This document shows, in pieces, positions 1-64,000 of a stretch of DNA of 64,000 bases; within the stretch, counting starts at the first letter, position 1, and each line of letters begins with the position of its first letter. The notes beneath the pieces are model-generated. The model was not told the DNA's origin. It saw only the letters and a list, made by a program, of their open reading frames with translations, and ran no database searches. The position numbers were made by a program, and so were the translations under genes. This DNA is from Halpernia frigidisoli (GTDB lineage: Bacteria; Bacteroidota; Bacteroidia; Flavobacteriales; Weeksellaceae), in NCBI RefSeq assembly GCF_900113805.1, contig NZ_FOQT01000004.1, forward strand, positions 248,001 through 312,000, in the 5' to 3' direction.

Positions 1-3000
1 TGCCATTCCAAAATATACCAGTAAGATGAGGTTTCTAATTTTCTGTTGCTTAAAGTGCCGTCCCAGGTGTAATTATTATTTGCAGAACCATTAAATACCA
101 TTTTTCCATATCTGTCGTAGATTTGAAATTTTGGGTTGTCTTTTGTTTTAAGATCAGAATAATTAAAAGTATCATTAACGCTGTCACCGTTCGGCGTGAT
201 TACATTTGTTATGATGATCAATGCAAATTCTTTCGTAACCGGCGCACACTGATCGGCAGAAGTTACAGATATTGTATTTTTTCCGCTTTTTACATCATAA
301 AATACATTGGATGTTTGTGGTGCTGAACCATTTAATGAATAGTAATACGGTGCATTTCCGCCTGCAACAGTAATTGTGACAGTTGATCCTTTGATATCAA
401 TTGCAGTAATTTTAGGCAAATCAACTTCTTTTACGGAAACTTTTTGACGGTAAATACAACCGTTTCCAGTTTCGAGATCTACATAATAATCACCTGCCGC
501 TACATTGTCGATCGATGATGTTTTTTCACCAGCTCTGCTCCAGGTGTAAGACGTAAAGCCAGCGCCAGCATCAAGCGTTGTTGTGGTTCCCGGACAAACA
601 GTCTTATCCTGCAAGACAGCAGAAACCCTGGCAACATCGATATTTACTGTTAAGGTTGCAATGACGGGACAAAATCCGTTTTCTGACAATCTTAAGTAAT
701 ATGTTCCGGTTTTATTAACCGATACTGGATTTGCAATTGCATTTTGGGAATTTTGGGCGTTATTTAAATTACCATAATAACTAACTGTAATAGTGGGATC
801 TGTTGTAAATTGGCTTAAATATTTAGACAAATCAACGCTTTTAATATTATCCAGATCATCATCACATTCTGAAACAGAAGTTTTAGTTTTCGTTAAAGGC
901 AATAAAGTTCCCACCTTTAAAAGTAATGGTTGCACGATTGGCGGACAATACTGGGATTCTACCCGAACATAAACTGTTGTGTTCGTTTGATAAGAAAAAT
1001 TATCGGCTAAAGGAGTGGCGCCTGTAGTATTTGCTGAAATTTGATCAGCAAAATATTTAACGGTAAATCCTGTACTGATCGGCAAAATAACCGGTGTGAT
1101 ATCTGAAAATTTCACATAAATATTTCCGTCAAAATTTGTATCACAATTTTCCGCTGTATAATCTGAGGTATTTAAAATTGCTTTCGGCGCTTCTTTTACT
1201 TCAACGGTCTGAACTAAAGAACAGCCATTTGTTGAGGTTAAAGTCACCGTGTAAATTCTAACGCCGGCATTTTGAATAGATGAAGTTGTTTCACCTGCTC
1301 TGCTCCACAAATAAGATGAAAAGCCCGGTCCAGCGTCCAGAGTTGTCGTAGATCCTTCACAAATAGTTACAGTTGAAGGTAAAACCGTTGATCTTGACGG
1401 TTGTAAAAATGTTAAATTTAAAAACCCAACATTGTCACAAAATCCCACTGCTGCAAATCTTAGGTAAATGGTAACATCTGCAGATATAGTATAGTTGGGA
1501 GGAATATCGGTCCCGGGAATATTTGCATTTGCGGCGGCTAAACTTGAGAAAAATTTAATACCAACGCTCGTATCGGCTGTAAAAAAATTGGCATAATCTG
1601 AAAGTATAATATTTTTACTGCTGTTTTCTGAACAAACAGGTTGCGTAACTGGTGTCATAATATTTACTTTTGCGCCAATCTTAAAGTTGATTTGTGCAGT
1701 TTTAAAAGGACAGCCATCAGGAGAATCTACTCTCACATAAACATTTGTATCAGTGCTATAGGACCAGATATTAGATAATCCCGGCGTTGTTCCTGCGTTT
1801 GCTTCTGCCTGTGTTAGATAATATCTCACTTGAAAATAAGTTGAATTTTGCAAAATTACAGGTGTTATTTTAGAAAAATCAATATTAATGATGCCGTCCA
1901 GATCATCATCACAATTAATAGCATTATACAGATTGGCATCTAAAACAATTTCCGGGAAAAATCCCAAAGTTATGGTTGCGATCTGACTACATCCTTCCGG
2001 TGTTTTTACAACAATATAAACATCACCGCCTGCTGAATTATAAGCCGTAAAATTTAATATTTCCTGAGTCGCATCCAGAGTTTGAGCAGCAGCTAATGTT
2101 TTGTAATAATTTTTTGTAACAGGTGTACTAGCAGTTACGTCGGCGTTGGAAAGATCAAAAATTCCCCCTGATCCTACTTTACAAGTTGTTAGGGTAGCAT
2201 TTTTTATCGTTAACTGACCGATAGTAATATTTACAGTTACCACTTCACAATCTTCAAATGCACCATCACCGCAAAATTTATAAACAAAGCTGTCTGCGCC
2301 TACAGCACCTGCGTTTGGAGTATAAGTTATAACACCCGTGGTCGGGTTAATAACAGCCGTACCCTTTGTAGGTGCTGTTGAGATATTTACGGTGCTTAAA
2401 ACAACATTTTGAGTTGAAGAGCCCAGTTTAGGGGTAAAATCAATACTGCTACAAATGCCTTTTGTAATTGTTGTTTGAGTTGGACAGTTTAATATTCTTA
2501 TTGAAGTGGTAGTTACTTCAGGACAAGATCCGCTGCTGACTTTTACATAATAATTGCCCGGAGTGGTGGGTGAAAAAGTATTAGAGGTTGCTCCCGCGAT
2601 CGGAATTGGGCTGTTTTCATTGTACCACTGATAGGTATCAAAACCAGCATTCACCTGTAAAACGATTCCAGGAATGCACGTTCCGGATTGCCGTACAACT
2701 GCTGGTATCGAAGAAAATCCAGCAAAATAGCCACCGTAACCAATGGCGCCATCACCAGCGGCAATACCTGCAGTCACGGCTTTTGTAGAAGTTACAGTAA
2801 TATTTCCTTTAACATCCGGAATAGAGTAGGTTACCCAAACATTATTTCCTGATAATGGATACGGACCGAAAGCAGCGTTTGGAACAGCACCATTAACATT
2901 TACCGTAGCGCCGGCTTCAGTTATGATGTTAAGTTTAGTAGTAATATATAATTGTCCTCCTGGAAAAGAACCAGAGTAAGTCAAATTTTCATTTATTAGA

Positions 3001-4088
3001 CCAATTTCGTCGATTATTTTTGGAAGATAGCAGCTTAAAGGTGGAATGTAGTTAAAACCACCGGTGGCATTAGAATCCGCACCTGCTAATAATTGGTAGA
3101 GATAAACATTTTTTGTAGCCTTTACGTACATGTTATAAATGTCATTCGGTTGCTGTTTGTAACTGCCTTCGGTAATTTTATAGTATTGTCCTTCATTTAA
3201 AGTTGCAACTGGCGTGGTTCCGTTATTTAGATAAATTTCAGTATTATCTTCTGTGGCAATTACGATTCCACCTTCCATATTAAGACCAATGCCGATAGTC
3301 CCATTTCCTTTTACAAGAGCGAACTCCTGCCCCAATCGTTCTACTGGAACAGATTGATCCATCAAAATATCACTGTTTCCAACGTTTCCTGAATATTGTC
3401 CGTTAAAATTTCCATTTGTAACTGAGACCGGTTTATCAGAAACTATTTTTGCACCGATAAATCCATCATTATTTAAAGAAGTCGTACCTCTGCCGTCAAT
3501 GATATAAGATTGTCCTTTGTTTAAATTAAAAGTAATTGTTGCGCCCTGAGGAGAAGAAAATTGTAAATTATTTTTGTATCCCGAAACTGTTACTGAAGTA
3601 TTATCTTCCGTCGCCATTACACCGGTCATAAAATTTAAAATAGAATTTCCGGCGTTATAAGATATTGGCGCCATCGCAGCATAAAATTTTGTACCAATTC
3701 CCGCTTTTCCTTTCGAGGTTAAAATTTCCGCGTGGTTCAATTCAGAAAACCTAAAATTAGCAAAAAAAGGCTTGTCTCCTTTACAGTAAAGTCCCAATGT
3801 GTTTGGCGTAAACAAGTCAGATTGGTTGATCGTTATAATATATTTCCGGTCGAAAGAAAAACTTTTTGGGTTTCCTTTGCTTATGGTTACGGTTCCAATC
3901 GCGATATTGTTGTTGTAGATTGTTACAGGAAAAGCCGTGGTAGAATTCGTAGAAAAATAGAGTGATTGTTGATAATTTCCATTCTTCACACGGTCCATCA
4001 TCGGTGCAAACCAGTGCTCTGTATCTAATTGGGCAAAGCTCTTCACAATAAAAAATGTAAAAAAGAGAAATGCGAGAAATTTTTTCAT
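1..4088 (-). CDS. Giant T9SS type B surface protein with IgGFc-binding-like N-terminus (partial, 3' end outside window)
   Basis: An open frame runs from an ATG at 4088 to the window edge (about 1362 codons, no stop seen). It starts with a signal peptide (MKKFLAFLFFTFFIVKSFAQ). Residues about 20-450 resemble the IgGFc-binding protein N-terminal family: repeated EDNT segments, GQSYIIDG, and SDKPVSVTNGNF. An Ig-like stretch follows (FDTYQWYNENSPI), then a cadherin-like block (GVITYTPNAGAVGADSFVYKF), then several repeats of the type found in SprB-like adhesins (ECDDDLDN...VDLS, TTLDAGAGFTSYTWSR). The end is a gliding-motility-type C-terminal domain (ITPNGDSVNDTF, IYDRYGKMVFNG, TSSYWYILEW), which marks T9SS type B cargo. 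By the usual length of that domain only about 15-20 residues should be missing. It probably acts at the cell surface as an adhesin; ligand unknown. Confidence 0.9.
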   Translation of the reverse strand, partial: MKKFLAFLFFTFFIVKSFAQLDTEHWFAPMMDRVKNGNYQQSLYFSTNSTTAFPVTIYNNNIAIGTVTISKGNPKSFSFDRKYIITINQSDLFTPNTLGLYCKGDKPFFANFRFSELNHAEILTSKGKAGIGTKFYAAMAPISYNAGNSILNFMTGVMATEDNTSVTVSGYKNNLQFSSPQGATITFNLNKGQSYIIDGRGTTSLNNDGFIGAKIVSDKPVSVTNGNFNGQYSGNVGNSDILMDQSVPVERLGQEFALVKGNGTIGIGLNMEGGIVIATEDNTEIYLNNGTTPVATLNEGQYYKITEGSYKQQPNDIYNMYVKATKNVYLYQLLAGADSNATGGFNYIPPLSCYLPKIIDEIGLINENLTYSGSFPGGQLYITTKLNIITEAGATVNVNGAVPNAAFGPYPLSGNNVWVTYSIPDVKGNITVTSTKAVTAGIAAGDGAIGYGGYFAGFSSIPAVVRQSGTCIPGIVLQVNAGFDTYQWYNENSPIPIAGATSNTFSPTTPGNYYVKVSSGSCPEVTTTSIRILNCPTQTTITKGICSSIDFTPKLGSSTQNVVLSTVNISTAPTKGTAVINPTTGVITYTPNAGAVGADSFVYKFCGDGAFEDCEVVTVNITIGQLTIKNATLTTCKVGSGGIFDLSNADVTASTPVTKNYYKTLAAAQTLDATQEILNFTAYNSAGGDVYIVVKTPEGCSQIATITLGFFPEIVLDANLYNAINCDDDLDGIINIDFSKITPVILQNSTYFQVRYYLTQAEANAGTTPGLSNIWSYSTDTNVYVRVDSPDGCPFKTAQINFKIGAKVNIMTPVTQPVCSENSSKNIILSDYANFFTADTSVGIKFFSSLAAANANIPGTDIPPNYTISADVTIYLRFAAVGFCDNVGFLNLTFLQPSRSTVLPSTVTICEGSTTTLDAGPGFSSYLWSRAGETTSSIQNAGVRIYTVTLTSTNGCSLVQTVEVKEAPKAILNTSDYTAENCDTNFDGNIYVKFSDITPVILPISTGFTVKYFADQISANTTGATPLADNFSYQTNTTVYVRVESQYCPPIVQPLLLKVGTLLPLTKTKTSVSECDDDLDNIKSVDLSKYLSQFTTDPTITVSYYGNLNNAQNSQNAIANPVSVNKTGTYYLRLSENGFCPVIATLTVNIDVARVSAVLQDKTVCPGTTTTLDAGAGFTSYTWSRAGEKTSSIDNVAAGDYYVDLETGNGCIYRQKVSVKEVDLPKITAIDIKGSTVTITVAGGNAPYYYSLNGSAPQTSNVFYDVKSGKNTISVTSADQCAPVTKEFALIIITNVITPNGDSVNDTFNYSDLKTKDNPKFQIYDRYGKMVFNGSANNNYTWDGTLSNRKLETSSYWYILEW

Positions 4089-4252
4089 GAGATTGTGTCT
4101 GCCACAAATTTATAATTAAATATTCATTTACGGTATATTTATATCCTGGGTTTTATTAACGATATAAAAGAATGCTTTTTAAAGATTTTCTTGCCAAATA
4201 ACAATCATTTGAAAGTAAATTTTAGTTTTTTTAGACATAGCTTTAATATTTA

Positions 4253-4290
4253 AACAAAAAAAATCTCTGCTAAAATTTAGCAGAGATTGT
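4253..4290 (-). terminator. Rho-independent terminator of tsf
   Basis: An 11-bp perfect stem (AATCTCTGCTA at 4262-4272 with TAGCAGAGATT at 4278-4288) is followed on the minus strand by a run of eight T. It lies 40 bp beyond the tsf stop. The rest of the 241-bp gap to the adhesin start at 4088 is AT-rich with no other feature seen. Confidence 0.85.
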
Positions 4291-4329
4291 ATTTAAATTT
4301 TGATCAATTAATCGACCAAAGGGAAAAAA

Positions 4330-5154
4330 TTAAGTTAAGCTTACTCTAATGAAGCCAACGACTTTTAAGTCGCTGTTTACAGATTTTACATAGTCTGCAA
4401 CGCTCATTCCACTATCTTTAATGAAAGACTGGTGAACTAAAGTATTGTCTTTGTAAAATTTCTGCATTTTTCCTTTTAGGATATTATCGATAATATTAGC
4501 AGGTTTTCCTTCTTTTGTTAAAATATCTCTTTCAATTTCCAACTCAGTGTCAATAGTAGTTTGGGACACTTTTGTTTCATCCAAAGCAATTGGGTTCATT
4601 GCAGCAACCTGCATAGAAACAGATTTTGCAGCTTCGTCACCACCATCAGCTTTACCGGAAAGTGCAGATATTGCAGCAATTTTATTTCCTGCGTGGATGT
4701 AAGCTCCTAAAAATGGACCTTCAATTCTTTCAAAAGCACCAATTTCTATTTTCTCTCCGATCACACCAGTTTGCTCGATTAATTTTTCAGCAACAGTTTG
4801 TCCGTGGAAATCTGAAGCTAAAAATTCTTCTTTATTTGAATAAAAAACCGCTTGCTCAGCCAATTCATTTGCCAAAAGAACAAAATCAGCGTTTTTTGCA
4901 ACGAAATCAGTTTCACAGTTTAATGCGATAATAGCACCCATTGTATTGTCCTCATTTACTCTCGCAATCACTGCACCTTCAGAAGATTCTCTGTCAGCTC
5001 TGTTTGCAGCCACTTTTTGACCTTTTTTTCTTAAAATTTCGATTGCTTTTTCGAAATCGCCTTCAGATTCTACTAAGGCTTTTTTGCAATCCATCATTCC
5101 TGCGCCTGTGGTGCTTCTTAATTTTGCTACGTCTGCTGCTGCGGGTGTATACAT
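4330..5154 (-). CDS. tsf: Translation elongation factor Ts
   Basis: EF-Ts is the guanine-nucleotide exchange factor of EF-Tu in the cytoplasm. The 274-residue product starts with a UBA-like helix region (PAAADVAKLRSTTGAGMMDCKKALVE) and carries the core exchange motif ALNCETDFVAKNADF at about residue 77-91, normal for the family. The ATG at 5154 puts the UBA domain at the N-terminus as in homologues. In many bacteria rpsB lies directly upstream of tsf; here the upstream 135 bp hold only a promoter and the next gene is divergent, so tsf appears to be transcribed alone. Confidence 0.97.
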   Translation of the reverse strand: MYTPAAADVAKLRSTTGAGMMDCKKALVESEGDFEKAIEILRKKGQKVAANRADRESSEGAVIARVNEDNTMGAIIALNCETDFVAKNADFVLLANELAEQAVFYSNKEEFLASDFHGQTVAEKLIEQTGVIGEKIEIGAFERIEGPFLGAYIHAGNKIAAISALSGKADGGDEAAKSVSMQVAAMNPIALDETKVSQTTIDTELEIERDILTKEGKPANIIDNILKGKMQKFYKDNTLVHQSFIKDSGMSVADYVKSVNSDLKVVGFIRVSLT

Positions 5155-5208
5155 ATCGAACTTTTTTATTTAAATTTATTGTAAATTATTGCTGTATTTT
5201 CAGCGCTG

Positions 5209-5239
5209 CAAAGATAATAAATTTAACGTAAACTAAAAA
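5209..5239 (-). promoter_or_regulatory. Promoter of tsf
   Basis: On the minus strand there is a TATCTTTG -7 box (complement of 5209-5216) preceded at 19 bp by TTTT, matching the Bacteroidota TTTG-N19-TAnnTTTG pattern except for the last base of the -33 box. It lies 55 bp from the tsf ATG. Confidence 0.6.
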
Positions 5240-5289
5240 TAGGCTTTTAACGTTTAATGTATTGTGAATAAAAAATAATATCTTTAAAA

Positions 5290-5850
5290 ATGAAAAAATA
5301 TCTATATCTATTTTGCCTGCTTATTTCTACACTGATGTGTTCTCAATCAAAATATACTGAGGCACAGGTGGAAAAAAGTAACGATCCACAGGTGATCGCC
5401 AATTTTATTAAATATAATCCGGATAATCCCAAAACGCCGGAGTTTAAAAGAAAACTCTATTCTATAATAAGTGGTGGTAATTCCGCCGTTGCAAAGCCAA
5501 CCATTAAGCCTTTAACAACAAAAAAGTTAGAAAAAGATATAAAAAAAGATCTCAAGGACGGGACCAATGACAAGAATAAGCAAACCGCAGCGCTTCTAAC
5601 GCATCTATTTAGTAACGATCCGAATGAAAAAGAAGCGTACATTCAGATTGAAAATAAATCTAAATGTAATCTTATAGTGAAAATTAGCGGTAAAAAGTTT
5701 TATAATCTGACGATTCCTGCTAATAATAAAAATTTTATTATGGTTGATAAAGGCACTTACAAATTGACAACATCAGTTTGTGATGCACAGTATTCCTCCG
5801 TGAAAACCGTCAATAAAGACATCGTTATCTCATTAAATTATCATAAGTAA
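5290..5850 (+). CDS. Secreted protein of unknown function
   Basis: A 186-residue protein with an N-terminal signal peptide (MKKYLYLFCLLISTLMCSQS). The Cys at 17 could be a lipobox but the context is weak. A lysine-rich middle (residues 80-100, KKLEKDIKKDLKDGTNDKNK) is followed by a compact C-terminal half with YIQIENKSKCNLIVKISGKKFYNLTIP and a second Cys, which looks like a small beta-sandwich. It resembles conserved Chryseobacterium hypothetical proteins, perhaps DUF6759; I am not sure of the family number. It is a single gene, divergent from tsf and closed by the terminator at 5871-5904. Confidence 0.75.
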   Translation: MKKYLYLFCLLISTLMCSQSKYTEAQVEKSNDPQVIANFIKYNPDNPKTPEFKRKLYSIISGGNSAVAKPTIKPLTTKKLEKDIKKDLKDGTNDKNKQTAALLTHLFSNDPNEKEAYIQIENKSKCNLIVKISGKKFYNLTIPANNKNFIMVDKGTYKLTTSVCDAQYSSVKTVNKDIVISLNYHK

Positions 5851-5870
5851 TAATAAAATTAAAGGCAAAA

Positions 5871-5904
5871 AAAAATCCGCTAAATTTATTTTTAGCGGAT
5901 TTTT
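5871..5904. terminator. Bidirectional terminator
   Basis: A perfect 14-bp stem (AAAAATCCGCTAAA with TTTAGCGGATTTTT) with a 6-nt loop has A-runs on the left and T-runs on the right. It can stop transcription of the plus-strand gene ending at 5850 and of accA ending at 5920. Confidence 0.9.
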
Positions 5905-5919
5905 TATAATAAAAAATGA

Positions 5920-6876
5920 TTATCCTTTAAACTGACCCATTGCAATAAATTTGTCTTGTCTTTGAGTCACAAGTTCTTTGTCAGTAAATTTCTTAAATGC
6001 TTTTATGTTTGCTAAAATAGATTTTTTAACATTCGCGAAAGTAGTTGGCTGATCGTAATGTGCGCCACCAAGCGGTTCTTCTATAATACCATCAATAAAT
6101 TTCTCGCGAAGCATGTCGTTCGGTGTTAATTTTAAAGCATTTGCGGCATCTTCTTTATGCTCCCAGTTTCTCCAAAGAATAGAAGAGCAACTTTCCGGAG
6201 CGATCACTGAATACCATGTGTTTTCAAGCATGTAAACTTTATTTCCAACACCAATTCCCAAGGCGCCGCCACTAGCACCTTCACCAATAATTATCGTAAT
6301 AATTGGCGTTTTTAAAGTGGTCATTTCAATAATATTTCTCGCGATTGCTTCTCCCTGTCCGCGTTCCTCAGCTTCCAAACCTGGGTAAGCGCCCGGTGTA
6401 TCTACCAAAGTAATTACTGGAATTTTAAATTTTTCCGCAAGTTTCATCAGGCGCAATGCTTTTCTGTAACCTTCAGGATTACTCATCCCAAATCTGCGGT
6501 ACTGTCTTTCCTTCGTAGTTCTTCCTTTTTGAGTTCCGATCAACATTACGCTTTGTCCGTCAATTTTTGCTAAACCACCGATCATTGCGGGATCATCGGC
6601 AAAATTTCTATCACCGTGAAGTTCCAGAAAACTATTTTCATCGACAATTCCTTTTATAACATCTAAGGTATAAGGTCTGTCCGGATGCCGTGAAAGCTGC
6701 ACTCTTTGCCAAGGCGTAAGATTTCCGTAGATGTTTTTTTTGGTCTCTTCAATTTTATCTTCTATCTGGCTGCAGGCTAATTTCATGTCAACACCGCTTT
6801 CGTCGCCCACGAGCGAACATTTTTGGTATTGATCCATTAATTCTTTTACAGGCTGCTCAAAGTCTAAATATTCCAT
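5920..6876 (-). CDS. accA: Acetyl-CoA carboxylase carboxyltransferase subunit alpha
   Basis: This is the alpha half of the carboxyltransferase that moves CO2 from carboxybiotin to acetyl-CoA in the first step of fatty acid synthesis. The 318 residues match the usual AccA length. Landmarks: [13 protein letters not shown] at the N-terminus, [27 protein letters not shown], then the crotonase-like core [22 protein letters not shown] and [16 protein letters not shown], ending with [13 protein letters not shown]. Its partners accB and accC lie about 7 kb away on the same strand; accD is not in the window. Confidence 0.97.
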
Positions 6877-6927
6877 TTTATCTTTTAGAATTATCTTTCA
6901 AATTTATATAAATTTTTTGCATTTGAA

Positions 6928-8439
6928 TTATTTTAATGTTTCAATCGCAAAATTTATTCTTTTTTCAGTTTCTGTCTTCCCTAAAATCTCCAAAAGATCA
7001 GGTACATCCGGACCTTTTAATTCGCCAACTAAAGCCAAGCGCAACGGCATCATTATTTTACCAAAACCTAAGGATTCTGCCGTTGCAAAATCATGAATTG
7101 CAGTCGAAATATCTTCTGCTTTAAATGAAGTTGCTGAAATTTTATTTAATAATTTATTTAAAATATCGGCTGTATTTTCATTCCAGGATTTTTTTGAGGC
7201 TTTTTCGTCAAAGGTTTTCGGCGCATTAAAAAAGAAAATTCCTTCGCTGTAGATATCTTTAATGAAAGTCGCGCGTTCCTTCATTAAACCAATGATTTTT
7301 AATAATTTATCATCTGAAATGGAGCTTTCTGAAATTTCTGACAGTTTTTTTAAATTATCTAAAATTTCATCATCACTTTTTTGTTGCAAATATTGGTGAT
7401 TAAACCATTCCGCTTTTTCTTTGCTAAATCTTGCGCCAGCTTTGTGAACTTTATTTAAATCAAATTCCTTAACCATTTCTTCCAAAGAAATTATTTCTTT
7501 ATCATCTGCAGGCGACCAACCAAGAAGTGCAACCATATTGATAAATGCTTCCGGCAAATAACCTTCTTCTCTGTAACCTTTGGAAATATTTCCTGTTTCC
7601 TGGTCTTTAAAATTTAATGGAAAAACTGGAAAACCAAATTTATCGCCGTCTCTTTTGCTTAATTTACCTTTTCCTTCCGGTTTTAAAATTAAAGATAAAT
7701 GTGCGAATTGCGGTTTTTTCCAACCAAATGCTTCGTAAAGTAAAAAATGTAAACCTAAAGAAGGCAACCATTCTTCACCTCGAATCACGTGGGAAATCTC
7801 CATTTCATGGTCGTCCACAACGTTTGCAAAATGGTAAGTGGGCATTCCGTCCTGTTTTATTAAAACTTTATCATCTAAAGAATTGGTGTTCACATTCGAT
7901 GTTCCGCGTATAATATCTTCCAAAATTAAAGTGCGGTCAACGGGCATTTTAAAACGGACAACGTAAGGTGTTTCATTGTCCAAAAGTTTTTTAACTTCTT
8001 CGTCGGATAAGGAAAGACTGTTTTTTAAGCGGTTTCTGCTTATATAATTGTAGGAAAAAACATCGCCTTTTTCCTCAAATTCTTTGCGGATTTCGTCTAA
8101 TTCTTCCGGCGTATCAAAAGCTAAATATGCATAATCTGTTTTAAGTAGTTCTGCTAAATGTTTGTCATAAATATCACGTCTTTCAGATTGTCTGTATGGA
8201 CCAAATTTTCCGCCATGTTTAGGGCTTTCATCCGGAATAATGCCGCACCAATCCAACGCTTCCAGAATATATTCTTCTGCACCTTCCACAAACCTTGCTG
8301 TGTCAGTATCTTCAATTCTTAGGATAAAATTGCCACCAGAACTTTTGGCGAAAAGATAATCATACAAAGCAGTTCTTACGCCGCCTAAATGTAATGGTCC
8401 GGTCGGACTTGGCGCAAAACGCACTCTCACTTTATTCAT
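6928..8439 (-). CDS. gltX: Glutamate--tRNA ligase
   Basis: A class I aminoacyl-tRNA synthetase that charges tRNA-Glu. The 503-residue protein has the HIGH-type signature in FAPSPTGPLHLGGVRTALYDYLFAK at the N-terminus and the KMSKS equivalent KLSKRDGDKFG near residue 260. GEEWLPSLGLHFLLYEAFGW is also typical. The C-terminal anticodon-binding helical domain is complete. A -7 box (TAAATTTG, complement of 8457-8464) lies just upstream of the ATG. The gene is 51 bp upstream of accA on the same strand and could be co-transcribed with it. Confidence 0.97.
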   Translation of the reverse strand: MNKVRVRFAPSPTGPLHLGGVRTALYDYLFAKSSGGNFILRIEDTDTARFVEGAEEYILEALDWCGIIPDESPKHGGKFGPYRQSERRDIYDKHLAELLKTDYAYLAFDTPEELDEIRKEFEEKGDVFSYNYISRNRLKNSLSLSDEEVKKLLDNETPYVVRFKMPVDRTLILEDIIRGTSNVNTNSLDDKVLIKQDGMPTYHFANVVDDHEMEISHVIRGEEWLPSLGLHFLLYEAFGWKKPQFAHLSLILKPEGKGKLSKRDGDKFGFPVFPLNFKDQETGNISKGYREEGYLPEAFINMVALLGWSPADDKEIISLEEMVKEFDLNKVHKAGARFSKEKAEWFNHQYLQQKSDDEILDNLKKLSEISESSISDDKLLKIIGLMKERATFIKDIYSEGIFFFNAPKTFDEKASKKSWNENTADILNKLLNKISATSFKAEDISTAIHDFATAESLGFGKIMMPLRLALVGELKGPDVPDLLEILGKTETEKRINFAIETLK

Positions 8440-8535
8440 TAGAAATAATTAAGCTGCAAATTTAAGAAATTAAAGCCCTTTTTTCCGTTTTAAATAATTT
8501 AGTTTAAAGAAATAATTTAGATAGGGCAAAACTTA

Positions 8536-9384
8536 TTAAAAATTTTTATTCACCGCAAAACAATTATAATATGTTTTTGATTTTTGATTTTTCATAGCAG
8601 TATAAATATTTTGATCTTCTGTAAAATTAGTTGAAATCTGAAAGTGAAACTGGCCACCGATGTGTAATTTTATAAACTCATACATTTTGTCAAAATCATT
8701 TTCCGCGCAGTGAAATTCGATATACATTTTATCGATAAGTGGGAAAATTTCTTTTAAATCAGGAACAACTTCGAATTCCGAACCTTCAATATCTAATTTT
8801 AAAAAATCTATTTTCTCATTTAAATTTTTCAAAAATTCTTTTAAACTAATTTTTTCAATTTTTGAGGTAAATTCATTTTGTAAATTTTCATTAACAATTT
8901 TACTTCCGGCATTTCCCAATTCTTCGAAATATTCATATCCATTTGCATCTGAAACCAATTTTTTATGGCAGAAAACAGATTTTTCCCAGCCGTAAGATTT
9001 TACATTTTGGACTAAATAATTATAATTTTTTGTGTCAGGTTCAAATGCATGAATTACTGCATCTGGATGAGTATGTTTAAAATAGAGAACGCTCAAGCCG
9101 ATATTGGCGCCACAATCTATGATAACAGGTTTTTTAGTTTCAGTCTGAAATTTATAAAAATCAGTTGTAAAAACTTCATCAATTGTATAATAATTAACCT
9201 TTTCCAAGCCATAAAAAGTTGATCCCAAAATTTTAGCAGAAGTGTTATCAGTAATCAGATTGTCGTAAATATTAACAACATCCTTAAATTTTAAAATACC
9301 ACCTTTGTAAAGTGTTTTTAAATGTGGATGTTTGAAAAAACGGTACAAATATTTTCGTGTAATAAATTTGCTGACAAGTGACAT
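8536..9384 (-). CDS. FkbM family methyltransferase
   Basis: A 282-residue SAM-dependent methyltransferase. Motif I is clear (VIIDCGANIGLSVLYFKH at about residue 88-105), followed by the acidic motif HAFEPDTKNYNYL and the FkbM-type FLKLDIEGSEFEVVPDL near residue 195. FkbM enzymes in sugar clusters often O-methylate glycans; substrate here is unknown. It is the last gene of a four-gene minus-strand run with three glycosyltransferases (5 bp gap to the next), so modification of a surface polysaccharide or LPS is the likely role (inference). Confidence 0.85.
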   Translation of the reverse strand: MSLVSKFITRKYLYRFFKHPHLKTLYKGGILKFKDVVNIYDNLITDNTSAKILGSTFYGLEKVNYYTIDEVFTTDFYKFQTETKKPVIIDCGANIGLSVLYFKHTHPDAVIHAFEPDTKNYNYLVQNVKSYGWEKSVFCHKKLVSDANGYEYFEELGNAGSKIVNENLQNEFTSKIEKISLKEFLKNLNEKIDFLKLDIEGSEFEVVPDLKEIFPLIDKMYIEFHCAENDFDKMYEFIKLHIGGQFHFQISTNFTEDQNIYTAMKNQKSKTYYNCFAVNKNF

Positions 9385-9389
9385 ATTTT

Positions 9390-10349
9390 TTATAATTTTC
9401 TTTTGTTTAAAAGATTGTCCGATATATTTAGTAGAAAAAATCTAATGGGATACAGTTTTTTCATTTCCTGTTTGTGAAAATAAAATAATTCCTTCAAATC
9501 TTTATCAATTTTCTTTGAAATTAGCTCGTAATTTTTCTCTTGTAAAAGTATTTTATTTTTTTTAAAAGATTTTGATATTCGTTTTAGAATATATTTATAG
9601 GACGCGAACTTTTTGTCACTCACAGAAAAATCGAATAACTGGATCAAAAGATTTTTGTTTTTCTCATTTTTATCCAAAAAAACATCGCCCACCTGTTGGT
9701 TGTCATGAATTCTGTATTTAAAAAGTTTGTCCGGCAAAAATTGAAAAGTATTTTCCATGGAACTTTTCATGGCAATCCACGCATCATGATGAAAACCTTT
9801 AATGACTGGAAATGGCATAATTTCATTTAAAATTTTACTTCTGAAAGCCATACTTGCGCCGGTTGCAATATTTCCGGCAAACGCGATAATTTTATAGTAG
9901 TTGATCTCAATCTTTTTTTCTTTAAAAAAATGAGGAATGTCCCATAATGAATAGACGTCCAGCAAGTTATTATTATCATCAATACCAAAACCATTGGTCG
10001 CTAAAGCATTTATTTCAGAATGTTTGTTAAAATATTCTGTTATTATTTCTACTTTATTTTCAACCCAAATATCATCCTGATCACATAAAAAAATAATTTC
10101 CTTAGTACAAAGCGAAATTGCTTTCTCAAAATTCTTTACGCTTCGCAGATTTTTTTCGTTAATATAAATTTTAAATAAATTTGGAAATTTTGCCTGGTAT
10201 TTATTTAAAATTACTGAAGTTTTATCGGTGGAACCATCATCGCAAACAATAATTTCATCCACAGCAACGGTTTGTGTTAAAATTGAATCGATTTGCTGTT
10301 CTAAAAATTTTTCACCGTTGTAGGTGCAAAGTGCAACTGAAGTCGTCAT
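9390..10349 (-). CDS. Glycosyltransferase family 2
   Basis: A 319-residue cytoplasmic or membrane-associated transferase with a GT-A fold. The N-terminus carries the nucleotide-sugar binding pattern VALCTYNGEKFLEQQIDSIL and IIVCDDGSTD, followed by the DxD-like FLCDQDDIW at about residue 90, typical of rhamnosyl- and galactosyltransferases of the RfbF/WcaA type. Residues after about 220 are lysine-rich and probably helical, and may hold the protein to the membrane. It abuts the upstream glycosyltransferase gene with no intergenic base, which indicates co-transcription. Confidence 0.88.
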   Translation of the reverse strand: MTTSVALCTYNGEKFLEQQIDSILTQTVAVDEIIVCDDGSTDKTSVILNKYQAKFPNLFKIYINEKNLRSVKNFEKAISLCTKEIIFLCDQDDIWVENKVEIITEYFNKHSEINALATNGFGIDDNNNLLDVYSLWDIPHFFKEKKIEINYYKIIAFAGNIATGASMAFRSKILNEIMPFPVIKGFHHDAWIAMKSSMENTFQFLPDKLFKYRIHDNQQVGDVFLDKNEKNKNLLIQLFDFSVSDKKFASYKYILKRISKSFKKNKILLQEKNYELISKKIDKDLKELFYFHKQEMKKLYPIRFFLLNISDNLLNKRKL

Positions 10350-11321
10350 TTATTTTAATTTAAAAACAGTTTCTACCCAATTATCTAAAGAATATTTTTT
10401 ATAAATGTCGTCAGATAAAGGTTCGTATAAAGTTTCAAAAAACATGGAATTCAAATTAGATAGATCTTTATTTAAAATTAAAATGTTTTCAGGTTTGTAG
10501 AAATCATAGTTTTTCAGCGCTTCATTATCGGTGATTATTTTTTTCCCCAAAGCCATAGCTTCGAAAATACGAAAGCTTAAACCACTTTGATTTTCACGTA
10601 CCAAATCGAGCAAAACATTGCCTTTTTGGTAAAATGTGGGAATGTTTTTTTGCTGTACGCGACGTGTCTGGTATTTTTTTGAAATACTTTCACCCGTGAA
10701 ACTTACCATTTTTAGAAGATTTTTCTTCCAGGTTTTTTTTCCAACAATCACATATTGGTATGTTAATCCCAACTTTTCTAACTTCGCTGTAATTTTGTAC
10801 AGTGCCTTTAAACGTTCATCGTAAGAGGCCAGATAAACAAGGTCAAACTCAGGTTTTTTCTCGGATTTTAATTTTTCTAAATAATTATAATTATTGATTT
10901 TTGTAAAACCGTATTTTCTCACGTCTTCAGAATCAAAAGAATAGATCGTATGAAATAAGTGAAGAATGCTTTCTGCAGGACAACGAGCGAGGCTGTCATA
11001 TAAATAGGCAATGTATCGCGAGGTGAATTTTTTTATTTCAAGATGAAATTTTTCTTCAATCAATTCCGGATTTATAATTAAAATTTGATCCTGATGTCCT
11101 AACTTTTTTAATTCTTCTAAAATAAACTGCTGTCTTCTTTCATTTTTAATGTTTTTTTGAAGAAAAACTTTAGAAAAAGTATTGGTAATTTTTGCAGAAA
11201 AATTCTTGTGTTTGTAAGCGCCAATGTTGATGTGATGCGCTTCTATCCCTTTTTTACGTAGTGTAGCGGCAATGTGCTCATCGTAATTCCAAAAATCAAA
11301 ACTAATAATACAGATCTTCAT
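10350..11321 (-). CDS. Probable glycosyltransferase (GT-B fold)
   Basis: A 323-residue protein. The N-terminus MKICIISFDFWNYDEHIAATL and the C-terminal signature SGLSFRIFEAMALGKKIITDNEALKNYDFY are typical of GT-B glycosyltransferases of LPS and capsule clusters: the second motif is the E-x7-E-like donor site region. Acceptor and donor are not predictable. It sits inside the four-gene run, between two family 2 transferases. There are no membrane segments. It is recognised by fold motifs, not by a named homologue. Confidence 0.72.
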   Translation of the reverse strand: MKICIISFDFWNYDEHIAATLRKKGIEAHHINIGAYKHKNFSAKITNTFSKVFLQKNIKNERRQQFILEELKKLGHQDQILIINPELIEEKFHLEIKKFTSRYIAYLYDSLARCPAESILHLFHTIYSFDSEDVRKYGFTKINNYNYLEKLKSEKKPEFDLVYLASYDERLKALYKITAKLEKLGLTYQYVIVGKKTWKKNLLKMVSFTGESISKKYQTRRVQQKNIPTFYQKGNVLLDLVRENQSGLSFRIFEAMALGKKIITDNEALKNYDFYKPENILILNKDLSNLNSMFFETLYEPLSDDIYKKYSLDNWVETVFKLK

Positions 11322-11348
11322 TAAATCTCTTTTTTCTGAGAAAGCAAG

Positions 11349-12110
11349 TTAAGATTTATTTTCAACTTTTTTTAAAGATTTATAGGTTTCAAAAACACTC
11401 AAACTTTGCAGATAAGACAGTTGATAACCTTCTTTTCCATCTAGAAATCCTAATTTTAAAAAATAAGTTTTAAAAAATTTAAACCCGGTTTTTAAATATT
11501 GAGTTAAAAGACTAAAACGTTTTCCTTTTATAAATATTTCCTCACCTTTTAATTTTCCGTAATGGATCATTTTATCTTTATAGGATCGATAATCTTCAAC
11601 AGAATAATGCAGTAATTTATGCTTTAGAAATCCAGTTTCACCGTTGACTTCCAAAGTTTCGTGTACTTTTTTATCTTCAACGTAGTGGCATTTACTTTTG
11701 CGGAAGAGCCTGAAATTTTTGTCGTTCTGTGTACCGGAAAAATTCACAGGTTTGCCAGCAAAGAAAAATTTTCGGTAAAAATAATACGCGTCTTTTTTAT
11801 CTTCTTTTTGAAGTTCTAAAATAATTTCATTTTCCAATTCCGGCGAAATTCTCTCATCGCCATCCAGAAACAAAATCCAGTCGTTTTTTGCGTTTTTTAA
11901 AGCTAAATTCCGCTGTTTGGTAAAATCTTCAAACTTATTTTCAATGATTTTTACTTTAGGAAATTGCCGTGCAATTTCTACGGTTTTGTCTTTACTAAAG
12001 GAATCTACAATGATAATTTCGTCACAAAAAGAAAAGCATTTTAGAACATCATTAATGTTTTTTTCTTCATTAAAAGTGATCATCAAACCGGAAACCTTCG
12101 TAAAATTCAT
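11349..12110 (-). CDS. Glycosyltransferase family 2, WaaE/KdtX-like
   Basis: A 253-residue GT-A transferase. Motifs: GLMITFNEEKNINDVLKCF, EIIIVDSFSKDKTVEIA, KQRNLALKNAKNDWILFLDGDERIS (DGD metal site at about residue 96) and the HETLEVNGETGFLKHKLLHYS segment, which is typical of the WaaE/KdtX branch that adds glucose or a similar sugar to the LPS inner core. It is the first gene of the sugar cluster, 28 bp upstream of the next one. A WaaE-like role is family-based; the actual acceptor is not known. Confidence 0.85.
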   Translation of the reverse strand: MNFTKVSGLMITFNEEKNINDVLKCFSFCDEIIIVDSFSKDKTVEIARQFPKVKIIENKFEDFTKQRNLALKNAKNDWILFLDGDERISPELENEIILELQKEDKKDAYYFYRKFFFAGKPVNFSGTQNDKNFRLFRKSKCHYVEDKKVHETLEVNGETGFLKHKLLHYSVEDYRSYKDKMIHYGKLKGEEIFIKGKRFSLLTQYLKTGFKFFKTYFLKLGFLDGKEGYQLSYLQSLSVFETYKSLKKVENKS

Positions 12111-12180
12111 TTAAAATTTTAAATTAGATCAATTTTTTAAAGAAATTTAAATAGCAAAAAGTATGATCTTTTTAGAAATA

Positions 12181-13461
12181 TTATTTTTTAAATTCTTTAA
12201 GCGTTTTCTCAATAATACTTACGCACTCTAAAATCTGTTCTTCAGTAATGACCAAAGGTGGCGCAAAACGGATAATATTTCCGTGTGTTGGTTTTGCCAA
12301 TAAACCGTTATCTTTCATTGCTACACAAAGATTCCAGGCAGTATCACTTTCTGGTGAATCGTTAATAATAATTGCATTCAACAAACCTTTGCCGCGAACT
12401 TTTACTACAAGATCGGTTTCAGAGATAATTCGGCTCATCTCTTTTCTAAAAAGATGACCTAATTTTCTGGCGTTTTGAATTAAATTTTCCTCGTTGACAA
12501 CTTCCAGCGCGGCGATCGCAACTTTTGCTGCAATAGGATTTCCACCAAATGTAGAACCATGTTGTCCAGGTTTGATAACTTCCATAATTTCATCATCTGC
12601 TAAAACTGCTGAAACTGGATAAGCGCCACCAGAAAGAGCCTTTCCTAAAATTAAAATATCAGGTTTTGTATAAGTTGACTGTTTTTCACATTGATTCTCA
12701 CAATTACAATTTCCACAAACTGCTAAGAGACTTCCTGTTCTTGCGATACCTGTTTGAACTTCGTCAGCAATAAATAACATTCCATTTTCATGACAAACTT
12801 TCTGCGCTTTTGAAATAAAATCTTCATCTGGCGTGTAAACACCGGCTTCACCCTGAATTGGTTCAACCAAAAATCCGATGACGTTTTTGTCTTTCGCAAC
12901 TCGTTCTAAAGCCTCGATATCATTATAAGGAATGCTTACAAATCCGCTTGTGTAAGGTCCAAAATTATCGCGTGCATTATCATCATCAGAAAAAGAAATG
13001 ATTGTCGTTGTTCTACCGTGAAAATTTCCTTCGCAAACTACAATTACAGCTTGATTTTCTGGTGTCCCATTTTTTTCATAAGCCCATTTACGGCAAAGTT
13101 TAATGGCAGTTTCTACCGCTTCAGCACCCGTATTCATTGGCAAAACTTTGTCAAAACTAAAATATTCGGTTACAAATTTTTCGTAAGGACCAAGTGCATT
13201 GTTGTAAAACGCACGGGAAGTTAAAGCCAGAGTTTGCGCCTGATCGATCAAAGCCTGAACAATTTTCGGATGTGAATGTCCTTGATTTACAGCAGAATAA
13301 GATGAAAGAAAATCAAAATATTTTTTACCTTCAACATCCCAGACAAAAACGCCTTCACCTTTTTCTAAAACTACTGGAAGCGGGTGGTAATTGTGTGCGC
13401 CGTATTTATTTTCCTGCTCAATATAATATTGAGAATCTTGTTTTTGCAAAACGTCTGACAT
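12181..13461 (-). CDS. rocD: Ornithine--oxo-acid transaminase
   Basis: A PLP-dependent class III aminotransferase that converts ornithine and 2-oxoglutarate to glutamate semialdehyde in arginine/proline metabolism. The 426 residues show [80 protein letters not shown] and the Schiff-base lysine K274 in [12 protein letters not shown]. Unusual: a cysteine cluster C249-x2-C252-x-C254-x3-C258 (12688-12717) lies just before the PLP lysine, in place of the short acidic loop of well-known RocD proteins. A TAAATTTG -7 box lies at 13478-13485 (complement). Confidence 0.93.
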
Positions 13462-13568
13462 AGTGGTTTCTTTTTTGCAAATTTACTGATAATTATCCGA
13501 AGTAGTTAGCTTTAGAAAAGTTAGAATTCTATTACACGGCATCCAGGATTTCCAAATTAATTTTAAGG

Positions 13569-13603
13569 CAAAAAAAATACTGATGTTTAAAACTCCAGTA
13601 TCT
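13569..13603 (-). terminator. Terminator downstream of accC
   Basis: A short stem (ATACTG/CAGTAT, 13577-13601) is followed on the minus strand by eight T, starting 20 bp after the accC stop. It separates accC from rocD. Confidence 0.7.
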
Positions 13604-13622
13604 TTTTCTCTAATTATTAAAT

Positions 13623-14978
13623 CTAATTATTTTCAAAATTTTTATCGATTACAAAATCTTCCATAAATTTTGTTGTATAATTTCCGGCTAGATAATCTTC
13701 ATTTTGCATTAATTGCTGATGAAAAGGAATCGTGGTTTTTATGCCTTCAATATAAAATTCATCTAAAGCGCGACGCATTTTTGCAATGGCTTCATCACGC
13801 GTCTGGGCTGTTGTGATCAACTTAGCAATCATAGAATCGTAGTTTGATGGAATTGTGTACCCTGAATAAACATGAGTGTCAACACGAATTCCATGTCCAC
13901 CCGGAATATTTAATTCTGTAATTTTTCCTGGTGAAGGACGGAAATCATTGAAAGGATCTTCGGCATTAATTCTACATTCTATAGAATGCATTCTTGGAAA
14001 ATGATTTACACCAGTGATTGCGGTTCCGGAAGCTAAAAGAATTTGCTCTCTAATTAAATCATATTCAATAACCTGTTCCGTAATTGGGTGTTCCACCTGA
14101 ATTCTTGTATTCATTTCCATGAAATAAAAATTCCTGTGTTTATCAACTAAAAATTCAATTGTTCCAACGCCTTCATAAGCGATATATTCTGCAGCTTTTA
14201 CCGCGGCATCACCCATTTTTTGACGAAGTTCATCCGTCATAAAAGGTGAAGGCGTTTCTTCAGTTAGTTTTTGATTTCTTCTCTGTACGGAACAATCTCT
14301 TTCAGATAAATGACATGCTTTTCCGAATTGATCGCCTGCTATTTGAATTTCGATATGACGTGGTTCTTCAATTAACTTTTCCATATACATTGCGCCATTT
14401 CCAAAAGCAGCACTTGCTTCCTGAATTGCCGAATCCCAAAGTTCTTTTAGGTCTTCAGGCTTCCAAACAGCGCGCATTCCTTTACCACCGCCACCTGCAG
14501 TTGCTTTGATCATCACCGGATATCCAGTTTCTGCGGCGATTTTCACGGCTTCTTCGTAAGTATCTATAATTCCTTCAGAACCTGGAACACAGGGAATACC
14601 CGCTTCTTTCATGGTTTTTTTTGCAGTTGCCTTATCACCCATTTTTTCGATCTGCTCAGGTGAAGCACCAATAAATTTAATACCGTTTTTCTCACAAATT
14701 CTGGAAAAATTAGCATTTTCTGAAAGAAAACCATAACCAGGATGAATGGCATCAGCATTGGTAATTTCCGCAGCAGCAATTATACTTTGAATTTTTAAAT
14801 AAGAATCTTTACTTGACGGTGGACCGATACAAACGGCCTCATCAGCGAATCTAACGTGTAAACTGTCTTTATCAGCAGTGGAGTAGACAGCAACAGTTTT
14901 GATGCCCATCTCTTTACAAGTACGTAAAATACGCATTGCAATTTCGCCACGGTTTGCTATTAATATTTTTTTAAACAT
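13623..14978 (-). CDS. accC: Acetyl-CoA carboxylase biotin carboxylase subunit
   Basis: ATP-grasp enzyme that carboxylates the biotin of AccB. The 451-residue product has the standard layout: N-terminal [25 protein letters not shown], the glycine-rich ATP loop [14 protein letters not shown] at about residue 161-174, [16 protein letters not shown], the metal site [15 protein letters not shown], and [18 protein letters not shown]. It is complete. It lies 111 bp downstream of accB; the gap holds repeats (15005-15028 and 15056-15090) rather than a promoter, so an accB-accC transcript is likely. Confidence 0.97.
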
Positions 14979-15004
14979 CTTAGAAATTTTAAATTTTAAA
15001 TTTT

Positions 15005-15028
15005 GTCCTTCGGCAAGCTCAGGATAAC
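15005..15028. repeat. CCTTCGGCAAGCTCAGG-type interspersed motif
   Basis: The core CCTTCGGCAAGCTCAGG is an imperfect dyad (CCT...AGG around GGCAAGC). It is far more GC-rich than the surrounding accB-accC gap. I recall this phrase as a widespread interspersed repeat in Bacteroidota genomes, but only one copy is in this window. Confidence 0.4.
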
Positions 15029-15055
15029 GACTTTGTAAATTATTTTAGATTGTTT

Positions 15056-15090
15056 ATCTAAAATTTATAATCTATAATCTAAAATTATAT
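15056..15090. repeat. AT-rich heptanucleotide tandem repeat
   Basis: Five consecutive 7-mers: ATCTAAA, ATTTATA, ATCTATA, ATCTAAA, ATTATAT. They end at the first base of the accB stop codon. The same family recurs at 37291-37325 before leuS. Confidence 0.6.
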
Positions 15091-15575
15091 TAAGAAGGAT
15101 CTACTAAAAATAAAGGTTGGTCATATTCAACAGGTGAAGCGTCATCCACTAGGATTTTAACAATTTTACCAGAAACTTCTGCTTCAATTTGGTTAAATAA
15201 TTTCATTGCTTCTATCACACAAACTACTTTTTCAGGTGTAACGGAATCTCCAACATTCACAAAAAGATCTTTATCTGGAGAAGGTTTTCTATAAAAAGTA
15301 CCAATCATTGGTGATTTTATAGTGATGTATTTGCTGTCCTCTTCAGTAGATGATTTTTCAGCAGAAGCGTTCTCCGCTTTTGGTGCATCGAAATTTTGCT
15401 GTTGTTGTGCAGGCGCTTGTTGATACATTTGCTGTTGCGGAATATAGCTAACTGACTCACTTCCTGCCAAAGGAGTTTTGATGTTGATCTCAAAATCTTT
15501 TGTTTTGTATTTTACTTCAGAAACACCTGCTTTTGCGACAAATCTTATTAGATTTTGCATGTCTTTTATGTCCAT
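15090..15575 (-). CDS. accB: Biotin carboxyl carrier protein of acetyl-CoA carboxylase
   Basis: Carries the biotin shuttled between AccC and AccA/AccD. The 161 residues contain an N-terminal dimer region ([25 protein letters not shown]), a flexible Gln/Ala/Pro linker (about residues 46-80) and the C-terminal biotinyl domain with [15 protein letters not shown] and [19 protein letters not shown], where K125 in AMK is the biotinylated lysine. It is complete and of normal length, and heads an accB-accC pair with its own promoter. Confidence 0.97.
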
Positions 15576-15598
15576 AAAAAATTATATTGTTTATAGGC

Positions 15599-15630
15599 CA
15601 AAGATAGTAAAAATCACCAAAAAACAACAA
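15599..15630 (-). promoter_or_regulatory. Promoter of accB
   Basis: Complement of 15599-15606 reads TATCTTTG (-7 box). A TTG lies 21 bp further upstream, within the T-tract of the rpmF terminator. The box is about 24 bp before the accB ATG. Confidence 0.6.
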
Positions 15631-15665
15631 AAAACCACTCAAATTGTAAAAATTTGAGTGGTTTT
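15626..15665 (-). terminator. Terminator of rpmF
   Basis: A perfect 15-bp stem (AAAACCACTCAAATT at 15631-15645 with AATTTGAGTGGTTTT at 15651-15665) has a 5-nt loop and a T-run on the minus strand. It closes the pdxA-yceD-rpmF side before accB. Confidence 0.88.
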
Positions 15666-15692
15666 GAATGATTTTTGGCTTAAAACTAAATT

Positions 15693-15896
15693 TTAGTCTT
15701 CGTCAGAAGTTGCTACTTCCTTCTCTACTACAACCTTTCCTCTGTAGTATAATTTACCTTCATGCCAGTGCGCTCTGTGGTAAAGGTGCATCTCACCAGA
15801 AGTGGCGTCTTTTGCAATTTGAGGAACGATTGCTTTGTAATGCGTTCTTCTTTTATCTCTTCTTGTGGTCGATTGTCTTCTTTTAGGATGTGCCAT
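15693..15896 (-). CDS. rpmF: 50S ribosomal protein L32
   Basis: Small structural protein of the large ribosomal subunit. The 67 residues begin [20 protein letters not shown], the invariant L32 start, and continue with [18 protein letters not shown]. The zinc-binding cysteines of some L32 proteins are absent (the positions read [14 protein letters not shown]), so this is the cysteine-free form. It is 51 bp downstream of the YceD gene, the usual yceD-rpmF pairing. Confidence 0.97.
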
Positions 15897-15947
15897 TTTG
15901 TAAATTTTAAATTCTAAATGTTACTTTAAAATTATATTGTTTAATTT

Positions 15948-16463
15948 TTATTTTTTTAAATTTTTCAACGCGTTCCAGCGTGGATCTATTTCTTCTTCTT
16001 TCTCTAATTCATCTTGCGGACTAAACTTCTCAAGCAGCGAAATATCTTCTGCTGAAAGTTTTGGTGATACTTTTTTCATCGGAACCGTCAAAACGATATC
16101 TTCATACAAAAGTTGCGCTACGTTGAAAGCGTAATCTTGCTTGGGAATCGTTATTACATCAACATCACTGTCGTCATATTTATCTCCAAATTTTACCAAA
16201 ACTTTTATTTGATTCTCAATTTGATAATCAAAATCTGTAGTGGTAATATCACAAACCAACTGAATTGTTCCTGCTACATCGATCTCAAGTTCCAAAAAAT
16301 TCTCGTGTTTTACCATGAAAACATGTGCTGAAATTTTTGGGTTTGAAAACTCCTGTTCAGTCTCAAATAAATTAAAGAACGCTTGATCTACTTCAAATCT
16401 AAAGTCATGCTTTCCATCTTTTAAGCCGGAAAAGGCAATGTCGTAGTTTCTAAATTTGTCCAT
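15948..16463 (-). CDS. YceD family protein (DUF177)
   Basis: About 171 residues when started at the ATG at 16463; a TTG five codons upstream (16478) is also open but less likely. YceD proteins are usually encoded beside rpmF and have been linked to 23S rRNA/L32 handling in other organisms (family knowledge). Visible features: MDKFRNYDIAFSGLKDGKHDF, a central CDITTTDFDY segment in place of the usual CxxC motif pairs, and the acidic C-terminal tail LEKEEEIDPRWNALKNLKK, whose DPRWxAL ending is typical. Likely co-transcribed with pdxA (upstream) and rpmF. Confidence 0.88.
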   Translation of the reverse strand: MDKFRNYDIAFSGLKDGKHDFRFEVDQAFFNLFETEQEFSNPKISAHVFMVKHENFLELEIDVAGTIQLVCDITTTDFDYQIENQIKVLVKFGDKYDDSDVDVITIPKQDYAFNVAQLLYEDIVLTVPMKKVSPKLSAEDISLLEKFSPQDELEKEEEIDPRWNALKNLKK

Positions 16464-16548
16464 AAAATCGGTTTGCAAAAATAAATTAATTTTTTAATAT
16501 AACAAAATGTTTTAGGCTTTAAAAATATTTAAATATTAAATTAAATAT

Positions 16549-17622
16549 TTAGCGCTCTTCCCGATATCGGTTTTCTGAAGGTTGTTTTTTTATAAGAAGC
16601 CTGTTTTCACGAAGTTCCGCGTATTCTGTGCGGTTATTAAAAATTTTAATTCCTGTGAAAATAGCTTCAGAAAAAGATTGTTCATCGGCAATATTTTGTC
16701 CGGCAATATCATAAGCAACACCGTGATCTGGCGAAGTTCTGATAAATGGCAAACCAGCGGTATAATTAACGCCATCTTCGTAGGCAATTGTTTTAAAAGG
16801 TGCTAAACCTTGGTCGTGGTACATTGCTAAAACCCCGTCAAATTTCGTGTAGGTCGAAGGTTGAAAAAAACTATCTGCCGGATAAGGACCAAAAGTTAAA
16901 ATCCCGTTCTCAGAAAGATCCTGAATGGCTGGTGTAATAATTTCTATTTCTTCTTTACCGATTGCGCCGCCGTCGCCTGCGTGCGGATTTAAACCTAAAA
17001 CTGCGATTTTTGGTCTTTCAACGCAAAAATCTTCTATTAAAGTCTGGTTTAATATTTTGATCTGTTTTTTAATATTTTCTTTAGAAATGTTTTGTGCAAC
17101 CTCAGAAACTGGAATGTGATGGGTGGAAACAGCGACTTTTAAATCTTCCGTCACCAAAAACATAACGCCTTTTTTGCCTGCTTTTTCTTCCAGATATCCT
17201 GTGTGACCTGCGTGCTGAAAACCTAATTTCAACATTTCGTCTTTGTTTATTGGCGCCGTTACCAAAATATCAATTTCCTTATTTAAAAGTGCTTCTGTTG
17301 CGGCTTCTAAAGAATCGATCGCCATTTTTGTGGATTCTTCAGTAGGAATACCAAAATTAACATTGACGTTATCTTTCCAAAGATTGACCATATTAATTTT
17401 TCCGTTCACGGCATCTTTTACATCATCAATGTAATTGAAGTTTACCTGAAGTTTGAAAATGTTTTTCTGATAAGTAAATAATTTGCCTGAAGCAAAAATA
17501 ATGGGCGTAAAAAAATCTGTGATACTTTTGTCCTTCAAAGCTTTCATAATGATTTCCGGGCCAATGCCATTGAAATCACCAATTGAAATCCCTACTCTTA
17601 TTTTATGATGTTTAGAACTCAT
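16549..17622 (-). CDS. pdxA: 4-hydroxythreonine-4-phosphate dehydrogenase
   Basis: Zinc-dependent NAD enzyme of the DXP-dependent pyridoxal phosphate pathway. The 357-residue product contains RVGISIGDFNGIGPEIIMKAL at the N-terminus, LVTAPINKDEM, the metal-binding AGHTGYLEE and MYHDQGLAPFK motifs, and GLNPHAGDGGAIGKEE. All expected metal histidines are present. It lies 85 bp upstream of the yceD gene on the same strand, the common Bacteroidota pdxA-yceD-rpmF order. Confidence 0.96.
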   Translation of the reverse strand: MSSKHHKIRVGISIGDFNGIGPEIIMKALKDKSITDFFTPIIFASGKLFTYQKNIFKLQVNFNYIDDVKDAVNGKINMVNLWKDNVNVNFGIPTEESTKMAIDSLEAATEALLNKEIDILVTAPINKDEMLKLGFQHAGHTGYLEEKAGKKGVMFLVTEDLKVAVSTHHIPVSEVAQNISKENIKKQIKILNQTLIEDFCVERPKIAVLGLNPHAGDGGAIGKEEIEIITPAIQDLSENGILTFGPYPADSFFQPSTYTKFDGVLAMYHDQGLAPFKTIAYEDGVNYTAGLPFIRTSPDHGVAYDIAGQNIADEQSFSEAIFTGIKIFNNRTEYAELRENRLLIKKQPSENRYREER

Positions 17623-17722
17623 TTATTTATCTTTGAAGTTGTATTTTAAGAGTACAAATTTAACAAAATTAATTTAGCACTTCAGGTTTGCATTGTCCTT
17701 TGAAAAAAAGAAGTAAATGAAC

Positions 17723-17818
17723 TTTTAGCCCCGGGTGAAGCGGCATCCTTTTTTTTATTTCATGGTTTTCTTTCCTGAAAAAATTTTCTTGAAAAAAAAG
17801 ATATAGCGGAACACGGGT
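17723..17818. repeat. REP-like palindromic element (copy A)
   Basis: About 96 bp between pdxA and ribE. One end reads TTTTAGCCCCGGGTGAAGC and the other AGATATAGCGGAACACGGG. Both ends recur in inverted orientation at 36982-37079, with unrelated AT-rich DNA between them. No ORF is inside. The fixed GC-rich ends with a variable centre suggest a REP- or MITE-type element. Confidence 0.65.
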
Positions 17819-17868
17819 AGAGTTTTGGATAATGGCATAAAACGTGGTGCTTCTAAAAAAAAGAATAA

Positions 17869-18474
17869 ATGTTCACAGGAATTATTGAAGGAACGGGTAA
17901 AGTTCAAAATATTGAGCGAAATGGGAGTAATATTGATTTTACGCTGTCGTGTGATTTTACAAATGAATTAAAAATTGATCAAAGTCTGGCCCATAATGGC
18001 TGTTGCCTGACTGTTGTTGAGATAAATGGCGATAAATATAAAGTAACGGCGATTGATGAAACTTTAATAAAAACGAGTTTAAAAGAATGGGAAGTTGGTT
18101 CTGAAGTCAATCTGGAACGCTGTTTAAAATTTGAAGGCAGACTTGACGGACATTTAGTTCAGGGACACGTGGATGAAACGGCAATTGTAAGCAATATTCA
18201 AAACCGGGACGGCAGTTATTTCATTACTTTTAAAATGGATGAAAATTCCAAATTTGTAACGGTTCCGCAAGGTTCCATCACAGTGAATGGAATTAGCCTG
18301 ACAGTCGCAGAAAGTAATGATAATGATTTTTCCGTCGCCATTATTCCATACACCTGGGAATTTACCAATATGAAAAATTTAAAAATTGGCAGTGAAGTCA
18401 ATTTAGAATTTGATATTATTGGGAAATACATTACTAAATTAATGCAAAGGGATCATGCCGCTAACAAAATATAA
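17869..18474 (+). CDS. ribE: Riboflavin synthase, alpha subunit
   Basis: Catalyses dismutation of two 6,7-dimethyl-8-ribityllumazine molecules to riboflavin. The 201-residue protein has the two lumazine-binding repeats: N-terminal MFTGIIEGTGKV...AHNGCCLTVVEI and, near residue 98, LVQGHVDETAIV...SITVNGISLTVAE. Length and both repeats are normal. No FMN riboswitch was recognised upstream. The 3' end overlaps the following sensor kinase gene by 20 bp, so the two are probably translated from one mRNA. Confidence 0.96.
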   Translation: MFTGIIEGTGKVQNIERNGSNIDFTLSCDFTNELKIDQSLAHNGCCLTVVEINGDKYKVTAIDETLIKTSLKEWEVGSEVNLERCLKFEGRLDGHLVQGHVDETAIVSNIQNRDGSYFITFKMDENSKFVTVPQGSITVNGISLTVAESNDNDFSVAIIPYTWEFTNMKNLKIGSEVNLEFDIIGKYITKLMQRDHAANKI

Positions 18475-19909
18475 AGGTTACAGCTTTCGAAACAGGATTT
18501 TTTGGGCATTTTTAACGATTTGCCTTTTGAGTATTATGGGAACAAGTGCTCTTTCATATTTTGTTTTAAAATCAAATTCAATAAAACAGAGCAGAACACA
18601 ATTGCAGATCCAGTCCGAAGCTTCGATGGCGTATCTGGATTATGCGGTAAGTCATCAGCAGGTACAAACCGGTGATTTAAAAAATGTTTTAGAAAATAAA
18701 ATTTACGAAATTTCCGATATTAATAAGCACGACGTTATTCTTTATGATCTTCAGGGCGATTATTTACTTTCCAATAAAGATGAAAATCTTATTCTGCAAA
18801 AAAAACTGCCGCTCGGTATTCTAAATAAAGTTTTAAGAAAGGATAAGCGCGTTGATATTGAAAGTTATGATGAAAAAAACAAATCTAATGTTACTTCATC
18901 TTATCTGGTTTTAAAAAACAACATGTTGGTTCCGATCGCGATAGTTTATTTACCTTTTTATCATAGTGACGGCAGCTATTTCGAACTTTTTAATAAATAT
19001 CTTAATTTTTTCATCATTCTAAATGTTCTATTGATTTCATTTAGTGTTTGGTTGAGTCTGGTCATGTCTAAACAATTGACAGGCACGTTGACCAAATTTT
19101 CTGATTTGATCACACAGATCACTTTATTTGAAAAAGAGCTCAAACCAATTAAATATTTTCAAAATGATGAACTTAGTTCTTTGGTAAAATCTTACAATAA
19201 AATGATCTTGCAGATACAGAATCAAAAAGAGCATTTGAGTGCTATCGAAAAAGAAGACGCGTGGCGCAGTATGGCTAAACAAGTTGCGCATGAGGTGAAA
19301 AATCCATTAACGCCAATGAAACTCACCATTCAAAATTTTGAGAGAAAATTTGATTGTGAGGATCCTGATATTCACGAAAAGGTAAAAAAAATGAGCCAGT
19401 CCATGGTTTCACAAATTGATCTTGTAGCTTCTGTTGCGACGGCATTTTCTCAATTTGCACAATTGCCGGATAAAAATGATGAAGTCATAAATCTAAATCA
19501 ACAGGTAAAAGAAATTCTCTATATTTTTAGTGACGAAAATATTTATATCCACGCTAATCAAACAAATATTGAGTTAAAGATTGACAAAATTTATCTTTCA
19601 AGAATTATTATTAATTTGGTTACAAATGCTGTTCAGGATAAAGTTGACGATAGAAAATCAATTATAAACGTCGATCTGGAGCAGATCAATAAGAGAATTA
19701 ATATTACGGTTGAAGATAATGGTCGCGGAATTCCTGCGACAATGATCGATAAAATATTTGAACCTAATTTTACTTCAAAAAATACAGGAATGGGATTAGG
19801 TCTTACAATGGCAAAAAAAATGGTGTTAGAATATGGTGGAGATCTTGTGGTAACTTCAGATGAAGATCGGGGAAGCCGTTTTACAGTTACATTCCCTGTC
19901 AATGTTTAA
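18455..19909 (+). CDS. Membrane sensor histidine kinase (NtrY-like)
   Basis: A 484-residue kinase. A membrane segment at about 15-36 (FWAFLTICLLSIMGTSALSYFVL) and another at about 183-205 flank a periplasmic sensor domain of some 145 residues; a HAMP-like linker follows. The H-box is VAHEVKNPLTPMKLTIQNFER, with the phosphorylated His at about residue 279; the NPLTPMKL sequence is typical of the NtrY branch. The C-terminal ATPase carries NLVTNAVQDK, VEDNGRGIP and GMGLGLTMAKKMV. No response regulator lies next to it. Signal unknown. Confidence 0.9.
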   Translation: MPLTKYKGYSFRNRIFWAFLTICLLSIMGTSALSYFVLKSNSIKQSRTQLQIQSEASMAYLDYAVSHQQVQTGDLKNVLENKIYEISDINKHDVILYDLQGDYLLSNKDENLILQKKLPLGILNKVLRKDKRVDIESYDEKNKSNVTSSYLVLKNNMLVPIAIVYLPFYHSDGSYFELFNKYLNFFIILNVLLISFSVWLSLVMSKQLTGTLTKFSDLITQITLFEKELKPIKYFQNDELSSLVKSYNKMILQIQNQKEHLSAIEKEDAWRSMAKQVAHEVKNPLTPMKLTIQNFERKFDCEDPDIHEKVKKMSQSMVSQIDLVASVATAFSQFAQLPDKNDEVINLNQQVKEILYIFSDENIYIHANQTNIELKIDKIYLSRIIINLVTNAVQDKVDDRKSIINVDLEQINKRINITVEDNGRGIPATMIDKIFEPNFTSKNTGMGLGLTMAKKMVLEYGGDLVVTSDEDRGSRFTVTFPVNV

Positions 19910-19912
19910 AAT

Positions 19913-20608
19913 TTGAAACCTTTTCAATTTAAAAGATTTAGTATTCTTCAAGATGATGAAGTGTTTCGTGTAGGAACTGACGCAGTTTTATTGGGTGCAC
20001 TATCTTCAGCGGAAAATCATAAAAATATTTTAGAAATCGGCAGCGGAACGGGAATTATTTCCTTAATGCTTGCGCAAAGAAATTTGGATGCGAAAATAAA
20101 GGCAATTGACATAAATAAAAAAGCATCACAACTTTCCGCTATAAATTTTAAAAATTCACCGTATTTTTCCAGAATTTCTGCTGAAAATATGGATTTTAAT
20201 GACTTTAAATCAGAGAATAAGTTTAATTTAATTATCTGTAATCCGCCCTATTTTGAGGCAACGCCGCAAAGTGATAAAGATGAAATCGCTCGGCAAAAAA
20301 TTCATTTAAATTTCTCGCAACTAATAGAAAATTCTGCATATCATTTAAATGATAATGGAATTTTTAGTGTTATTATTCCTTTTGACAGTGCAGAAAATTT
20401 TGAAATCGAAGCTTTAAATAATTCTCTTTATTTATCTAAAAAAATAAATATTTTCGGTCGGCAGGATTTGAAGACAAAACGCGTTATTTTAGAATTTAAA
20501 AAAGAAATAACTTTAACAGAAATTTCTGAATTTATTATAGAAAAAAGTCCGAGAAAATTCTCAGACCAATATTTAGAAATCACGAAAGATTTTCATTTGT
20601 TTAAATGA
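19913..20608 (+). CDS. tRNA1(Val) (adenine(37)-N6)-methyltransferase-like protein
   Basis: A SAM-dependent methyltransferase of 231 residues with motif I LEIGSGTGIISLMLAQ and the N6-adenine signature NPPYFEA, the pattern of the TrmN6/YfiC family that methylates A37 of tRNA1(Val). Start: the only plausible start is TTG at 19913, three bases after the kinase stop. The family-like beginning KPFQFKRFSILQDDEVFRVGTDAVLLG would be lost with any later ATG. Tight spacing suggests translational coupling with the kinase gene. Confidence 0.85.
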   Translation: MKPFQFKRFSILQDDEVFRVGTDAVLLGALSSAENHKNILEIGSGTGIISLMLAQRNLDAKIKAIDINKKASQLSAINFKNSPYFSRISAENMDFNDFKSENKFNLIICNPPYFEATPQSDKDEIARQKIHLNFSQLIENSAYHLNDNGIFSVIIPFDSAENFEIEALNNSLYLSKKINIFGRQDLKTKRVILEFKKEITLTEISEFIIEKSPRKFSDQYLEITKDFHLFK

Positions 20609-20635
20609 TTTTCAAATTATCTGCAGAAATTTATT

Positions 20636-21346
20636 TTACTCAAATAATTCTGCCGTATTCATGATCGACACTTTTCCATCTTCACATTTTATTGCTTCTC
20701 CAGGGAAATTCTGGATCATGTGATAATCATGTGTTGCCATCACAACAGCGCAATTATTTTCCAGCGCGACGCGTTTCAATAGAGTCATAATATCGTTAGA
20801 AGTTTCCGGATCAAGGTTTCCTGTCGGCTCATCTGCTAAGATCAATTGCGGATGATTTAAAAGCGCTCTCGCAATCGCAATCCTTTGCTGTTCCCCACCA
20901 GAAAGCTGATGTGGCATTTTGTGCTTTTTAGTTTTCATTCCTACGCTGGCCAAAACTTCATCAATGCGTTCATCGATTTTTGCTTTTTCATTCCAGCCGG
21001 TTGCTTCTAAAACAAATTTTAGATTTTTCTCGATATTTCTGTCTGTTAAGAGCTGAAAATCCTGGAAAACAATGCCTAATTTTCGGCGAAGATTTGGGAC
21101 GTCGCCCGCGCGAAGTGTTTCAAGTTTAAAACCTGCAACATCGCCGCTTCCTACTTTCAACGGAAGATGACCATAAAGCACTTTCAAAAGTGAACTTTTG
21201 CCAGAACCGGTTTTTCCGATCAAATAGCAAAAACGCCCTCTTTGGATATGCAGATTGACATCGCTTAAAACCGTGAAGTTTTTCTGAACAATTTTAGCAT
21301 TATTCAGATTAATGATACTTGCTCCGTCTTCGTTTCTGTGTGGCAT
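20636..21346 (-). CDS. ftsE: Cell division ATP-binding protein FtsE
   Basis: ATPase of the FtsEX complex, which controls peptidoglycan hydrolases at the septum. The 236 residues have Walker A GKTGSGKSSLL, a Q-loop IVFQDFQLL, the ABC signature LSGGEQQRIAIARALL and Walker B LILADEPTGNLDPETS. FtsE rather than a LolD-type protein is favoured by VFQDFQLLTDRNIEKNL and PTGNLDP; LolD-like ABC proteins are the main alternative. ftsX is not adjacent, as is usual in Bacteroidota. It converges on the methyltransferase gene. Confidence 0.88.
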   Translation of the reverse strand: MPHRNEDGASIINLNNAKIVQKNFTVLSDVNLHIQRGRFCYLIGKTGSGKSSLLKVLYGHLPLKVGSGDVAGFKLETLRAGDVPNLRRKLGIVFQDFQLLTDRNIEKNLKFVLEATGWNEKAKIDERIDEVLASVGMKTKKHKMPHQLSGGEQQRIAIARALLNHPQLILADEPTGNLDPETSNDIMTLLKRVALENNCAVVMATHDYHMIQNFPGEAIKCEDGKVSIMNTAELFE

Positions 21347-21436
21347 AGGTGAAAATTAAGATTCTATATTTTAATAGCTTTCAAAAATAGATAAAATGTA
21401 ATGCAATGCCTAAATTTTAGCAAATTTTAACAACAA

Positions 21437-21466
21437 AAAATGCCTGAAAAAGTTTTCAGGCATTTT
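21437..21466 (-). terminator. Terminator of rpmH
   Basis: A 14-bp stem AAAATGCCTGAAAA/TTTTCAGGCATTTT (21437-21450 with 21453-21466) is followed by a T-run on the minus strand, 20 bp after the rpmH stop. Confidence 0.88.
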
Positions 21467-21485
21467 ATAATATTTTTAAAAAGGA

Positions 21486-21644
21486 TTATCTTTTTGCACG
21501 TTGGGAAGAAACTGTAAGACTTCTTCTGCCTTTGGCACGTCTTGCAGCTAAAACTCTTCTACCGTTTGGTGTAGACATTCTTTCACGGAAACCGTGTTTG
21601 TTTCTTTTCTTTCTTTCGGATGGTTGGAAGGTTCTTTTTGGCAT
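21486..21644 (-). CDS. rpmH: 50S ribosomal protein L34
   Basis: A 52-residue ribosomal protein. Reading from the ATG at 21644, the start is [20 protein letters not shown], then [21 protein letters not shown], the classic L34 signature, and it ends SQRAKR at the TAA (21486-21488). It is flanked by a strong promoter at 21689-21719 and a terminator, so it is a single-gene transcription unit. The usual neighbours rnpA and dnaA are not here. Confidence 0.97.
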
Positions 21645-21688
21645 TGCTAATATTTTTAAGTAAAAACTATATCTTATTTTTCAGATTG

Positions 21689-21719
21689 CAAATATATAAA
21701 TATTTTTAAAATCTACAAA
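21689..21719 (-). promoter_or_regulatory. Promoter of rpmH, perfect Bacteroidota consensus
   Basis: On the minus strand TTTG (complement of 21716-21719), exactly 19 bp, then TATATTTG (complement of 21689-21696). This is the textbook TTTG-N19-TAnnTTTG arrangement and lies 44 bp from the rpmH ATG. Confidence 0.85.
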
Positions 21720-21760
21720 CCAAATCTCACTTTTTATTCTAAAAATTTCTGAAATTTTTT

Positions 21761-21790
21761 GGGCAGACATTTCCGCCTTCCGTTCCCAAT
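21761..21790. repeat. Partial REP-like end
   Basis: ATTTCCGCCTTCCGTTCCC matches ATTTCCGTCTTCCGTTCCC of the 47756-47858 element with one change. Only this end is recognisable. The 372-bp gap between rpmH and nrnA otherwise holds the rpmH promoter and AT-rich DNA. Confidence 0.5.
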
Positions 21791-21984
21791 CTTTTTACTT
21801 CGAAAAGTTTTTATAAATCGAAAAGTTTATTCAGGCAAAAAGGATTTTCACTAAAGTCGGGCTGCGAATTTACGCTTTTTTCAACTTTGTCGTTTCTTGA
21901 TAGTTTATACAATTTTAGTTTCAATAAATTTAACAGAAACCTCAATTTGCTATAAGTCCTATCAAGTTTTCTTTTTAGAAAATC

Positions 21985-21992
21985 TATCTTTG
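21985..21992 (+). promoter_or_regulatory. Probable -7 box of the DHH gene
   Basis: TATCTTTG lies 24 bp before the ATG at 22017. No good -33 TTTG is seen at the expected spacing. Confidence 0.5.
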
Positions 21993-22016
21993 TATCCTCC
22001 AAAAAAAATTTGAATA

Positions 22017-23021
22017 ATGTTCAGTCTACAAGAAATTTTAGATATAAAAAAATTATTATCTCCGGATAAAAATATTGTCATCATTACCCATCATAATCCC
22101 GATGGAGACGCAATTGGTTCCTCTTTAGGTTTAAAAAACTTTTTAAAAAATAAAGGTATTGAAGCCACGGTTTTGGTACCAAATGATTTTCCGAAATTTC
22201 TAAAATGGATGCCAAATTCAAAAGATGTCGTTATTGCAGATTATAAAAGAAAAAAGGCGGGTGAAGCGATTTATCATGCAGATGTTATCTTTTGTCTGGA
22301 TTTTAATACGGCGGCGAGAATTGGCAGTTTAGGCGATTGGCTCACGAAATCTTGGGCAAAGAAAATCCTGATTGATCACCATCAGCAACCGGATCAATTT
22401 GATTTTGTTTATTCTGATACAGAGGTACCGGCAACTTCTCAAATGATCTACCAATTTATTGAAGCGCTTGGCGAGGAAGAGTTTGTTGACAAAGATGTTG
22501 CAGAATGTCTTTACACCGGAATTATGACAGACACCGGCGGTTTCAGATACCGTTCTACAAGTGCTTTAACCCACGAAATTATCGGAAAATTAATCAATAA
22601 AGGCGCAGATCCGGCAATGATTTCTTCAAATACCTGGGATACAAATTCTATTTCCCGCCTGCATCTATTGGCTTTGGTTCTTGGAAGAGTTGAAACTGTT
22701 CAAAATGGGGAAGTGGCAATTATGAGTTTAACCCGGGAAGAATTAAAAAATTTAGGTTACCAAAAAGGTGATACGGAAGGATTTGTGAATTACGGTTTGA
22801 GCATAAAAGGCACAAAAGTGTCGGCGTTTTTTACGGAAGATCTTTATGAAGATTTTATTAAAATTTCTTTCCGCAGTAAAGATGATACTGATGTCAACCA
22901 GTTTTCCCGGAAATATTTCAACGGTGGCGGACATATCAACGCAGCTGGTGGTAGATATGACGACACTTTGGAAATTGCTATTAATGAATTTAAGCAGATC
23001 TTAGAAAAAGAAAATATTTAG
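22017..23021 (+). CDS. nrnA: DHH family phosphoesterase (NrnA-like oligoribonuclease/pAp phosphatase)
   Basis: The 334-residue protein has the DHH domain motifs ITHHNPDGDAIGSSLGL (about residue 23-39), CLDFNTAARIG and IDHHQQPDQFDF, and a C-terminal DHHA1 domain ending FNGGGHINAAGGRY. This is the NrnA layout: degradation of short oligonucleotides and dephosphorylation of 3'-phosphoadenosine 5'-phosphate in the cytoplasm, with manganese bound by the Asp/His residues. It is complete. The next gene is a sulfate-type transporter, compatible with a sulfur-linked pAp role, but this is inference. Confidence 0.9.
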   Translation: MFSLQEILDIKKLLSPDKNIVIITHHNPDGDAIGSSLGLKNFLKNKGIEATVLVPNDFPKFLKWMPNSKDVVIADYKRKKAGEAIYHADVIFCLDFNTAARIGSLGDWLTKSWAKKILIDHHQQPDQFDFVYSDTEVPATSQMIYQFIEALGEEEFVDKDVAECLYTGIMTDTGGFRYRSTSALTHEIIGKLINKGADPAMISSNTWDTNSISRLHLLALVLGRVETVQNGEVAIMSLTREELKNLGYQKGDTEGFVNYGLSIKGTKVSAFFTEDLYEDFIKISFRSKDDTDVNQFSRKYFNGGGHINAAGGRYDDTLEIAINEFKQILEKENI

Positions 23022-23089
23022 CACAAAATGCTGAATTTATGACATTTTAAAATGTTTTTAATGAGGTTAAAAAAAACTCTTCAACTAAA

Positions 23090-23115
23090 ATAAATCCACG
23101 TAAAAGTGGATTTAT
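23090..23115 (+). terminator. Possible terminator or leader hairpin
   Basis: A perfect 10-bp stem ATAAATCCAC/GTGGATTTAT with a 6-nt loop lies between nrnA and the SulP gene, 16 bp before the latter's ATG. There is no long T-run after it, so it may be a leader structure rather than a terminator. Confidence 0.4.
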
Positions 23116-23131
23116 CATTTAAAATAATTTA

Positions 23132-24655
23132 ATGAATCCAATTATAAATTTATTTAATTTTAAACAGAAAGTAGATTACAAAACTGAAATTCTTTCTGGT
23201 TTAACGGTTGCTTTGGCGCTTATTCCAGAAGCAGTTGCATTTGCTTTTATTGCAGGACTTTCCCCTTTAACAGGACTTTACGCCGCATTCATGATGGGAT
23301 TTGTCACCTCGATTTTTGGCGGAAGACCCGGAATGATCTCCGGCGCAACGGGCGCAGTTGCTATTGTGATTGTGGCTTTGGCAAAAACGCACGGTGTAGA
23401 ATATATTTTTGCAACCGTTATTTTAGCGGGAATAATTCAGTTTTTAGCCGGACTTTTAAAATTGGGAAAATTGATCCGTCTTGTGCCGCAATCCGTCATT
23501 TATGGTTTTGTAAATGGTTTGGCAATCGTGATTTTTATGTCGCAATTGGTTTCCTTTAAAGACGTTTCCGGGAATTGGCTAAGCGGAATTCCACTTTATA
23601 GCATTTTAGGTTTGGTACTTTTAACGATGTTGATCATCTGGCAAATGCCAAAATATACGAAAGCATTTCCTGCATCTTTAACAGCAATTTTGGTAGTTTT
23701 TGGTTTGGTTTTTTTCTTAAATATTCCAACAAAAACTGTCGGTGATCTTGCTTCCATTAAAGGCACTTTTCCACCTTTTCATATTCCTGATTTGCCTTTT
23801 AATTTCGAAACTTTACAAATCGTTTTTCCTTACGCAGTCATTGTTGCAGGAGTTGGTTTAATAGAAAGTTTATTGACTTTAAATATTGTTGATGAATTAA
23901 CAGAATCCACAGGAAATGGAAATCGTGAAGCTTTAGCGCAAGGTGCAGCCAATATTTTTTCCGGATTTTTCTCTGGAATGGGTGGTTGCGCAATGATCGG
24001 TCAAAGTTTAATTAACGTTTCAAACGGCGCGCGTGCAAGACTTTCCGGAATTGTGGCAAGTGTCATGTTGTTGGTTTTCATCATGTTTGGAAGTTCGTTG
24101 ATTGAGAAAGTTCCCGTTGCTGCGTTAACAGGTTTAATGATTATGGTTGCAATCGGAACATTTGAATGGGCGAGCTTTAAAGTATTTACGAAAATGCCTA
24201 GATCGGATATTTTTGTAATGGTTGTAGTTACTTTAATTACTGTTTTCCTTCACAATTTGGCTTTAGCGGTGATAATTGGCGTAATCATATCGGCATTAGT
24301 TTTTGCCTGGGATAATGCAAAGCGAATTCGTGCAAGGAAATATTTAGATGAAAATGGCGTGAAACATTACGAAATTTACGGTCCTTTATTTTTTGGTTCA
24401 ACACAGACTTTTTCAGAAAAATTTGATGTTCAGGACGATCCGAATGAAATTATAATTGATTTTAAAGAAAGTCGCGTTGCAGATATGTCGGCCATTGAAG
24501 CTTTAAATAAATTGACAGAACGCTACAAAAAATTGGATAAAAAAATCCATTTAAAACATTTGATCAGAGATTGCAGAAATCTCTTACAGAATGCAGACAG
24601 TTTAATTGAAGTTAATATTTTAGAAGATCCTGATTATAAAGTAATGCCGAAATAA
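23132..24655 (+). CDS. SulP family inorganic anion transporter
   Basis: Inner-membrane permease of 507 residues with 10 or more hydrophobic segments. Diagnostic stretches: GLTVALALIPEAVAFAFIAGLSPLTGLYAAF at the N-terminus, GRPGMISGATGAVAIV, and the later FSGFFSGMGGCAMIGQS. After about residue 415 there is a cytoplasmic STAS domain (EIIIDFKESRVADMSAIEALNKL). SulP members move sulfate, bicarbonate or related anions; the substrate cannot be assigned from sequence. No carbonic anhydrase or sulfate-reduction gene is adjacent. Confidence 0.92.
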   Translation: MNPIINLFNFKQKVDYKTEILSGLTVALALIPEAVAFAFIAGLSPLTGLYAAFMMGFVTSIFGGRPGMISGATGAVAIVIVALAKTHGVEYIFATVILAGIIQFLAGLLKLGKLIRLVPQSVIYGFVNGLAIVIFMSQLVSFKDVSGNWLSGIPLYSILGLVLLTMLIIWQMPKYTKAFPASLTAILVVFGLVFFLNIPTKTVGDLASIKGTFPPFHIPDLPFNFETLQIVFPYAVIVAGVGLIESLLTLNIVDELTESTGNGNREALAQGAANIFSGFFSGMGGCAMIGQSLINVSNGARARLSGIVASVMLLVFIMFGSSLIEKVPVAALTGLMIMVAIGTFEWASFKVFTKMPRSDIFVMVVVTLITVFLHNLALAVIIGVIISALVFAWDNAKRIRARKYLDENGVKHYEIYGPLFFGSTQTFSEKFDVQDDPNEIIIDFKESRVADMSAIEALNKLTERYKKLDKKIHLKHLIRDCRNLLQNADSLIEVNILEDPDYKVMPK

Positions 24656-24675
24656 AATTTAACGCGATTTACCTA

Positions 24676-24786
24676 TCTGTGGAAATCTGTGAAATCTGTG
24701 AGCAAAATACTGGCGCACAGATTTCACAGATTATTTTTAATATTTATCTCTGTGTCCTTAGTGAAAAAATCTCTGTGTTCTTTGTG
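24676..24786. repeat. ATCTGTG-type palindrome followed by CTCTGTG direct repeats
   Basis: A perfect 17-bp inverted repeat (AATCTGTGAAATCTGTG at 24684-24700, its complement at 24716-24732, 15-nt loop) is preceded by one more ATCTGTG unit. Then come two 16-bp direct repeats of the form CTCTGTGTYCTTWGTG (24748-24763 and 24771-24786). The 9-10 nt spacing of ATCTGTG units echoes the ATCTGCG repeats around the GxxExxY gene. There is no ORF. The palindrome could also terminate the SulP transcript. Confidence 0.6.
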
Positions 24787-24796
24787 TTTAAAAAAA

Positions 24797-25579
24797 TCAA
24801 AAAACCAAATGTTTTGGCAAATGATGCAGTAATTCTGTATTAATAATTGCTGCGCAAATTTCAGGTTTTTCGAGTTGTCCCATGTGTCCGCAATCTAAAA
24901 CATAAGATTTTATGTTTGTTTGATCTGGCAGATTTTTCAAGGTTTTTTCAGAATTTACTGCAGAATCATGTTTCCCGGAAATAATTAAAATTTTTGCGTC
25001 AAGATTTTTCAAAATTTCCAATTTATCAGTTCTTTCGATCATTCCTTTGACGGCTGCCAAAGCGCCAAGATTGTTTGTTGAAAACGCAATTTCTTTAGCA
25101 AAATTAATTTTTCCTTCAAGAATGTCTTTCTCGTTTGGATTAAACAAATTCGGTATTCCTGCGTTTACATAATGTTTAAAAGCATCTTTTATAATTCTAA
25201 AACTTTTTCTGCGCTGTTCTTTTTTATCTTCTTCGTCCGCTATATAAGTCGAGAAAAACAAAGTCAAACTCTTTAATTTTTGGGGAAATAATTCTGCAAA
25301 AGCGAGCGAAACATAACCGCCCATCGAATGTCCCAAAAGATGAATTTTTTCTAAATTTAATTCAGAAATTACTTTTACGACTTCTCTTGCCATCATTTCC
25401 ATGCTTAGAATTTCTGAATTATTTTCAGATTTTCCATGTCCGGGAAGATCGATTTTTATAACTGTAAATTTTTCGGAAAGATGAGGTTCGAGAAATTTCC
25501 AGATTTTAGAATTTTCCATAAAACCGTGAAGTAGAACTAAGTTTTCTTTGCCGTTTCCAGTAATTTCAAAATGTAACAT
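24797..25579 (-). CDS. Alpha/beta hydrolase
   Basis: A 260-residue hydrolase. LVLLHGFMENSKIWKFLEPHL gives the oxyanion-hole region, IDLPGHGKSE follows, and the nucleophile elbow is LLGHSMGGYVSLAFAE with the catalytic Ser at about residue 88. The acid is probably the Asp in ISGKHDSAVN and the His is in LDCGHMGQLEKPE. The arrangement is that of the MenH/BioH-like esterase group, but substrate is unknown. It lies 1 bp from the broken lipoprotein gene upstream. Confidence 0.85.
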   Translation of the reverse strand: MLHFEITGNGKENLVLLHGFMENSKIWKFLEPHLSEKFTVIKIDLPGHGKSENNSEILSMEMMAREVVKVISELNLEKIHLLGHSMGGYVSLAFAELFPQKLKSLTLFFSTYIADEEDKKEQRRKSFRIIKDAFKHYVNAGIPNLFNPNEKDILEGKINFAKEIAFSTNNLGALAAVKGMIERTDKLEILKNLDAKILIISGKHDSAVNSEKTLKNLPDQTNIKSYVLDCGHMGQLEKPEICAAIINTELLHHLPKHLVF

Positions 25580-25580
25580 A

Positions 25581-26062
25581 CTATTTGTAAATATCGATGT
25601 AATCTACAAAGCCTGAACCATTCACTTTATTTTGTAAGCGCCACACCTTTCCTTCTTTTTTGAAAGTATTATTTTCTTTTCGTGTAAATTGCTTTCCATC
25701 TTGCGCGATTTTTTGGATAATTTCACCGTCCAGATTCATGTAATCTTCAGAAACTAATTTCATAGTTCCATTAATTTTTAAACTATTTTTTCCTGCATTG
25801 ATACTTCCCACAACTTTATATTCGTCTTTACCTGTTTTTTCAAAAGAGATTTCGCCATTTTTTGAAATATTATTGTGTGTGAGTTTATGTTTTCCACTCC
25901 AGTCGGTGTAGAAATTAGTATTGTTAATTTTTGTAATACTGTCGTTTTTCTTTGCAATTATTTATTTAAAGAATCGATTTTTGTTTCAGAATCTTTTGGA
26001 CCTGCGTTTTTATTACAGGAAAAAATTGTAAAAAATAGAATTAGATAGAGAAATAGTTTCAT
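25581..26062 (-). pseudogene. Small lipoprotein gene with internal frameshift
   Basis: From the ATG at 26062 the frame reads MKLFLYLILFFTIFSC (lipobox Cys), NKNAGPKDSETKIDSLNK, then a TAA at 25958-25960. The downstream frame continues without stop through IAKKNDSITKINNTNFYTDWSGKHK, then to GSINAGKNSLKINGTMKLVSE and ...VWRLQNKVNGSGFVDYIDIYK, ending at 25581. Joining the frames needs removal of two bases in the AAATAAATAAT stretch. The product would be a roughly 155-residue lipoprotein of unknown function. It is either a recent pseudogene or a sequencing error; a programmed shift is unlikely. Confidence 0.75.
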
Positions 26063-26194
26063 TTAAAAATTTTAATAAAATTAATCATTCGTGGCGGTTG
26101 TTGAAATTTATTCTTTAATTATTTTTAAACAAAATGAGATAAAAATCTAAAATTCAATTTTTGTAAATTGCAGATCAAATAAAATTTAATTAAA

Positions 26195-26563
26195 ATGAAA
26201 AATATAATCGTTGCATTTTTACTTTTATTCATCGTAAACTGTGAGCCAGCTGCCAAACCAATTGAAAATAATACCATAAATTCCACGGCAACTTTGGAGC
26301 AAAAGTTAGATAAAAATCCTTTTCTGGTAGATGTCAGAACTCCGGCGGAATTTGCACAAGGAAGTGTAAAAGGTGCTGTGAATATTCCTTTGGAAGATTT
26401 GCAGGCACGAATTTCAGAGTTTAAAGGAAAAGAAAATATTATTACATTTTGCAGAACCGGTCATCGTAGCGGACAAGCAATCGAAATTTTAAAAGAAAAC
26501 GGAATCACTGATGTTACCAATGGAACGAATGCAGAAAACATTGAAGCATTAAATAATAAATAA
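26195..26563 (+). CDS. Rhodanese-like lipoprotein
   Basis: A 122-residue protein with a lipoprotein signal (MKNIIVAFLLLFIVNC, Cys16) and a single rhodanese domain: FLVDVRTPAEFAQGSVKGAVNIPLEDL and the active-site loop FCRTGHRSGQA, with the catalytic Cys at about residue 87. Such periplasmic rhodaneses carry a persulfide and transfer sulfur; the acceptor is unknown. It is a single gene with its own terminator at 26586-26613. Confidence 0.88.
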   Translation: MKNIIVAFLLLFIVNCEPAAKPIENNTINSTATLEQKLDKNPFLVDVRTPAEFAQGSVKGAVNIPLEDLQARISEFKGKENIITFCRTGHRSGQAIEILKENGITDVTNGTNAENIEALNNK

Positions 26564-26585
26564 TAAATATTTTTTTTTGCAACAA

Positions 26586-26613
26586 AAAAAACAGCCAAAT
26601 CAGGCTGTTTTTT
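26586..26613. terminator. Bidirectional terminator
   Basis: Stem AAAAAACAGCC/GGCTGTTTTTT with a 6-nt loop (26586-26596 with 26603-26613), flanked by A- and T-runs. It serves the rhodanese gene on the plus strand and the exbD copy on the minus strand. Confidence 0.88.
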
Positions 26614-26622
26614 TTAGCTATA

Positions 26623-27142
26623 TTATTTGATTTTGTTTTCGTATAACTTTTTTTCCAGAGGTTTTATTTCTCCAATTCCATATCTTTCGCTTTTTGTAAT
26701 CGCCATATTATCCAGCATATCAACGAAATTTTTATAATTTGCATCATCCGTAGGTTTTAAAATTACAGTGAAATATTCTTTTTTTTGGTGCAGTATTTTT
26801 AAAATCTGAAATAATTTTTGAAATTTTATTTCCATCAAAAGATGTTTCGTAAATATCATTTGCATTTAAATTATTCAAATCTTTTTGGTAATAAAACACC
26901 CGGTTATTTTCCCCAATAATAAATGTCACTTGATTTCTGAAATCAATGTCAACCTCGATATGATCAGGATTTTTTGGTGGATAACGGAGATCCATCACAT
27001 TTGGTTTCGAGAAGTTGGTGGTAAACATAAAAAATGTAATTAATAAAAAACCCAGATCCACCATCGGCGTCATATCAACACGAATTTGTTTTTTACTTAA
27101 TGAGCGTTTTCCTTTTTGTTCGTTTGTGGCAATATTTTCCAT
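26623..27142 (-). pseudogene. ExbD/TolR-like gene with frameshift in an A8 tract
   Basis: The first frame (ATG 27142) encodes KQIRVDMTPMVDLGFLLITF, with the membrane anchor and the proton-path Asp, followed by MFTTNFSKPNVMDL. It leaves the correct frame at a run of eight A (complement of 26779-26786). The second frame supplies EYFTVILKPTDDANYKNFVDML and AITKSERYGIGEIKPLEKKLYENK to 26623. One A fewer restores a full protein of about 170 residues, closely similar to the exbD at 42217. There is no exbB or tonB next to it. It could be a pseudogene, a slippage-expressed gene or a sequencing error. Confidence 0.8.
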
Positions 27143-27276
27143 AATTTTAAAATTTAAATATTTAAGGATTGTGTAAATTAGATTAAATAATGATAATTAT
27201 TTGAAAAATTTGTTACAAAAGTGATGCCTGTTTTCAATTTAAAGTAAATTAATCGTAAAAGCTTAAATGTATTGCA

Positions 27277-27311
27277 TAAAAAAAGCTTTGATTAGAAATA
27301 ATCAAAACTTT
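27277..27311 (-). terminator. Terminator of the dsbD-like gene
   Basis: Stem of 13 bp with one G-T mismatch (27282-27294 with 27299-27311) and a T-run on the minus strand, 19 bp beyond the stop at 27330. Confidence 0.8.
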
Positions 27312-27329
27312 AAAATTTAAAATAAATTT

Positions 27330-29393
27330 CTATTTATTTTTCTTAAAATAATCAATTCCACAATTCAGGAATTTTTTAAAATCATCTTTCGACATATAAC
27401 CGGAAACCGGCGGATTGATCACTTTTCCATCCGGCGTGACCAAAACATAATGCGGCTGGGAATTATTATTAAAATTGATCTGCTGAAACAAACTCCATTT
27501 ATCACCAATTGTTTTCACTTTTTTAAACTGACCATTTCCCATATCAATTTTAATTTGCTGATCCAATGGCAATTCTTCCTTGTCGTCCACATAAACGGAC
27601 GCTAAAACTAAATCATTCTGTAAGATTGGTAAAATATCATCTTGTGACCAAACAAATTCCTCCATTTTTCGGCAGTTTTCACAACCATAACCCGTGAAAT
27701 CTATCAACACTGGTTTGTTTTCTTTTTTTGCTAATTCAATGGCTTTGAAATAGTCATTTTCCGGATGCATTCCGAGAATACCGTCTTTTTCATCGTGGAA
27801 ATAACTCACATTTAAAGGTGGTAAAATCCCGCTTAGCAATTGCAGTTTCGGTCTGTCACCAGGAATTAATCCTTGAACTAAATAAATCACAAAAGCAATC
27901 CCGGCAACGCCTAATAATTTTCTACCCAAAGATATTTTAGGTTTTTTATCATCATGCGGAAATTTAATGATGCCGAATAAATATAGAACCAAACCAATCG
28001 TAATCACGATCCAAATCGCAATAAACAATTCTCTTTTAAGTAAAAAAGTTTTAGTTACTAAATCTGCTTTTGATAAAAATTTTAAGGCTAAACCTAATTC
28101 TATAAAACCTAGAAAAACTTTCACCGTATTCATCCAGCCGCCAGATTTTGGCAAAGATTGTAAGGCTTGAGGGAATAATGCTAAAAGTCCGAAAATTATG
28201 GCCCAAGCCAAACCGAAACCGGCTAAAGCAAAAGTCAATAACATTGGAACATTGGTAGAACCTGTTACGGCGCTTCCAAGCAAACTTCCTAAAATTGGAC
28301 CTGTGCAGGAAAATGAGACAATTACTAAAGTTAAAGCCATGAAAAATATTCCTATAATTCCGCCGGCGTCTTCTGCTTTTGAAGATTTATTGGCAATGGA
28401 ACTTGGTAAAGTTATATCGTAGTAACCGAAAAAACTTCCGGCAAAAAATATAAATATGATGAAGAAAGCAATGTTTAACCAAACACTTGTGGAAATTTGA
28501 TTAAAAACATTTCCGGCAATTCCGTCAATTATATGAAACGGTACGCTCAATAAAACAAAAATTAAAAGGATAAAAAAGCCATAAATAAATGCGTCTCTTT
28601 TACCTTTTGCTTTATCTTTCATCCCTTTTGTAAAGAAAGAAACCGTCAAAGGAATCATCGGGAAAACGCACGGCGTCAATAAAGCAACCAAACCACCAAT
28701 GAAACCAAGAAGCAAATATTTCCAGTAATTTTCAGAATTTTGTTGGGTTTGAGCCACGCCACAATCCGTCAAAGGATTTTTAAAATCTAAAGTCGAAACT
28801 TTTAAATCTGGAACTCCTGAAGAAATTGCAGTTGCAGTTTGCATTCTTTTTTCAACGGTTGAATCTTTCGTTAAAGTCGTAAGAACATCAGAATTTTCCG
28901 GTGTAACTTCTGAATTTTCAGTTGTAACTACGGTTGCATTCGCCGCAACAGATTTTTGAAATTCTAAAGTATTTGGTGCCAGACAAACTTTGTCATTACA
29001 AATTTGATAAGTGATTTCCGCAGAAACATTGGCTTCTTTTGCGGGATTTTTTAACTTAAATTTTTGTTTAAATAAAACCTGATCCGAGTAAAAAACAATT
29101 CTCGTCCCGAAAGCCTCAGAAAATTCGTCGTGCTTTTTGCCGACTTCGATTACTTTTCCGATAAGATCAATTCCTGCTGAGGAAGATAATTTCATCTCTG
29201 TCGGAATACCAGAATCTTCTGGTAAATCTTTAGAATAAATATGCCATCCTTTTTCAATAGATGCCGTTAAAACTGCTTCATACTGGTTATTTCCAAGATC
29301 AGTGATGTTATATTTAAACTTTAAAGGATCTTTTATCTGCGCCGATAAAAATTGCGTAAAGATGACAAGTAGGAAGAAAAAAAGTTTTTTCAT
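27330..29393 (-). CDS. dsbD: DsbD family thiol:disulfide interchange protein
   Basis: Carries electrons from cytoplasmic thioredoxin across the inner membrane to periplasmic proteins. The 687 residues follow the DsbD plan: signal peptide (ending LSAQ), periplasmic N-domain with ICNDKVCLAPN (the Cys pair), a membrane core of about eight segments with LLTPCVFPMIPLTVSFFTKG and VSFSCTGPILGSLLG, each holding one redox Cys, and a C-terminal thioredoxin-like domain with DFTGYGCENCRKMEEFVW (CENC). All six cysteines are present. It is next to a peroxiredoxin gene (54 bp), suggesting shared redox work. Confidence 0.93.
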   Translation of the reverse strand: MKKLFFFLLVIFTQFLSAQIKDPLKFKYNITDLGNNQYEAVLTASIEKGWHIYSKDLPEDSGIPTEMKLSSSAGIDLIGKVIEVGKKHDEFSEAFGTRIVFYSDQVLFKQKFKLKNPAKEANVSAEITYQICNDKVCLAPNTLEFQKSVAANATVVTTENSEVTPENSDVLTTLTKDSTVEKRMQTATAISSGVPDLKVSTLDFKNPLTDCGVAQTQQNSENYWKYLLLGFIGGLVALLTPCVFPMIPLTVSFFTKGMKDKAKGKRDAFIYGFFILLIFVLLSVPFHIIDGIAGNVFNQISTSVWLNIAFFIIFIFFAGSFFGYYDITLPSSIANKSSKAEDAGGIIGIFFMALTLVIVSFSCTGPILGSLLGSAVTGSTNVPMLLTFALAGFGLAWAIIFGLLALFPQALQSLPKSGGWMNTVKVFLGFIELGLALKFLSKADLVTKTFLLKRELFIAIWIVITIGLVLYLFGIIKFPHDDKKPKISLGRKLLGVAGIAFVIYLVQGLIPGDRPKLQLLSGILPPLNVSYFHDEKDGILGMHPENDYFKAIELAKKENKPVLIDFTGYGCENCRKMEEFVWSQDDILPILQNDLVLASVYVDDKEELPLDQQIKIDMGNGQFKKVKTIGDKWSLFQQINFNNNSQPHYVLVTPDGKVINPPVSGYMSKDDFKKFLNCGIDYFKKNK

Positions 29394-29447
29394 TTTTATT
29401 TTTTAAAAGGACGTGCAAAGGTATTTAAAGCAAATCTAATTGTAGGT

Positions 29448-30053
29448 CTATTTTAATGTTTTCAATACGGCTAAAAGCATTTCGCCGGAAAGTCTGTGTT
29501 TATAATCCGGATTAATATACTCAAAAGTGATCTCGCCAGATTTATTTAGGAAAAATACAGAAGCAACCGGCAAAATCGGCGTTAATCCACCTTTTACTTT
29601 ACTTGAAAGCATGGTTTCATAGTTTTCCGGCATTTTAAAGGCAATTCCCGTTTTTTGAATTAATTCTGCACCTTTATCAGAAAGAAGCGTGTAAGACACT
29701 TTATCTTTTTTCGCAACATCAGGAATATTTTGGAAATTTTCCGGACTGATCGCTATAATTTGATAGCCTAAATCTGTAACTTCTTTTTCGATTTGCGCCA
29801 GACCAGAAAGTTGCGCATTGCAATACGGACACCAACCTCCGCGGTAAAACACGACCACAGAAGGTTTCTGAGAAATTAAAGATTGCAGGTTGACATCTTT
29901 TCCATTGATGTTCTGAAGTGTTGCATCGGCTAATTTTTGACCGATCAATAATGGTTTCACCTCATTTGCAGTTGGATAAATTTGTGCTTTGCTTAAATTT
30001 GAAACTAATAAAAGTGATAAAGTTAGAAGGAAAAGTCTGGTAAATTTTGACAT
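29448..30053 (-). CDS. Exported peroxiredoxin-like protein (AhpC/TSA family)
   Basis: About 201 residues from the ATG at 30053, which places a clean signal peptide at the start (MSKFTRLFLLTLSLLLVSNL, then SKAQ). An upstream ATG at 30116 is in frame but would overlap tilS by 38 bp and hide the signal peptide. The peroxiredoxin core shows VVVFYRGGWCPYCNAQLSGL with a CxxC pair, as in the thioredoxin-like/AhpC subgroup, and IIAISPE. It probably reduces peroxides or disulfides in the periplasm, perhaps reduced by the neighbouring DsbD (inference). Confidence 0.85.
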   Translation of the reverse strand: MSKFTRLFLLTLSLLLVSNLSKAQIYPTANEVKPLLIGQKLADATLQNINGKDVNLQSLISQKPSVVVFYRGGWCPYCNAQLSGLAQIEKEVTDLGYQIIAISPENFQNIPDVAKKDKVSYTLLSDKGAELIQKTGIAFKMPENYETMLSSKVKGGLTPILPVASVFFLNKSGEITFEYINPDYKHRLSGEMLLAVLKTLK

Positions 30054-30078
30054 TTTTTTTGTTTTAGAATTAGTGTTT

Positions 30079-31365
30079 TTAGAAAATGATTTCAATAAAA
30101 TTTTTGAGATTTTCATTGGCTACAAATCTGGAATCTTGCCGATAAGGTAAAATTCCTAGAACCTGATCTTTAGAATCTGATAAAATTTTAATTTTTTCTT
30201 CGTCAAAAGTAGATAATTTTAATTCCTTTATTACTTTAGAAACCTTCTTTTTGCCTATCATTCCAATCGGAAAAAGCAGGTCATCTCTTTTTACTTCCCT
30301 TATTTTTAAAGGCAATTTTATTTTTTCTAAATCTATTTTCCAGATCTCGTTGTTAAAATTGTCAGAAAGAAGAAAATATTTTAAATAGATTTGACTGATT
30401 TCAGGCAAAAGGATTTCTTTAAAATCTTCTTTTTCTAAATTAATTTTTTCAATAATTAATTCATTTCTGGCAATTTGAAGTTGATGACCTTTAGAATAAA
30501 ATAAACTACTGTTTTCGGATTTAAAAATCTTTGAAATTTCGTTTGCATCATCAAAACCATAAGTTTTCAACAATTCAAATTTTACAAAATCCGATTCTTT
30601 ATCAAGTTTTTCTTTGTTAAAAATGATTTTAGAATTAATTTTTTGGCTTAAATTTTTTCGTTTATTTTCAATTTCTGTTGAAATAAAATCTTTTGAATCA
30701 TTTAAATACGTTAAACTTTTGCTAAAATTTTCCAGAAAACTTTCGTTGGTTTTTAAAAGTTGAGGCGTGATTTCATTTCTAATAAAATTTCGCAAATAAT
30801 CTGATTTTTGATTGCTTGTATCTTCGCGAAATTCAATATTATTTTCCTTCGCAAATTTGTAGATTTCTTCTTTGCTAAATTTTAAAAGTGGACGTAAAAT
30901 CTCATTCTCATTTTTCGGAATTCCACTCAAACCTTTTAAACCGGAAGCACGCGAAAGATTGATAATAAAAGTTTCCAGTTCATCATTCAAATGATGCGCA
31001 GTTACTATGAAATGGAGATTTTCTTCAGATTTAATTTTATTAAAATACTCATATCTCAAATTTCTTGCCCAAAGTTGAACGGAATTTTCCGGTTTTTTAT
31101 CAATTTCCGAAACTTTATATAAATGAAATTTGACGTTATTTTTTAAACAAAATTTAAAAACAATTTTTTCATCAAGATCAGATTCTTCACCTCGAAGTTT
31201 GTAATTAATATGTGCGATTTGAAAGTTTAAATTTAAAGCTAAAAACAAGTTTGCCAAAACCATCGAATCTGCGCCGCCGCTTATTGCAAGTAAAAAAGAT
31301 TTGTCCGCAAAATTTGGCAAAAGCAATGAAAGTTCGTTTTGTGCGTTTTGTTTATTAAGATACAT
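30079..31365 (-). CDS. tilS: tRNA(Ile)-lysidine synthase
   Basis: ATP-dependent enzyme that places lysine on C34 of tRNA-Ile(CAU) so that it reads AUA. The 428-residue protein carries the PP-loop LLAISGGADSMVLANLFLAL at about residue 24-43, HINYKLRGEESDLDE, and the family motif TAHHLNDELETFIINLSRASGLKGL. The C-terminal TilS domain (IREVKRDDLLFPIGMIGKKKVSKVIKE) is present. A TATCTTTG -7 box lies only a few bases before the ATG at 31365, so the mRNA may have almost no leader. Confidence 0.95.
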   Translation of the reverse strand: MYLNKQNAQNELSLLLPNFADKSFLLAISGGADSMVLANLFLALNLNFQIAHINYKLRGEESDLDEKIVFKFCLKNNVKFHLYKVSEIDKKPENSVQLWARNLRYEYFNKIKSEENLHFIVTAHHLNDELETFIINLSRASGLKGLSGIPKNENEILRPLLKFSKEEIYKFAKENNIEFREDTSNQKSDYLRNFIRNEITPQLLKTNESFLENFSKSLTYLNDSKDFISTEIENKRKNLSQKINSKIIFNKEKLDKESDFVKFELLKTYGFDDANEISKIFKSENSSLFYSKGHQLQIARNELIIEKINLEKEDFKEILLPEISQIYLKYFLLSDNFNNEIWKIDLEKIKLPLKIREVKRDDLLFPIGMIGKKKVSKVIKELKLSTFDEEKIKILSDSKDQVLGILPYRQDSRFVANENLKNFIEIIF

Positions 31366-31485
31366 TTAACAAAGATAATTCTTCTTTTTAAAATGATTTT
31401 GTAAATTTGAATTCCATATAGATCGATCTTTAGATATATATTGATGAACTTAATCTTAAAAAGGCAAACAATTAAATTATTATAT

Positions 31486-32322
31486 ATGAAAATTTTTAAA
31501 ATGCTCGGCGTTGGAATCATCGCAATTACGATGACTTCCTGCGTGAGCAAAAAGCAATTTGAAGCATTGAATATCAATTACAAACAATGTATTGAAGGCG
31601 CTGCAGAAAATCAAAGAACCATTCAGGACCTGAACGGAAAAAATTCTGGACTTTTAAGCGAAAATAACTTGCTGAAAGATCAAAATAATTCTTTAAAATC
31701 GTCTTTAGATGCTTGTTTAAGCAACGCAGGAAAAGGTTCTGCAAACATTGACAAGTTGGTTGGTGAGATCAACTCTTCAAATTCTTACATCAAACAACTT
31801 ATTGCTTCTAAAAGTAGAAATGATAGTTTGAATGTCGCATTATCTAATAAATTAAAAAGAAGTTTAGACAATATTGCTGACAGCGATGTTCAGGTAAAAG
31901 TGTTAAAAGGTGTGGTTTTAATTTCATTATCTGATGGAATGCTTTATAAAACGGGAAGTTTTGATGTGCAGCCAAGTGCGCAGGAAATTTTAGGAAAAGT
32001 AGCAAAAGTGATCAATGATTATGATAAATATTCAGTTTTAATTCAAGGTAATACGGATAATGTGCCGTTGAAAAGCGCCTCAGTTCCGAAAGACAACTGG
32101 GATTTATCTGCTTTGAGAGCAACTTCTGTGGCGAGAATGCTTCAGACGCAATTCGCAGTTGATCCTTCAAGAATTACAGCAGGTGGAAATTCTGAGTATC
32201 AACCGAAATCGACTAATGCGTCGGTTACTGGAAGAGGTGAAAACAGAAGAACAGAAATTATCATCATGCCAAAACTGGATGAATTTATGAAATTAATGGA
32301 CATTGCGCCGGTTAATAAATAA
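31486..32322 (+). CDS. OmpA family lipoprotein
   Basis: A 278-residue protein started at the ATG at 31486 so that MKIFKMLGVGIIAITMTSC forms a lipoprotein signal with Cys19; the longer open frame from 31441 would bury it. A coiled-coil-like central region (about 30-130: QRTIQDLNGKNSGLLSENNLLKDQ) precedes an OmpA C-terminal peptidoglycan-binding domain: VLIQGNTDNVPL, NWDLSALRATSVARML, TAGGNSEYQPKS and GRGENRRTEI. It probably anchors the outer membrane to peptidoglycan. A strong terminator follows at 32344. Confidence 0.9.
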   Translation: MKIFKMLGVGIIAITMTSCVSKKQFEALNINYKQCIEGAAENQRTIQDLNGKNSGLLSENNLLKDQNNSLKSSLDACLSNAGKGSANIDKLVGEINSSNSYIKQLIASKSRNDSLNVALSNKLKRSLDNIADSDVQVKVLKGVVLISLSDGMLYKTGSFDVQPSAQEILGKVAKVINDYDKYSVLIQGNTDNVPLKSASVPKDNWDLSALRATSVARMLQTQFAVDPSRITAGGNSEYQPKSTNASVTGRGENRRTEIIIMPKLDEFMKLMDIAPVNK

Positions 32323-32343
32323 TATTTAATTCATTTTAAATAT

Positions 32344-32374
32344 AATTCCCGAAAAGAAATTTTCGGGAATTTTT
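32344..32374 (+). terminator. Terminator of the OmpA lipoprotein gene
   Basis: A perfect 12-bp stem AATTCCCGAAAA/TTTTCGGGAATT with a GAAA loop followed by TTT and more T. Confidence 0.92.
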
Positions 32375-32407
32375 ATTTTGAGTAAATTTGGAAAAATAAA
32401 AATTTTA

Positions 32408-33055
32408 ATGAGTTTTTTTGAAGAAAATTGCCTGGAAATGGATCGTTATTTAGAATCTAAAACCTCGAACGAACCAGAAATTTTAAAAAAATTACGAAAG
32501 GAAACTTATCAGAAAACCACGCAACCGCATATGATTTCCGGTTTGCAACAGGGGAGATTGTTAAGCATAATTTCAAAACTTATTTCGCCGAAAAATATTT
32601 TAGAAATTGGGACTTTCACTGGTTACGCCACTTTATGTTTAGCGGAAGGTTTAGCGAAAGATGGAAAAATTTTCACCATTGATAAAAACGAAGAATTGGC
32701 GTATTTGTCGGAAAAATATTTTTCAGAAAGTGATTTTTCGTCCCAAATAAATTTTATTAAAGGAAATGCTTTGGATGAAATTCCTAAATTAAATATTGAT
32801 TTTGATTTGATTTTTATTGACGCAGATAAATCCAATTATCTAAATTATTTTAATTTGATTAAACCAAAAATGAAAAGCGGAAGCTTGTTGTTAATTGATA
32901 ATGTTTTGTGGCACGGAAAGGTTTTAGAAGAAAATCCAAAACTGGAATCAACAAAAATAATCAAGGAATTAAATGAATTGATCGCGCAGGACGAAGACTT
33001 TGAAAATCTTATTTTACCTTTACGCGACGGTATTCAAGTTGCCAGAAAAATTTAA
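32408..33055 (+). CDS. SAM-dependent O-methyltransferase (class I, CCoAMT-like)
   Basis: About 215 residues from the ATG at 32408; the open frame extends to a TTG at 32378 but a TAAATTTG -7 box (32383-32390) lies inside that extension, so the ATG is preferred. Motif I is LEIGTFTGYATLCLAEGLAKDG, then TIDKNEELAYLSEKYF and the metal-binding LIFIDADKSNYLNYF, as in caffeoyl-CoA-type O-methyltransferases. The ending LRDGIQVARKI is also typical. Bacterial members act on catechol-like substrates; the natural one is unknown. The NlpC gene starts 3 bp after its stop. Confidence 0.88.
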   Translation: MSFFEENCLEMDRYLESKTSNEPEILKKLRKETYQKTTQPHMISGLQQGRLLSIISKLISPKNILEIGTFTGYATLCLAEGLAKDGKIFTIDKNEELAYLSEKYFSESDFSSQINFIKGNALDEIPKLNIDFDLIFIDADKSNYLNYFNLIKPKMKSGSLLLIDNVLWHGKVLEENPKLESTKIIKELNELIAQDEDFENLILPLRDGIQVARKI

Positions 33056-33058
33056 ATT

Positions 33059-33775
33059 ATGGAAAAAGCCATTTGCAATGTTTCAGTTGCGCCAGTTCGT
33101 GCAGATTCTTCTGATAAAGCGGAAATCGTGACGCAACTTTTATTCGGTGAAAGCCTTTCTGTAATCGAAGTTAAAAATAACTGGACGAAAATTAAAATGG
33201 ATTTTGACGGTTACGAAGGTTGGATGGATACCAAACAATATTCTGTGGTTTCAGACGAATATTTACAAAATAGAAGAACTAATTTAGTAACAGAAAACTT
33301 TCAGTCGCATATTTTAAAAGATGGAAAAATTCTTTTATCCATCGGCTCTGAAGTCGATTTTGAAACTATTTCTACGCAAAGAAGTGAAAATTTAAGACAA
33401 AATATAATCACAACGGCGAAAGAATTTCTAAACGTTCCTTACTTGTGGGGCGGAAAAAGTTTTTTTGGAATTGATTGTAGTGGTTTCACGCAATTGGTTT
33501 ATAAAGTGAATGGAAAAAAAATTCCTCGAGATACGTATCAGCAGGGCGATTTGGGTAAAGTTTTAGATTTCGTGGAAGAAAGTCAGGCAGGTGATCTGGC
33601 ATTTTTTGAAAACTCTGAAGGCAAAATTATTCACGTTGGAATTATGCTAAATTCTCATCAAATCATTCACGCACACGGAAAAGTGAGAATTGATGAACTG
33701 GATTCCACAGGGATTTTTAATAAAGAAAAAAATACGCACACGCATAAATTGAGGTTTGTGAAAAATTTGCTTTAA
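33059..33775 (+). CDS. C40 peptidase with SH3 domains (NlpC/P60)
   Basis: A 238-residue cell-wall endopeptidase. Residues about 1-110 form two bacterial SH3-like modules (PVRADSSDKAEIVTQLLFGE, NWTKIKMDFDGYEGWMD). The NlpC/P60 domain has YLWGGKSFFGIDCSGFTQLVYKVNG with catalytic C140, then HVGIMLNSHQIIHAHG with H192 as the second catalytic residue. It resembles YkfC/Spr-like enzymes that cut gamma-D-Glu-diamino acid bonds. No signal peptide is visible, so it may recycle muropeptides in the cytoplasm. It is followed 12 bp later by the GxxExxY cassette. Confidence 0.92.
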   Translation: MEKAICNVSVAPVRADSSDKAEIVTQLLFGESLSVIEVKNNWTKIKMDFDGYEGWMDTKQYSVVSDEYLQNRRTNLVTENFQSHILKDGKILLSIGSEVDFETISTQRSENLRQNIITTAKEFLNVPYLWGGKSFFGIDCSGFTQLVYKVNGKKIPRDTYQQGDLGKVLDFVEESQAGDLAFFENSEGKIIHVGIMLNSHQIIHAHGKVRIDELDSTGIFNKEKNTHTHKLRFVKNLL

Positions 33776-33787
33776 ATTTTATAAATC

Positions 33788-33824
33788 TTTTTTCTCGCAG
33801 ATTTTGCTGATGACGCAGATTTAA
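33788..33824. repeat. Left terminal inverted repeat of the GxxExxY cassette
   Basis: Read on the minus strand it contains ATCTGCGTC, ATCAGCAAA and ATCTGCGAG in a row, i.e. three 9-nt units, followed by six A. Confidence 0.85.
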
Positions 33825-33838
33825 TACGATACATTTTA

Positions 33839-34222
33839 ATGACTGAAAACGAAATTACTTATATAATTAGAAAGGGAATTTTTAATGTTTATAATGGTTT
33901 AGGGCCAGGTTTATTGGAATCTGTTTATCATAAAATTTTGATTTATGAATTGGAAGATTTGGGTTTAGAAGTAAAGTCTGAAATTCTTTTACCTGTTAAA
34001 TACGGCGAAGTTTTGTTTGATTGTAATTTCAGAATTGATTTATTAATTGAAGATAAAGTAATTGTTGAATTAAAATCCGTGAAAAATTTAGAAGATATTC
34101 ATTATAAACAATTGAATACTTATTTGAAATTATCAGATAAAAAGTTAGGGCTTTTAGTTAATTTCAATACCGATAAAATTTTAGATTCTATAAAAAGAGT
34201 TGCAAACAATTTAGAACATTAA
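33839..34222 (+). CDS. GxxExxY protein, PD-(D/E)XK nuclease-like
   Basis: A 127-residue protein with the diagnostic GLGPGLLESVYHKIL (G24-x2-E27-x2-Y30). The nuclease core is intact: E27, D67 in CNFRIDLLIEDK, E78 and K80 in VIVELKSVKN, and Q91 in HYKQLNTYL, the arrangement expected for PD-(D/E)XK enzymes. The family is commonly annotated as function unknown; nuclease activity is inferred from the motif. It is enclosed by 37-bp inverted repeats and its stop lies in the right one. Codon use is very AT-rich. It may act on its own flanking repeats. Confidence 0.88.
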   Translation: MTENEITYIIRKGIFNVYNGLGPGLLESVYHKILIYELEDLGLEVKSEILLPVKYGEVLFDCNFRIDLLIEDKVIVELKSVKNLEDIHYKQLNTYLKLSDKKLGLLVNFNTDKILDSIKRVANNLEH

Positions 34223-34255
34223 ATCTGCGTCATCTGCAAAATCTGCGAGAAAAAA
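34219..34255. repeat. Right terminal inverted repeat of the GxxExxY cassette
   Basis: Units ATCTGCGTC, ATCTGCAAA and ATCTGCGAG (9 nt each) followed by six A. It overlaps the gene's stop codon (34220-34222). With the left copy it could form a stem of 37 bp, but only across the gene. Confidence 0.85.
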
Positions 34256-34275
34256 TCAAAATTTAAAATCATCCT

Positions 34276-35541
34276 TTGAAGTACCTTTATTACCTATTTA
34301 TCGAACTTTTAATTTCCGGAATGGAGATCTTTTCATTATTTAACGAAAAGACCAAAAAGGGAATCAGAGGCAGAAAGAAGAGTAACAGAATTGTAAAAAA
34401 AGCGTTCAGGAAATCCGACGAAATTATCTGGATGCACGCCGCAAGTCTTGGCGAATATGAACAAGGTTTGCCGGTTTTAGAACTTTTAAAAACGAAATTT
34501 CCAGATTATAAAATATTAGTTACCTTTTTCTCGCCAAGCGGTTACGACAATGTGATCAACAAAAATAATATCGCAGATGCAATTGTTTATTTGCCTTTTG
34601 ATAAAAAAAAGTTGGTAAAAGAATTCACTTCGAACTTCACAACCAAAATATTTTTTACCGTAAAATACGATTATTGGTATAATTTACTGGAAGAATTAAA
34701 ACTTCAGGGCGCCAAAACTTATGTGATTTCTGCATTATTTTACGAAACGCAGGTTTTCTTCAAAACTTATGGAAAATGGTTTTCCAGAGAATTGAGAAAA
34801 AATATTGATTTCTTTTTTCATCAAACTTATCACTCAACTGCTTTGGCAAAAAGTATTGGTTTAAAAAATTCTGTAACGACCGGTGATACGAGGTTTGATC
34901 GTGTAAAGGAGATTTCAAAACGTGATAATTTTGTTCCGTTTATCGAAGAATTTAAAGGCGAAAACCGATTATTTGTTTTTGGAAGTTCGTGGGAAAAAGA
35001 AGAAAAAATTGCGGGAATTATCTCAAAAAAATCAGAAAAAGCCAAGATTATTTTAGTGCCGCACGATTTAAAAAGAATTCCTGATATTAAAGAAAATTTT
35101 CCAGGTGCAATTTTATATTCTCAGACTCAGGATTCAGGATTAAAGATTCAGGATTTTCAAATTTTGATTATTGATTCGATTGGGATTTTATCAAAAATTT
35201 ATTCTTATGCAGATCTAGCCTTTATTGGTGGCGGTTTCCATTCGAGAGGTTTACACAATATTTTAGAAGCGGCGACTTTTGGAATTCCCGTTTTCTTTGG
35301 AAATCAGTACAAGAAAAATCCGGAAGCCGATGATTTAGTGAAAAATAATGGCGCTAAATCTTTTGAAAATGAAATTGATGCTGCAGATTTTTTAATTAAA
35401 ATTTTAGCAGAAAAATCTGGTGAAACTTTAAAGAAAATGGGCGAAAATTCCGCGGAATTTATTCATCTGCAGCCAAACGCAACGCATTTAATTATTGAGA
35501 AAATTACGGAACAACCTACTTTAAAAGTCCCTGAAGTTTAA
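34276..35541 (+). CDS. waaA: 3-deoxy-D-manno-octulosonic acid (KDO) transferase
   Basis: Inner-membrane GT30 enzyme that adds KDO to lipid A precursors. The 421 residues have an N-terminal membrane anchor (KYLYYLFIELLISGMEIFSLF), the acceptor-site motif MHAASLGEYEQGLPVLELLK, GSSWEKEEKIA, and the donor-site GGGFHSRGLHNILEAATFGIPVFFG. The TTG at 34276 is taken as the start because the next ATG (34321) would remove half the anchor. Odd: residues about 282-294 (TQDSGLKIQDFQ) are encoded by a CAGGATT heptamer repeat at 35121-35155. Its 3' end overlaps the convergent neighbour by 26 bp. Confidence 0.93.
   Translation: MKYLYYLFIELLISGMEIFSLFNEKTKKGIRGRKKSNRIVKKAFRKSDEIIWMHAASLGEYEQGLPVLELLKTKFPDYKILVTFFSPSGYDNVINKNNIADAIVYLPFDKKKLVKEFTSNFTTKIFFTVKYDYWYNLLEELKLQGAKTYVISALFYETQVFFKTYGKWFSRELRKNIDFFFHQTYHSTALAKSIGLKNSVTTGDTRFDRVKEISKRDNFVPFIEEFKGENRLFVFGSSWEKEEKIAGIISKKSEKAKIILVPHDLKRIPDIKENFPGAILYSQTQDSGLKIQDFQILIIDSIGILSKIYSYADLAFIGGGFHSRGLHNILEAATFGIPVFFGNQYKKNPEADDLVKNNGAKSFENEIDAADFLIKILAEKSGETLKKMGENSAEFIHLQPNATHLIIEKITEQPTLKVPEV
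35121..35155. repeat. CAGGATT heptamer repeat inside waaA
   Basis: Five 7-mers in register: TCAGACT, CAGGATT, CAGGATT, AAAGATT, CAGGATT. They encode extra residues between the conserved ILYS and ILIIDSIG segments of the KDO transferase. Confidence 0.7.
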
Positions 35542-36145
35542 GATCTTTCACGATTTCAGCCATATTTTCCGGAATATTTTCTGTTTGAAAATAATTGGTA
35601 TTCAACTCATTATTAAAACAAAGATTCTGCATTTTTTGATTATCCAAAATTTCATCTAAAGTTTCCTTTAGAATTTCATCAATTTCCATAAAATAATCTT
35701 CATCTAATTTTTGACTTAAAACCATACAACGAAAAATCTTATTAATTAAATAAAGATAAAGTTTATATGTCTGCTCGAAATTCTGGCGCTTTAATTTTTC
35801 TTTGTATTCTTTTAAAATGGTTTTTACGAGAAATAAATTGACGTAAACTTCACCAAATTTATCGGTCGTCACTTTTACGTGAAGCGTAATTTCACCGCTT
35901 AATTTGCGGATTAAAACCAAGAAATATTTCGGATTGGTGATTGTTTTTGCGTAATAAGAAACCCGTTCTTCGATGTGTTTTTCTAAATCATCGCGTTTTT
36001 CGTCAACAGAAACCGTTTCAATTAATTCAAAGTAAAGTTTTTGTGATAAAATTTTATCTTTTTTCAATAATCTGAAAATCAATTTGTCCTTTTCTTTGTC
36101 AGAAAATTCGCTCAAGGCTTCTTTAAATTCTTTAGAATATTCCAT
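35516..36145 (-). CDS. Conserved hypothetical protein, charged and helical
   Basis: A 209-residue protein that I do not recognise. It is rich in Lys, Glu, Leu and Phe, appears all-helical (for example KEALSEFSDKEKDKLIFRLLKKDK and EIDEILKETLDEILDNQ), has no signal peptide or membrane segment and no cysteine motif. It starts one base inside the stop of the upstream glycosyltransferase gene (shared base 36145), so the two are translationally coupled. The 3' end overlaps waaA. A role linked to cell-envelope sugar transfer is only suggested by context. Confidence 0.75.
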   Translation of the reverse strand: MEYSKEFKEALSEFSDKEKDKLIFRLLKKDKILSQKLYFELIETVSVDEKRDDLEKHIEERVSYYAKTITNPKYFLVLIRKLSGEITLHVKVTTDKFGEVYVNLFLVKTILKEYKEKLKRQNFEQTYKLYLYLINKIFRCMVLSQKLDEDYFMEIDEILKETLDEILDNQKMQNLCFNNELNTNYFQTENIPENMAEIVKDLKLQGLLK

Positions 36146-36897
36146 TAATTAAAAAGTTTTGAGTATTTCAAGAAACCATTAATTGCCCAATACGCCGTGT
36201 AATACGACGATTTTAGAGTTGAAAATCCCATATAATCTTTGTAAACCAAATATTGGTCTTTCATAATATTTGTTTTTTTTCGGGAGATGCTGTTTGGATG
36301 CATTCTGTATTTCGCCATCGTTTTTGCCAAAGGTTTCCCCACAGGAATTTTCTTCAATAAATTCAGCCACATTACATGATCTTCGCGCTTACTTCCTTCG
36401 GGGAAATATTCTTTGCCAACACTCTCTGAGTCGTACATTGAACTCAAAAGCGACAATCTGCAAGTCTTCAATAAATTATGAAAAGTTACATTTTTATCCG
36501 CTTTAAAATCTTCAATTTTTGGGTTTAAATTTTCATCGCAACGCGCATAATTTGAATACGCCAGTTCTGCGTTTTCTTTCTTCATAAAAGAAACCATTTC
36601 TTCCAAAAAATTCGGTTCCCAAACGTCGTCTGCATCAAGAAAAGTGATGTATTTTCCCGTTGCATTTTTAAGAGAAATATTTCTCGCGTGTCCTGCGCCA
36701 CCGTTTTTTTCGGCTACAAATAATTTTATGCGAGCATCTTTTAAATTTTCAATTATTTCCACTGAATTATCTTTAGAAAAATCATCAGTAATCAACCATT
36801 CCCAATCTGTAAAAGTCTGATTTAAAACCGATTGAACAGTTTCCTGCAAAAACTTTGAGGAATTATACATCGGCGTAATAATAGAAACTTCGGGCAT
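36145..36897 (-). CDS. Glycosyltransferase family 2
   Basis: A 250-residue GT-A transferase. PEVSIITPMYNSSKFLQETVQSVLNQTFTDWEWLITDDFSKDNSV is the nucleotide-sugar domain, followed by GGAGHARNISLKNATGKYITFLDADDVWEPNFLEEM, with the DxD at about residue 92. The later EGSKREDHVMWLNLLKK holds the ED base motif. It resembles LPS and capsule galactosyl/glucosyltransferases; acceptor unknown. It faces waaA with one small gene between, which fits LPS core assembly (inference). Confidence 0.9.
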   Translation of the reverse strand: MPEVSIITPMYNSSKFLQETVQSVLNQTFTDWEWLITDDFSKDNSVEIIENLKDARIKLFVAEKNGGAGHARNISLKNATGKYITFLDADDVWEPNFLEEMVSFMKKENAELAYSNYARCDENLNPKIEDFKADKNVTFHNLLKTCRLSLLSSMYDSESVGKEYFPEGSKREDHVMWLNLLKKIPVGKPLAKTMAKYRMHPNSISRKKTNIMKDQYLVYKDYMGFSTLKSSYYTAYWAINGFLKYSKLFN

Positions 36898-36981
36898 TTA
36901 GAATTTTTACAAATATAAAATTATATAAATAAAATGCTATTTATTTGCAGCAAGACGATTTTGCATCTTTAGAAATGTCTT

Positions 36982-37079
36982 CCCGTGTTCCGCTATATCT
37001 TTTTTTGCTTTCAATATTTCATATAAAAAGATATTTTATTTAGAGCAAAAAAAGGATGTCGCTTCACCCGCGGCTAAAA
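36982..37079. repeat. REP-like palindromic element (copy B)
   Basis: Starts CCCGTGTTCCGCTATATC plus seven T and ends AAGGATGTCGCTTCACCCG then CGGCTAAAA. Both ends match copy A (17723-17818) read on the other strand; the first 25 bases are identical and the last end differs at two positions. The centre differs and has its own hairpin around TTTTTTTGCT/AGCAAAAAAA. Together with the next two repeats it fills most of the 440-bp gap before leuS. Confidence 0.68.
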
Positions 37080-37142
37080 ATTTAGATTATTTTTTATTTT
37101 GAAGCGAATAGATTTGTCTATAATTTTCAAGTTTTTAAAAAG

Positions 37143-37212
37143 TCTCGCAGATTTAGCAGATAACGCAGATTTTGATGCGGTAAAATCTGTTAAATCAAAA
37201 AAATCTGCGAGA
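37143..37212. repeat. Gene-less relative of the GxxExxY cassette ends
   Basis: Two 31-bp arms (37143-37173 and 37182-37212) in inverted orientation, 8 bp apart. The left arm on the minus strand reads ATCTGCGTT, ATCTGCTAA, ATCTGCGAG; the right arm reads ATCTGTTAA, ATCAAAAAA, ATCTGCGAG. The last unit is the same as in the cassette repeats at 33788 and 34219, and the orientation of the two arms is the same. No ORF lies between. Confidence 0.72.
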
Positions 37213-37290
37213 TAAATTTATTCACATTAATTATATAGAATTTTATAAAATTAAATTTTTTCATTTCAAAATCTTAAATTTGTGCCGCAG

Positions 37291-37325
37291 ATTATAATTT
37301 AAAATCTATAATCCATAATTTAAAA
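37291..37325. repeat. AT-rich heptanucleotide tandem repeat before leuS
   Basis: Five 7-mers: ATTATAA, TTTAAAA, TCTATAA, TCCATAA, TTTAAAA. Same family as 15056-15090. They lie in the leuS leader just after a TAAATTTG -7 box (37275-37282). Confidence 0.6.
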
Positions 37326-37337
37326 TCAAACTAACGC

Positions 37338-40300
37338 ATGTTCTACGACCACCAAGCCATCGAAAAAAAATGGCAAAAATTCTGGAAAGACAACGAAACT
37401 TTTAAAACTTCGGATGATACAAATCTGCCGAAATATTATGTTTTAGATATGTTTCCATATCCTTCTGGCGCAGGTTTACACGTTGGTCATCCATTAGGTT
37501 ACATCGCTTCAGATATTTATGCAAGATATAAAAGACACGAAGGTTTTAATGTTTTGCACCCAATTGGTTACGATTCCTTCGGACTTCCGGCGGAACAATA
37601 TGCAATACAAACCGGGCAACATCCCGCCATTACAACGGAAGAAAATATTACCAGATACGAAGAACAATTGCGTAAAATCGGTTTTTCATTTGACTGGAGT
37701 AGGGAAGTAAGAACTTCAGAACCCAATTATTATAAATGGACACAATGGATTTTTATTGAATTATTTCATTCCTGGTATAATAAATCGACGGACAAAGCTG
37801 AAGCAATTTCTACTTTAATTAATCATTTTGAGAACTTCGGAACAGAAAATTTAAACGCGGCACAAAATGAAACATTAAATTTTACTGCGGAAGAATGGAA
37901 AAATGGGGACGAAAATTATAAGCAGGATATTTTATTAAATTACAGATTGGCTTACAGAGCGGAAACAACTGTAAACTGGTGTCCCGGTTTGGGAACTGTT
38001 TTAGCAAATGATGAAGTAAAAGACGGAAAATCTGAACGCGGCGGATTTCCGGTTTTTCAAAAAAAAATGATGCAATGGAGTATGCGGATTTCTGCCTATT
38101 CTGAAAGATTATTGCAGGGTTTAAAAACAATCGATTGGCCTCAACCTTTGAAAGATTCTCAGGAATACTGGATCGGGAAATCAATTGGAGCGCAGGTCAG
38201 TTTTTCGGTTGATAGTTTACAGTTGTCAGTTGACGGAAATATAAGTTCCGACAACCAACAACCAACAACTGACAACCAAATAGAAGTTTTTACGACGAGG
38301 CCAGACACCATTTTCGGCGCAACATTCATGGTTTTAGCGCCAGAAAATCCTTTGGTAGAAAAATTGACAATTCCAGAACAAAAATCTGAAGTTGAAAATT
38401 ACATTGAACAAACTTCTAAAAAAACAGAACGCGATAGAATGTCTGATGTAAAATCAGTTTCCGGTGCTTTTACAGGAAGTTTTGTTGAAAATCCTTTTTC
38501 GGGTAAAAAAATGCCGGTTTATATTTCAGATTATGTGTTGATGGGTTATGGAACTGGCGCTGTGATGGCGGTTCCGGCGCATGATGAACGCGATCACCGT
38601 TTTGCGAAAAAATTTGGGTTGGAAATTTTAAAAGTGGTAGAAACTGAGGAAGATATCCAGGAAAATTCTTTTGATTCGAAAGATTCTGTTTGCGTGAATT
38701 CTGAATTTTTAAATGGTTTAAATTATAAGGAAGCGAAAGAAAAAATCATCGCAGAAATTGAAAATAAAAAGATTGGTTTTGGAACGATCAATTACCGACA
38801 AAGAGATGCGATCTTTTCCCGACAAAGATATTGGGGAGAACCAGTTCCGGTTTATTATAAAAACGGATTTCCGTACACTTTGCCAGTTTCCGCTTTGCCT
38901 TTAGAATTGCCGGAAGTTGAAAAATATCTGCCTACAGAAGATGGCGATCCACCTTTGGGAAATGCAACTGCTTTCGCCTGGGATGAAGAAAAGTTGTCAG
39001 TTGTCAGTTCTCAGTTGATAGATAATAATACTGTTTTTCCAATTGAACTTTCTACAATGCCTGGTTGGGCGGGAAGTTCCTGGTATTTTTTACGTTACAT
39101 GGATCCGAATGATGAAAGTGCTTTTGTTGCGAAAGAAAAAGCAGATTATTGGGGACAGGTTGATTTATATATTGGCGGAAGCGAGCATGCAACAGGACAT
39201 TTATTGTATTCCCGTTTTTGGAATAAATTTTTAAAAGACCGCGGCTTTATTGAGCAGGAAGAACCTTTTAAAAAACTGATTAACCAGGGAATGATATTGG
39301 GAATGAGTGCGTTTGCATTTAGACTGAAAGCAAAATATTGTGTTAAGTTTTCCTGCGAAAAAAATAATTCATCTGATTTGAAATATTACGTTGAAGAATT
39401 GTTTTTATCAAAAAAAGAAAAAGATCAAACTTTTGATGTTTTCAATAATGTCTTTCTAAAACAAGTTGAAGGAAAATTTATACAAGAGTATCCTCATCAA
39501 AAAGACTATAAAATTGAATTTATTGAATCTGATGCTTTACAAAAAATCCACGTTGATGTTTCTTTATTAAAAGGAACATCAGATGAATTAGATATCGAAA
39601 AATTTAAAAACTGGCGTTTAGAATATGCTAACGCAGAATTTATTTTAGAAGATGAAAAATACATCGTAGAAAGAGAAGTCGAAAAAATGTCGAAATCCAA
39701 ATATAATGTTGTTAATCCTGATGAGATTTGTGAAGAATTTGGCGCCGATTGTTTAAGACTTTATGAAATGTTCCTTGGTCCTTTAGAACAATCAAAACCT
39801 TGGAATACGCAAGGTTTGACGGGCGTTTATGGTTTCCTTAAAAAATTCTATAACTTATATTTTAACGAAGATCAATTAGAAATTTCTGAGGAAGAACCCA
39901 CGAGAGCGGAATATAAAACACTTCATACTTTAATCAAAAAATTAAGTACAGATCTGGAAAATTATTCTTTCAATACTTCTGTTTCTTCTTTCATGATCGC
40001 GGTCAATGAATTTCAAAAATTTAAAACGAATAAAAGAAATATTTTAGAACCACTTGCAATTTTAATTTCGCCTTATGCACCGCACATTGCAGAAGAATTG
40101 TGGTCGAAATTAGGTAAAGAAAAAAGTATCGAATTTGAAACCTTTCCAGTCTTTGATGGGCAGTATTTAGTGGAAGATAATTTTGATTATCCAGTGAGTT
40201 TTAATGGTAAAATGAGGTTCAAAATATCGTTGCCAACTTCACTTTCAAGAGAAGAAATAGAAAAATCTGTTTGCGAGGAGGCTAAAACCGGAGAATATTT

Positions 40301-40364
40301 GGCTGGAAGTACACCAAAAAAGATAATTATCGTGCCTAATAAAATAGTTAATATCGTTTTCTAA
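37338..40364 (+). CDS. leuS: Leucine--tRNA ligase
   Basis: Class I synthetase that charges tRNA-Leu, with an editing (CP1) domain. At 1008 residues it is longer than most bacterial LeuRS (about 860-940). HIGH motif: SGAGLHVGHPLGY near residue 45. Editing site: TTRPDTIFGATFMVLAPE. KMSKS: VEKMSKSKYNVVNPDEI near residue 785. Extra length comes from several places: residues about 291-314, encoded by a 71-bp palindrome (38207-38277); residues about 552-561, encoded by AGTTGTC heptamers (38992-39019); and a long lysine-rich segment before QKIHVDV. The frame stays open throughout. Confidence 0.96.
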   Translation: MFYDHQAIEKKWQKFWKDNETFKTSDDTNLPKYYVLDMFPYPSGAGLHVGHPLGYIASDIYARYKRHEGFNVLHPIGYDSFGLPAEQYAIQTGQHPAITTEENITRYEEQLRKIGFSFDWSREVRTSEPNYYKWTQWIFIELFHSWYNKSTDKAEAISTLINHFENFGTENLNAAQNETLNFTAEEWKNGDENYKQDILLNYRLAYRAETTVNWCPGLGTVLANDEVKDGKSERGGFPVFQKKMMQWSMRISAYSERLLQGLKTIDWPQPLKDSQEYWIGKSIGAQVSFSVDSLQLSVDGNISSDNQQPTTDNQIEVFTTRPDTIFGATFMVLAPENPLVEKLTIPEQKSEVENYIEQTSKKTERDRMSDVKSVSGAFTGSFVENPFSGKKMPVYISDYVLMGYGTGAVMAVPAHDERDHRFAKKFGLEILKVVETEEDIQENSFDSKDSVCVNSEFLNGLNYKEAKEKIIAEIENKKIGFGTINYRQRDAIFSRQRYWGEPVPVYYKNGFPYTLPVSALPLELPEVEKYLPTEDGDPPLGNATAFAWDEEKLSVVSSQLIDNNTVFPIELSTMPGWAGSSWYFLRYMDPNDESAFVAKEKADYWGQVDLYIGGSEHATGHLLYSRFWNKFLKDRGFIEQEEPFKKLINQGMILGMSAFAFRLKAKYCVKFSCEKNNSSDLKYYVEELFLSKKEKDQTFDVFNNVFLKQVEGKFIQEYPHQKDYKIEFIESDALQKIHVDVSLLKGTSDELDIEKFKNWRLEYANAEFILEDEKYIVEREVEKMSKSKYNVVNPDEICEEFGADCLRLYEMFLGPLEQSKPWNTQGLTGVYGFLKKFYNLYFNEDQLEISEEEPTRAEYKTLHTLIKKLSTDLENYSFNTSVSSFMIAVNEFQKFKTNKRNILEPLAILISPYAPHIAEELWSKLGKEKSIEFETFPVFDGQYLVEDNFDYPVSFNGKMRFKISLPTSLSREEIEKSVCEEAKTGEYLAGSTPKKIIIVPNKIVNIVF
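38207..38277. repeat. Palindromic heptamer repeat inserted in frame in leuS
   Basis: Two 32-bp arms (38207-38238 and 38246-38277) form an imperfect inverted repeat (23 of 32 positions) around a 7-nt loop. Each arm is built of 7-mers: left AGTTTAC, AGTTGTC, AGTTGAC; right, on the minus strand, GGTTGTC, AGTTGTT, GGTTGTT, GGTTGTC. It encodes VDSLQLSVDGNISSDNQQ and adjoining residues just before the conserved IEVFTTRPD. Confidence 0.78.
38992..39019. repeat. AGTTGTC heptamer repeat in leuS
   Basis: Four 7-mers: AGTTGTC, AGTTGTC, AGTTCTC, AGTTGAT, encoding LSVVSSQLID. Same family as the palindrome at 38207-38277. Confidence 0.7.
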
Positions 40365-40641
40365 CATTAATTTTTCTTAAAATATTATAAAATTTCAATT
40401 AGAGAAAAATTCTAATATTCAAAAAAATAAGGTGATTAAATTTTTGATATTTGAAGTATTTAATGTGATATGCTTATATTTTCTAATTTTAGCTATATTA
40501 TTTATTAATGTAATAAACTTTATACTAAATTAAGCTAAAAAAATAAAGGTTTAAGAGTATGATTGATTTGCATTTTTAAAAATTTTAACTTTAATTTACA
40601 TCTTCAAACAATTAAAATAACAATTTATAATTTAGTTAAGT

Positions 40642-41514
40642 ATGGAAATGAATGTTTCAAACAACGAAGAGCAATTAGTCGCTAAAAAGGCAGGCGGTCT
40701 TAATCCTGCATTTATTATTCCTATTCTATTATTGGTGGGAATTGGTATTTATCTATTTATTTTTGGAAATCCAAGCAATTTTAAAGATCCGGAGCAGTTC
40801 CAAGGTGCAATGTCGGTGGCTTTTTCAGATGTTGAGTCTAAAAAAATTGAACCACCTCAAGGCGGAATTATTGGAACAATTTACAAAGGTGGATTTATCG
40901 TTCCTATCTTGATCACATTCATGATTACAGTGATTGTATTCTCTATTGAAAGAGCTTTAGTACTAGGAAAAGCGTCTGGAAAAGGTAACATTGATACATT
41001 CGTATTAAAAATCAGAAGTTTATTGAACCAAAATAAAGTTGATGAAGCATTAGCAGAATGTGATTCTCAAGAAGGTTCTGTAGGTAATGTTGTAAAAGAA
41101 GGGCTTACAACTTATAAAGCTTTGGCTCATGATACTACTCTTAATAAAGAGCAAAAAATGGTAGCATTAAACAAGGCAATAGAAGAAGCAACTACATTAG
41201 AGATGCCAATGTTAGAAAAAAACATGATGATTCTTTCTACTTTAGGTACAGTTGCAACATTAGTAGCGCTTTTAGGAACAGTAATTGGGATGATTAAAGC
41301 ATTTGCTGCTTTAGGTGGCGGTGGAGGTACTCCGGATGCTGCTGCACTTTCTACAGGTATTTCTGAAGCATTAATTAACACTGCTTTGGGTATTGGTACT
41401 TCTGCAATCGCAATTATTCTATATAACTATTTTACTTCTAAAATTGACGGATTAACTTACAAGATTGACGAAATCGCAATGAGTATCCAGCAATCATTTG
41501 CAGAATTTCACTAA
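40642..41514 (+). CDS. exbB: MotA/TolQ/ExbB proton channel family protein
   Basis: Inner-membrane proton channel that energises TonB-dependent outer-membrane transport. The 290 residues have hydrophobic segments at about 22-44, 84-105, 196-222 and 240-265. The conserved ExbB/TolQ motif is seen in MLEKNMMILSTLGTVATLVALLGTVIGMIKAFAAL and in TGISEALINTALGIGTSAIAIILYN. It heads an operon with two exbD genes and tonB. The 277 bp before it are AT-rich with no clear consensus promoter; TAACTTTA near 40588 is a weak -7 candidate. Confidence 0.93.
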   Translation: MEMNVSNNEEQLVAKKAGGLNPAFIIPILLLVGIGIYLFIFGNPSNFKDPEQFQGAMSVAFSDVESKKIEPPQGGIIGTIYKGGFIVPILITFMITVIVFSIERALVLGKASGKGNIDTFVLKIRSLLNQNKVDEALAECDSQEGSVGNVVKEGLTTYKALAHDTTLNKEQKMVALNKAIEEATTLEMPMLEKNMMILSTLGTVATLVALLGTVIGMIKAFAALGGGGGTPDAAALSTGISEALINTALGIGTSAIAIILYNYFTSKIDGLTYKIDEIAMSIQQSFAEFH

Positions 41515-41597
41515 GAATTTAGATCGAATTTTGATTTCGTTTTTATTTAAATGGAATTTAGCAAATTAAGAGTTTAATTTAACAAATAAAGAACGCA

Positions 41598-42203
41598 ATG
41601 GCGAGAATAAAACCAAAAAGACACGGCGTAGTGACTGACATGACAGCAATGTGTGATGTCGCGTTTCTACTCCTTACATTCTTTATCTTGACAACTCAGT
41701 TTAAAAAACCTGATGTTGAACAGATAAAACCGCCGTCATCCATATCAGAAAAATTATTGCCAGATGCAAGTTTGATGACAATAAATATTACTCCAGCAGG
41801 AAAATTTTATTTTCAGCCTGTGACGAACGCTTCAGAAAGACTTCAGTTGCTGGATAACATGGGTAAGAAATATGGTTTGACATTTACTGATAAAGAAAAG
41901 GCATCTTTCCAGAAGGTACAGGCGATAGGGACACCGATGACAAGATTAAAAAGTTATCTTGACCTTACTGACGATAAACAAAAGGAATATAAAGATCCAA
42001 CCGGAATTCCAATTGATAGTATTGACAAGCAGATGATTGATTGGGTACAGCAAAGTTTGGCCGTAAATCCAAATTATAAATTAGCAATCAAGGGTGACGT
42101 AAGTACGAAATATCCTAAAGTGAAAGATTTGTTTGAAGGTTTAAGAGATATTGATTTTCTTAAATTTTGGCTGATCACTTCACAAGAAAAAAGTAACGAA
42201 TAA
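41598..42203 (+). CDS. exbD: Biopolymer transport protein ExbD/TolR, first copy
   Basis: A 201-residue protein with one N-terminal membrane helix (DMTAMCDVAFLLLTFFILTTQ), where the Asp in AMCDVAF is the proton-path residue. The periplasmic part is longer than in classic ExbD (about 140) and contains an insertion around 95-130 (DKEKASFQKVQAIGTPMTRL). Bacteroidota TonB operons usually hold two different ExbD proteins, as here. It is 83 bp after exbB and 13 bp before the second exbD. Confidence 0.92.
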   Translation: MARIKPKRHGVVTDMTAMCDVAFLLLTFFILTTQFKKPDVEQIKPPSSISEKLLPDASLMTINITPAGKFYFQPVTNASERLQLLDNMGKKYGLTFTDKEKASFQKVQAIGTPMTRLKSYLDLTDDKQKEYKDPTGIPIDSIDKQMIDWVQQSLAVNPNYKLAIKGDVSTKYPKVKDLFEGLRDIDFLKFWLITSQEKSNE

Positions 42204-42216
42204 ACCGACAAAAGAC

Positions 42217-42783
42217 ATGGCAGAAGTACAGGTAAAAGAACAGGGCGGAAAAGGTGGCAAGGTTCGGTCGAAAAAGCAGAATACCAGAGTTGACATGACA
42301 CCCATGGTTGACTTAGGATTTCTTTTAATAACATTTTTTATGTTTACCACGACATTTAGTAAACCTAATGTAATGGATTTAGGTCTTCCAGCAAAACCTA
42401 AAAAAGAACAGAAGCAACCGGATACTGAGATTAAACTTTCTAATTCGATTTCTCTTTTAATAGGGAAAAACAACAGAATATTTTGGCATCAGCAAGACAA
42501 TACAAGTCTTACAGATGAAACACTTAATGAAACTACTTTTGACAGAGAAGGAATCAGAAAAATTATACAGCAGGCGAAAGCCAGAGCAGCAGATCAAAGT
42601 TTGTTTACTGTGATTATCAAGCCTACTGACGATGCTGTGTATAAAAATTTTGTAGATATTCTGGATGAAATGGCCGTTACAAAAAGTGAGCGATATGGTG
42701 TGACCGATGTTAAACCATGGGAAAAAGCTATATATGAGAAAAAAGTAGGTGGTTCAGCTCCTGCTGCAGCTCAAACAAAATAA
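42217..42783 (+). CDS. exbD: Biopolymer transport protein ExbD/TolR, second copy
   Basis: A 188-residue ExbD with NTRVDMTPMVDLGFLLITFFMF, the membrane anchor with its key Asp, and periplasmic FTVIIKPTDDAVYKNFVDILDEMAVTKSERYGVTDV. The tail is Ala/Lys-rich. It is the intact paralogue of the frameshifted gene at 26623-27142, sharing MDL, KPTDDA and TKSERYG blocks. It sits between the first exbD and tonB in one operon. Confidence 0.93.
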   Translation: MAEVQVKEQGGKGGKVRSKKQNTRVDMTPMVDLGFLLITFFMFTTTFSKPNVMDLGLPAKPKKEQKQPDTEIKLSNSISLLIGKNNRIFWHQQDNTSLTDETLNETTFDREGIRKIIQQAKARAADQSLFTVIIKPTDDAVYKNFVDILDEMAVTKSERYGVTDVKPWEKAIYEKKVGGSAPAAAQTK

Positions 42784-42803
42784 TTTATAAAATTAAATTA
42801 ATT

Positions 42804-43637
42804 ATGTCAGATGAATCTTTAAATCAAAATTATACTCGTTCACTGGATGAGATTGTTTTTGAAAATAGAAATAAAAGTTATGGAGCTTATGATTTAAGAA
42901 CCTCCTATTCAAGATTACTTACAAGATCTTTCTTAATTGGAACTTCTCTATTTTTAGTTGCTGCTTTATCACCATTTATTTACCAAAAAATTAAAAATGC
43001 ATTTGCTCCACCAAAGACTGAGGTAAAAGCTGAATTGGTTAATATTATTCAGGAAGATAAAATAATTGAGCAACCAAAAGAAAAAGAACCACCTCCACCT
43101 CCGCCTCCAAAAGAGGAAAAGCAGGAAGTAATTCAGAATGTTGTTCCTGAACCAAAAAAGGCACCGAAGATTGAGACTCCACCGCCACCAATTTCTAAAC
43201 AATTGGAAACGACAACTGGGCTTCAAAATCAGGAAGGTATAAAAACACCAACTTATACGCCACCTCCGCCGCCACCGTCTTCAGGTAAATCTAACACGGT
43301 AGAAGTAAAACCACCATCTAATGAAGTATATGAAACGGTTGATCAAACTTCTGAATTTCCAGGAGGTATTAATGCATTTAGAACTAAGGTTTCAGGTGGA
43401 TTTGATACATCTGTAATGAGTGGTGATGAAGGTACTGTGAAAACTGATATTACATTTGTTGTTGAAAGAGATGGAAGTATCACTGATGTGAAAGCAAGTG
43501 GAAAAAATTCCGATTTTAACGCAGAAGCGGTAAAAACTATCAAAGGAATTAGAAGCAAATGGACACCAGCAAAAATAAATGGACAGCCGGTTAGGTCTCG
43601 ATATAGACTGCCATTATCAATGCAGTTTGCTTATTAA
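42804..43637 (+). CDS. tonB: TonB family energy transducer
   Basis: A 277-residue protein that passes proton-motive force from ExbB/ExbD to outer-membrane receptors. Parts: cytoplasmic start with ENRNKSYGAYDLRTSYSRLL, a typical Bacteroidota feature; membrane helix at about 47-66 (LIGTSLFLVAALSPFIYQKI); a Pro-rich spacer (EKEPPPPPPPKEEKQE and a second block of six Pro); and the C-terminal TonB domain (FVVERDGSITDVKASGKNSD, ending KINGQPVRSRYRLPLSMQF). It is complete. A terminator follows 18 bp after the stop. Confidence 0.95.
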   Translation: MSDESLNQNYTRSLDEIVFENRNKSYGAYDLRTSYSRLLTRSFLIGTSLFLVAALSPFIYQKIKNAFAPPKTEVKAELVNIIQEDKIIEQPKEKEPPPPPPPKEEKQEVIQNVVPEPKKAPKIETPPPPISKQLETTTGLQNQEGIKTPTYTPPPPPPSSGKSNTVEVKPPSNEVYETVDQTSEFPGGINAFRTKVSGGFDTSVMSGDEGTVKTDITFVVERDGSITDVKASGKNSDFNAEAVKTIKGIRSKWTPAKINGQPVRSRYRLPLSMQFAY

Positions 43638-43654
43638 AATTATTGAATTTTCTA

Positions 43655-43684
43655 AAAGAGAGGCTTTTGCTTCTCTTTTTTTTT
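43655..43684 (+). terminator. Terminator of the exbB-tonB operon
   Basis: A 10-bp stem with one G-U pair (AAAGAGAGGC/GCTTCTCTTT, 43655-43664 with 43669-43678) and a TTTT loop, followed by six or more T. A TATTTTTG box (43686-43693) right after it may start the next transcript. Confidence 0.8.
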
Positions 43685-43699
43685 ATATTTTTGTGTACT

Positions 43700-43897
43700 A
43701 TGATTTCAAACTGGATTTCTTTTGTAACGGGTTTTTTCTACATTGCTTTAGGCATTGTAGTAATAATCTACAAATTTTTCATAATTACATTGGAGCCAAA
43801 TGTGGCATATCCTCTAGGTGGACTTTTGGCTATTTATGGAATTTTTAGAATTGTAAGAGCGCTGATAAAAATTAAAAATATTAAAAATGAAGAATAG
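43700..43897 (+). CDS. Small membrane protein
   Basis: A 65-residue protein from the ATG at 43700 (MISNWISFVTGFFYIALG); the open frame extends further upstream into the terminator, which is unlikely to be translated. Two hydrophobic segments (about 7-28 and 36-56) and a basic, Lys-rich tail suggest a two-helix inner-membrane protein. I do not recognise a family. It overlaps the start of the PstS-like gene by 11 bp, so the two are coupled. Confidence 0.7.
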   Translation: MISNWISFVTGFFYIALGIVVIIYKFFIITLEPNVAYPLGGLLAIYGIFRIVRALIKIKNIKNEE

Positions 43898-44750
43898 TTT
43901 TTTTTGTATGATTTTTATTTTTTTGGCTTTTTCCTGTAATAAAAAAGCAGAAAAGCCTGTAGATGACCCACATCGGGGTTACATAAAGATTGAAGCCGAC
44001 GAGTCTTTTAGTAGCGTTATACAGTCTCTTACGGAAGCTTACACAAATCAATATCCATCAACGAAAATTGATTTTGTAACAAAAAAGGAAGATCTCGGTT
44101 TTATGGATCTTTTAAACGGAAAAATCCGAGTTGCAGTAATGTCCCGGGAATTATCACCAGCCGAGAGAGCAGCTTTTGAAAAGAAATTTGAATGGCAGCC
44201 TGCTAAATTTGCAGGTGATGGAGTTGTATTTATTGTTCCTAAAAATTCAGAAAAAAGTTCAATAACTTACGAAGAGATTCAAAATGAATTAAATTCAGAA
44301 AAGAAAAATATCATATTTGATGGAACCAACAGTAGTAATTTAAATTTTGTGGCGCAAAATCTGGGTAAAAAACCATCAGAGCTTCAATTTTCAGTAATTT
44401 CAGGTAACACAAATCTTATTGAGCAACTTAATAAATTTCCTGATAAAATTGGTGTAATAAGTTTAAATACCATTAGCAGACCTTATGGAGCCGAAGCTGA
44501 GAAGTTACGTGGTTTAATAAAGATCCTTCCTGTGGTGAAAGATGGAAAGACCTATGAACCAAGTCTTCAAAATATCAAAAATATGTCTTATCCCTTTACA
44601 AGAATTTTATATTTTCTGACAAATGAACCTTATTATGGTTTGGGGAATGGATTTATAAGATTTTCTTGTACTCAAATAGGTCAAATTATTGTTGATAAAG
44701 AAGGTCTGCAACCATATAATACTTATAAAAGGGAAGTTCAGATGAAGTAA
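43887..44750 (+). CDS. PstS-like substrate-binding lipoprotein
   Basis: A 287-residue protein with a lipoprotein signal (MKNSFFCMIFIFLAFSC, Cys17) and a periplasmic-binding fold of the phosphate-binding type: GYIKIEADESFSSVIQSLTEAY, VAVMSRELSPAERAAF and the later YPFTRILYFLTNEPYYGLGNGFIRFSCTQIGQ. PstS proteins bind phosphate for the PstCAB transporter, but no pstC, pstA or pstB lies nearby; in Bacteroidota this orphan form follows the TonB genes. A phosphate role is family-based only. Confidence 0.85.
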   Translation: MKNSFFCMIFIFLAFSCNKKAEKPVDDPHRGYIKIEADESFSSVIQSLTEAYTNQYPSTKIDFVTKKEDLGFMDLLNGKIRVAVMSRELSPAERAAFEKKFEWQPAKFAGDGVVFIVPKNSEKSSITYEEIQNELNSEKKNIIFDGTNSSNLNFVAQNLGKKPSELQFSVISGNTNLIEQLNKFPDKIGVISLNTISRPYGAEAEKLRGLIKILPVVKDGKTYEPSLQNIKNMSYPFTRILYFLTNEPYYGLGNGFIRFSCTQIGQIIVDKEGLQPYNTYKREVQMK

Positions 44751-44826
44751 AAATTTTAAGAGTAGATTTATTTGGTCTAAAAATTGATTTTAAGCTGGTA
44801 GTATTATTTAATTTAAAAATTTTAAA

Positions 44827-46551
44827 ATGAAATATATAATGAATGTAACGAAGAAATCAGCGATAGGTATTGCTGCAGTATTTTTAGTAAATTTTTCTTT
44901 TGGACAGTCAATTGAACAGGGGATTGCAAGTGTAGATAGTCAGAAATATGCGAAAGCAAGAGATATCTACAATCAAATGATTACTCAGGCACCTACTGAA
45001 GCAGAAAATTATTTTTATTTAGGTGACACATATTTAACGCAATTTGAGCCAAATTTTGAAAAAGCATCTGAATATTTTAATAAAGGGGTGACTTTAGATA
45101 GAAAAGCTTATTTAAATAAAATTGGTTTAGCAACAGTAAAATTAGGTAAAGGTGATAAATCTGGGATTACAGATATCCAGGCCATAGTCTCAGACTCGAG
45201 AGAGAAAGATGCTGAAGTTTTGTATAGATCTGCAGAAGCATTAACTATGTTTGACGCGACGAGTGCGCCTGATCTTGCTATTGATTATTTAAATAAAGCG
45301 ATCGCGAGAGCTGATAGAAAAGGTGTTCCCGCATATTATTATTACACTTTAGGTGATGCTTACAGAATTAAAAAAATTCCTGGTGATGCTATGAATGCTT
45401 ATGATAAAGCTTCAGCAGTTGCTCAAAATAAAGCTTCAGTTTTCACAAGAATGGGAACATTATGGATGGCTGCAAAACAGTGGAAATTAGCAAAAGAAAA
45501 GATCGATCAGGCAATTGCCGTAGATCCAACATATGCTCCGGCTTACAGAGCTTTGGCAACTTATGATATATTTTATCAAAAAAACGCTGAGGCCAACGCT
45601 GCTTTAATTAATTATGCAAAATACGCAGATGAAGATCCTTCTACGCAGTTAGAAATTGCTAAATTGTATTTTACAACAGATGATTACGCTAACTCGAAAA
45701 TGACTTTAGATAAAGTTTTTGATAAAGTGGAAGATCCAATTAAATTTAAATTAAGAGCTTACTTATTGTACCAGGAAGCAAATTATGCAGGTGCAAAACA
45801 AGATCTTGATGTGTTCCTTCAAAAAGCTGAAAAAAGCAGAATTCTAGATGCTGATAAAGGTTTGTCAGGTTTAATTGATGCAGGTTTGGCTAAAACAGAA
45901 ACTGATCCAACTAAAAAAGCAGCATTACTTGCCAGTTCTGCTAAAAACGTTGCGGCTGCAGTTGCTGCCAAAGATGAAACATTAGACTGGAATTTAGAAC
46001 TTGCTAAAATTAACGGTACGGCGATGGCTGCCTCCAGTGTTGATGAAGGTGCAACTACCCCTGCAATTGAAGCTTTAAAAAAACAAGTACAGGCAAATCC
46101 TAAAGACACTGATATTTTATTCAAACTTGCAACAAGTTATCAAGAGGCAAAAAACTGGACAGGAGCAGTTCTAACTTGGCAGAAAATGAGTAATTTGATT
46201 CCAGATTGGGCTCCGGCATATTACAGTCAAGCGTATGCTTACCAGCAGGCAGAGAAAAATGATCTTGCGGCAAATTATTATCAAAAATATATTGACAAAG
46301 TGAAACCGGCTGAAGTTGAAGCTAATAAACAAACTTTATCATACGCTTATTTTGCGGTTGCTTTTTTCGATAAAGATTCTGATCTTGCAAAAGCAAAAGA
46401 GTATGCGGCAAAATCTGTTCAGTTAAATCCGAATTATGAAGATGCAGTAAAACTTAATGCGCAATTGAATGCTGGTGGTGCTTCCACAAGCGGTACAATG
46501 CAAAGTACAGATACTACTAAAAAAGCAATGGACTCTACTGTTGCTAAATAG
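44827..46551 (+). CDS. Exported tetratricopeptide repeat protein
   Basis: A 574-residue protein with a signal peptide (KKSAIGIAAVFLVNFSFGQ). From about residue 30 onward it is built of TPR helices: AKARDIYNQMITQAPTEAENYFYLGDTYL, ASEYFNKGVTLDRKAYLNKIGLA, KIDQAIAVDPTYAPAYRALATY and, near the end, PDWAPAYYSQAYAYQQAEKNDLAANYY. The tail is Ser/Thr-rich. TPR proteins mediate protein contacts; here the position after exbB-tonB and the PstS-like gene suggests a periplasmic partner of that system (inference). The ATG at 44827 and an in-frame ATG five codons on are both possible. Confidence 0.88.
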   Translation: MKYIMNVTKKSAIGIAAVFLVNFSFGQSIEQGIASVDSQKYAKARDIYNQMITQAPTEAENYFYLGDTYLTQFEPNFEKASEYFNKGVTLDRKAYLNKIGLATVKLGKGDKSGITDIQAIVSDSREKDAEVLYRSAEALTMFDATSAPDLAIDYLNKAIARADRKGVPAYYYYTLGDAYRIKKIPGDAMNAYDKASAVAQNKASVFTRMGTLWMAAKQWKLAKEKIDQAIAVDPTYAPAYRALATYDIFYQKNAEANAALINYAKYADEDPSTQLEIAKLYFTTDDYANSKMTLDKVFDKVEDPIKFKLRAYLLYQEANYAGAKQDLDVFLQKAEKSRILDADKGLSGLIDAGLAKTETDPTKKAALLASSAKNVAAAVAAKDETLDWNLELAKINGTAMAASSVDEGATTPAIEALKKQVQANPKDTDILFKLATSYQEAKNWTGAVLTWQKMSNLIPDWAPAYYSQAYAYQQAEKNDLAANYYQKYIDKVKPAEVEANKQTLSYAYFAVAFFDKDSDLAKAKEYAAKSVQLNPNYEDAVKLNAQLNAGGASTSGTMQSTDTTKKAMDSTVAK

Positions 46552-46568
46552 AACAATAAATTATTTTC

Positions 46569-46602
46569 AAAAAATCCCGGATTTTTATCCGGGATTTTTT
46601 TG
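46569..46602 (+). terminator. Terminator of the TPR gene
   Basis: A perfect 14-bp stem AAAAAATCCCGGAT/ATCCGGGATTTTTT with a TTTT loop (46569-46582 with 46587-46600), 17 bp after the stop. Confidence 0.93.
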
Positions 46603-46616
46603 TTTTATATTCTCAT

Positions 46617-46647
46617 TTTTAATTTTCTCAATCTATTCGTATCTTTG
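46617..46647 (+). promoter_or_regulatory. Promoter of prfA
   Basis: TTTT, 19 bp, then TATCTTTG (46640-46647). It lies 17 bp before the prfA ATG and directly follows the TPR gene terminator. Confidence 0.72.
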
Positions 46648-46664
46648 CAATCCAAGAAAAATTT

Positions 46665-47750
46665 ATGTCAAAATCACTTATACCAAAATTAGAAGCAATT
46701 AAACAACGTTACAATGAAGTAGCGGAATTAATTATTCAGCCTGACATTATTTCAGACCAAAAAAAATACTCCACATTAAATAAAGAATACAGCGATCTGG
46801 GAAAAATTGTGGCTGTGTTTGATCAATATCAGCAGGCTTTAACCACAATCGAAGAATCTGACGAAATCATTGCCGATGGATCTGATAAAGAATTCGTTGA
46901 AATGGCGAAGGCTGAAAAAAATGAATCTATAGAAAAGATTCCAGGTTTAGAAGATGAATTAAAAGTTTTACTCATTCCAAAAGATCCTACCGATGATAAA
47001 AACGTCATAGTGGAACTTCGTGCTGGAACTGGCGGTGACGAAGCCGCAATATTCGTTGAAGATGTTTATCGTGCTTATGCCATGTATTTTAAAACAAAAG
47101 GCTGGAAACATGAAATTACAGATTCAAGTGACGCATCAAAAGGCTACAAAGAATTAATCGTTCGCGTTGAAGGAACAGGCGTTTACGGAATTATGAAATT
47201 TGAATCCGGCGTTCATCGCGTTCAACGCGTTCCGGAAACCGAATCTCAGGGCAGAGTTCATACTTCCGCAATTACAGTCGCAGTTTTGCCCGAAGCCGAA
47301 GAAGTAGATTTTGAACTAAATCCTGCTGATGTAGAAATGCAGACTTCCCGTTCCGGTGGAGCAGGTGGGCAAAACGTAAATAAAGTAGAAACAAAAGTGC
47401 AGTTGACGCACAAACCGTCTGGAATGGTTGTAATTTGTCAACAAGCACGTTCTCAGCTTGCCAACCGTGAGTTAGCAATGGAAATGTTGCGTACTAAATT
47501 ATATGATATAGAATTACAAAAAGCAGTCGGAGACATCGCCGCCCAACGTAAAACAATGGTTTCTACGGGTGACAGATCTGCGAAAATCAAAACATACAAT
47601 TATCCGCAAGGTAGAGTGACCGATCACCGTGTTGGAAAATCTACTTATAATTTGGATGCTTACATGAACGGCGATATTCAGGAAATGATCGACGCTGTAA
47701 TTATGGCAGAAAATGCCGAAAAAATGAAGGGCGAGGAAGAAAGTGTTTAA
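46665..47750 (+). CDS. prfA: Peptide chain release factor 1
   Basis: Recognises UAA and UAG stop codons and releases the finished peptide. The 361-residue protein has the GGQ motif in [21 protein letters not shown] (about residue 226-246), the RF1-type [15 protein letters not shown] equivalent ([20 protein letters not shown]), and [22 protein letters not shown]1 rather than RF2 is favoured by length, by the start ([19 protein letters not shown]) and by the absence of a programmed frameshift. It is complete and alone in its transcription unit. Confidence 0.95.
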
Positions 47751-47755
47751 TATTT

Positions 47756-47858
47756 GGGCGCCAATTTCCGTCTTCCGTTCCCGCTTTTTTAAGATTATAG
47801 CGGCGCCAAAGGCGCCGCTATAATCTTAAAAAGAGCTCCACTCAAGCCGGGGCGCGTC
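47756..47858. repeat. REP-like element with a perfect 22-bp hairpin
   Basis: The centre is a 22-bp perfect stem (47786-47807 with 47811-47832, loop AAA) whose top is GCGGCGCC/GGCGCCGC. The outer parts are GGGCGCCAATTTCCGTCTTC and GAGCTCCACTCAAGCCGGGG. The part ATTTCCGTCTTCCGTTCCC recurs at 21769-21787. It follows the prfA stop by 5 bp and probably also works as its terminator. Confidence 0.7.
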
Positions 47859-47939
47859 ACCATTTTTTTCCTTCGTGAAAAATTTAATTGGGTGAAATCA
47901 AAATTGTTTATCTTTAAACTAAAATTAAAACTCTTATTT

Positions 47940-48239
47940 ATGAAAAAGACATTTATTTCAGCACTACTTTTTAATCTTTTGCTAATGACTTCCTGCACAA
48001 AAGAAACCACCACTATAAACTCGACAGGAGATTCTACAACAACAGTAACAAAAATTGGAATTGACAATCCAAAAGTTGATTCAGCAAAAATAAAAGTCAA
48101 TAACGGAATTGACAAAACTGGTGATGCCTTAGAAAAAGGTGCCAAAGACGTAAAAGAAGGTTTAAAGAAAGTAACGGCAGACGCCGCAGCTGCAGTTGAA
48201 AGAGGTGCAAAAGATGTAAAGGAAGATGCAAAAAAATAA
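47940..48239 (+). CDS. Small lipoprotein with GAKDVKE repeats
   Basis: A 99-residue protein from the ATG at 47940, which gives a lipoprotein signal MKKTFISALLFNLLLMTSC; the longer open frame from 47892 lacks a reason to be used. The mature part is Thr-rich at first (TTTINSTGDSTTTVT), then helical with two copies of GAKDVKE (KGAKDVKEGLKKV, RGAKDVKEDAKK). It resembles small stress-type or YtxH-like amphipathic lipoproteins, but I recognise no family. Confidence 0.75.
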   Translation: MKKTFISALLFNLLLMTSCTKETTTINSTGDSTTTVTKIGIDNPKVDSAKIKVNNGIDKTGDALEKGAKDVKEGLKKVTADAAAAVERGAKDVKEDAKK

Positions 48240-48321
48240 AATTTTGTCTACAACTCGTTTTAGGTAAAAATTTTGCAATGAAATATTTATGTAATAAAAT
48301 ATAATTTTATTTAGTAATAAT

Positions 48322-48970
48322 TTAGATCAAATTGTTTTTAAAAAGTTCGAGGATTTTTTGCTGGTAGATAAATTTGCTCAAAATATTATTTTCATTTGGC
48401 AACTGCAACTTTCTAATAATATTACTCCTGTGGTTTTCTACCGTTTTCTCACTAATAAACAATTCTTTTGCAATATTTTTTGTGTTAAAATCTGAGGATA
48501 TTAAGCTTAATATTTTCTTTTCAGAACTACTAAGAAGTGCAATATTATGCACTTCTTTTTCATATTTTCCTTCCACTGTTTTTTCCTCTAAGCGCGGACT
48601 GAACCAATTCTCATTTTTCAAAATTTTTTCTATGCAAACTGCAATCTCTTCCAGCGCAAATTCTTTTAAAAGATAGCCGTTCACCCCCAAAGTTTTTGCC
48701 TTTTCATAGATGAATTTTTCATTATGCATTGTGTAAACGATCACTTTTATCCCGGGTTCTTCTTTCTTAATTTTCTAAAACTTCCAATCCGGAAAGTATG
48801 GGCATGTTAATATCCAAAATTTGAACATCTGGCTGCATTTTTTTGGCGTTCAAGTATGCAGATTCACCATCGGTGTAAGCACCAATAACTTCGTAACCAA
48901 TATCTTTTAGATAATTTTGCATTCCCAAAAGCGTCATCGAGTGGTCATCTGCAATAATAATTGTGTTCAT
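48322..48970 (-). pseudogene. LuxR-type response regulator gene with frameshift
   Basis: The first frame (ATG 48970) gives the receiver start MNTIIIADDHSMTLLGMQNYL and ILDINMPILSGLEVLEN with the phosphoacceptor Asp, then a TAA at 48767. The next frame continues KKEEPGIKVIVYTMHNEKF, then LGVNGYLLKE and a C-terminal LuxR helix-turn-helix (LSSSEKKILSLISSDFNTKNIAKELFISEKTVENHRSNI). Joining them needs two bases near GAAAATTAAG (about 48770-48780), which would restore GLEVLEN-IKKEEPG. It overlaps the kinase gene stop by one base. The partner kinase is also broken. Confidence 0.82.
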
Positions 48971-50934
48971 TAGTTAGCCATTTTTATTAGAATTTCAGTT
49001 CCGGAATCATCAGATTTTAAATCCAAATTTGCACTCATTGCCTGAGCTCGTTGTTTAATTCCCTGCAAACCGAAAGAATCTTTACTTTTTGTTTTCGACG
49101 CAACATCAAAACCTTCACCGTTGTCTTTTACACTTAAATGTAAAAAATTTTCATCACTTACTATTTTTATTTTTGCAATAGTTGCATTTCCGTGTTTCAA
49201 CGTGTTATTTAATGCTTCCTGAATAATTCGGTATAGATGCAATTCTTTATTTTTCTCAACTTTATTTTGGTAATTGATTTCTGTGGTTACGAATAAAGTA
49301 GTTTCATTCGAAAAATTTTCAGCCAGACTTTTCACGCTTTCTTCCAAACCAACTTTTTCTAAAATAACGGGATAGAGATTTCGGCTAATTTCCCGTACTT
49401 CTTCTATAATATTGGAAACAGATTCGCTTTTAATTTCTTTTTTACTTATGATCGAATTTTTTAAAGTTAACAAAGAATGGTTTACACTATCATGGAGTTC
49501 GTAAGCAATTCGGTTTCATTCAACTTCTACATTTTCCAATAAATCAAATGTAAACTGCTCATTTTTATTTTTTTCTTCAATTATTTTTCTTCGTTTAAGT
49601 TTATTTAAATATAACCAAACCGATAATATTAAAACTGCTAAAAAGAGAAGTAATGCAATGATGTTAAAATAGTTAGTTTGAATTTCGCTTTTTTGTGCTG
49701 CAATCTGTTTTTCGCGTTTTTCACTTTGATACTTTTTATCAAACTCAAATAATTTTCCGTCTGCATTTTGTTTTTGAACAATTTCCAAATATTTAATTTC
49801 CAGATCTCTAAACTTAATGGCGTTCTGATAGTTTTTATTTTTTAAAGCATCCTGATAAAGGAGATTATACATTGTTGCAGCTATCTGATGATCATCATTT
49901 TCAATGGAAATGTCTGCCAGTTCTTTGGTCCGTTTTGAGTTTTGTAAATAACCGTATTTATAAAAAAAAATTCTTTCTCCCGTTGTTTTATAATTTTCTA
50001 AAATTTGTTTATTATCTATTTTTTTAAAATAATCTATACCCAGTTCATTAAAAAATTTTGCAGAATCGTAATTTTTTTTCAGTATATATTTAAAGGTGTA
50101 AATATCATTGACGTACGCCTGTGTCATTTCTGAAGGATTTTTATATTTTTTAAATATCTGATCAGTTGGTACTATTAGGTTAAGGGTTTTTAGCGTATCG
50201 TGCTCAGTTTCAAAATTATTTAGGATATAATTCGCCCTTATTGCCAGATAATTGGCTGTATCTTTTCGAAGTAAAAATTCGTCACAAGCTTTTACATAAA
50301 ATTTTTCTGCCTCTTTGTAAGCGTAAAATGACAGATAGCAAGAGGCCAGATTATTATATAAAGAACCTAATCTACGATGATTATTATCCTGCTCTGCTTT
50401 TCTAATTAATTCAATAAATATCGGCACGGCTTTTTTGTATTCGCCAGTGTACGTGTAAGTTGTGCCTAGCAAATTTTGTGAATCCGTGTAAACATCGCTG
50501 TCAGGTGAGTATTTTGAAAATTCAATTGCTTTTTTTGCGTAGATAAGGGCGCTGTCCAGATTGTAGTTATATTGTAATTGTAAGCCGTTTAATAAATACA
50601 AATTTGCATAAAGAGTATCTTTTTTAACTGGATATTTCATTTTTATAAACTGTAATGTCTTGGCGTAAATGAAAGAATCCAAAGCATCCTGATCTATTAT
50701 TGTTTCTCCATATTTTATAAGTGTCTCCTCAGCATTTCTATATTCCTTTTTCTCAATATAATTTTTATAATTTTTCTCAAAAAATAAAACGTACTCTTTT
50801 TTATTTTGATAATTATCTTTAGAGCTTAAATATTTTAAAACTGCAGAATGTTCTTTATTATCAACGATTGGCTTTTTGTTACAGCTCCAGCTGCTGAAAC
50901 TGATAATAAATAGGACTATAATATATTTAAACAT
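48970..50934 (-). pseudogene. TPR-type sensor histidine kinase gene with in-frame TGA
   Basis: From the ATG at 50934 the frame encodes a lipoprotein-like signal (FKYIIVLFIISFSSWSC), several TPR units (YANLYLLNGLQLQYNYNLDSALIYAKKAIEFS and others) and a membrane helix (about 415-435, FNIIALLLFLAVLILSVWLYL). It then stops at TGA (49516-49518) between ENVEVE and NRIAYELHDSVNHSLLTLKN. The same frame continues to 48970 with the HisKA_3 H-box, EALNNTLKHGNA, DNGEGFD and FGLQGIKQRA. The stop replaces an Arg codon expected in E-R-x-R-I-A-x-E-L-H-D, so CGA to TGA is likely. Confidence 0.85.
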
Positions 50935-51348
50935 CTGGAAAATTTTGTCTAAAGTAATTATTTATTTCGTTCTTAAGTTATCTTTTTATTTAATAATGTT
51001 TTAGAAAATTGAGGGGCAGCCCCTATTGTATTGGCATTTCTTAATATTTAAATTTGTATCAGAATAAAAACAGAATTAGAAAATTTTTAAGAATTATGAA
51101 TTTTATCGATAAAAGTTGATTAGAAAATTTATTAATATTTCAAAATTCAAAAAATTACTTCAAACTAAACTTATAAATTCAGAAATAAAACACAAATGAT
51201 GAATTTAGGAAACGGAAATCTATATTTCCGTTTTTTTTTGCTTTTGAAGTAATAATTTAAATTAATTCAATATATATCTTACGATAAATATACTTTATCA
51301 GTTATTTTATTATTTTGTTAAAAAGATAAAAATGGGGGTGAATACCTA
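50935..51348. other. Long AT-rich intergenic region
   Basis: About 470 bp separate the kinase pseudogene from the metalloprotease. It holds a small GGGG/CCCC hairpin at 51012-51024 (GAGGGGCAGCCCC), a strong plus-strand terminator at 51210-51239 with no recognised gene before it, and the protease promoter. No ORF of coding quality was seen. Confidence 0.5.
51210..51239 (+). terminator. Orphan terminator
   Basis: Stem AACGGAAAT/ATTTCCGTT (51211-51219 with 51224-51232) followed by seven more T. The transcript it ends is unknown; a short leader or small RNA starting between 50.95 and 51.15 kb is possible. Confidence 0.7.
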
Positions 51349-51379
51349 TTGATTAAGTCCCATTTATTCTATATGTTTG
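51349..51379 (+). promoter_or_regulatory. Promoter of the metalloprotease gene
   Basis: TTG at 51349-51351, a 20-bp spacer, then TATGTTTG at 51372-51379, 24 bp before the ATG. This fits the Bacteroidota -33/-7 pattern. Confidence 0.7.
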
Positions 51380-51403
51380 CATTTAAATAAAAACTAGTTA
51401 ACT

Positions 51404-53236
51404 ATGAAAAAGTATTTACTACTTGTGCTTACAATCCTGATTTTTTCCTTTGCAGGTGCTCAGGAATATTGCGCGTTTGATCAAAATCAGGCAAAACTAG
51501 AAAGAGCAGATCCTGCTGTGAAAAAAGCACGTGAAGAAGCAGAGGCTAAATTAATGGCAATGGATATTCAAAAATTTCTGCGCGAGAATGGTCATGGTTC
51601 TAATCTTGGAAGAGCAGAAACTATTTATGAAATACCTGTAGTTGTTCATTTAATGAATGATGGCACTACGCCAATGAGAACTGATGCAGAAATTATCACC
51701 TGGATAGATAACTGTAATAAGTTTTACAGCACTACTTTCGGGGGTGCCTGGTACACAACTGCCCAAGGTGGAACTGTTATTCCATTCAAATTGGTTTTAG
51801 CAAAAAGATCGCCTTCATGTACTGCAACTACAGGTATAAACCAAATAAATGTAACAGCTACTTATCCTGTGTATTCAACTAAAGGACTAAACAGCTCGAA
51901 TTCAGATGGCGTTTCTGCAGATCAATTAAGAGCATTATCGAGATGGGATCCACAATCTTATTACAATATCTATGTTGTAAATACTTTTGACTCTGTCGCT
52001 TTGGCACAGACCGGTGGTTTACAAGGTTATGCGAGTTTTCCTACGAATCCGGATGCGTCTTACGATACCTTTATGAAAAAATCAGTCGTAATTAATACTA
52101 ATGATCCAACTACATTGCCTCATGAATTTGGGCATTCTTTAGGATTAAATCATCCATTTAATACGGGTAGCGAAACAGCTTGTCCTACTGTAACTTCTGG
52201 GGGATGCTCCGCAGATAATGATATGGTTTGTGACACGCCATCTACAAAAAGTCTTCTAGGAGTAAATCCATTACCATCAAATTCAGACACAAATCCTTGT
52301 GATGCAGCAGGTTGGAATAATGTGCAATATAATGTGATGAATTACACAAATTCTAATAGATTATTTACTCAAGGGCAAAAGGATAGAGGTTTAGCGATGT
52401 TCTTACAGAGCAGAAAAGGTCTTACAACTTCTTTGGGTGGCACAGCTCCGTCGGGTAATCCTACTACACTTGTTGCGGCATCTTGTACGCCAAATGCAAG
52501 CAATACAACAACTGGAAACTTTAATTTTGGACCTACTTTGGTTAAAATAGGAACTATTGATAATGCCTCGGAAGGAAGTAGCGTATCAAATGGAAATAAA
52601 ACGTATTACGATTATTCTGCTTTAACTTGCAGTAATACAAAATATTCAACAAATTTATCCTTAAGCCAAAATCCTCAGACTATCAGTCTGGCTTGTCTTA
52701 CAAATCAGAATACTTTTAATGTTTATATCGATTATAATAACGATGGTGTTTTCAATGAAACAAATGAAAAAGTTGTTACATCATTCGTTGTCGCTGCCAA
52801 TGCCACAGGAAATACTACTTTTACTATTCCGTCAAGTGGTGTAACATTAAACACAACTTTAAGAATGCGGGTTGTAGCTGGATATGTTAATTACATGAGC
52901 TGTTCTCAAAACGTTCAATATGGACAGATTGAAGATTATGCAGTCAATATTTCTAGTGCAACTTTAGCGGTTTCAAATGAAGTGGCTAACGATAAAAAAG
53001 TTTCAATTTATCCTAACCCGTCTAAAGATGGCGTATTTAGTATCAAACTTAATGATGCATCTTCAAATGAAGTTAAAGTTGAGATCGTTGATATGGCAGG
53101 AAGAGTTGTTTATCAAACTAAAGGATTAGTTAATAATAAGACTTTAAATATAAACTCCAAACTAACTAAAGGTACTTATATTGTGAAAGTGAATTCCGGT
53201 TCGAATGTATCAACAGAAAAATTAATTATTAAATAA
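51404..53236 (+). CDS. Secreted M43-type zinc metalloprotease with T9SS type A sorting domain
   Basis: A 610-residue secreted protease. Signal peptide MKKYLLLVLTILIFSFAGAQ; a propeptide-like stretch to about 75; the catalytic domain has HEFGHSLGLNH (H240, E241, H244, H250) and a Met-turn in YNVMNYTN, the pappalysin (M43) pattern. Residues about 395-510 form a GEVED domain (FNVYIDYNNDGVFNETNEKV, ending QIEDYAVNI). The last 75 residues are a type A sorting domain (VSIYPNPSKDGVFSIKL, ending GSNVSTEKLIIK). It is exported through Sec and T9SS and probably degrades proteins outside the cell. Confidence 0.93.
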   Translation: MKKYLLLVLTILIFSFAGAQEYCAFDQNQAKLERADPAVKKAREEAEAKLMAMDIQKFLRENGHGSNLGRAETIYEIPVVVHLMNDGTTPMRTDAEIITWIDNCNKFYSTTFGGAWYTTAQGGTVIPFKLVLAKRSPSCTATTGINQINVTATYPVYSTKGLNSSNSDGVSADQLRALSRWDPQSYYNIYVVNTFDSVALAQTGGLQGYASFPTNPDASYDTFMKKSVVINTNDPTTLPHEFGHSLGLNHPFNTGSETACPTVTSGGCSADNDMVCDTPSTKSLLGVNPLPSNSDTNPCDAAGWNNVQYNVMNYTNSNRLFTQGQKDRGLAMFLQSRKGLTTSLGGTAPSGNPTTLVAASCTPNASNTTTGNFNFGPTLVKIGTIDNASEGSSVSNGNKTYYDYSALTCSNTKYSTNLSLSQNPQTISLACLTNQNTFNVYIDYNNDGVFNETNEKVVTSFVVAANATGNTTFTIPSSGVTLNTTLRMRVVAGYVNYMSCSQNVQYGQIEDYAVNISSATLAVSNEVANDKKVSIYPNPSKDGVFSIKLNDASSNEVKVEIVDMAGRVVYQTKGLVNNKTLNINSKLTKGTYIVKVNSGSNVSTEKLIIK

Positions 53237-53259
53237 ATTAACTTAAAATATTTTTAAAT

Positions 53260-53294
53260 TTGGGTGATCTATTTTTAGATTACCCATTTTTTTT
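53260..53294 (+). terminator. Terminator of the metalloprotease gene
   Basis: Stem TGGGTGATCT/AGATTACCCA with one G-U pair (53261-53270 with 53277-53286) and a run of eight T. Confidence 0.88.
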
Positions 53295-53338
53295 AAAACT
53301 AATTAAATATGTAAATTGCCTATCTAATTAAAATAATT

Positions 53339-53788
53339 ATGTTTAAATCTTTGCTCTACCTTTTTGTATTTTTATTATTTACACAATGTAATTCGCAGAA
53401 AACAGTAAAACTCATGCAGCAAATCCCATCATTTGAAAATATTGAGCAACTTGAAGGCAATTGGTATTTGATTAAAAAAACAACGCAACAAAATGATGTT
53501 GTAAATAGCTTAGAAATTCAATGCTTGGGGAAATTATACTGGGAGATCTCAAAAATTAATGGCAACTACAATCTTAAAAAACATTTTGCCAGTGGTAAAA
53601 ATTGTGAAACACATGTCATAAAAACAGACGGTTTGAATTACGCAAACGGAAGACTTAATTATAGGGAAGGAGACATTGTGAAAAGTGAATTGCTGGAAAA
53701 ATTAAATGAAAAAGCATTTAAAATTACAGAAAAAAGTTTTGCAAATGGCGAAACCATTTTGATAGAAACCTTTTACGAAAAACGATAA
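53339..53788 (+). CDS. Small lipoprotein, possibly lipocalin-like
   Basis: A 149-residue protein with a lipoprotein signal (MFKSLLYLFVFLLFTQC, Cys17). After a linker, LEGNWYLIKKTTQQNDVV resembles the GxW motif that opens lipocalin barrels, and the remainder is short beta-type segments (KLYWEISKINGNYNLKKHF, TDGLNYANGRLNYREGD). Two further Cys at about 62 and 87 could pair. Lipocalin is a guess from this pattern; no ligand can be inferred. It stands alone between a terminator and scpA. Confidence 0.72.
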   Translation: MFKSLLYLFVFLLFTQCNSQKTVKLMQQIPSFENIEQLEGNWYLIKKTTQQNDVVNSLEIQCLGKLYWEISKINGNYNLKKHFASGKNCETHVIKTDGLNYANGRLNYREGDIVKSELLEKLNEKAFKITEKSFANGETILIETFYEKR

Positions 53789-53901
53789 CGTAAGTTTTTT
53801 TTAAATTTTTAAAAATTTTCTTTTAAAGATTTACTTTCATTTTCGTGTTTTAAGGTAAATTCCTGAAATTTTGTAACTTCACGTTCTACAAAAAATGCAC
53901 A

Positions 53902-56019
53902 ATGCGCCAAGAAATTCAAAACACAAATCCTGATTTTTCCTTAAATTTTCCTGAAAATATTCCTTATTTTTTTGAAAAAGATGGACTGGAAATGAAATCT
54001 TCGTACACCGAAAAAGACGAGATCAGAGAAGATATTAAAACTACTTCAGCGGGAATTGTGCCTTTTTTACGCGGTCCATATTCTACCATGTTTGTTCAAA
54101 AACCTTGGACGATACGTCAATATGCTGGTTTTTCTACGGCTGAAGAATCAAATAAGTTTTATAAAAAAAATCTTGCTGCCGGACAAAAAGGTTTGTCTGT
54201 TGCTTTTGATTTGGCAACGCATCGTGGTTATGATTCTAATCATCCAAGAGTGGAAGGTGATGTGGGAAAAGCTGGTGTTGCAATTGATTCCATTGAAGAC
54301 ATGAAGATTTTGTTTAATGAAATTCCATTAGATGAAATCTCCGTTTCGATGACGATGAACGGCGCAGTTTTGCCAATTTTGGCGTTTTATATTGTCGCTG
54401 CAGAAGAACAAGGCGTTTCGCAGGAAAAATTATCCGGAACTATTCAGAATGATATTTTAAAAGAATTCATGGTGCGGAATACTTACATTTATCCGCCAAC
54501 GCCTTCTATGAAAATTATTGCGGATATTTTTGAATACACTTCGAAAAATATTCCGAAATTTAATTCGATCTCAATTTCCGGTTATCACATGCAGGAAGCT
54601 GGCGCCACGCCTGTTTTAGAAATGGCTTATACTTTAGCCGACGGTTTGGAATATGTTCGCACCGGTATAAAAGCAGGAATGAACATCGACGATTTTGCCC
54701 CAAGATTATCATTTTTCTGGGCAATCGGGATGAATCATTTTATAGAAATTGCAAAATTACGTGCTGCGAGATATCTTTGGGCAAATCTTTTAAGTCAGTT
54801 TGAACCAAAAAATCCAAAATCTTTAGCCTTAAGAACACATTCCCAAACTTCCGGTTGGTCTTTAACGGAACAGGAACCATTTAACAATATAACAAGAACG
54901 ACGATTGAAGCCTTATCTGCCGCACTTGGTGGAACACAATCTTTACATACCAATGCTTTAGACGAAGCCATCGCTTTGCCGACAGATTATTCCGCGAAAA
55001 TTGCCAGAAATACTCAGATTATTCTGCAACAAGAAAGTGGCATTTGTAATGTTGTCGATCCTTTTGGCGGAAGTCATTTGGTAGAAAGTCTGACGCAACA
55101 AATGATTGATGAAGGCATGAAATTCATCAACGAAATTGAAGAAGAAGGCGGCATGACAAAAGCCATCGAAGCCGGAATTCCTAAAATGAGAATTGAAGAA
55201 GCAGCGGCAAAAAAACAGGCAAAAATTGACAGTGGTGAAGAGTTTATTATCGGTGTAAATGCTTTTAAATCCGTTCAAAAACAAATCGATTTGGATATTT
55301 TAGATATCGATAATACAGAAGTTCGCAGGTCTCAAATTGAAAGATTAAACAAAGTAAAATCTGAAAGGAATCCCGATTCTGTGATAGAAATTTTAAATAA
55401 ATTAAGAGATTGTGCTAAAACCGGCGAAGGAAATCTTTTAGAATTGTCCATTGAAGCCGCGAGAAGAAGAGTGACTTTGGGCGAAATGAGTGATGCTTTA
55501 GAAGAAAGTTTTGGCAGATATAAAGCGAATATTAGAACTATTCAAGGAGTTTACGCTATGAATGCAAGCAAAAATGAATATTTTGAAAAAGCCATTTCTT
55601 TAACCCAAATGTTTGAGGAAAAAGAGGGACGCAGACCGAGAATTATGGTCGTAAAGATGGGACAAGACGGTCATGATCGCGGTGCAAAAGTAGTTGCGAC
55701 GGCGTTTGCAGATATGGGTTTTGACGTTGATGTTGCGCCACTTTTCCAGACACCTGAAGAAGTTGCGATGCAGGCAGTGGAAAATGACATCCATATTTTG
55801 GGCGTTTCTTCTTTGGCAGCAGGACATAAATATCTCGTTCCGGAAGTTGTTTCAGAATTAAAAAAATTAGGCGCAGAAAATATTACCATCGTTGTTGGCG
55901 GCGTAATTCCGAAACAGGATTATGATTTTCTTTACCAAAATGGGGCGGAGTTTATCTTTGGTCCTGGAACTAATTTACCGAAATCTGCGTGTGAAATTTT
56001 GGAGAAAATGTTGAAATGA
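53902..56019 (+). CDS. scpA: Methylmalonyl-CoA mutase, large subunit
   Basis: Cobalamin-dependent enzyme that interconverts methylmalonyl-CoA and succinyl-CoA. The 705 residues hold the substrate barrel ([62 protein letters not shown]) and a C-terminal B12-binding domain with the lower-ligand motif [28 protein letters not shown] and GGVIPKQDY. The length fits the large, catalytic subunit. The usual small-subunit gene is not next to it. meaB, the protecting GTPase, is about 1 kb downstream on the same strand. Confidence 0.95.
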
Positions 56020-56053
56020 TTTTCAAATTAATTTCCCAATTCAAAAAATATCC

Positions 56054-56061
56054 TATATTTG
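56054..56061 (+). promoter_or_regulatory. -7 box of a possible small transcript
   Basis: TATATTTG, a perfect Bacteroidota -7 box, 35 bp after the scpA stop and 38 bp before a 25-codon ORF. The -33 region is poor. Confidence 0.55.
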
Positions 56062-56098
56062 CACGCAATAATTTTGTAAAAATTTAAAAAAAGAAGTC

Positions 56099-56176
56099 AT
56101 GTTCAAAGTTAATTATAACATAAAAAACAAATTACCGCTTTCTGTGGTAAGGCTTCGCGTTTTTGCATTTTCTTAA
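56099..56176 (+). CDS. Possible 25-residue peptide or leader ORF
   Basis: ATG after an A-rich leader ending AAAGAAGTC, encoding MFKVNYNIKNKLPLSVVRL followed by RVFAFS, then TAA. The peptide is basic and hydrophobic. It lies between a perfect -7 box (56054-56061) and a terminator (56203-56238), so a short RNA of about 170 nt is likely. A stem TTACC/GGTAA lies inside the ORF. It might be a leader peptide, a small protein or simply part of an sRNA; no homologue is recognised. Confidence 0.4.
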   Translation: MFKVNYNIKNKLPLSVVRLRVFAFS

Positions 56177-56202
56177 AAAGAATTTTTTCTAATGAAATAT
56201 CA

Positions 56203-56238
56203 AAACCCGAAGTTGCAAAATTTCGGGTTTATTTTTTG
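56203..56238 (+). terminator. Terminator of the possible small transcript
   Basis: Stem AAACCCGAA/TTCGGGTTT (56203-56211 with 56222-56230), followed by a T-rich tail. An outer AAATATC/GATATTT pair extends it. Confidence 0.72.
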
Positions 56239-56366
56239 ATATTTTATCAGCACTTATAATTTCCCCGAAATATTAAATTTAAAAAAGTCTCAAATTATTG
56301 TGAGATCGGTTTTACTGCATTTTGCAGATTTAAACCAAGAAAAATTCTATTAAAATTAAAAAAATT

Positions 56367-56942
56367 ATGGACACCATAAAAAATAAATACTATTTCACGG
56401 CTTTAGACAATTTTCCTTATAATATGGAAGAATGTATTGAAGCCTTGCAATATGCCCTATCTTATGATTCTTGCGATGTTGACGCATTGTGCTTGATGGG
56501 AAGGGTTTACAGCGAATTACTCACCGATTATGAAACGGCAAAACTATATTTTCAAGAAGCCATAAATTGCGATGTTACCAATTTAAACACGCCGAAATTC
56601 TACATAAAATGCCTTTTAGATAATGAAGACTTTGCAGAAGCAGAAAAACTGATCAACTATTCTTTAAACATTAAGGGTATTGATAAAACAAGAATTCTTT
56701 TGCATAAATCTTTGTTTTTCGAAATCCAACTTGATTATGAAAATGCTTTAATACCTTTAAAAGAAGCGATCCATTTTAGTTATGATAAGGAAATGCTGGA
56801 TTATTTGAAGCAAAGGCAAAAATTTATTAAATCTAAAATGCCGAAAATCGACAAAGAAAAGAAGAGTAAAAAAGTCGTTTTAAAGGCGAAAAGAAATAGG
56901 TTTTCGCTTCATACAATATTTGGCAGAAAAAAAACAAATTAA
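56367..56942 (+). CDS. TPR-containing protein of unknown function
   Basis: A 191-residue cytoplasmic protein, probably helical repeats: CIEALQYALSYDSCDVDALCLMGRVYSEL, YETAKLYFQEAINCDVTNL and YENALIPLKEAIHFSYDKEML fit three or four TPR units. The C-terminal 40 residues are strongly basic (KIDKEKKSKKVVLKAKRNR), which might bind nucleic acid or the membrane. No signal peptide. I cannot assign a function. It stands alone between the small transcript and meaB; 92 bp to meaB leaves co-transcription open. Confidence 0.8.
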   Translation: MDTIKNKYYFTALDNFPYNMEECIEALQYALSYDSCDVDALCLMGRVYSELLTDYETAKLYFQEAINCDVTNLNTPKFYIKCLLDNEDFAEAEKLINYSLNIKGIDKTRILLHKSLFFEIQLDYENALIPLKEAIHFSYDKEMLDYLKQRQKFIKSKMPKIDKEKKSKKVVLKAKRNRFSLHTIFGRKKTN

Positions 56943-57033
56943 ACAAATTTTAAAATTATAATTTTTACCTATTTTTGATTAAAATATTTTTTAAAAATAG
57001 AGAAACTTAAGGAATAGGTAATTTTTTAATTTA

Positions 57034-58017
57034 ATGATTTTAGACAATGAAACTTTAGTAAAAGGCATAAAATCCGGCGATAAAAGATTGCTCGGTAAAG
57101 CCATTACTTTGGTGGAAAGTAAAAAACCTGAACATAGAATTCAAGCAGATTTATTATTAAAGGAAATTTTACCGTTCAGCGGAAATTCGATTAGAATTGG
57201 AATAACCGGGGTTCCCGGTGCAGGGAAATCTACATTTATAGAAAATTTTGGAAAACTTGCGATTGAGAGTGGAAAAAAAGTCGCTGTATTGGCAATTGAT
57301 CCAAGTTCATCTTTAAATAAAGGAAGTATTCTTGGTGATAAAACCCGAATGGAAGAATTGGCGCGGGAGAAAAATGCGTTCATCAGACCAAGTCCAAGTT
57401 CGGGATTTTTGGGCGGCGTTGCCAATGCGACTTTTGAAAGTATGTTGCTTTGTGAAGCGGCAGGTTACGATTTTATTTTAATTGAAACCGTCGGCGTTGG
57501 TCAAAGTGAGGTTTTAGTTTCAGATATTACGGACGTTTTTTTATTTCTAAAAATAATGGGCGGCGGTGATGAATTACAAGGCATAAAACGTGGCATTATG
57601 GAAATGATCGACGTGGTTTTCATTAACAAAGTAAATGATGAAAATCTGCGTAAAGCAAAAACTGAGAAAGTTGATTTGATGCGCGCTTTACATTTTATGC
57701 CTTCGAAAGAAAAAGATTGGAAAATCCCGGTTTTGCTTGGTTCTGCTATAGAGAATAAAGGTTTAGATAAAGTTTTTGAGGAAATAAATAATTTTATTGA
57801 TTTAAAAAAACTGAATCAAAATTTTGAAAAAAACCGTCACTTACAAGCAGAAAAACGTTTTGATTATTGGGTTCAAAATTATATTTTAGAAGAATTAAAA
57901 ACGAAAGAAAATTCTGAAAATGAATTTAAATTACACAAAAAAAATGCTTCAGAATTGAAAAGTAATCCAAGTTCTGAAGCACGTTTGTGGGTAGAAAAAA
58001 TTTTTAAAAAACTTTGA
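57034..58017 (+). CDS. meaB: Methylmalonyl-CoA mutase-associated GTPase
   Basis: G3E-family GTPase that helps load and protect the cobalamin cofactor of methylmalonyl-CoA mutase. The 327 residues show Walker A GITGVPGAGKSTFIENFG near residue 58-75, VLAIDPSSSLNKGSILGDKTRM, the switch-type ETVGVGQSEV and the guanine-specificity NKVND. It ends with the helical dimer arm. It lies about 1 kb after scpA in the same direction, consistent with a shared pathway. Confidence 0.95.
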   Translation: MILDNETLVKGIKSGDKRLLGKAITLVESKKPEHRIQADLLLKEILPFSGNSIRIGITGVPGAGKSTFIENFGKLAIESGKKVAVLAIDPSSSLNKGSILGDKTRMEELAREKNAFIRPSPSSGFLGGVANATFESMLLCEAAGYDFILIETVGVGQSEVLVSDITDVFLFLKIMGGGDELQGIKRGIMEMIDVVFINKVNDENLRKAKTEKVDLMRALHFMPSKEKDWKIPVLLGSAIENKGLDKVFEEINNFIDLKKLNQNFEKNRHLQAEKRFDYWVQNYILEELKTKENSENEFKLHKKNASELKSNPSSEARLWVEKIFKKL

Positions 58018-58548
58018 TTATTTTGTAATCTCTTTATTTTTCATAATGTAACCATCGTAACTTATCGATTGTCTATCATTTGAAATTAAATTAGCATATG
58101 ATTTTCCATTAGAAAAAACTGAAATATTTATTGTAATTTGACTTGGTTGGTCATTCGTTACCATTTTGTATTCCCAATCGCCTTTTTTATTTTGTGTTTT
58201 ATTTAAAGTAAAATCTTTTGATGTAAAATTAAAATTATTTTTAGTTGAGTCAAAATTTGGCGTGTACATACGTCCGAAATAGGGAAGATCAACTTTTAAT
58301 TCTTTATCTTTTAAAGTGATGACGTAGCCGTAATCCAAAGTTAAGAATCTTTGTGACCCAGCGCCAGGAAAGCTATTCATTACATTTATCACATCGAAAT
58401 TTGTGGGATTCGCCCTCTCTGCCAGAAATGTAAACTGATCTGTATTTATTAGTTGTTGAACATTAGCTGTGGAATTATAAATTTTTTGGCTGCAGCTGGA
58501 GAAAGAAACTACAGCAATTATGCAAATTGAATATATTAAATTTTTCAT
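58018..58548 (-). CDS. DUF4251-like lipoprotein
   Basis: A 176-residue protein from the ATG at 58548, chosen because MKNLIYSICIIAVVSFSSC is a lipoprotein signal; the open frame runs another 58 codons upstream but crosses the divergent promoter region. The mature part shows FTFLAERANPTNF, VDLPYFGRMYTPNFDS and FNFTSKDFTLNKT, the pattern of DUF4251 proteins of Bacteroidota. Function unknown. Its stop abuts that of meaB with no gap (convergent). Confidence 0.8.
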   Translation of the reverse strand: MKNLIYSICIIAVVSFSSCSQKIYNSTANVQQLINTDQFTFLAERANPTNFDVINVMNSFPGAGSQRFLTLDYGYVITLKDKELKVDLPYFGRMYTPNFDSTKNNFNFTSKDFTLNKTQNKKGDWEYKMVTNDQPSQITINISVFSNGKSYANLISNDRQSISYDGYIMKNKEITK

Positions 58549-58648
58549 TATTTTTTTAAATAATACATCAATTTTGGTGCTAAAAGTTAGTTTTTTAAAT
58601 ATGAATTTAAAATTGGAATAGAAATTGTAAAATCTAAAAAAAATTATT

Positions 58649-59455
58649 ATGAAAATTAAAAGTATTTTAGGATTTGGATTTATTGGTATCAGTCTTTGGG
58701 CATGTACAACTAATCCAATCACAGGTCGTTCATCACTCCATTTGGCAAATGACCAGGAAATCGATGCGATGGCGCTTCAGGAATATAAGCAAACACTACA
58801 AACGGGAAAAGTGATCAGTGGAACGACTTCCGCCACTTTAGTAAAAACTGTTGGTAATAGAATAAAAAATGCTGCTGTAAAGTATTATACAAGTCTTGGA
58901 AGACAAGGCGACATTGCAAATTACCAGTGGGAATTTAATTTATTGCAGGATGCCCAATTAAATGCATGGTGTATGCCTGGTGGAAAAGTAGCTGTTTATT
59001 CAGGTATTTTGCCGGTAACGAAAGATGCAACTGGTTTAGCAGTAGTTTTAGGTCATGAGATTTCGCACGCACTTGCAGGTCATGGAAACGAGAGAATTTC
59101 TCAGGCCATGGTTGCTCAATATGGTGGTGCAATTTTAGGCAGTTCAATTTCAAATCAGCAGGTTGCTGCAATATTTTCAAGAGCTTATCCAGTGGGAGCA
59201 CAGGTTGGTTTATTGGCTTATGGTAGAAAACAGGAATTGGAAGCTGATGAAATGGGTCTTTATCTAATGTCAATGGCCGGATATAATCCTCAACAGGCGC
59301 CAATCTTTTGGGAAAGAATGGAAAGTTCTTCAGGTAGCGGAAACAGATCGCCGGAATTTCTTTCAACTCACCCAGCGCCAGAAAACAGAAGAGCTGATTT
59401 ATTGAATGATATGCCAAAAGCATTAGAATACTACCGCGCAGCAGGCGGAAAATAA
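58649..59455 (+). CDS. M48 family metalloprotease lipoprotein
   Basis: A 268-residue protease with a lipoprotein signal (MKIKSILGFGFIGISLWAC, Cys19) followed by TTNPITGRSSLHL, the start typical of LoiP/YggG-like M48C peptidases. The zinc site is VVLGHEISHALAGHG (HEISH near residue 136) with the third ligand Glu in KQELEADEMGLYLMSMAGY. The ending STHPAPENRRADLL is conserved. Members act in outer-membrane protein quality control (family knowledge). It is a single gene with a strong terminator. Confidence 0.93.
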   Translation: MKIKSILGFGFIGISLWACTTNPITGRSSLHLANDQEIDAMALQEYKQTLQTGKVISGTTSATLVKTVGNRIKNAAVKYYTSLGRQGDIANYQWEFNLLQDAQLNAWCMPGGKVAVYSGILPVTKDATGLAVVLGHEISHALAGHGNERISQAMVAQYGGAILGSSISNQQVAAIFSRAYPVGAQVGLLAYGRKQELEADEMGLYLMSMAGYNPQQAPIFWERMESSSGSGNRSPEFLSTHPAPENRRADLLNDMPKALEYYRAAGGK

Positions 59456-59474
59456 TCTAAAAATAATATAGAAT

Positions 59475-59510
59475 TTTCCAAAATTTAATTTATTTTGGAA
59501 AGTTTTTTTT
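59475..59510 (+). terminator. Terminator of the M48 peptidase gene
   Basis: Perfect 10-bp stem TTTCCAAAAT/ATTTTGGAAA (59475-59484 with 59492-59501), then G and eight T. Confidence 0.88.
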
Positions 59511-59529
59511 AAATATAAAAACAATTACC

Positions 59530-59856
59530 ATGAAAAATTTAACATTTATTGGAATCATTCTACTAGCTTTAGCTTTCCTTTTATATTATTTAATGCCGGA
59601 ATTTTCTTTTATTAAATTGTTTGAACCCATAAATCTAATGGGAATTCTTGCGGGGATTGGCATAGGTTTGATTATCGGAGGTTTAGTCGGCTATGTAAGT
59701 AAAGGTTCATCCATTCGAAAATCTAACCAGAGAAAAGATTATATTCAACTCGAAAAAGAAAAGAAAGCACTGGAAGTCCAGGCTGCCATGTTAGCAAACA
59801 ATCAGTCGGTTACTAATGAAGATTTACAACAAAAAAATATGCAAAATCAACCGTGA
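59530..59856 (+). CDS. Small two-helix membrane protein
   Basis: A 108-residue protein with two membrane segments (about 5-22 NLTFIGIILLALAFLLYY, and 36-58 IGIGLIIGGLVGYV) followed by a Lys/Glu/Gln-rich tail that is probably a cytoplasmic coiled coil (RKDYIQLEKEKKALEVQAAML). I do not recognise the family. The stop codon lies inside the right arm of a 19-bp terminator stem, so translation and termination overlap. Confidence 0.78.
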   Translation: MKNLTFIGIILLALAFLLYYLMPEFSFIKLFEPINLMGILAGIGIGLIIGGLVGYVSKGSSIRKSNQRKDYIQLEKEKKALEVQAAMLANNQSVTNEDLQQKNMQNQP

Positions 59857-59873
59857 TTTTGCATATTTTTTTT
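59831..59873. terminator. Bidirectional terminator overlapping a stop codon
   Basis: Perfect 19-bp stem (59831-59849 with 59854-59872), loop ACCG. The TGA at 59854-59856 that ends the upstream gene starts the right arm. T-runs on both strands also serve the minus-strand gene ending at 59889. Confidence 0.9.
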
Positions 59874-59888
59874 AAATATTAAAAATTA

Positions 59889-60512
59889 TTAAAATTTGTA
59901 GCCTAAACCTATTAAAACAAGATTTGGTCTGTTGTCATAACGAATTGTAGTTTGTTTGCCTGCCACATTGCTGATGAATTTGCGCTGATCCTGAGAGAAA
60001 GCACCTTCATATCGTGCATTAAGAATCAACTTTGAAATTTGAACCTGTGCGCCAAACTGATATCCTACAGTAAATTGTTTTTGAGCATTCTCCTTAAAAT
60101 CCTGAAACTGATCATCTTTAGATAAATTGTAACTGGCAACTGGTCCTACAAAAACGCCAAGCGTTTCTCCCAAAACATTGTATCCAACTAAAACCGGTAC
60201 ATCTACACGATTATATTTTGCCTCTAATTTTACATTTGTTACAGGTTCTGTAAAACTATTTTTAAAAGTAGTGTAATAAATCTCTGGCATTAAAAATAAT
60301 GATGTAGGCAGAGAAATTTTTGCTGAAAGACCAACATTGAAACCGGCGATATTTTTACCCGATTGATCGTAAGCACTTGATGCTGTATTTGAAATATCTT
60401 TCCATGAGGAAGAATTTGTTGGGAATAATGCATTTGCTTTGGCTGAAAGTGTTAGCTGCGCGCATGCTAATTCGGAAATTCCTATTAAGGCTAAACTAAA
60501 AATCTGTTTCAT
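59889..60512 (-). CDS. Outer-membrane beta-barrel protein, PorT-like
   Basis: A 207-residue protein with a signal peptide (MKQIFSLALIGISELACAQ) and alternating beta strands: GFNVGLSAKISLPTSLFLMPEIYYT, FTVGYQFGAQVQISKLILNARYEGAF and the C-terminal aromatic end PNLVLIGLGYKF. This is the small PorT-family barrel common in Bacteroidota. Its start overlaps mlaF by 17 bp, so it is translated from the same mRNA; this is the place where an mlaD gene often lies in other bacteria. Confidence 0.85.
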   Translation of the reverse strand: MKQIFSLALIGISELACAQLTLSAKANALFPTNSSSWKDISNTASSAYDQSGKNIAGFNVGLSAKISLPTSLFLMPEIYYTTFKNSFTEPVTNVKLEAKYNRVDVPVLVGYNVLGETLGVFVGPVASYNLSKDDQFQDFKENAQKQFTVGYQFGAQVQISKLILNARYEGAFSQDQRKFISNVAGKQTTIRYDNRPNLVLIGLGYKF

Positions 60513-61314
60513 TTTCTGGTGGTTTTGTTATGATGTTTTCGATCATTGTTTTATCAGTTTTCAGAAAATATTCCCGAAGTTCTTTAAACAACTCTGATGA
60601 ATAAACGAAATCTATAAGATTTTTATTGTTAGCGTTAATTAAAATATCTTTTGTTCCTTCCCATTCCTTAATACCAAGTCTTAAATAAACGATCTTTTCA
60701 CCAACCGTCATTACAGAATTCATATCATGGGTGTTGATAATTGTTGTCGTATTATATTCTTTGGTAATTTCAAGCAGTAGATCGTCGATAATATTCGAAG
60801 TATAAGGATCCAAACCTGAATTAGGCTCATCACAAAATAAATATTTTGGATTATTCACAATCGCTCTGGCGATCGCAACCCTTTTTTGCATTCCACCGGA
60901 GATTTCTGAAGGATATTTGCGGTTTGCTTTTCCTAAATGTACTTTGCCAATAACGTCCATTACACGGCGTTTTTTCTCTCTGTAAGTTAAATCACTGAAC
61001 ATATTTAGAGGAAACATAATATTTTCATCAACGGTCATTGAGTCAAAAAGTGCACTTCCCTGAAAAACGGTCCCGATCTCAGATCGCAAAGTTTGCTTTT
61101 CGTCACGTGACATTTTATTAATATCTCTGCCATCGAACATGATTTCACCGGATGAAGGTTGGTAAACATTTAATAGACTTTTTAAGAATACAGTTTTTCC
61201 TGAACCACTTTGCCCAATGATCATATTGACCTTTCCGGTTTCAAAAGTAGTGGTAATGCCTTTTAAGACTTCAACGTTACCAAAATTTTTCTTTAAATTT
61301 TTTATTTCTATCAT
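60496..61314 (-). CDS. ABC transporter ATP-binding protein, MlaF-like
   Basis: A 272-residue ATPase from the ATG at 61314 (MIEIKNLKKNFGNVEVLKGI); the longer open frame would overlap mlaE by 60 bp. Walker A GQSGSGKTVFLKSLL, signature SEISGGMQKRVAIARAIV and Walker B YLFCDEPNSGLDPYTS are intact; GGMQKR is characteristic of the Mla/Ttg2A group. With MlaE it forms an inner-membrane system that moves phospholipids between membranes. Start and stop overlap (TAATG) with mlaE. Confidence 0.9.
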   Translation of the reverse strand: MIEIKNLKKNFGNVEVLKGITTTFETGKVNMIIGQSGSGKTVFLKSLLNVYQPSSGEIMFDGRDINKMSRDEKQTLRSEIGTVFQGSALFDSMTVDENIMFPLNMFSDLTYREKKRRVMDVIGKVHLGKANRKYPSEISGGMQKRVAIARAIVNNPKYLFCDEPNSGLDPYTSNIIDDLLLEITKEYNTTTIINTHDMNSVMTVGEKIVYLRLGIKEWEGTKDILINANNKNLIDFVYSSELFKELREYFLKTDKTMIENIITKPPENETDF

Positions 61315-62066
61315 TAACTTAAAAACATTTGGGTGAGTAAAAGATTTGCCATAATAATTGAAACAATCGTCCAAACCACGGCTTGTGTACTGGCGCGGCC
61401 AACTTCCAGAGAACCTCCTTTTACGTTAAAGCCAAAATAAGCCGGAACGGTGGCAATTATAAATGCAAAAACTGCAGTTTTAAAGAAAGCGTACCATATA
61501 AATGAGAATGGCATATACATTTGAATTCCAGTGATATAGTCTGCTTTGCTCCAGCTTCCCGTAGCAATTCCGGCTAAATAACCACCGTAAATTCCAAACA
61601 CGATACTGATCGCAATTAACAACGGATTAAAGATTACACTTGCAATAATTTTTGGTAAAATTAAAAAATTTGGTGAATTAACGCCCATAATATCAAGTGC
61701 ATCAATTTGCTCAGTAACCCTCATTGTTCCTATACTTGAGGCAATATACGAACCAACTTTACCTGCTAAAATAACAGATATAATTGTGGGTGCAAATTCA
61801 AGTATTAAAACTACTTTGGTCGCGTAACCAATAAAACTTAGAGGAATTGGGAATGAAGAAGCGGTAAAGTTATTAAACATCTGTATGGCAACTACGGCAC
61901 CAACGAAAGTGGACGTAAATAATACCAGACCGAAGGAATTAACTCCTAAATCTGCAATCTCTCTAAAAAATAATTTCACAAAGACAGCAGTATTCTGCGG
62001 CCTTTTCATGGCTTTTCCCAAAAGCAGAAAATATTCCCCAATGGAAGTAAACAGTCTTTTTAACAT
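61314..62066 (-). CDS. MlaE family ABC transporter permease
   Basis: A 250-residue inner-membrane permease with five or six hydrophobic segments. Family landmarks are SFGLVLFTSTFVGAVVAIQMF, EFAPTIISVILAGKVGSYIASSIGTMRVTEQIDALDIMGVN and VPAYFGFNVKGGSLEVGRASTQAVVW. MlaE works with the ATPase MlaF in retrograde or anterograde phospholipid traffic that keeps the outer membrane asymmetric. First gene of a three-gene unit (mlaE, mlaF, barrel protein). mlaD is not in the window. Confidence 0.93.
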   Translation of the reverse strand: MLKRLFTSIGEYFLLLGKAMKRPQNTAVFVKLFFREIADLGVNSFGLVLFTSTFVGAVVAIQMFNNFTASSFPIPLSFIGYATKVVLILEFAPTIISVILAGKVGSYIASSIGTMRVTEQIDALDIMGVNSPNFLILPKIIASVIFNPLLIAISIVFGIYGGYLAGIATGSWSKADYITGIQMYMPFSFIWYAFFKTAVFAFIIATVPAYFGFNVKGGSLEVGRASTQAVVWTIVSIIMANLLLTQMFLS

Positions 62067-62103
62067 AGCGCTAAATTAGTGTTTTTTTATGTTATCAAAT
62101 TGA

Positions 62104-63471
62104 TTAATGAGCGTTTTTATCACCTTTTATTAACAATAATATCGTTTTTAAAGCAATGACAAGATCTAAACTTAATGTCCAGTTTTTAACATAAAAAGAA
62201 TCGGATAAAATTCTTTTTTGCATTTCAAAATCAATATTTTCTCCGTCACCACGCAGGCCATTAACCTGTGCTAAACCTGAAATACCTGGCTTCACATGAC
62301 TTCTAAGGGAGTATCTTATAATTTTTTGTTTAAAATGATCATCTACAAGCAACATATGAGGTCGCGGTCCAATGATCGACATTTCTCCTTTTAAAACATT
62401 TATGAACTGCGGTGTTTCATCGAGGCTTGTTCTACGTAAAAATTTACCGATAGAAGTTATTCTTTTATCATCGATTGAAGTGGTTTTTTCATCACAGGAA
62501 TTATTGATCTTCATAGTACGGAATTTCAAACAGGTGAATATTTTGTCATGATAACCATAACGTTTTTGCTTAAAAATTGCAGAACCTTTGCCTTGAGATT
62601 TTATTAAAAGTGCAATGAGCGGAAAAAGCCAAAGACCAATCACAAGTAAGAAGATCAGCGAAAATAAAATGTCAAAAACTCTTTTGATCAAATAATTAGT
62701 TAAATAATCCAATGGAAATTTAAATTGTGTCAAAATCGGTTGCATTCCAACATATTCAAGCTCATACTTTAAAAAAGCATTTTGAATAATATTGGGTACT
62801 AATGATATTAAAACCTTGTTTTTTTCTGCAGCGTTAAAAATTTCAGATTCTAGATTTTTGTCTATTTCAGAATTTTCAGAAGGTAAAATTAAAGTATGAA
62901 TTCCGTTAGTTTTCCAGAATTTTTCCAGATTTTCTACCGTTGGGTTTTCTTTGAAATTAAAAAATTTAAAACCATAATCTTTTCTTTCTATAAGGACACT
63001 TTTCAAATAATCGGTAGAATCGTTTTCCGATAAAAACATAATATTTCTATGGTTAAAACCAAAAGTCCGAAGATATTTTAAAGTAAAAAAAGAGATACTT
63101 TTTATAATTGACAGTGAAACAAAAAGAGAGACACCAACCTGAAAACGGTCTTCCTTTAAAAAAGGGTTGTTGCTGACTTTTGCCAGCAAAATAACGCCTA
63201 CTATAAAAAGAAAAATATGCGTGATGATTCGCTCGAGATAAATCGTGAAAGTAAGATTACGCGGAATAGAGTAAAGTTTTGTCCTTCCACTGAGCAAAAT
63301 CCAGAAAGAAATCAGGATTATAAGTGAGATAATATTTAGCTCAGAAATGCCATCATTTTCGTTAAAATCTGTTTTTCTCCAAAATAAATAAATAAAAACA
63401 ACTGAGAGCACGACAATATCCAGCGTGATAAATGTACTTTTGAAGTAGCGCGAATATCGAAGTCTCTGCAT
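62104..63471 (-). CDS. Polyprenyl-phosphate sugar-1-phosphate transferase (WcaJ/WbaP-like)
   Basis: A 455-residue membrane enzyme that starts lipid-linked polysaccharide synthesis. Four N-terminal membrane helices (about 12-30, 46-64, 80-100, 110-128) and a central Rossmann-like part are followed by a fifth helix (ILFSLIFLLVIGLWLFPLIALLI) and the catalytic C-domain: KQKRYGYHDKIFTCLKFRTM, LRRTSLDETPQFINVLKGEMSIIGPRP, and PGISGLAQVNGLRG. The DE pair is intact. Substrate sugar is unknown. Upstream is queE; no polysaccharide cluster is adjacent here. Confidence 0.93.
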   Translation of the reverse strand: MQRLRYSRYFKSTFITLDIVVLSVVFIYLFWRKTDFNENDGISELNIISLIILISFWILLSGRTKLYSIPRNLTFTIYLERIITHIFLFIVGVILLAKVSNNPFLKEDRFQVGVSLFVSLSIIKSISFFTLKYLRTFGFNHRNIMFLSENDSTDYLKSVLIERKDYGFKFFNFKENPTVENLEKFWKTNGIHTLILPSENSEIDKNLESEIFNAAEKNKVLISLVPNIIQNAFLKYELEYVGMQPILTQFKFPLDYLTNYLIKRVFDILFSLIFLLVIGLWLFPLIALLIKSQGKGSAIFKQKRYGYHDKIFTCLKFRTMKINNSCDEKTTSIDDKRITSIGKFLRRTSLDETPQFINVLKGEMSIIGPRPHMLLVDDHFKQKIIRYSLRSHVKPGISGLAQVNGLRGDGENIDFEMQKRILSDSFYVKNWTLSLDLVIALKTILLLIKGDKNAH

Positions 63472-63495
63472 CTAAATTTTATTTGAAAAATAAAT

Positions 63496-64000
63496 TTACG
63501 GAATATTTAAATACTTGTGGGTTTGCACAGAAACCTGCCATTTTGGATTTTTCATCACAAAATCCGTCATTTTCGGATACATTTCATCGCGTTTGCTCCA
63601 CTCGCTTTGAAGGTATAATTTGCAGTTATCATTTACTTTTTCAGCTTGTTCCGCAGCAAAAATAAAGTCATTATTATTAAAAATGATTACTTTTAATTCA
63701 TGAGCTACTTCATAAATGTCATTTTTGGGAAGACCTGTCTTCTTTGGAGAAAGCGTTATCCAATCAAGAATGCCGCTCATTTCGTAAGCACCAGAAGTTT
63801 CAATATGAATAGTGCAGCCTAAATTTTTTAATTGTTGTGTTAAAGGATTAAGATTCCACATCAGAGGTTCACCACCAGTTAAAACTATTGTTTTGCAATT
63901 TGAGGCAGCAATTTCTGCAATTTGTGAAGTTTCCATTAAAGGATGTTTTGCAGGATCCCAACTTTCTTTGACGTCGCACCAGTGACAGCCAACATCGCAA
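63496..64000 (-). CDS. queE: 7-carboxy-7-deazaguanine synthase (partial, 5' end outside window)
   Basis: Radical SAM enzyme of queuosine and 7-deazaguanine synthesis. The frame is open to the window edge, so the start lies beyond it. Visible: the cluster motif CDVGCHWCDVKESWD near 63960-64000 (CxxxCxxC type), then VLTGGEPLMWNL, HIETSGAYEMSGILDWITLSPKK and, near the end, QVSVQTHKYLNIP, all characteristic of QueE. An internal ATG (63936) is not the start. About 170 of some 200 residues are present. Confidence 0.9.
   Translation of the reverse strand, partial: CDVGCHWCDVKESWDPAKHPLMETSQIAEIAASNCKTIVLTGGEPLMWNLNPLTQQLKNLGCTIHIETSGAYEMSGILDWITLSPKKTGLPKNDIYEVAHELKVIIFNNNDFIFAAEQAEKVNDNCKLYLQSEWSKRDEMYPKMTDFVMKNPKWQVSVQTHKYLNIP

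Follow-up and report, generated by a model that had tools for sequence, protein, structure and literature searches.

In the genome of Halpernia frigidisoli, a gene for a predicted PD-(D/E)XK nuclease of the GxxExxY family stands between inverted copies of a short repeat that is also dispersed, without the gene, over the rest of the genome. We consider it likely that the two form a REPtron-like pair, that is, a resident PD-(D/E)XK gene and its cognate family of short palindromic repeats. The pairing of gene and repeat is very probably functional, and direct recognition of the repeat units by the protein appears probable from the sequence comparisons given below, whereas the chances that cutting by the nuclease is what spreads the repeats, which we infer, are about even.

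A nuclease gene between inverted repeat arms

The window, by which we mean the whole analysed stretch of 64,000 nucleotides (contig NZ_FOQT01000004.1, positions 248,001 to 312,000), contains an intact GxxExxY gene between two 38-nt arms that are 97% complementary (one mismatch) and lie 392 nt apart (Table 1). The ATG at 33839 follows the left arm after 13 bp and the TAA (34220-34222) falls within the right arm. A reading of this DNA from its sequence only had already described the inverted repeats, which are real and one base per arm longer than the 37 bp it gave; it had placed the stop codon correctly in the right arm and, with its shorter left arm, put 14 bp between arm and ATG; its statement that the unit lacks a transposase is confirmed, none being found inside the arm-gene-arm unit. 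The arms read TCTCGCAGATTTTGC[A/T]GATGACGCAGAT and contain neither GTAG nor GTGG. Their 24-nt core, allowing up to 3 mismatches, occurs 3 times in the window. When the whole window was dinucleotide-shuffled 100 times, the core never appeared, and a chance origin of the arms was rejected on this ground. The third occurrence is a gene-less hairpin upstream of an open reading frame (37338-40364) that we take to be leucyl-tRNA synthetase-like. Separately, two Flavo-1 RNA matches (RF01705) were observed in the window, at 17723-17824 (+) and 36975-37079 (-), the latter near the gene-less repeat at 37143.

Table 1. Coordinates within the window of the GxxExxY gene, its repeat arms, the second repeat copy and the neighbouring genes.
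Feature	Position	Strand	Remarks
Left inverted-repeat arm	33788..33825	+	three ~9-bp units, TCTC-GCAGATTTT-GCTGATGAC-GCAGATTT
GxxExxY gene, 127 aa, predicted PD-(D/E)XK nuclease superfamily	33839..34222	+	PF13366, TIGR04256
Right inverted-repeat arm	34218..34255	-	GxxExxY stop codon inside
Gene-less hairpin (REPIN-like)	37143..37212	not assigned	second copy of the window repeat family
SH3 + NlpC/P60 protein	33059..33775	+	upstream neighbour of the GxxExxY gene, synteny marker
Kdo-transferase (waaA-like)	34276..35541	+	downstream neighbour of the GxxExxY gene, synteny marker

The encoded protein is a full-length member of TIGR04256/PF13366 (E 2.2e-38 and 131.2 bits against TIGR04256, cut-off 35; E 4.8e-38 and 130.6 bits against PF13366, cut-off 22). 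PDDEXK_3 was the only Pfam domain matched at E <= 0.001, and the protein sequence lacks an HxH motif. E27, E77 and K79 never vary across 76 aligned sequences, and conservation of D67 and Q91 is at least 90%; E27, D67 and Q91 had been named beforehand as nuclease-type residues, whereas the residues then numbered E78 and K80 are E77 and K79. An AlphaFold model (mean pLDDT 93, pTM 0.87) gave VIA structure matches led by PD-(D/E)XK proteins (SSO0001, 4ic1, Z 9.2; 3ijm, Z 8.4), with restriction enzymes and Hjc resolvases following at a middling Z of ~6-7. Foldseek returned nothing from the PDB at E <= 0.001 (best E 3e-3), and no solved structure was matched by sequence at E <= 1. Sequence and modelled fold together identify the gene product as a predicted PD-(D/E)XK nuclease of the GxxExxY family. 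With a median dN/dS of ~0.09 (13 orthologs; 42 finite of 78 pairs), the gene is, by this estimate, under purifying selection; decay also occurs in the family, with in-frame stops in several GxxExxY genes (L073, L093, L099, L114 and others) despite purifying selection on the intact ones.

Two other roles were tried and rejected. For a defence system the matches were weak (PADLOC PDC-M36A, E 2.1e-4; Cas4b, 0.0088; PHROG 1706, E 7.6e-5), and for phage or plasmid cargo tblastn with the window protein at E <= 1e-5 drew no match from 50,697 phage records and matched 8 of 72,556 plasmid records. A scan of viral contigs yielded 3 relatives, two of them with an array of at least three repeat units on at least one side.

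The repeat is dispersed through the genome as gene-less hairpins

The 3.02-Mb genome holds 23 copies of the window repeat core at up to 3 mismatches, against 0 for a reversed control, and all 23 are preceded by CTC, a triplet absent from the query. For 18 copies an inverted partner lies 11-57 bp away (16 or more of 24 positions matching), resulting in 14 gene-less hairpins; two of the remaining copies flank the window gene and three are solitary. The repeat centres lie outside open frames of at least 100 codons in 21 of 23 cases; of 1150 points placed at random in these loci, by contrast, 1018 fall inside such a frame. Folded as DNA, five of the 14 hairpins gave z values of -4.79, -2.35, -6.26, -5.34 and -6.43, and for the weakest (z -2.35) 6 of 200 shuffles folded equally well. 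The loop of one element (L014) has TTAATAC in common with the inner flank of the window gene, as judged by eye. Repeats that form hairpins, mostly outside long open frames, might instead work purely as RNA, as transcript-insulating or processing hairpins or as terminators, with no role at the level of DNA. We consider this very unlikely: on inspection, the unit cores of paired arms are kept while the spacers differ, units recur every 8-10 bp, and a consensus scan found no terminator-like site in 33700-34400. The window repeats had no Rfam match at the gathering threshold.

Five GxxExxY genes are present in the H. frigidisoli genome, flanked by inverted repeats of differing sequence (alignment scores of 30, 21, 26, 19 and 15 with 300-bp flanks), those at L004 and L005 being modest (19 and 15). 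For the paralogs L002 and L003, a genome search at up to 3 mismatches found the repeat in 3 places each, only beside its own gene and with no dispersed copies, which indicates that these repeats came with the gene. That observation bears on a different account of the arrangement, in which the repeats spread by other means, such as a RAYT or slippage during host replication, and GxxExxY lands in palindromes that were there already, or guards them. We judge this account improbable, and no less so its guarding variant, in which the enzyme would cut extruded cruciforms as a Holliday resolvase or an SbcCD-like enzyme does, even though the fold matches include an archaeal Hjc (1gef, at a middling Z of 6.7). 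The local repeats of L002 and L003 argue against genes landing in pre-existing genome repeats, and dispersal by the genome's one Y1 transposase-like gene was rejected because a different repeat adjoins that gene. The gene in question (L157, C7:19046-19279) has a Y1_Tnp (RAYT-like) match, and the repeats near it, CCACACGATGCAATCGTGCGGCAGCG, are unlike those of GxxExxY genes.

Gene and repeat co-occur across Weeksellaceae

GxxExxY is present in 90 of the 148 genomes of Weeksellaceae, the bacterial family of H. frigidisoli, and the window-type repeat in 65 of them (control, 0). The two are strongly associated: the repeat occurs in 60 of 90 genomes with GxxExxY and in 5 of the 58 that lack it (Fisher p 5e-13; permuting gene number within genera, 73/5000). 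The association is sharper for the gene's own clade. All 15 genomes with an ortholog of the window gene at >=70% identity, a set that includes two orthologs with a stop (G140, G147) and one partial (G145), possess the cognate repeat, with a median of 11 copies, versus 45 of the 75 other GxxExxY genomes, with a median of 1 copy (permutation within four genera, 1/5000). Repeat copies also occur apart from a close ortholog: G001, of the same genus, has 19 copies and a best match of only 55% identity, and G131, with 24 copies and no GxxExxY match, counts against the proposed pair and in favour of repeats spread by other means.

The repeat multiplies while the gene mostly stays put

The order OMT-NlpC-waaA is widely kept in Weeksellaceae. 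Among 30 NlpC loci from 60 genomes, 22 had waaA in reach, and GxxExxY lies between NlpC and waaA in two of these, the window and G012 alone, whose inverted repeats agree in type; the gene is thus not a constant resident of this interval, contrary to one outcome that the sequence-only reading had envisaged. In G026, GxxExxY has degraded arms and is placed between OMT and NlpC instead. Five NlpC-waaA junctions without the gene, that of G026 included, measure 44-64 bp. A relative from the same genus offers no clean empty site, having at the window locus a degraded repeat (by eye) and two other genes, presumably DUF1648-like and cupin-like. The closest named ortholog (L048, 74% identity) is found at another location, with a hairpin of the same type directly past its stop (by eye).

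The arm-gene-arm layout, seen in the window and in G012, would suit an autonomous element with terminal inverted repeats, the gene-less hairpins being internally deleted, MITE-like derivatives; so would the patchy presence of GxxExxY and the distribution of the 15 close orthologs over about three neighbourhoods, on differing sides of NlpC. We nevertheless hold such an element to be unlikely. In nine genomes, for which 43 of the 56 listed GxxExxY matches were compared, none of the 86 within-genome pairs of compared paralogs reached 80% identity (maximum 65%), and the best identity of a compared protein to one from another of the nine genomes had a median of 85%. Thirteen elements inspected for target-site duplications showed no sign of them (mean match 2.23 versus 2.43 when re-paired), a transposase-type enzyme is absent, and the gene is under strong purifying selection. 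Neighbours are common to 31 of 105 pairs of the close orthologs, and with about three neighbourhoods overall, inheritance looks, from gene order, largely vertical with occasional relocation. An IS-like element as the main reading was rejected on the paralog pairs and the unseen target-site duplications. The suggestion of a minimal mobile element made from the window sequence therefore survives as far as the spread of the repeat is concerned and is not supported for a self-copying gene. By the distribution of its copies, it is the gene-less repeat that multiplies, while the GxxExxY gene mostly stays put.

Modular repeat arrays flank GxxExxY genes in many phyla

From a scan of GTDB contigs for GxxExxY the best 80 of 564 loci were analysed, and these 80 come from many phyla. 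In a motif-free test, the upstream flank was locally aligned with the reverse-complemented downstream flank (250 bp each, threshold score >=15), leaving out one locus with a short flank (L077). Among these best loci, inverted repeats reached the threshold at 37 of 79 GxxExxY genes and at 9 of the 597 other ORFs there, while none of 79 shuffled flanks did so; for direct repeats the figures were 26 of 79 versus 13 of 597. Inverted repeats thus commonly flank GxxExxY genes, in line with what had been suspected from the window sequence, and it is not the case that GxxExxY genes elsewhere lack flanking repeats; the scope then proposed, ATCTGC-type repeats of Flavobacteriales, proved too narrow for a modular kind of repeat present in many phyla. 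Some GxxExxY genes (L207/L150, L144, L061) were observed between long direct repeats with alignment scores of 95-187. Within Weeksellaceae, the inverted test with 300-bp flanks was positive for 19 of 39 profile-found GxxExxY loci, 10 of the 30 closest orthologs of the window gene and 10 of 30 S23 genes; the close orthologs do not exceed S23 genes in this motif-free test.

The flanking repeats of GxxExxY genes are arrays of a common 8-10 bp unit. Certain 7-mers are enriched in their flanks, for example ACGCAGA (32/79 versus 16/485), and the spacing of same-strand units peaks at 8, 9 and 10 bp (146, 126 and 61 occurrences, versus 1-3 in shuffles). With the unit motif, defined like the T/G typing below after inspection of the same loci, strict-unit arrays of at least three within 250 bp were found at 55 of 80 cross-phylum GxxExxY genes and 22 of 69 Weeksellaceae loci, versus 1 of 30 S23 genes and 19 of 478 other ORFs; none of 80 shuffles had one. 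Relaxing the unit raised the counts to 62 of 80 and 38 of 68 Weeksellaceae GxxExxY loci, and those of the controls to 7 of 30 S23 genes and 42 of 480 other ORFs, with 2 of 27 gene-less NlpC loci; an array of at least three units is absent even then from 18 of the 80 cross-phylum and 30 of the 68 Weeksellaceae GxxExxY loci. Of 30 host genomes, 21 contain exact arrays of three CGCARAG units, with 402 matches (some overlapping) versus 1 for a reversed control. The dispersed AG-type array is absent from 7 of 24 hosts selected for AG-type flanks and present in 4 of 6 selected for AT-type flanks.

Repeat type follows the protein tree

We typed the units by their ends (AT, T type; AG, G type) and mapped the types onto a FastTree phylogeny of 141 intact proteins, a tree built on few columns in which 51 of 136 inner branches are open. 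A type was assigned at 93 loci, 40 T and 53 G, which span eight named phyla, apart from three loci of other groups. Across them the type changes only 3 times on the tree; 300 shuffles averaged 30.3 changes and never gave fewer than 22, and shuffles within phyla averaged 27.2, with at least 21. A second character, CG versus CA, shows 8 changes in 88 loci, against no fewer than 19 when shuffled. All 40 T-type loci belong to Bacteroidota. That phylum includes G-type loci as well, and its 75 rows likewise show 3 T/G changes. That the repeat type tracks the protein tree, within Bacteroidota too, again argues against GxxExxY genes settling in or guarding palindromes already in place, and it is as expected if the nuclease recognises its flanking repeats, as the sequence-only reading had thought it may; shared descent of gene and flank could yield part of the agreement. 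Several of the residues that best separate T- and G-type proteins lie in helix 1 (positions 8-19), where T-type proteins have R11, I14, Y18 and N19 and G-type proteins I/V/F, mostly A, H, and a mixture, respectively. Since the few changes on the tree confound such residue/type correlations, helix 1 is put forward only as a hypothetical specificity region.

Comparison with REPtrons and S23 genes

The arrangement closely resembles REPtrons. In the parts of PMC6006769 and PMC8266576 drawn on here, a REPtron is described as a tnpA-REP gene, mostly the only one for its type of REP, with these REPs on its flanks and no evidence of gene movement; REPtrons are patchily distributed, with several types per genome; the corresponding part of PMC3116915 treats inverted REP doublets as the replicating unit. 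To the extent of these accounts, GxxExxY systems share with REPtrons a single resident gene for each repeat type, which is not amplified and has its own repeats on its flanks, and extragenic repeats dispersed as inverted doublets, with several types per genome and a patchy distribution. Such dispersal holds for the window gene, whereas the L002 and L003 repeats differ from REPs in being local. The GxxExxY enzyme is a predicted PD-(D/E)XK nuclease, unlike the HUH tyrosine (Y1) enzyme of REPtrons, whose domain it lacks, the genome's one Y1_Tnp match being elsewhere. The arms, moreover, are arrays of about three 8-10 bp units, those of the window carry no GT[A/G]G tag, and the window repeat reaches copy numbers of tens. 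REP-like types without this tag have also been named, in the part of PMC6006769 used here. Because HUH enzyme and GT[A/G]G tag are lacking, we describe the pair as REPtron-like in its working and not as a REPtron. Two marks of insertion sequences, near-identical gene-bearing copies and target-site duplications, were not found in the paralogs and elements compared.

S23 proteins are four-helix bundles, not nucleases. Their genes (S23/TIGR02436) occur in 84 of 100 genomes of the same bacterial family, with up to 16 matches per genome, and resemble GxxExxY genes in being small, multi-copy and patchy and in having flanking inverted repeats (10 of the 30 loci L217-L246). They differ in their units: the inverted repeats are periodic and AGTAATT- or AGAATAA-like, and direct arrays are TAGGGAC-like. 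With periodic repeats of their own, S23 genes may constitute a third system of this kind in these genomes.

The description of TIGR04256/PF13366 rests the family's name on its motif only, whereas the family is here paired with flanking repeats. In the portions seen of openly licensed full texts, preprints being outside their scope, GxxExxY is named in passing and no adjacent repeats are described. In openly licensed PMC literature PF13366 does occur by name, while neither TIGR04256 nor any of six repeat strings was found, and among PMC articles, mainly their titles, none on a nuclease/repeat pair emerged for REPIN/RAYT in Bacteroidetes, Flavobacterium palindromes or cyanobacterial repeats.

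A proposed mechanism and its implications

As the best single mechanism we propose, at roughly even odds, that the nuclease itself spreads its repeat. The protein, probably as a multimer, would read the repeated units on each arm, an arm being about three units of 8-10 bp, when the palindrome is extruded as a cruciform or forms a hairpin on the lagging strand. The D67/E77/K79 centre would then cut at the outer TCTC/GAGA boundary, and the released or broken hairpin would be copied by host repair into new intergenic places. PD-(D/E)XK enzymes leave free 5'-phosphate and 3'-OH ends and do not rejoin them, and a cut of this kind would fit both the unseen target-site duplications and the low copy number.

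More broadly, GxxExxY could equally well be or not be a second, independent invention of the REPtron, with clade-specific, mutually separate repeat families in many phyla and a modular repeat code of 8-10 bp units that start with CG or CA and end with AT or AG; it is part of this same evenly balanced proposition that GxxExxY nucleases have produced many of the intergenic CGCAAAG/CGCAGA-type repeats seen in Bacteroidota, Cyanobacteria and Planctomycetes. As one genome can hold several divergent gene/repeat pairs and repeat type follows the tree, specificity is testable by swapping proteins and repeats. Our results suggest that a system which maintains or spreads short repeats in DNA has been overlooked. 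They offer a specific hypothesis on what a large nuclease family, present in 90 of the 148 Weeksellaceae genomes, does and acts on, and they name a candidate enzyme for short intergenic repeats that are widespread. If the nuclease does spread the repeats, REP-like parasitism or domestication would have arisen more than once, with unrelated enzymes.
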